A DNA stretch of 15,359 nt from Oscillospiraceae bacterium. GTDB lineage: Bacteria > Bacillota > Clostridia > Oscillospirales > Ruminococcaceae. The stretch spans positions 1-15,359 of the forward strand of contig JAITFV010000201.1 of NCBI GenBank assembly GCA_031281115.1. Reading direction: 5' to 3'. Shown here in pieces: positions 1 through 15,359 of this stretch; position 1 is the stretch's first letter, and each line of letters opens with the position of its first letter. Both the position numbers and the translations under genes were made by a program. The notes beneath the pieces are model-generated. The model was not told where the DNA came from, made no database searches, and worked only from the letters and a program-made list of their open reading frames with translations.

Positions 1-110
1 GTTTCGCTTTTTAAGTTAAAGGGGCTTGCGCTGTTGCGACAGCGCCCGCTGCGCTCACGCAGCGGAAACCCGTTTAAATTGAAACTGTGGAACAGTTTTC
101 AATTTAAACG
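1..110 (-). repeat. four-hairpin cassette, copy A (5' end cut by window)
   Basis: This copy is nearly identical to 501-609 and shares 58 bases exactly with 15302-15359. It has four stem-loops in a row: the 3' half of an AT-rich hairpin (1-21, loop TTT), a GC hairpin with arms GCGCTGT/ACAGCGC and loop TGCG, a GC hairpin with arms CCGCTGCG/CGCAGCGG and loop CTCA, and an AT-rich hairpin at 71-110. It is followed by ATTATA (111-116), which is TATAAT on the minus strand. The stop codon of the small minus-strand gene (112-114) lies inside that hexamer. No good -35 box lies 17 bases further out, unlike copy B. The minus orientation is assigned because promoter-linked copy B reads that way. Confidence 0.9.
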
Positions 111-111
111 A

Positions 112-288
112 TTATATCAAGGTTTTTCGAGATTTGTTACCCATTTCGTCAAGAACACAGCGAACAGCGAGTTTTTCTAATGTAGCGCCAAGTTCTTTTT
201 CACCTGTAAAAGAACTATTAATTACATAAAGTGTTTTGTCGATTTTCACCTCGCGGTAAGACGAGGTGTTGTTGGCGTTGTTTAACAT
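112..288 (-). CDS. TnpW-like small transposon-associated protein
   Basis: This 58-residue protein begins MLNNANNTSSY. Its core, with a Lys-Thr-Leu-Tyr-Val-Ile-Asn-Ser-Ser-Phe strand followed by a basic/acidic helix ending near VRCVLDEMG, resembles the TnpW family of small proteins carried by clostridial transposons and integrative elements; their function is unknown. The ATG at 288 is preferred over the upstream in-frame start at 405 because GGGGTGG lies just before it and a plausible promoter (311-339) would start transcription between the two. The stop codon sits inside the conserved TATAAT that borders repeat copy A, so the present C-terminus may have been set by the repeat. No transposase or recombinase is visible nearby, so it may be a relic. 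Family assignment is by pattern only. Confidence 0.55.
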   Translation of the reverse strand: MLNNANNTSSYREVKIDKTLYVINSSFTGEKELGATLEKLAVRCVLDEMGNKSRKTLI

Positions 289-482
289 AAGATAGCCACC
301 CCGTATTAATTCTATAAATGTATAATTTGTCCTATTCAAAAAAGAGGACGATTTATTTTTTATCCTCTTCTTTTCTTTTTTGTGAGCCTGTATCGGCGTA
401 ATCAAAGACGTACCGCACTTTCTGATTAACGCCTATTAGTGCGATTCCTTTACTTCTGCATAGCGTCGAATGTTTTTATAGT
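289..482. other. intergenic segment between TnpW-like gene and cassette B
   Basis: Apart from the candidate promoter (311-339) no gene is visible. On the minus strand this would be the leader joining promoter-cassette B to the TnpW-like gene. Two imperfect inverted repeats are visible: CGCACT/AGTGCG near 414-443, and GGCGTAATC near 395 against GATTAACGCC near 423. The segment is A/T-rich on both sides of 340-385. Confidence 0.4.
311..339 (-). promoter_or_regulatory. probable sigma-A promoter of the TnpW-like gene
   Basis: On the minus strand, TTGAAT (339-334) and TATAGA (316-311) are separated by exactly 17 bases, each matching four of six consensus positions. The expected start of transcription is about 15 bases before the ATG at 288, leaving room for the GGGGTGG ribosome-binding site. 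Confidence 0.4.
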
Positions 483-609
483 CCTTTAACTTAAAAAGCG
501 TTTCGCTTTTTAAGTTAAAGGGGCTTGCGCTGTTGCGACAGCGCCCGCTGCGCTCACGCAGCGGAAACCCGTTTAAATTGAAAATGTGGAACAGTTTTCA
601 ATTTAAACG
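483..609 (-). repeat. four-hairpin cassette, copy B (complete)
   Basis: This is the only complete copy of the A/B/C type. Hairpin 1 is 483-521 (18-base arms beginning CCTTTAACTTAAAAAGCG, loop TTT). Hairpin 2 is 527-544 (arms GCGCTGT/ACAGCGC, loop TGCG). Hairpin 3 is 545-564 (arms CCGCTGCG/CGCAGCGG, loop CTCA). Hairpin 4 is 570-609 (AT-rich, about 14 bp plus an inner ACAG/CTGT-like extension with one missing base). GGGCTT (521-526) and AAACCC (565-570) can pair around hairpins 2 and 3. The ends carry TATAGT on the plus strand (477-482) and TATAAT on the minus strand (615-610), so a -10-like box faces inward at each end. Confidence 0.92.
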
Positions 610-638
610 ATTATAGCATGGATTCCGCTAACTGTCAA
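610..638 (-). promoter_or_regulatory. perfect-consensus sigma-A promoter abutting cassette B
   Basis: On the minus strand TTGACA (638-633), a 17-base spacer and TATAAT (615-610) form an exact consensus promoter. The -10 box touches hairpin 4 of cassette B, so a transcript would begin inside that hairpin's first arm and read through the cassette toward the TnpW-like gene. The -35 box is part of a two-unit heptamer repeat (ATGACAG TTGACAG, 645-632). Confidence 0.75.
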
Positions 639-666
639 CTGTCATGTCCCCCTATTATAGTTAGTT

Positions 667-759
667 AAATTTAGATTGGAATGAATCCAATCTAAATTTT
701 CGCTCGCTACGCGGCGAGTTGCGGTGAAACCGCAACCATAGTCGTTTTAAACGACTATG
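667..759 (-). repeat. four-hairpin cassette, type E, downstream of mfd
   Basis: Four adjacent stem-loops are seen: 667-699 (14-bp AT-rich stem, loop ATGAA), 703-718 (CTCGC/GCGAG), 718-736 (GTTGCGGT/ACCGCAAC, loop GAA) and 737-759 (11-base arms starting CATAGTCG, one central base). The order AT-GC-GC-AT and the sizes mirror copies A/B/C, but the sequences are unrelated. It begins 12 bases after the mfd stop and probably folds at the operon 3' end. No U-run follows, so it is not a classic intrinsic terminator. A TATAAT lies just outside on the minus strand (659-654). Confidence 0.8.
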
Positions 760-771
760 TTCATAACTTAT

Positions 772-3700
772 CTAAGTATACGCCTCTAAGAACGTTCTCG
801 CGGTCTTCAGCGGTTCTTCGCCTTTAATAAGTTTTACGCTTATTTTTGCATTGCTCGTAAAGTCTAATGCGACCCTGTCACCCATAGCGCCGACAGCCCG
901 GCTCACGCCCTCCATGTCAGGCTTTTCGGTGAAGATTTTAAGCATGCCGCCGTCTTGTAAAACCTCGCGGATTCCCGCTGTCCCCGCCATGTTTCTGACT
1001 TGCGCGGCTTCAATTAAACCCGCTACGGGCGCAGGCGGCTCACCGTAACGGTCAATCAGCTCGTCGGTAACGTCTAATGCGTCTTCCTCGCTGCGGATTT
1101 CTGCTATTCGCTTATAACACCAAATCCGCTGTGCCGCGCTCGAAATATAATCCTCAGGGATAAATGCGTCCATTTTTACGTCTACCGTTGAGCCGACGGC
1201 ACTGCCGTCGTTTCGCGCCGGGTCTGCCCCCTTTTTTTGTTCTTCCACGGCTTCATTCAGCAATTTCAAATACATATCATAACCCACCGCACTCAAATGC
1301 CCGGACTGCCTCGCGCCGAGAATTGAGCCCGCGCCGCGGATTTCAAGGTCGCGCATAGCTATATTAAAACCCGAGCCGAACTGCGTAAACTCGCGGATTA
1401 CGTTAAGCCTTTTTGTTGAAATCTCGGTAAGCACCTTCCCGCGTCTGAACATGAAATAAGCATAGGCGCGTTTGTTTGTTCTGCCGACGCGACCTCTGAG
1501 CTGATGCAGCTGCGCGAGCCCCATGTGGTCGGCATTTTCGATTATAAGCGTGTTGACATTCGGAACATCAACCCCCGTTTCAATGAGCGTTGTGCAAACT
1601 AATACATCTATCCCGCCGTCAAGAAGCTTCCGCCAGACCTCAAGCAATTCATCCTCATTAAGCTTACCGTGCGCGATTCCGATTTTGGCTTCAGGGCAAA
1701 CTTCGTGAATACGCGCCGCGCAGTCCAAAATTGTTTCAATGCGGTTGTGGATATAATAAACCTGCCCGTTCCGGCGCAGTTCCTTATTAATCGCCTGCGC
1801 CACAACGCCCCGGTCATGCTCGATTACATAAGTTGTCACCGGCTGTCTGTCCTGCGGCGGCGTATTGATTACGCTCATATCGCGAACCCCGCTCATCGCC
1901 ATATTTAATGTTCGCGGAATCGGTGTGGCTGATAACGTAAGCACGTCAACGCCTGCGAACGCTTCCTTGAATTTTTCCTTGTGATTAACGCCGAAACGCT
2001 GTTCCTCATCAATAATTACAAGTCCGAGATTTTTAAATTCAACATCGCTTTGCACAATTCGGTGTGTGCCGATTACCAAATCTACTATGCCTTTTTTAAG
2101 TTTTTCGAGCACCTGTTTGATTTCCCGTGCACTGCGGAACCGCGAGAGAAGCTCTATATTAATCGGGAAGTTTTCCATGCGCTTTATTGCAGTTTGATAA
2201 TGCTGCCACGCGAGCACCGTAGTCGGGCAGAGCAGCGCACATTGCTTCCCGTCCATTACGCACTTGAACGCGCCGCGGAGCGCGACCTCGGTTTTCCCGA
2301 AGCCTACATCTCCGCAAAGCAGTCTGTCCATCGGCTTCGCGGTCTGCATATCGGCTTTAATTTCTTCTATGCAGCGCAGTTGGTCATCGGTTTCAATATA
2401 GTTGAAATGCTCCTCGAATTCCACCTGCTCACTGTTATCACGCGGAAATTTATACCCTGTGCTTTTTAATCGCTTCGAGTATAACGCGATTAACTCTTCC
2501 GCTAATTCCGAAGCGGCGGCTTTGGCTTTCGCCTTGGTTTTCTGCCAGGTATCCGAGTGCAGTTTATTCAGCTTCAGCGATACGCTGTCGGTATTGCCGA
2601 TATAGCGGGAAATCATGTCAAGCTGCGTGACCGGAACGTACAGAACATCTGTTCCCGCATATTTAATCTTGATGTAATCCTTGCTTACGCCATCGCCGGC
2701 GAGCTTTGTCACGCCCTCGAAAATGCCGATTCCGTAGTTCTGATGAACAACGTAGTCGCCTATGTTTATGTCGGTGAGGCTGCGGATTTCCTCGCCGCGC
2801 CGGCGCTTTCGTTTTATTAACGGACGGACAGGGTCATCCGTTCCTGTACGTGTTGCGGATTTCGCGAGACTAAGCATTACACACTTCGCGTCGGCGTAAT
2901 CGTAGCCCGCGCCAACGGTCCCCGCTAAAATATAAGCACGTTTCGCGTAGATTTTTTTCGGGTCTGAAGAAAAATCAACAGGGAAACCATCGTCTTTCAA
3001 GTCTAAAGCCAATGTTCGCGCCGCTTTTTCTGTACCCGCAAAAACAACAACAGCGCAGCCTTTCCTGAAGTACTCGGTAAGCTCGGAACAGAGCAGCTTA
3101 TATTCGCCGCTCCAGCTTGAAAGCTGATTAGCACGGACGCTTAAAATTTCTGATAACTGCAACCCGCCGCCGCGCATGAACGTGTCGAAATATGCGCGGG
3201 TTTTGTTTTGTGCGATTTCCTTAAACTCGCCGCGGGTAAGCATGAATTTACAGCGTTTCGTAGGGATGAACTGTGTTCGCCCGCTTGATTGAGCGGGCGA
3301 TTCTGACCCGTTTGACTTACCGGGCGAACACAGTTCGCCCCTACTTTCGACTGCAAGTTTCAAATCTTCCTCGTGTCTGATGCTTGCCGCACGGTAGCTT
3401 TCCGCGCAGTTTACGCTTTCAAGGATTATGCAGTTTTCTGCATAATTAAATAACGGAACGCCGGGGGCGTCGTTCCCTACGTTTTTTTCAAAACACGGCG
3501 CGATTTTTATTTCCGAAACGGATTCAATCCGCCGTTGAGTTTCGCGGTCAAAGAAGCCGAGCGAATCCGCAGTGTCGCCCCAAAACTCAATTCTTACAGG
3601 ATTTTCGTTATTCGGCGCGAAAATGTCGAAAATCGCGCCGCGTACCGAAAACTGCGCGACACCCTCAACCATATCGCACCTTGAAAAGCCCGTTTCTACA

Positions 3701-4293
3701 AGCTTTTCTTTTAGTTCCTCTAAGTTTATTTCATCGTTCTGATTAATCGTGAGCGTTTGCGCTTTTAAGTCGGCAGGCGAAATTGTCAGCTGCCCTGCGG
3801 CTTCCGGTGTCGCGAGGACAATTGACAGCTGGCAGTTGGCAGTCGACAGTTTTGATAATACATTCAAGCGGCGGTATTCGTACTCTTTTGAATTAACTTC
3901 AAAATCACCGAAATTCAAGTCCTTCGCAGGGTATACAAGAGAAACTTCCGCGCCGCAGAAGGTGTTTATATCCTCCGAGAGGCGCATTGCTTCGCTCTCG
4001 GTTTCAACAAGAACCAACAAGGGGGGGCATCCCCCATGTTTTGAAGATTCAGCTCCGCCGTGCAGAGCGCCGTCCCCCGCAGCAATCGCCGCTAAGAAGT
4101 GCGCTTTGTGAACGTGCGAAAGCCCCGTTACCAATACAGGCAGGGGTGATGATAATTGACAATTGACAGTTGACAATTGACAATTGACAGTTGATAATTG
4201 ACAATTGACAGTTGACAATTGACAATTATTAATATTTCTGAGCAGATTCCGAAATTCCGGAATCTGCTCGGCTACACTGCGAAAAAAAGTCAA
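772..4293 (-). CDS. mfd: transcription-repair coupling factor Mfd
   Basis: This 1173-residue protein displaces stalled RNA polymerase and recruits UvrA to the lesion. Domains run in family order: UvrB-like N-terminal modules; the polymerase-interaction domain near 505-570 (GDYVVHQNYGIGIFEG); a RecG-like translocase with Walker A CGDVGFGKTE near 660, DEEQ near 761, LSATPIPRTLNM, and a C-terminal helicase motif ending QLRGRVGR; then the TRCF C-terminal domain near 1040-1140 (DAFIPEDYISS). The start is TTG, five bases after the upstream gene's stop; the first residues (TFFRSVAEQIPEFRNLL) fit the family N-terminus, so later starts are rejected. AAAGG lies 14 bases upstream. The N-terminal third contains several in-frame repeat-derived inserts, described separately. 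Length is still normal, so the surrounding N-terminal modules may be reduced. Confidence 0.96.
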   Translation of the reverse strand: MTFFRSVAEQIPEFRNLLRNINNCQLSTVNCQLSTVNCQLSTVNCQLSSPLPVLVTGLSHVHKAHFLAAIAAGDGALHGGAESSKHGGCPPLLVLVETESEAMRLSEDINTFCGAEVSLVYPAKDLNFGDFEVNSKEYEYRRLNVLSKLSTANCQLSIVLATPEAAGQLTISPADLKAQTLTINQNDEINLEELKEKLVETGFSRCDMVEGVAQFSVRGAIFDIFAPNNENPVRIEFWGDTADSLGFFDRETQRRIESVSEIKIAPCFEKNVGNDAPGVPLFNYAENCIILESVNCAESYRAASIRHEEDLKLAVESRGELCSPGKSNGSESPAQSSGRTQFIPTKRCKFMLTRGEFKEIAQNKTRAYFDTFMRGGGLQLSEILSVRANQLSSWSGEYKLLCSELTEYFRKGCAVVVFAGTEKAARTLALDLKDDGFPVDFSSDPKKIYAKRAYILAGTVGAGYDYADAKCVMLSLAKSATRTGTDDPVRPLIKRKRRRGEEIRSLTDINIGDYVVHQNYGIGIFEGVTKLAGDGVSKDYIKIKYAGTDVLYVPVTQLDMISRYIGNTDSVSLKLNKLHSDTWQKTKAKAKAAASELAEELIALYSKRLKSTGYKFPRDNSEQVEFEEHFNYIETDDQLRCIEEIKADMQTAKPMDRLLCGDVGFGKTEVALRGAFKCVMDGKQCALLCPTTVLAWQHYQTAIKRMENFPINIELLSRFRSAREIKQVLEKLKKGIVDLVIGTHRIVQSDVEFKNLGLVIIDEEQRFGVNHKEKFKEAFAGVDVLTLSATPIPRTLNMAMSGVRDMSVINTPPQDRQPVTTYVIEHDRGVVAQAINKELRRNGQVYYIHNRIETILDCAARIHEVCPEAKIGIAHGKLNEDELLEVWRKLLDGGIDVLVCTTLIETGVDVPNVNTLIIENADHMGLAQLHQLRGRVGRTNKRAYAYFMFRRGKVLTEISTKRLNVIREFTQFGSGFNIAMRDLEIRGAGSILGARQSGHLSAVGYDMYLKLLNEAVEEQKKGADPARNDGSAVGSTVDVKMDAFIPEDYISSAAQRIWCYKRIAEIRSEEDALDVTDELIDRYGEPPAPVAGLIEAAQVRNMAGTAGIREVLQDGGMLKIFTEKPDMEGVSRAVGAMGDRVALDFTSNAKISVKLIKGEEPLKTARTFLEAYT
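3260..3344. repeat. MITE-like element inside mfd
   Basis: This 85-bp element has 24-base terminal inverted repeats starting GTAGGG and ending TTCGCCCG at each end, with two mismatches, plus an internal hairpin CGCCCGC/GCGGGCG at 3279-3300. It is read in frame as about 30 residues of Mfd (roughly 317-345: Ser/Gly/Pro-rich, including GELCSPGKSNGSESP), a composition unlike the surrounding UvrB-like module. TTTC flanks both sides, but the 89-base period is not a multiple of three, so a clean target-site duplication is doubtful. Confidence 0.75.
3425..3482. repeat. paired hairpins inside mfd
   Basis: A perfect inverted repeat with 9-base arms (ATTATGCAG, loop TTTT) at 3425-3446 is followed by a GC-rich imperfect palindrome, GGAACGCC...GTCGTTCC, with GTAGGG at its outer edge on the minus strand. 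It encodes about residues 270-289 of Mfd (VGNDAPGVPLFNYAENCII). The second part looks like a small interspersed repeat; the first could be chance. Confidence 0.45.
3822..3849. repeat. degenerate heptamer array inside mfd
   Basis: Four tandem 7-mers (TTGACAG, CTGGCAG, TTGGCAG, TCGACAG) are related to the array at 4156-4225. In the mfd frame they give LSTANCQLS near residues 148-157, echoing the NCQLSTV peptide of the longer array. Confidence 0.7.
4021..4038. repeat. short G/C palindrome inside mfd
   Basis: A run of G followed by CAT and a run of C forms a short hairpin. It encodes about residues 85-91 of Mfd (KHGGCPP), within a stretch (DGALHGGAESSKHGGCPP) that separates two strands normally joined by a short loop in Mfd. 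It looks like a small inserted repeat. Confidence 0.4.
4156..4225. repeat. ten-unit heptamer array (TTGACAA/TTGACAG) in mfd
   Basis: Ten contiguous 7-mers are present with only one changed base (TTGATAA). Because three units equal 21 bases, mfd reads them as a seven-residue peptide repeat, NCQLSTV, near residues 23-46. The array lies between the first helix of Mfd and its first core strand (PVLVTGLSHVHKAHF). The same heptamer appears in degenerate form at 3822-3849, in the YfhO-like gene (6717-6898) and in the promoter at 632-645. Confidence 0.92.
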
Positions 4294-4298
4294 TTAAC

Positions 4299-4928
4299 TC
4301 AAGAGCCTTTCTTAAAAAATATGTGTATAGCTTTTGCGGCAGAGCCCGCAATAACCATACATATTCCTGCTTCAATCGCCGCCTGAACAATCACCGCGCC
4401 GAAAATAATTGCAAAAAAGGCGAAACCCGCTGCATCAGCCGCGCCGAAAACCTCCCGAACGGCAGGGTCAGAGCCGAAAATCAAGGCAATTCCGCCCATG
4501 ATAAAAACCGTGTTCAGCATAGCGGTAATAAGTCCCGTCGCGCCGTAAGACCAAATTTTTTGCTTGTCGAATTTGCTGAACCCCTGAAACATCAACCCGC
4601 ACAAAAATCCGAGGATAACCCTTGTGCCGACTACAACGAAAAACGTTCCCGCAAGATTTATGTTCATGAAGAACATCGTTTCGGGCAGTGTAAGCACCGT
4701 AACCCCGAAAATGCCGCCGAGCACAGCGCCTGCGGTTTTCCCGATTGTAACTGCGCCGATAATCATAGGGACAGCCATAATCGTCAGTGAAAACACCCCG
4801 ATTTTAAAGTAGCCGAATCCCGTGAAGTGGAGAATGAGCATTATTGCGACCAATGCGCCCAGCTGCACCAGCATGAGTGTCTTGCCGTCTGCGGCGCCGC
4901 TCACTCTGCCGTTTTCTTTTTTTGCCAT
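4299..4928 (-). CDS. ECF transporter S-component, probable pantothenate transporter
   Basis: This 209-residue protein is very hydrophobic, with about five or six membrane segments after a short polar N-terminus (MAKKENGRVSGAADGK). The pattern fits the S-component fold of energy-coupling factor transporters (PF12822-like), which bind a vitamin in the membrane and use shared EcfA/EcfT subunits, not encoded here. ATG at 4928 is preceded by AAAGGAA. It lies 48 bases downstream of coaX and 5 bases upstream of mfd on the same strand. Because S-components often sit beside genes using their vitamin, pantothenate (PanT-like) is the likely substrate; this rests on context, as I cannot identify the binding residues. 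Confidence 0.72.
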   Translation of the reverse strand: MAKKENGRVSGAADGKTLMLVQLGALVAIMLILHFTGFGYFKIGVFSLTIMAVPMIIGAVTIGKTAGAVLGGIFGVTVLTLPETMFFMNINLAGTFFVVVGTRVILGFLCGLMFQGFSKFDKQKIWSYGATGLITAMLNTVFIMGGIALIFGSDPAVREVFGAADAAGFAFFAIIFGAVIVQAAIEAGICMVIAGSAAKAIHIFFKKGS

Positions 4929-4976
4929 GACTTAGTTCCTTTCGTGCTGCTGCCCTGTTAGAGCCTGAACAGACTC

Positions 4977-5753
4977 TTATAGGTGCAGCGCATTTTTTTT
5001 ATGTATAATACGCAGACCTTGCGAAACAAGGTGCGGATTAACCTCGAAATCCCGCTCACAGTACGGTTTTATGATTGCGGCATTGCCGCCTGTTGTGACA
5101 ACTGTGCAAGGGGAACCAAGCTCTTTTTCAAAACGGGCAATCAGCCCGTCAAGCATAGCCCCCACGCCGTTGAGAACACCGGAGCGGATACAATCAACCG
5201 TGTTCGTGCCGATGACGTTGTTAATTACTGCGTCAGCGCCGACAAGCGGCAGTGCCGCCGTCCCCTCAGCCATAGATTCAAAACTGAGCCGTACGCCCGG
5301 CGATAACGTTCCGCCAATCAGTGCGCCGGTTTTGTCGAGAGCCATTACCTTTATAATAGTTCCCATATCTATAACTATGCAGGGCATCGGGTATAATTCC
5401 TTCGCCGCGACTGCGCCGCAAGCCAAATCGCCGCCAAGGCTCGAAGGGTCATCGATTTTTATATTCAATCCGGTTTTTATCCCGGGTCCCACTAAAAGCG
5501 CATTAACGTCGAATAAATCTTCGATTGCTATTTTAATCTGCGTTGTTACCGGCGGCACTACAGAAGAAATCATCGCACCTTTTATGGAGTTTTTGTCAAC
5601 GCCGCGCAGTTTAAAAACGTCCATCATTACTATGGCATACTGGTCTGCCATTCTCGCGGAATCTGTGTTTATACGCGCTTCAAACATGGGTTTTTCGCTG
5701 TCAAAAACCGTAAAAACCGTATTTGTGTTGCCTGCATCAACAGTGAGGAGCAT
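4977..5753 (-). CDS. coaX: type III pantothenate kinase CoaX
   Basis: This 258-residue cytosolic enzyme of the ASKHA fold phosphorylates pantothenate, the first step of coenzyme A synthesis. Visible motifs are DAGNTNT at 6-12 (phosphate loop), GPGIKTG at 89-95, GGD at 107-109 carrying the acidic residue of the family, DMGT at 129-132, GGTLSPGV near 147-154, IGTNTVDCIRSG and a C-terminal VTTGG. The GGDL form in place of GADR matches a clostridial subgroup. The usual GTATT/GTATK stretch reads GTIIK here, a mild deviation in a conserved nucleotide-site loop. ATG at 5753 has AAAGGAAAA upstream. It follows the YfhO-like gene by 18 bases, so it is cotranscribed. Confidence 0.92.
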   Translation of the reverse strand: MLLTVDAGNTNTVFTVFDSEKPMFEARINTDSARMADQYAIVMMDVFKLRGVDKNSIKGAMISSVVPPVTTQIKIAIEDLFDVNALLVGPGIKTGLNIKIDDPSSLGGDLACGAVAAKELYPMPCIVIDMGTIIKVMALDKTGALIGGTLSPGVRLSFESMAEGTAALPLVGADAVINNVIGTNTVDCIRSGVLNGVGAMLDGLIARFEKELGSPCTVVTTGGNAAIIKPYCERDFEVNPHLVSQGLRIIHKKNALHL

Positions 5754-5771
5754 CTATAATTTTCCTTTCGT

Positions 5772-8700
5772 TTAAAGAGTTCCGGGGCCGAACGGAGGAA
5801 TGAATATATCTTCATCGTCATCTTGCAAAGACGGCGGGGCGACCGGCGGCAGTTCGTTAATCTCTTCCTCGGCAACTTCTTCAAATGTCCCGACAAACTC
5901 GGTTTCATCAGCCATAATAAATTCAAACTCGCCGAATATATCGTCAACATCCCACGGAGCCGGTGTGTGTAGTGTGGGTTCGGACTTTTCCGGCTCGGGT
6001 TCAGGCTCGGATTCTTCATCAAAAAATTCACTGCTCGGAACATTATTATTGTTCCCTGCCACAAGGAAATCTTCCATATCTTCTTCAAATGTAAATACAG
6101 GCGCTGCCTCGGATTCGGAGATTACGGGGCGCGCTTCCTCTGCCGGCACAAGCTCCGTTATCTCGAATTCTTCCTCATACGTATCAGAAATATCGCCCGA
6201 GAATGACTGCTCAAGGTCTTCCCGCTGCTGCATAAGTTCAAGCTCAAGCGCTCGTCTGCGCGCCGCGAAGTCGATTTGTCCGAGGGTGGGCGGGGGAGGC
6301 GGAGGTTCAGCTTCTTCGAGTTCGGGCTCGGATTCAAGTTCCGATTCAAGCTCGGGTTCTTCCGGTTCCGGCTCCGGCTCCGGCTCAAAGAAAAAGTCCG
6401 GCACAGATAAATCATCAAGTTTTATATCTTCCTGCGGAACGGCAGAACCGCCCTCCTCTGCATCTGGCTGCATTTCTATTTCCGGTGCAACAATATCGTC
6501 AATCGCTATATCCGGTTCTTCTTCCGGCTCAAAATTAAGCTCTACCTCCGGCACAGGCAGGAAGCCGTCGTCGATTTCTATATCCGGTTCTTCGGGGAAA
6601 TTATCATCGTCCCCTTCAACAGGCTCCTCATTAATTTCAGCGAAGTCAGCCGCTATGCTTTCAAAGCTTTCGTCGCTTCCTAAAATCAATTCATTTTGCT
6701 CTTCTTCCTGTTCTTCCTCAACTGTCAACTCTTCATTGTCAACTGTCAATTGTTCGTCCGGTTCTTCCTCAACTATCAATTGTTCATCGTCAATTGTCAA
6801 TTCTTCATTGTCAACTGTCAATTGTTCGTCCGGTTCTTCCTCAACTGTCAATTCTTCATTATCAACTGTCAATTGTTCGTCGGGTTCTTCCTCAAAGAAC
6901 GACTTCGGCATGAACGAGACAGGTTCGGGAACTGCTTCCTCTTCATTAAGGATAATGTCTCCGTCAAGAGGGGGACCATTAAGCGGCGGGGGGGCTTCCG
7001 AAGGGGCAACTCCGTAAGTAAACGGCGTGAACAGCGGTTCTTCTTCTTTTATGGCTTCTTCCGCGATTTCAAACTCAAACCCTTCATCAAACTCAATCGG
7101 CAGTTCCTCTCCGCCCGCTGCCGTCTGCCCACTCTCAGCAGATAACAGAACACCGGCTTTTCTCATCTTCAAATAAAGTATGCAAAGCAGCGCAAATATC
7201 AGTATGCCGCCGCCCGAAAGGAACAGCGCAATCGGATAGCCGGCAGTCGTGAATTTAAGTTCAACCACGTGCTTCCCGGCAGGCAGGCGAATACCGATTA
7301 ACGCATCTAAAACCGTGATGTAATCGGTCGGAACGCCGTCAATCGTCACCGTCCAGCCCGGCTCGGCGGGAATCGTGGTAAACAATAATCTTTCGGTATC
7401 GGCAAAAACATCAATCCGCAGGTTTGTCGGCGAACGCCCGGTAACTGCGGTCTGTGCGTTAAGCGCGTGTAGTTCCGCGATTGCCTCACCGTAAAGCCCG
7501 GTATCCATGTACGCGAAGTAAGCGTTTCTGTAATAGAAATCATCGCGAAGAAGCGTAAGCGTGACCGAGAAGTTCTCGCCCTCACTGAATTCGCCGAGGT
7601 CTGCTATGCAGTAATCGTCGTACTCAAAGTACCAGCTGCGCCAATCATTGCGCGTTACCGCGCCTTCCTCGTCCTTTCGCTGAACCGTAACGGAAGCTCT
7701 TCTTTCGTGCGCGCTCGGCAGCCACATGAAGATTCTGCCGTCGGCTTCGGCGGTCATGCTGTAAATAATCCTTGCGTTCCCTGCGGCGACAGCGTATTCG
7801 CTCACAGCATGATACGAGAAGTGTCCGTCGTTTGTGCCGCCTTCGATTATATTTTCGCTGATTTTTTCAATATCCGAATTATTTATAACTCTGAAATATT
7901 CATTTACTCTTGTTTCGCCGAGCATGGTGGAAAGCAAACGGTTCTGCCGTCTGAAAATCTGCACATCATCGGATGGGAACTCGTCAAAGCTGAAATCCGC
8001 GAGCCTCATGTCTGTCAAATATGCAACCGGTAGTGCGTTTTCGTTATGCCTGATGCTTAAAATGCCGTCTTCAAGCGGGCGTCCGTAGCTGTACGAACTG
8101 TGTGACAGCACATACCGTACGCCGAACAGGTCGTTTATAAGCGGAGTTGCGCCGCTGTAGCGGGTATAATGCCCGCGTGACGTCATTCCGAGCTTGCCGA
8201 GCAGCGTAACCGCACCCTCGTTAAAAGTACTCGCGCTATGCGAAAGCCCGAACATTTCAAGCGCTAACGGGTCGTTCACGGTACGGTGGAAGGTTTTTTC
8301 CATACGGTATAAGCCGTCGTCAGCGAGTGTTATATCCTTCACCGCATTCCGCAGAGGAACGACAAAATCAACATAAGTCGCACGGTCGGAATAAGTTATA
8401 TCCTCGTCCTGTTTATTAAGGTTCGTGTAAGTATTATGGAAAAGCTCCAGCGCGACTGCTACGCCGATAGTTACCGCCAGCGCAGTCTTGCCGAACCGCT
8501 TGTTCTTGTTACAAAGCAGAATGATTGTCAATACTACTAAAATGAGCAGCGCAGGAATAACTACAGCCGCATTGTCAAACAACTCACGTCCGTTTTCGCC
8601 GAGCGCTGCATCGAAAGTATCGCGGCTCTCGAAGTAAACTAACAAGCCGAAGATTCCGAGCGCGGAAATACCTATTGCCCGCCTTGAAAATTCCCGCAAC

Positions 8701-9995
8701 TTGTCAAACACCTCCGCACCCCACGCCACAAGCAGAAACGAAAGCATGAAACTGTAGCGGAAGGGGAGCCAGTTCGGAATCTGCATACCATGCAAAACAG
8801 TGTCAATAGGCGTATAATACATACTTATTATCAGGAATAAAGCTAAAACCGCACCCGTTGCCCGCCTTTTAATCGAGATGACGTTTTCTTTGCCGGCAAA
8901 GAAGAACAGCGGCAGCATCAGTAACGCCAAGGTTCCGCTGTAGATGTCGGGCAGGCTGTTGCTGTCATTACGGACGGTATCATAAGTATTCGGGAACAGC
9001 TTCCGCGCGAAGTCGGCGAGTATAAAGTTTGTCTGTCCCAAAAACTCGGTGTTAAACTCACCCTCAGCGGTTCTGAACGGCTGCGTGAAATCAGTTTTCC
9101 CCTGCTGTAATGAGCTGTAAACGGGAATTAGCACGAAACTCGCCATCAGCACCGCCGTAGCCGCAGAAACAGCGAATAATCCAATCCGCGCCAAAACTGC
9201 CCCGCTGTCGGTTTTCACGCCCGAAGCGTCTGTCAGGCGCGAAGAAATCAAGTAGCAGATGAAATACAACGCCGTAAAAATCCCTATCATGTACCCGATG
9301 TAAAAACAGGTCACAAAGCTGTAAAACAGTGAAATTACAAGCAGTCTGAACCGTCCGTGCCTGACTAATGATTCCACGCCGTAAATCACAAGCGGTAAAG
9401 CCAAAACGCCGTCAAGCCACATAGGGTTCATAGTCTGTACAATTACGTAGGCACAGAGCGCGTACATCATTGAGAAGACGACGGCGGTTCCCCCGCCGCA
9501 GCCGCGCCCACGCTTGAGATAAATTGCCATAGTAACGCCGATAGTACCGACTTTCGCGAGCAGCATTGTTAAAATTCCCTCGGTTATGTATTCCCGCGGA
9601 AACAGCCAGACAAGGAAGTTAAACGGGCTGGCTAAGTAATAGCCGAGAATCCCGAAGAACTCGCCCGAAAGACTTCTGCTCCAGGAATAGAAAATGCTCT
9701 GATTCCCACGGAAAACATCATACATATAGTCGAAGTAATAGACATACTGCCCGTTTAGGTCGAGCGAAAGCACCGAGCGTTCTCCAAACGGATAAATCCC
9801 GAATAATAAATACGAGACAAACAGAATCAAGACCGGTAAAAAGAATGCCGCAAAATAAAACGGATTCTCTTTAAACAGCCATACAAGCGGGTTTGTTCTT
9901 GTTTTCATCGGCTTTGTGCTGTCCTTGTTATCTTTAACAAGGACACTTCCTTTCTCATTAAACAGCCAAGTTTGGCGCCCTTTTTCACTGTTCAT
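5772..9995 (-). CDS. YfhO-family membrane glycosyltransferase with long acidic tail
   Basis: This 1407-residue protein has a YfhO core: an N-terminal segment (VWLFKENPFYFAAFFLPVLIL), the family stretch SLDLNGQYVYYFDYMYD, SWSRSLSGEFFGILGYYLASPFN, many further membrane helices, an extracytoplasmic beta-rich region and a last helix near 917-942 ending KMRK. In Bacillus, YfhO transfers a lipid-linked sugar made by CsbB to lipoteichoic acid, and the GT2 gene directly upstream fits this. After the last helix comes about 460 residues rich in Glu, Asp, Pro and Ser, presumably cytosolic, with a triplicated EEPDEQLTVDNEELTVE repeat. Typical YfhO proteins stop near 850-900 residues. ATG at 9995 overlaps the GT2 stop by 11 bases with AGG upstream. 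A TTG at 10004 or the ATG at 9908 are alternatives. Confidence 0.85.
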   Translation of the reverse strand: MNSEKGRQTWLFNEKGSVLVKDNKDSTKPMKTRTNPLVWLFKENPFYFAAFFLPVLILFVSYLLFGIYPFGERSVLSLDLNGQYVYYFDYMYDVFRGNQSIFYSWSRSLSGEFFGILGYYLASPFNFLVWLFPREYITEGILTMLLAKVGTIGVTMAIYLKRGRGCGGGTAVVFSMMYALCAYVIVQTMNPMWLDGVLALPLVIYGVESLVRHGRFRLLVISLFYSFVTCFYIGYMIGIFTALYFICYLISSRLTDASGVKTDSGAVLARIGLFAVSAATAVLMASFVLIPVYSSLQQGKTDFTQPFRTAEGEFNTEFLGQTNFILADFARKLFPNTYDTVRNDSNSLPDIYSGTLALLMLPLFFFAGKENVISIKRRATGAVLALFLIISMYYTPIDTVLHGMQIPNWLPFRYSFMLSFLLVAWGAEVFDKLREFSRRAIGISALGIFGLLVYFESRDTFDAALGENGRELFDNAAVVIPALLILVVLTIILLCNKNKRFGKTALAVTIGVAVALELFHNTYTNLNKQDEDITYSDRATYVDFVVPLRNAVKDITLADDGLYRMEKTFHRTVNDPLALEMFGLSHSASTFNEGAVTLLGKLGMTSRGHYTRYSGATPLINDLFGVRYVLSHSSYSYGRPLEDGILSIRHNENALPVAYLTDMRLADFSFDEFPSDDVQIFRRQNRLLSTMLGETRVNEYFRVINNSDIEKISENIIEGGTNDGHFSYHAVSEYAVAAGNARIIYSMTAEADGRIFMWLPSAHERRASVTVQRKDEEGAVTRNDWRSWYFEYDDYCIADLGEFSEGENFSVTLTLLRDDFYYRNAYFAYMDTGLYGEAIAELHALNAQTAVTGRSPTNLRIDVFADTERLLFTTIPAEPGWTVTIDGVPTDYITVLDALIGIRLPAGKHVVELKFTTAGYPIALFLSGGGILIFALLCILYLKMRKAGVLLSAESGQTAAGGEELPIEFDEGFEFEIAEEAIKEEEPLFTPFTYGVAPSEAPPPLNGPPLDGDIILNEEEAVPEPVSFMPKSFFEEEPDEQLTVDNEELTVEEEPDEQLTVDNEELTIDDEQLIVEEEPDEQLTVDNEELTVEEEQEEEQNELILGSDESFESIAADFAEINEEPVEGDDDNFPEEPDIEIDDGFLPVPEVELNFEPEEEPDIAIDDIVAPEIEMQPDAEEGGSAVPQEDIKLDDLSVPDFFFEPEPEPEPEEPELESELESEPELEEAEPPPPPPTLGQIDFAARRRALELELMQQREDLEQSFSGDISDTYEEEFEITELVPAEEARPVISESEAAPVFTFEEDMEDFLVAGNNNNVPSSEFFDEESEPEPEPEKSEPTLHTPAPWDVDDIFGEFEFIMADETEFVGTFEEVAEEEINELPPVAPPSLQDDDEDIFIPPFGPGTL
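6717..6898. repeat. heptamer-derived 51-bp tandem repeat in the YfhO tail
   Basis: About three units of 51 bp, the middle one with an internal partial duplication, are built from TTGACAG/TTGACAA-type heptamers joined to Glu/Asp/Pro codons. The minus strand carries the TTGACA sense orientation, opposite to the mfd array relative to transcription, so the peptide is QLTVDNEELTV rather than NCQLSTV. Confidence 0.85.
9921..9944. repeat. perfect inverted repeat near the YfhO start
   Basis: Arms GTCCTTGTTA and TAACAAGGAC (10 bases each) are separated by TCTT. On the minus strand the second arm carries AAGGAC about 13 bases before the internal ATG at 9908, so it could modulate initiation there or simply be coding sequence. 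Confidence 0.45.
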
Positions 9996-10932
9996 TTTCT
10001 TCAAAACCTGCTTCTTGCGTTATTATAAAACGCGGTCTGAATTTTATTTCCTCGTAAATCTTGCTGATGTAATATCCTAATATTCCAAGCCCGAACATAA
10101 TCACCGAACCTGTTATTAAAACCAAAATTATAACCGTTGTGAAGCCTTCGGCAGAAACGCCGTGAAAGTATTGAACGAGCGTATTAACACTGATTCCGAG
10201 CGCGAAAATCATGAATATCACGCTCAAAAAGGTCATCAGCTGCATCGGAAAATAAGTAAAACCGGTAAGGTTCGACAGTGCAAACTTAACAAGCTTGCGG
10301 AAGCTCCACTTCGTCTTGCCTTTTTCACGTTTCTGCACATTAAACTCAAGTCTTGTGCGGTTAAAGCCTACCCAGCTCGACAATGCGCGGAAAAACGTCA
10401 GTCTTTCGGGCATATCAAGCAGCGCGTTTATAACTTTTCTGTCAAGCAGTTTAAAATCGCTCGCTTTATCCAAATCTATATCGGAATTAGCTTTCATCGC
10501 GCTGTAGAAGAGCTTCGCGAACAGCTTATAAAGCAGACCTTCTTTTCCTCGTGTGCGTTTGACAGCTTCCACGACTTCAAAGCCCTGCCTGTGAAATTTT
10601 ACCATTTCGGGGATGAGTTCCGGCGGATGCTGCAAGTCGCAGTCGATTATAACTGCCGCTTCTCCCCCTGCGCGGCGCAGCCCCGCAAAAATTGCACCTT
10701 CTTTCCCGAAGTTGCGGGAAAAGCGCATACCTTTAATCGGTGAGCCGGCTGCGGCAGAATCTTCTTCGGCAGAAAGCATCAAAATTTCCCGCCATGTTCC
10801 GTCCGTTGAACCGTCGTCTACAAAAATCAATTCATAATCAAGTTTTTCAGCAGTCAGAATCGAACTCAAAACCCCTGCTGTTTTTCTTATATTTTCCTCT
10901 TCGTTATAAGCGGGAATGATTATTGAAAGCAT
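9985..10932 (-). CDS. GT2 polyprenyl-phosphate glycosyltransferase, CsbB/GtrB-like
   Basis: This 315-residue membrane enzyme probably transfers a sugar from a nucleotide donor to undecaprenyl phosphate on the cytoplasmic face. The GT-A domain shows IIPAYNEEENI at 5-15, VDDGSTDGT at 38-46, RNFGKEGAIFAG near 73-84 and the metal/donor motif DCDLQHPPE at 97-105, then a SDFKLLDRKV segment. Two C-terminal membrane helices lie near 228-250 and 262-287, followed by a short basic/acidic tail. ATG at 10932 has GGAG close upstream. It overlaps the YfhO-like gene, consistent with a CsbB-YfhO pair in which this enzyme makes the lipid-linked sugar used by YfhO. No GtcA-like flippase is visible. The sugar cannot be read from the sequence. 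Confidence 0.87.
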   Translation of the reverse strand: MLSIIIPAYNEEENIRKTAGVLSSILTAEKLDYELIFVDDGSTDGTWREILMLSAEEDSAAAGSPIKGMRFSRNFGKEGAIFAGLRRAGGEAAVIIDCDLQHPPELIPEMVKFHRQGFEVVEAVKRTRGKEGLLYKLFAKLFYSAMKANSDIDLDKASDFKLLDRKVINALLDMPERLTFFRALSSWVGFNRTRLEFNVQKREKGKTKWSFRKLVKFALSNLTGFTYFPMQLMTFLSVIFMIFALGISVNTLVQYFHGVSAEGFTTVIILVLITGSVIMFGLGILGYYISKIYEEIKFRPRFIITQEAGFEENEQ

Positions 10933-10989
10933 AATTCTCCAACTGATACTAATTCATGATTGAAACATCCGAAAATCAGAACCCGTTCT

Positions 10990-11817
10990 TTACTGTATTA
11001 CTTCATTTCTTGTCATAAATTCAAGATTGCCGCTGCTTGTCCTTACTGTAAACCTAATCGGGTTTTCACCTGCCGCTAAGTACAAATCACCCTCATGCGC
11101 ATTAAATTCCCTGCGGAAAAAGTCTGAGGTTAGCCTGCCCGCATCGGTTAGAAAGTTAAGGTTCACGGCGTTTCTTTCCGGCATTGTAATTTTTATATCG
11201 CCTGAATCTGTCTCAATCGCGCAGGCATCCGTAAAGTTTATGAACTCCGCGCAGACATCGCCCTGCCGCGTACTCACGGCAATCAGCCCTTCAACTGCGC
11301 GCAGATTTATATTTCCCGTACGCGAGGACGCGCTCAGCAGTTCCGCGTGTATATTTTCGGCGGTTATGTCGCCGGAGGCAGATGTAAGCTTGATTTCCCT
11401 GTAGATTTGAGCAGGAAGCCGTACAATCATTCCGTAGTTCAATATATCAGTGCTGTACAGCGAAAGCGTAAAGTCCTCGACGCGGCTGATTTTAAGCTCG
11501 TTTTCCCCTTCGTCAATAATCAGCGCGGTTTCACCAATGTATTCGATTATGATTTTTTCACCGCTGTGGGTGTAAACCCGAAGAGGTATATCCGCTGAAT
11601 TAACGCTGATAAACTGCGGTGCTTCGATTTCCCGCCGCTCTCTGTAAACCGTGGAACTCCAGCCGAATAACTCATAGGCGAACAACTGCATAATTAAAGC
11701 CAAAAACCCGAAAATTGCTGCAAGCGAGACAAAAAGCCGGAACAATTTCAACGGTACGCCTGCCTTGTTTAAGCCTTTTATATGCATGAATCTTATGCGT
11801 TTCAGAATCTTTCTCAC
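10990..11817 (-). CDS. membrane-anchored DUF4097 beta-repeat protein
   Basis: This 275-residue protein has a basic N-terminus, one membrane helix near 24-48 (FRLFVSLAAIFGFLALIMQLFAY) and an outward-facing right-handed beta region of repeating short strands with SGDI/TGNI/QGDV/SGDI/SGNL turns spaced about 15-25 residues apart, typical of DUF4097 (the toastrack fold). Such proteins often accompany envelope-stress or bacitracin-type sensing operons. The start is GTG at 11817, overlapping the upstream stop (GTGA), with GGAGAA nine bases before it. It precedes the GT2 gene by 57 bases with no terminator in between, so it is likely in the same transcript. No specific activity can be assigned. Confidence 0.82.
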   Translation of the reverse strand: MRKILKRIRFMHIKGLNKAGVPLKLFRLFVSLAAIFGFLALIMQLFAYELFGWSSTVYRERREIEAPQFISVNSADIPLRVYTHSGEKIIIEYIGETALIIDEGENELKISRVEDFTLSLYSTDILNYGMIVRLPAQIYREIKLTSASGDITAENIHAELLSASSRTGNINLRAVEGLIAVSTRQGDVCAEFINFTDACAIETDSGDIKITMPERNAVNLNFLTDAGRLTSDFFRREFNAHEGDLYLAAGENPIRFTVRTSSGNLEFMTRNEVIQ

Positions 11818-12122
11818 GAAAAAATGTTCTCCACAGCTGAATTAAAGCGTCGTATAGCCTTAGGGCAGAAAATATACAGAGCCGAAGCGATTGAAAGCGA
11901 GGAAAAAACACCGAAAAAACCCGCAAAAAGCATAGCGGTTGGTGCGAGGTCGCTCGCGACGTTGCGCAGAATCCCCGCCAAACAGCCCAGCGCGATAAAA
12001 ACCGAGAGTACGCCCATCGCTGCAAGAAAAACCGCAAAAACAGCCGTCGCCGCAACCAAGGCTATGATTAAGAGCGCCGAACCTAAAACTGCGGCGAACT
12101 TTAAATAAATCACAATCCGCAA
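11814..12122 (-). CDS. small three-helix membrane protein (DUF1700-like)
   Basis: This 102-residue protein is mostly hydrophobic, with about three membrane helices (near 8-30, 32-52 and 62-86) and a short basic C-terminus (CPKAIRRFN). Its place just before a DUF4097 gene suggests the DUF1700 partner usual in Firmicutes, though the normal N-terminal soluble part and the PadR-type regulator are absent. AGGAG (12130-12126) is only three bases from the TTG start; a GTG nine bases further on is an alternative. It overlaps the next gene by four bases. It is the first gene of the long minus-strand operon and lies directly behind a hairpin-cassette leader. Function unknown. Confidence 0.65.
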   Translation of the reverse strand: MRIVIYLKFAAVLGSALLIIALVAATAVFAVFLAAMGVLSVFIALGCLAGILRNVASDLAPTAMLFAGFFGVFSSLSIASALYIFCPKAIRRFNSAVENIFS

Positions 12123-12134
12123 TATCTCCTAATA

Positions 12135-12244
12135 CTGTTATCCATTTAAGAAATGGATAACAGGGTTCCGCGGCTTGCGAGCCGCGGGCGCTGTCACAGC
12201 AGCGCCATCCCTAAAATCCAATAAACCAGTTTATTGGATTTTAG
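12135..12244 (-). repeat. four-hairpin cassette, type D, in operon leader
   Basis: Hairpins are 12135-12163 (13-bp stem CTGTTATCCATTT, loop AAG), 12168-12187 (CCGCGGCT/AGCCGCGG, loop TGCG), 12188-12205 (GCGCTG/CAGCGC) and 12211-12244 (15-bp stem CTAAAATCCAATAAA, loop CCAG). AGGG and CCCT beside the inner pair can close a three-way junction. Arm sequences differ from copies A/B/C, but the order and the TGCG loop (CGCA on the minus strand) are kept. Transcripts from the promoter at 12262-12290 must pass through it, and its last hairpin ends four bases before the AGGAG ribosome site of the next gene. Confidence 0.85.
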
Positions 12245-12261
12245 TATAATTATTGCCTTTC

Positions 12262-12290
12262 ATTATACTATACATTATATGGTTTGTCAA
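12262..12290 (-). promoter_or_regulatory. perfect-consensus sigma-A promoter of the long minus operon
   Basis: On the minus strand TTGACA (12290-12285), a 17-base spacer and TATAAT (12267-12262) match the consensus exactly. The -35 box touches the stop codon of the permease gene. The predicted start is near 12255, giving a leader of about 130 bases that holds cassette D. It probably drives the membrane protein, DUF4097, GT2, YfhO, coaX, ECF-S and mfd genes. Confidence 0.8.
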
Positions 12291-13475
12291 CTACATTCTC
12301 AGCGCGTCAATCGGCTTCATATTCGCCGCTTTAAGCGCAGGGTAAACCCCGAAAAGCCCGCCAAGGAACAGCGAAAACAGCACCGGTGATAAAAACCGCT
12401 GCAAGCTGAAATCAAGCGCAATACCAAGGAACCCGCTTCCTGCCAGCGAAACTGCAAGCGCCGCAAGGCTCCCCGCCGCACTGCCGAGCAGCGCAAGCAG
12501 CGCGCTTTCCGACAGGAATTCCCGCAGAATATCAAAATTACAGGCACCCACCGACTTCTTAATTCCGATTTCGCGGGTTCGCTCGTTCACGCTGACAAGC
12601 ATGGTAGTCATGACTGTAAGTCCTGCCACAAACAGCGAAATCCCCGCAATTACCGAAAGCGCGAATGTCACCGTTCTCATAATCCCCTGCAGCTGATTCT
12701 TTTGCTGCAGCAGATTCGATGCGACTAATTCCTGCCCCCTCCCGCCGCCGCTCAGCTTTGTTTCAATCCGCGCAGTCGCGGAAGGTTCAATGCCGTCTGC
12801 ACCGGGGTTTAGAAGCACCGCGATTTTATCGTAAGTTTCCCGCCCCGTAAGGTTTTGCATTGTCGAAAACGGCACATACACGAAGTCAGGGATAATCCCT
12901 GAGAGCGCGGATTGCAACACGCTCAGCCCCGAGCTTGCAACACCGATAATCTCGAACCCTCGGTATTCTCCGCCGATGAGCAGATTTATGCTCTTACCGA
13001 CAATATTGGTTCTGCCGTAAGTTTTGAGGGCGATTTCTTCATCAATCACGCAAACCAATGCACCCGAAGCGATGTCCCTGCTGTCAATCAGCCGCCCGTG
13101 AACCGCCTTCAGCGAAATGATTTCCCGCGCATCGCTGTTAATCCCCCAAACAAGACAAAGAAGATTCTGTTGCAAAAGTTCCGCACGCGCGTTCGCAGAC
13201 ATGAGCGGCATCGCTTTATCAACGCCGGTAATCGCACCAAGCGAGATGATGTCCGTATCGTCAAGGTGTGCTGCCGTGTTCACTTGGCGTGACTGCACTA
13301 AAACCGTGTTAATTCCCATGTTTTCGAGGATTTCCGAAACTTGCCCCGCGCCTGCCGCGCTTATTTGCGAAATCAGCGCAACAGCGAACGCGCCTACAGC
13401 AATGCCCGTCATAGTCAATGCTGAGCGAGTTTTACTGCGCAGTATATTTTTAAACGCCGTTTTTCTGAATAGCAT
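12291..13475 (-). CDS. MacB/FtsX-type ABC transporter permease
   Basis: This 394-residue protein has the MacB layout: a first membrane helix near 20-42 (TRSALTMTGIAVGAFAVALISQI), a large extracytoplasmic domain of about 220 residues, then three C-terminal helices with the FtsX signature, including the conserved cytosolic stretch NERTREIGIKKSVGA that couples to the ATPase and the ending YPALKAANMKPIDALRM. Such permeases act as mechanotransmitters for export of peptides, antibiotics or lipoproteins rather than classic channels. ATG at 13475 has GGAGT seven bases upstream and begins one base after the adaptor's stop, implying coupled translation. The partner ATPase is most likely the divergent gene at 14571-15230. 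Confidence 0.92.
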   Translation of the reverse strand: MLFRKTAFKNILRSKTRSALTMTGIAVGAFAVALISQISAAGAGQVSEILENMGINTVLVQSRQVNTAAHLDDTDIISLGAITGVDKAMPLMSANARAELLQQNLLCLVWGINSDAREIISLKAVHGRLIDSRDIASGALVCVIDEEIALKTYGRTNIVGKSINLLIGGEYRGFEIIGVASSGLSVLQSALSGIIPDFVYVPFSTMQNLTGRETYDKIAVLLNPGADGIEPSATARIETKLSGGGRGQELVASNLLQQKNQLQGIMRTVTFALSVIAGISLFVAGLTVMTTMLVSVNERTREIGIKKSVGACNFDILREFLSESALLALLGSAAGSLAALAVSLAGSGFLGIALDFSLQRFLSPVLFSLFLGGLFGVYPALKAANMKPIDALRM

Positions 13476-13476
13476 T

Positions 13477-14169
13477 TTAAGACTCCATCGCTTTCACTAA
13501 CGAATTTTCCGCAAATCTTTCAGGTCGTACTATCAGCTCGTCGTCCTCGCGGATTCCCGCAAGCAGTTCCGCACCCTCCGCAAGCTCGATTCCCGTTACA
13601 ATATCGCGGCGGAGCGCCGTGTTCCCTGCTAAAACAAAGACATATTCGCCTCTGTCGTCCTGGTCAATCGCCGCATAAGGAACCAGCACAAGCTCCCTCG
13701 GCTCACCGATATTTATCCGGGCTTCAGCGGTGTATCCGACACGTATAAACTCATATGGGTTGACATCTGTTTCATCTTTGTTATAAAGTTCTAAAATCAC
13801 ATCAACAACAGTTTCTGTTAAGCCGCCGAATTCCTGCTGACGGGCGAAATCCGCAATTTCCCGAACCACGGCAGTGTAGATTCCGTCGCCGATTGCCGCG
13901 CCGTAAAGCTCTGCAGGTTGACCCACCCGAACGGCATTAATATCCCCTTCACGAACAGCGGCAGAAAGGAAGAAGGTGTCCCCCCGGCTGAAAATAACCC
14001 CTGCGCCGCGCACAACCTCGCGGTGAGAAATGCTGCGCGGGTGAACCGTCTCCGCTTCCGGCAGCATGTTCAGGGTTGCCTGCGGGGCGATGATTGCAGC
14101 CCATGCGCCCGCTGTAATAAAAATGCCGAGAAATGCCCACTTAATGTATTTTTTCATATTTATAACCAT
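13477..14169 (-). CDS. short membrane-fusion-like adaptor of the ABC complex
   Basis: This 230-residue protein has an N-terminal membrane anchor near 9-27 (IKWAFLGIFITAGAWAAII), then a beta-barrel-like region (SAAVREGDINAVRVGQPAEL) and a membrane-proximal region ending with ELLAGIREDDELIVRPERF, as in HlyD/MacA-type adaptors. The expected lipoyl halves and long coiled-coil hairpin between them are missing; the protein is about 150 residues shorter than usual MacA-like adaptors, with no frameshift visible. The ATG at 14169 is chosen because GAGG lies five bases upstream; the ORF extends further upstream to 14217, but that part overlaps leader hairpins and adds only polar residues before the anchor. 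It is cotranscribed with the permease. Confidence 0.8.
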   Translation of the reverse strand: MVINMKKYIKWAFLGIFITAGAWAAIIAPQATLNMLPEAETVHPRSISHREVVRGAGVIFSRGDTFFLSAAVREGDINAVRVGQPAELYGAAIGDGIYTAVVREIADFARQQEFGGLTETVVDVILELYNKDETDVNPYEFIRVGYTAEARINIGEPRELVLVPYAAIDQDDRGEYVFVLAGNTALRRDIVTGIELAEGAELLAGIREDDELIVRPERFAENSLVKAMES

Positions 14170-14188
14170 TCCTTCCTCTTGAGGAGAA

Positions 14189-14257
14189 TTTGTGCCGAGT
14201 TCGTTTTCGAGGCACAAACCGACGGGTTTGAAAGAAATCTTTAGATTTCTTTCAAAC
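14189..14257 (-). promoter_or_regulatory. leader hairpins upstream of adaptor-permease operon
   Basis: On the minus strand a perfect 14-bp hairpin (GTTTGAAAGAAATC, loop TAAA, 14257-14226) is followed by TTTGTGCC/GGCACAAA (14218-14189). A third stem, CAAACC with GGTTTG (14230-14215), would use bases of both, so these structures exclude each other. TTCTCCTC just upstream of the GAGGAAGG ribosome site could also pair with it. The regulatory role is inference. Confidence 0.4.
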
Positions 14258-14335
14258 TTTACCCCGTTATTTCAAGGACACGCATTGCGCACCCGTTAAT
14301 TTTGCGTACAACTGACAGCAGCCCTGTAAATTATT

Positions 14336-14364
14336 TTGGCTAAAATTTCCCGGAATATTATACG
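14336..14364 (+). promoter_or_regulatory. candidate divergent promoter region
   Basis: On the plus strand TTGGCT (14336-14341), 17 bases and TATACG (14359-14364) form a weak sigma-A-like site for the ATPase unit. On the minus strand an exact TATAAT (14362-14357) overlaps it but lacks a good -35, and could serve the adaptor-permease operon. Overlapping divergent promoters would fit joint control of one transporter. Confidence 0.3.
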
Positions 14365-14388
14365 GATAATAAATTTTTTACCGTTAAT

Positions 14389-14408
14389 AATAATTACGAT
14401 TAATTATT
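14389..14408. promoter_or_regulatory. AT-rich palindrome, possible operator
   Basis: AATAATTA and TAATTATT are perfect inverted arms around CGAT, ending 18 bases before the start codon at 14426. It may be a regulator site for the divergent units, but the surrounding sequence is so A/T-rich that chance is plausible. Confidence 0.25.
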
Positions 14409-14425
14409 TATGAAAGGTAAATTTT

Positions 14426-14596
14426 ATGAACCTTATTATATGCAACGAAAGCTGCCGCCACCAGCAAGACGGTTACTGCTGCCTTGAGGGGAGTTCGCAG
14501 ATTACCAACGCGCTCGCCTCGCCCTGCTGTTACTACGAGGAAACCGACAAAACATCGAAGGGGAAAATGAATGATAACAATTCGGGGTATTCATAA
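14426..14596 (+). CDS. small cysteine-rich protein
   Basis: This 56-residue protein has cysteines at 6, 10, 18, 19, 34 and 35: IICNESCRHQQDGYCCLE, then SPCCYYEE. The pattern C-x3-C-x(4-5)-DG-x-C followed by a late C-[YF] motif resembles a widespread small clostridial protein family often mislabelled as hydroxymyristoyl-ACP dehydratase; a metal-binding or redox role is plausible but unproven. ATG at 14426 has AAAGG eight bases upstream. Its 3' end overlaps the ATPase gene by 26 bases in another frame, so the two are surely cotranscribed and translation may be coupled. Confidence 0.7.
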   Translation: MNLIICNESCRHQQDGYCCLEGSSQITNALASPCCYYEETDKTSKGKMNDNNSGYS

Positions 14597-15230
14597 AAAA
14601 TACAGAATGGGTGAGGGTATAATCGCCGCCTTAGACAGCGTTAATCTCGATATAGGGGAAGGCGAGTTCGTTTCGGTTACAGGCGCATCCGGCTCCGGAA
14701 AAACCACGCTCATGAACATATTAGGCTGTTTGGATTCGCCGTCTGAAGGAAGTTATATATTAGACGGCGAAGATGTTTCCCGAATGTCCCGCCGCAGGCT
14801 CGCCCGTGTGCGGAATCTTAAAATCGGCTTCATTTTTCAGGGCTTCAACCTTATTCCTACGCTGACCGCCCGCGAAAACGTGCTTTTGCCGTTGATTTAC
14901 AGAAAAACACCCGCTAAAACACGTGAGCGTTTAGCGGATGAGGCACTTGAAATTGTAGGATTGTCAAAACGCGCAAACCACCGTCCCTCGCAGCTTTCCG
15001 GAGGTCAGCAGCAACGGGTCGCAATCGCCCGGGCAATCGCGGCGAAGCCGCCGTTAATTCTTGCAGACGAGCCTTGCGGAAGCTTAGACAGCAGAACGAG
15101 TGCGGATATAATGAAAATCCTGCGCGGTTTAAATGAGACGGGGCGCACGGTCGTGCTGATAACACACGACGAAAAAGCTGCGCGGTCAGCGGATAAAATC
15201 ATAAGGATTTCAGACGGCAGAATAGTTTGA
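14571..15230 (+). CDS. ABC transporter ATPase, MacB/LolD type
   Basis: This 219-residue cytosolic ATPase has Walker A GASGSGKT (38-45), Q-loop Gln90 in IFQGFNLIPTLT, signature LSGGQ (142-146), Walker B LILADEP (162-168) and His199 of the H-loop in THDEKAA. FQxFNLIPxLTxxENVxLPL is the hallmark of the LolD/MacB/FtsE branch, which pairs with FtsX-like permeases. The D-loop region reads ADEPCGSLD instead of the common ADEPTGNLD. ATG at 14571 is preceded by AAGGGG at seven bases. No permease follows on this strand, so its partner is presumably the divergent permease at 12291-13475. The gene ends 50 bases before a hairpin cassette. Confidence 0.95.
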   Translation: MITIRGIHKKYRMGEGIIAALDSVNLDIGEGEFVSVTGASGSGKTTLMNILGCLDSPSEGSYILDGEDVSRMSRRRLARVRNLKIGFIFQGFNLIPTLTARENVLLPLIYRKTPAKTRERLADEALEIVGLSKRANHRPSQLSGGQQQRVAIARAIAAKPPLILADEPCGSLDSRTSADIMKILRGLNETGRTVVLITHDEKAARSADKIIRISDGRIV

Positions 15231-15280
15231 TTAGACTTTTCCGCTAACTCTTGAATGAGATGACTGTATTGATATATAGT

Positions 15281-15359
15281 CCTTTAACTTAAAAAGCGAA
15301 ACGCTTTTTAAGTTAAAGGGGCTTGCGCTGTTGCGACAGCGCCCGCTGCGCTCACGCAG
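15281..15359 (-). repeat. four-hairpin cassette, copy C (3' end cut by window)
   Basis: This copy matches B across hairpin 1 (15281-15319), hairpin 2 and most of hairpin 3, except that the loop of hairpin 1 is AAA instead of TTT. TATAGT precedes it on the plus strand (15275-15280), as at copy B. It lies 50 bases past the ATPase stop. TTGAAT at 15251-15256 precedes a TATATA after 16 bases, a weak outward promoter-like pair. Confidence 0.9.

Follow-up and report, generated by a model that had tools for sequence, protein, structure and literature searches.

Four-hairpin units in an Oscillospiraceae genome are most likely MITE-like elements with IS630-type ends and exchangeable arms

The window analyzed here is the entire contig C164 (15,359 nt) of genome G000, a MAG of 2.18 Mb in 333 contigs that is 87% complete. 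Element B, a full-length MITE-like unit of family A, spans positions 479-613 of the plus strand (135 nt, TAGTCC...CGATTA), between two copies of a TA target duplication evident in the sequence (477-478 and 614-615). It consists of a left AT-rich palindromic arm (483-521) with an 18-bp stem and a TTT loop, a first GC hairpin (527-544, GCGCTGT TGCG ACAGCGC) that shows almost no variation across 14 aligned members, a second GC hairpin (545-564, CCGC...GCGG) in which the inner pairs covary across the same members, and a right AT-rich palindromic arm delineated by the fold (570-609). Two other family A copies on the plus strand are cut by the contig ends, namely, element A (1-114, 97% match, followed by TA at 115-116), in which the contig start truncates the left arm, and element E (15277-15359, 96% match, preceded by TA at 15275-15276). 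The left-arm loop of E is AAA rather than TTT, that is, this arm is inverted. Element C (658-757, plus strand, 100 nt, TAGTTAG...CGACTA) belongs to family C, has a different core, and is flanked by TA on the left and TG on the right. Element D of family D (12133-12246, minus strand, 114 nt, TACTGTTATCC...TTTTAGTA in the plus strand reading) lies between TAA target duplications read from the sequence (12130-12132 and 12247-12249); in the minus strand reading, its core (12162-12212) can be aligned with that of family A. The 97-aa ORF adjoining element A has no Pfam match at E<=0.001. The window also contains heptanucleotide repeats of the TTGACAA/TTGACAG type at 4150-4233 and 6709-6903, extending across the start of an mfd-like ORF and across a long 1410-aa ORF; at L080, one family C copy is truncated into an array of this type.

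B, C and D each fold into four successive hairpins in the order AT-rich, GC-rich, GC-rich, AT-rich, with z-scores of -12.46 (region 477-616), -10.49 (655-770) and -11.07 (12125-12255), and in each case none of 200 shuffles folds as well. Of the five four-hairpin copies in the original prediction, these three thus hold, far beyond shuffles, and the remaining two, A and E, represent B cut short where the contig ends; the true ends of the units differ by a few bases from those originally given. The relationships among the units have to be redrawn. The near-identical set consists of 1-114, 479-613 and 15277-15359, and the copy placed at 667-759, once counted in this set, falls outside it. D and E had been considered unrelated to the other copies and to each other; however, E is a family A copy, and the core of D, in reverse complement, matches the A/B core at 79% over 53 nt. 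Instead of unrelated sequence types, an alignable core is common to families A, D, F and H as well as members in other species, and only the core of family C is unlike that of the other families; C is placed by its architecture, TA target and one similar end.

The cores of the 14 diverse members show 80% mean column identity, with the strand of each member chosen by the analyst. In the two GC hairpins, 95.7% of the alignment cells are paired, compared to 53% at most in slid controls, and 21 cells are double-changed, against a mean of 5.5 in shuffles, none of the 500 reaching the observed value. Two other counts are unremarkable, namely, that of double-changed pairs (5 vs 3.3, reached by 22 of 500 shuffles) and that of pair types (11 vs 10.7, reached by 287 of 500). 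It is the inner pairs of the second GC hairpin that give rise to the covariation signal, the first hairpin being nearly invariant. In most families, the core is bracketed by GGG(ATT)/(AAT)CCC, which can pair; with the GGG/CCC stem added, 94.4% of the cells are paired, and the stem itself contains no double change. In other genera of the family, six loci (L304, L306, L308, L309, L310 and L313) contain repeats of other kinds, in which further hairpins surround a core resembling GGG(ATT)-hairpin-hairpin-(AAT)CCC; these have no Rfam match.

A structure-only scan with a four-hairpin descriptor, which had been proposed as a check, identified two units in the window (B and D) and one in 165,299 bases of G000, with none in 1,652,990 dinucleotide-shuffled bases and none in 220,000 bases of a congener that lacks the family. 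This descriptor is too insensitive to decide the matter: it missed element C and a known mutated copy on contig C35, and its single match in the G000 sample is on C52, one of the 4 contigs chosen for known copies, with none on the 16 contigs picked by number. A preliminary hairpin descriptor recovered none of the window copies; it picked up one AT-GC-GC-AT unit (on C52) and, in both the sample and the control genome, a single additional run of four hairpins. The other proposed check was a covariance model. The core-only model R1 was built from 14 seeds, 5 from G000 and 9 from six congeners, and yields at least 142 matches in G000 at E<=1e-3 (150 of 1998 candidates scored), one place, on C272, being matched on both strands. 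Within the genus, at least 9 of the 71 genomes, G000 included, match R1 at E<=1e-5 (83 candidates scored per genome). Among the eight positive genomes of the other 70 congeners, six supplied seeds and G042 did not; G045 harbors at least 29 matches, and G018 has a single weak one (1.9e-6), without arms. A family-level sample of 396 genomes includes at least 11 with a match, G000 among them (15 candidates scored per genome).

The individual families are abundant in G000. The 45-nt pattern of the family A core is found 85 times at up to 3 mismatches, compared to zero for the reversed control pattern; family C occupies 27 places at E<=3.1e-15, and family D at least 40 (40 of 193 candidates scored), with partial copies counted in both cases. 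Thus, D does have further relatives, the absence of which would have spoken against the original idea. Several of the 30 folded D-related loci lack one GC hairpin or have another arm, and genome G012 contains relatives of family A with up to 82% identity over long matches. Of the 85 family A cores, 29 start no more than 50 nt from the beginning of a contig, so these repeats break the G000 assembly and account for part of the fragmentation of this MAG. Searches with element B in plasmid and phage collections, and with one exact 28-nt core pattern (spelled differently from B) in IMG/VR, gave no match, and neither the window nor 12 additional loci had an Rfam match reaching the gathering score. 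Four loci (L103, L109, L117 and L331) share a recurring unit with ends like TATAGCCAGTTAAGTTAAAAACGCT, which points to a further family in G000.

Boundaries and flanks were counted in copies with both ends caught by end patterns, such that copies with altered ends drop out. Family A extends from TAGTCC to CGATTA, with TA on both flanks in all 23 such copies, 17 of which are 135 nt long; the units overall are about 95-140 nt. TA is present on both flanks in 14 of the 16 copies of family C (TAGTTAG...CGACTA) and in two of the three copies of family H. These TA flanks alone say little because mismatched flank pairs agree about as often (in 1.0, 0.89 and 0.67 of the draws for A, C and H, respectively). 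In family D (TACTGTTATCC...TTTTAGTA), identical 3-bp TNA flanks are found in 8 of 10 copies, compared to 0.30 for mismatched flank pairs, and in family F, in 3 of 3, compared to 0.34. For the TA families, the case for target duplication is carried by nested insertions, in which the duplicated target is on display. At L060, the left arm of a D copy, TGGATAACAGGG in the usual D reading, is split by a family A element as TGGATA...TAACAGGG; at L324, another D copy is split by a family H element at the same TA. A family C copy is split by family A at L013, and L070 has a C at one end of a D. The terminal inverted repeats are short and imperfect, TAGTC/TAATC in A, TAGT in C and TACT in D. Altogether, the units display each of the MITE features that we examined: they are short and encompass no transposase gene, possess terminal inverted repeats and target site duplications, and exist in multiple dispersed copies.

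The ends of several families resemble those of IS630 elements. The DDE_3 domain is encoded in 10 of the 71 genomes of the genus, including G000, and the IS630 genes of G012 terminate in AAGTTAATCGACTA or CAAGTTAATTGACTA, followed by TA. We compared the terminal 20 nt of each family with IS630 ends, taking the best match, against 5000 shuffles. The left ends of families A and H each match a G012 IS630 end at 17 of 20 positions (1 of 5000 shuffles as good in both cases), as does the left end of G012a to an IS630 end (0 of 5000); the right end of A matches at 15 (18 of 5000), and the left end of C at 14 (39 of 5000). The right end of C, at 11 of 20, is not significant (568 of 5000), nor are the ends of family F, also at 11 (633 and 605 of 5000). 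The ends of family D show a weak likeness, 13 of 20, to those of type-2 IS630 (81 and 472 of 5000), and its left end matches a type-1 IS630 end at 12 (323 of 5000). Thus, IS630-like ends are a feature of families A, H, G012a and G012b and of the left end of C. The target is TA in A, C and H, and TNA in D and F, as in the type-2 element of G012 (L175), whose one complete copy has TTA/TTA flanks.

A complete IS630 element with TA-flanked ends of the same type, consisting of orfA (HTH_Tnp_IS630) and orfB (DDE_3), is present in Sporolactobacillus mangiferae (L185). In G000, the 3' end of a type-2 IS630 was located at the start of C237, with the gene cut by the contig start; this is the sole DDE_3 match in the assembly. 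Type-1 IS630 was not found there, a weak absence because the MAG is 87% complete and split into 333 contigs. G045 retains a short type-1-like remnant (E 2.7e-5). With this remnant excluded, 3 of the 9 genomes of the genus that contain the core have an IS630 DDE gene, compared to 7 of the 62 others, which is no clear association of IS630 with the core. A different IS630 of G012 (L154) has no such ends within 1500 bases, as judged by eye.

The arms are self-complementary within an element (95% and 93%), in contrast to 49% and 47% between elements and 44% and 42% in shuffles; in these means, the stem of the left arm of B entered wrongly as 4 bp, for which the later arm-stem scoring gives 18 bp. 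In the arm-stem test, 55 core places were offered, seeds included, and 53 had enough flank. Both arm stems reach 10 bp in 29 of the 53, compared to none of 2120 mononucleotide-shuffled flanks. Among the 33 places freshly taken beyond the initial ones, 12 have both arms; hence, many cores carry one arm or none that this test detects. Greedy clustering at 75% identity sorts the 76 arms that are 10 nt or longer into 24 groups.

We traced several apparent chimeras. L325 combines the left arm and core of H with a family A arm at the right end, between TA flanks, whereas in L332, an F arm, of the TNA type, is joined to one half of a family A element, of the TA type. In L334, an F left arm and a D arm surround a single GC hairpin, with unequal flanks. 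L111 likewise has one GC hairpin, with a D arm, an F-like arm and identical TTA flanks; the same kinds of arms are combined in L108, between unequal flanks. In L050 of G046, a genome of about 40 contigs, the other D end has taken the place of the outer end of a D arm, with TTA on the flanks. Single hairpins also occur in both orientations, the left-arm loop as TTT and AAA (element E; L025) and the loop of the second GC hairpin as CTCA and TGAG (L320). The flips and chimeras look like products of recombination or template switching at palindromes. The chimeras are seen in the assembly, and because assembly breaks inside these repeats, some may be assembly errors.

Taken together, these observations make it very likely (we put the probability at about 0.9) that the units are MITE-like non-autonomous transposable elements with IS630-type ends that insert at TA or TNA targets and exchange arms. 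Each terminal AT-rich hairpin would consist of an IS630-type terminal repeat followed by its own inverted copy, with the core of two GC hairpins in between. The ends would be bound by an IS630-family transposase produced elsewhere, which would integrate the unit at TA in families A, C and H or at TNA in D and F and thereby duplicate the target site. Arms would recombine between elements, giving rise to chimeras, and single hairpins would flip; the probable mechanism is replication-associated template switching or exchange of strands at palindromes. Movement by IS630 transposases, the TNA-type partner and the mode of arm exchange are inferred. The pairing of the GC hairpins, together with the double-changed cells, supports conservation of shape, in line with the originally suggested selection on structure, and the chimeras, in which arms of different families share one core, support the exchange of stems as modules. 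With the complementarity of arms within elements, the evidence supports a shape that is kept while the arms change, in a family of mobile elements and not in a host regulatory cassette. As for the layout, which was initially matched to no known terminator or REP type, the nested insertions and target duplications point to mobile elements rather than to an unknown host feature, as do the copy number, the terminal inverted repeats and the IS630-like character of most TA-type ends.

Among the other explanations, that of host regulatory cassettes, i.e., bidirectional terminators or structured RNAs held between genes by selection, draws on the genomic setting. The units are close to ORFs (median distances of 26 and 65 nt), and no ORF of 100 aa or more crosses any of the 33 copies that have 500 nt of sequence on both sides, a test that a gene broken by an insertion would escape. 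In the stretch containing D, a single terminator-like site (GC stem plus T run) is present, the right arm of D itself, and D lies between a perfect consensus promoter (12262-12290, minus strand) and the gene 12122-11814, so that it may be part of the 5' leader of this gene. The stretch with B and C, however, contains no such site, and terminators are not the common feature of the units. Under crude ORF calls, 23 of the 31 classified copies are located between co-directional ORFs, 13 opposite to the element and 10 along it, compared to 4 between convergent and 4 between divergent ORFs. Coupled with the lack of Rfam matches at the gathering score and with the near-identical copies, target duplications and nested insertions, this makes a regulatory cassette very unlikely. 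Promoter-like sequences are associated with element B as well: the flanking TTGACA and the right end of B form a perfect consensus promoter on the minus strand (610-638, 12 of 12 positions, TG before the -10 box), which reads through B towards the ORF 405-112. The element ends carry inward -10-like boxes (TATAAT, TATAGT, TATACT). An insertion preference for sites with a -35 box at 16-18 nt was considered and rejected, given that 5 of 182 ends match at 5 or more of 6 positions, with no excess over other spacings.

The multiple palindromes and the high copy number could also suggest repeats of the REP/BIME type that rely on a Y1 (RAYT) transposase, or IS200/IS605 derivatives that carry palindromes. 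Such an origin is even less probable because the units have terminal inverted repeats with TA or TNA duplications, and the A and H ends are similar to those of IS630; to our knowledge, Y1-type elements leave no target duplication. A more serious contender, although still improbable, is that arms are not exchanged and the families arose independently around a convergent core. The arms could come from different IS630 ends, and the family C core is unlike the rest, which is compatible with this scenario; against it stand the alignment of the 14 cores (at 80% mean column identity, strands chosen) and the elements in which one core carries arms from two families. Chance formation of the hairpins in DNA between genes has a negligible probability considering that no shuffle equaled the fold of B, C or D and no shuffled flanks gave the paired arm stems found at 29 of the 53 core places.

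Bacteria are already known to carry MITEs that target TA and have IS630-like ends, and TATA-ended MITEs are thought to derive from IS630 (PMC4853749). The closest known system appears to be RUP, the repeat unit of pneumococcus, an intergenic element of about 107 bp with about 110 copies, a TA target and IS630-like ends, for which mobilization by IS630-Spn1 has been proposed (PMC2229807, PMC3049150). As described, RUP shares the size, copy number, target and type of ends with the units examined here. However, its terminal repeats pair with each other (PMC3049150), whereas in the four-hairpin units, each end folds on itself, two GC hairpins separate the ends, and the one core comes with many types of arm. 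BOX elements of Streptococcus pneumoniae are likewise modular, structured and present in high copy number (PMC3049150), but vary by modules, with boxB absent or multiple; the four-hairpin units vary mainly in arm sequence, some lacking one GC hairpin. The enterobacterial ERIC/IRU (127 bp) is of similar size, repeated and structured once transcribed, and its description in PMC2229807 includes no four-hairpin order. According to the same source, CIR is the exception among bacterial repeats, in that all others fold with the 5' end paired to the 3' end. CIR of Caulobacter, about 110 bp long, has two separate stem-loop arms and a linker and carries GANTC sites; its description there includes no GC-hairpin core, in contrast to the four-hairpin units. 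In the open-access literature, as judged by titles and the openings of abstracts, we found no account of four-hairpin or stem-swapping MITEs in Oscillospiraceae. What differs here is the combination of self-folding ends, a conserved core of two GC hairpins, and many arm types in two target classes.

Our leading guess as to the role of the core is that self-contained hairpins make insertion near co-transcribed genes tolerable and keep the ends accessible to the transposase. More speculatively, and with the odds rather against it, the double-hairpin core could be a mobile module in its own right, selected for its fold and passing between MITE families that depend on different IS630 transposases and targets (TA, TNA). 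Such a module would gain palindromic ends by stem exchange, and its lineage would survive by changing transposase; the distant GGG(ATT)-hairpin-hairpin-(AAT)CCC units of other Oscillospiraceae genera would then be older branches. The elements described here form a natural series, with one folded core and about 24 groups of arms, in which structure is conserved while sequence turns over. This series makes it possible to test what hairpins contribute to the mobility of MITEs and to their tolerance by the host, and suggests that non-autonomous elements can change transposase via end swapping.
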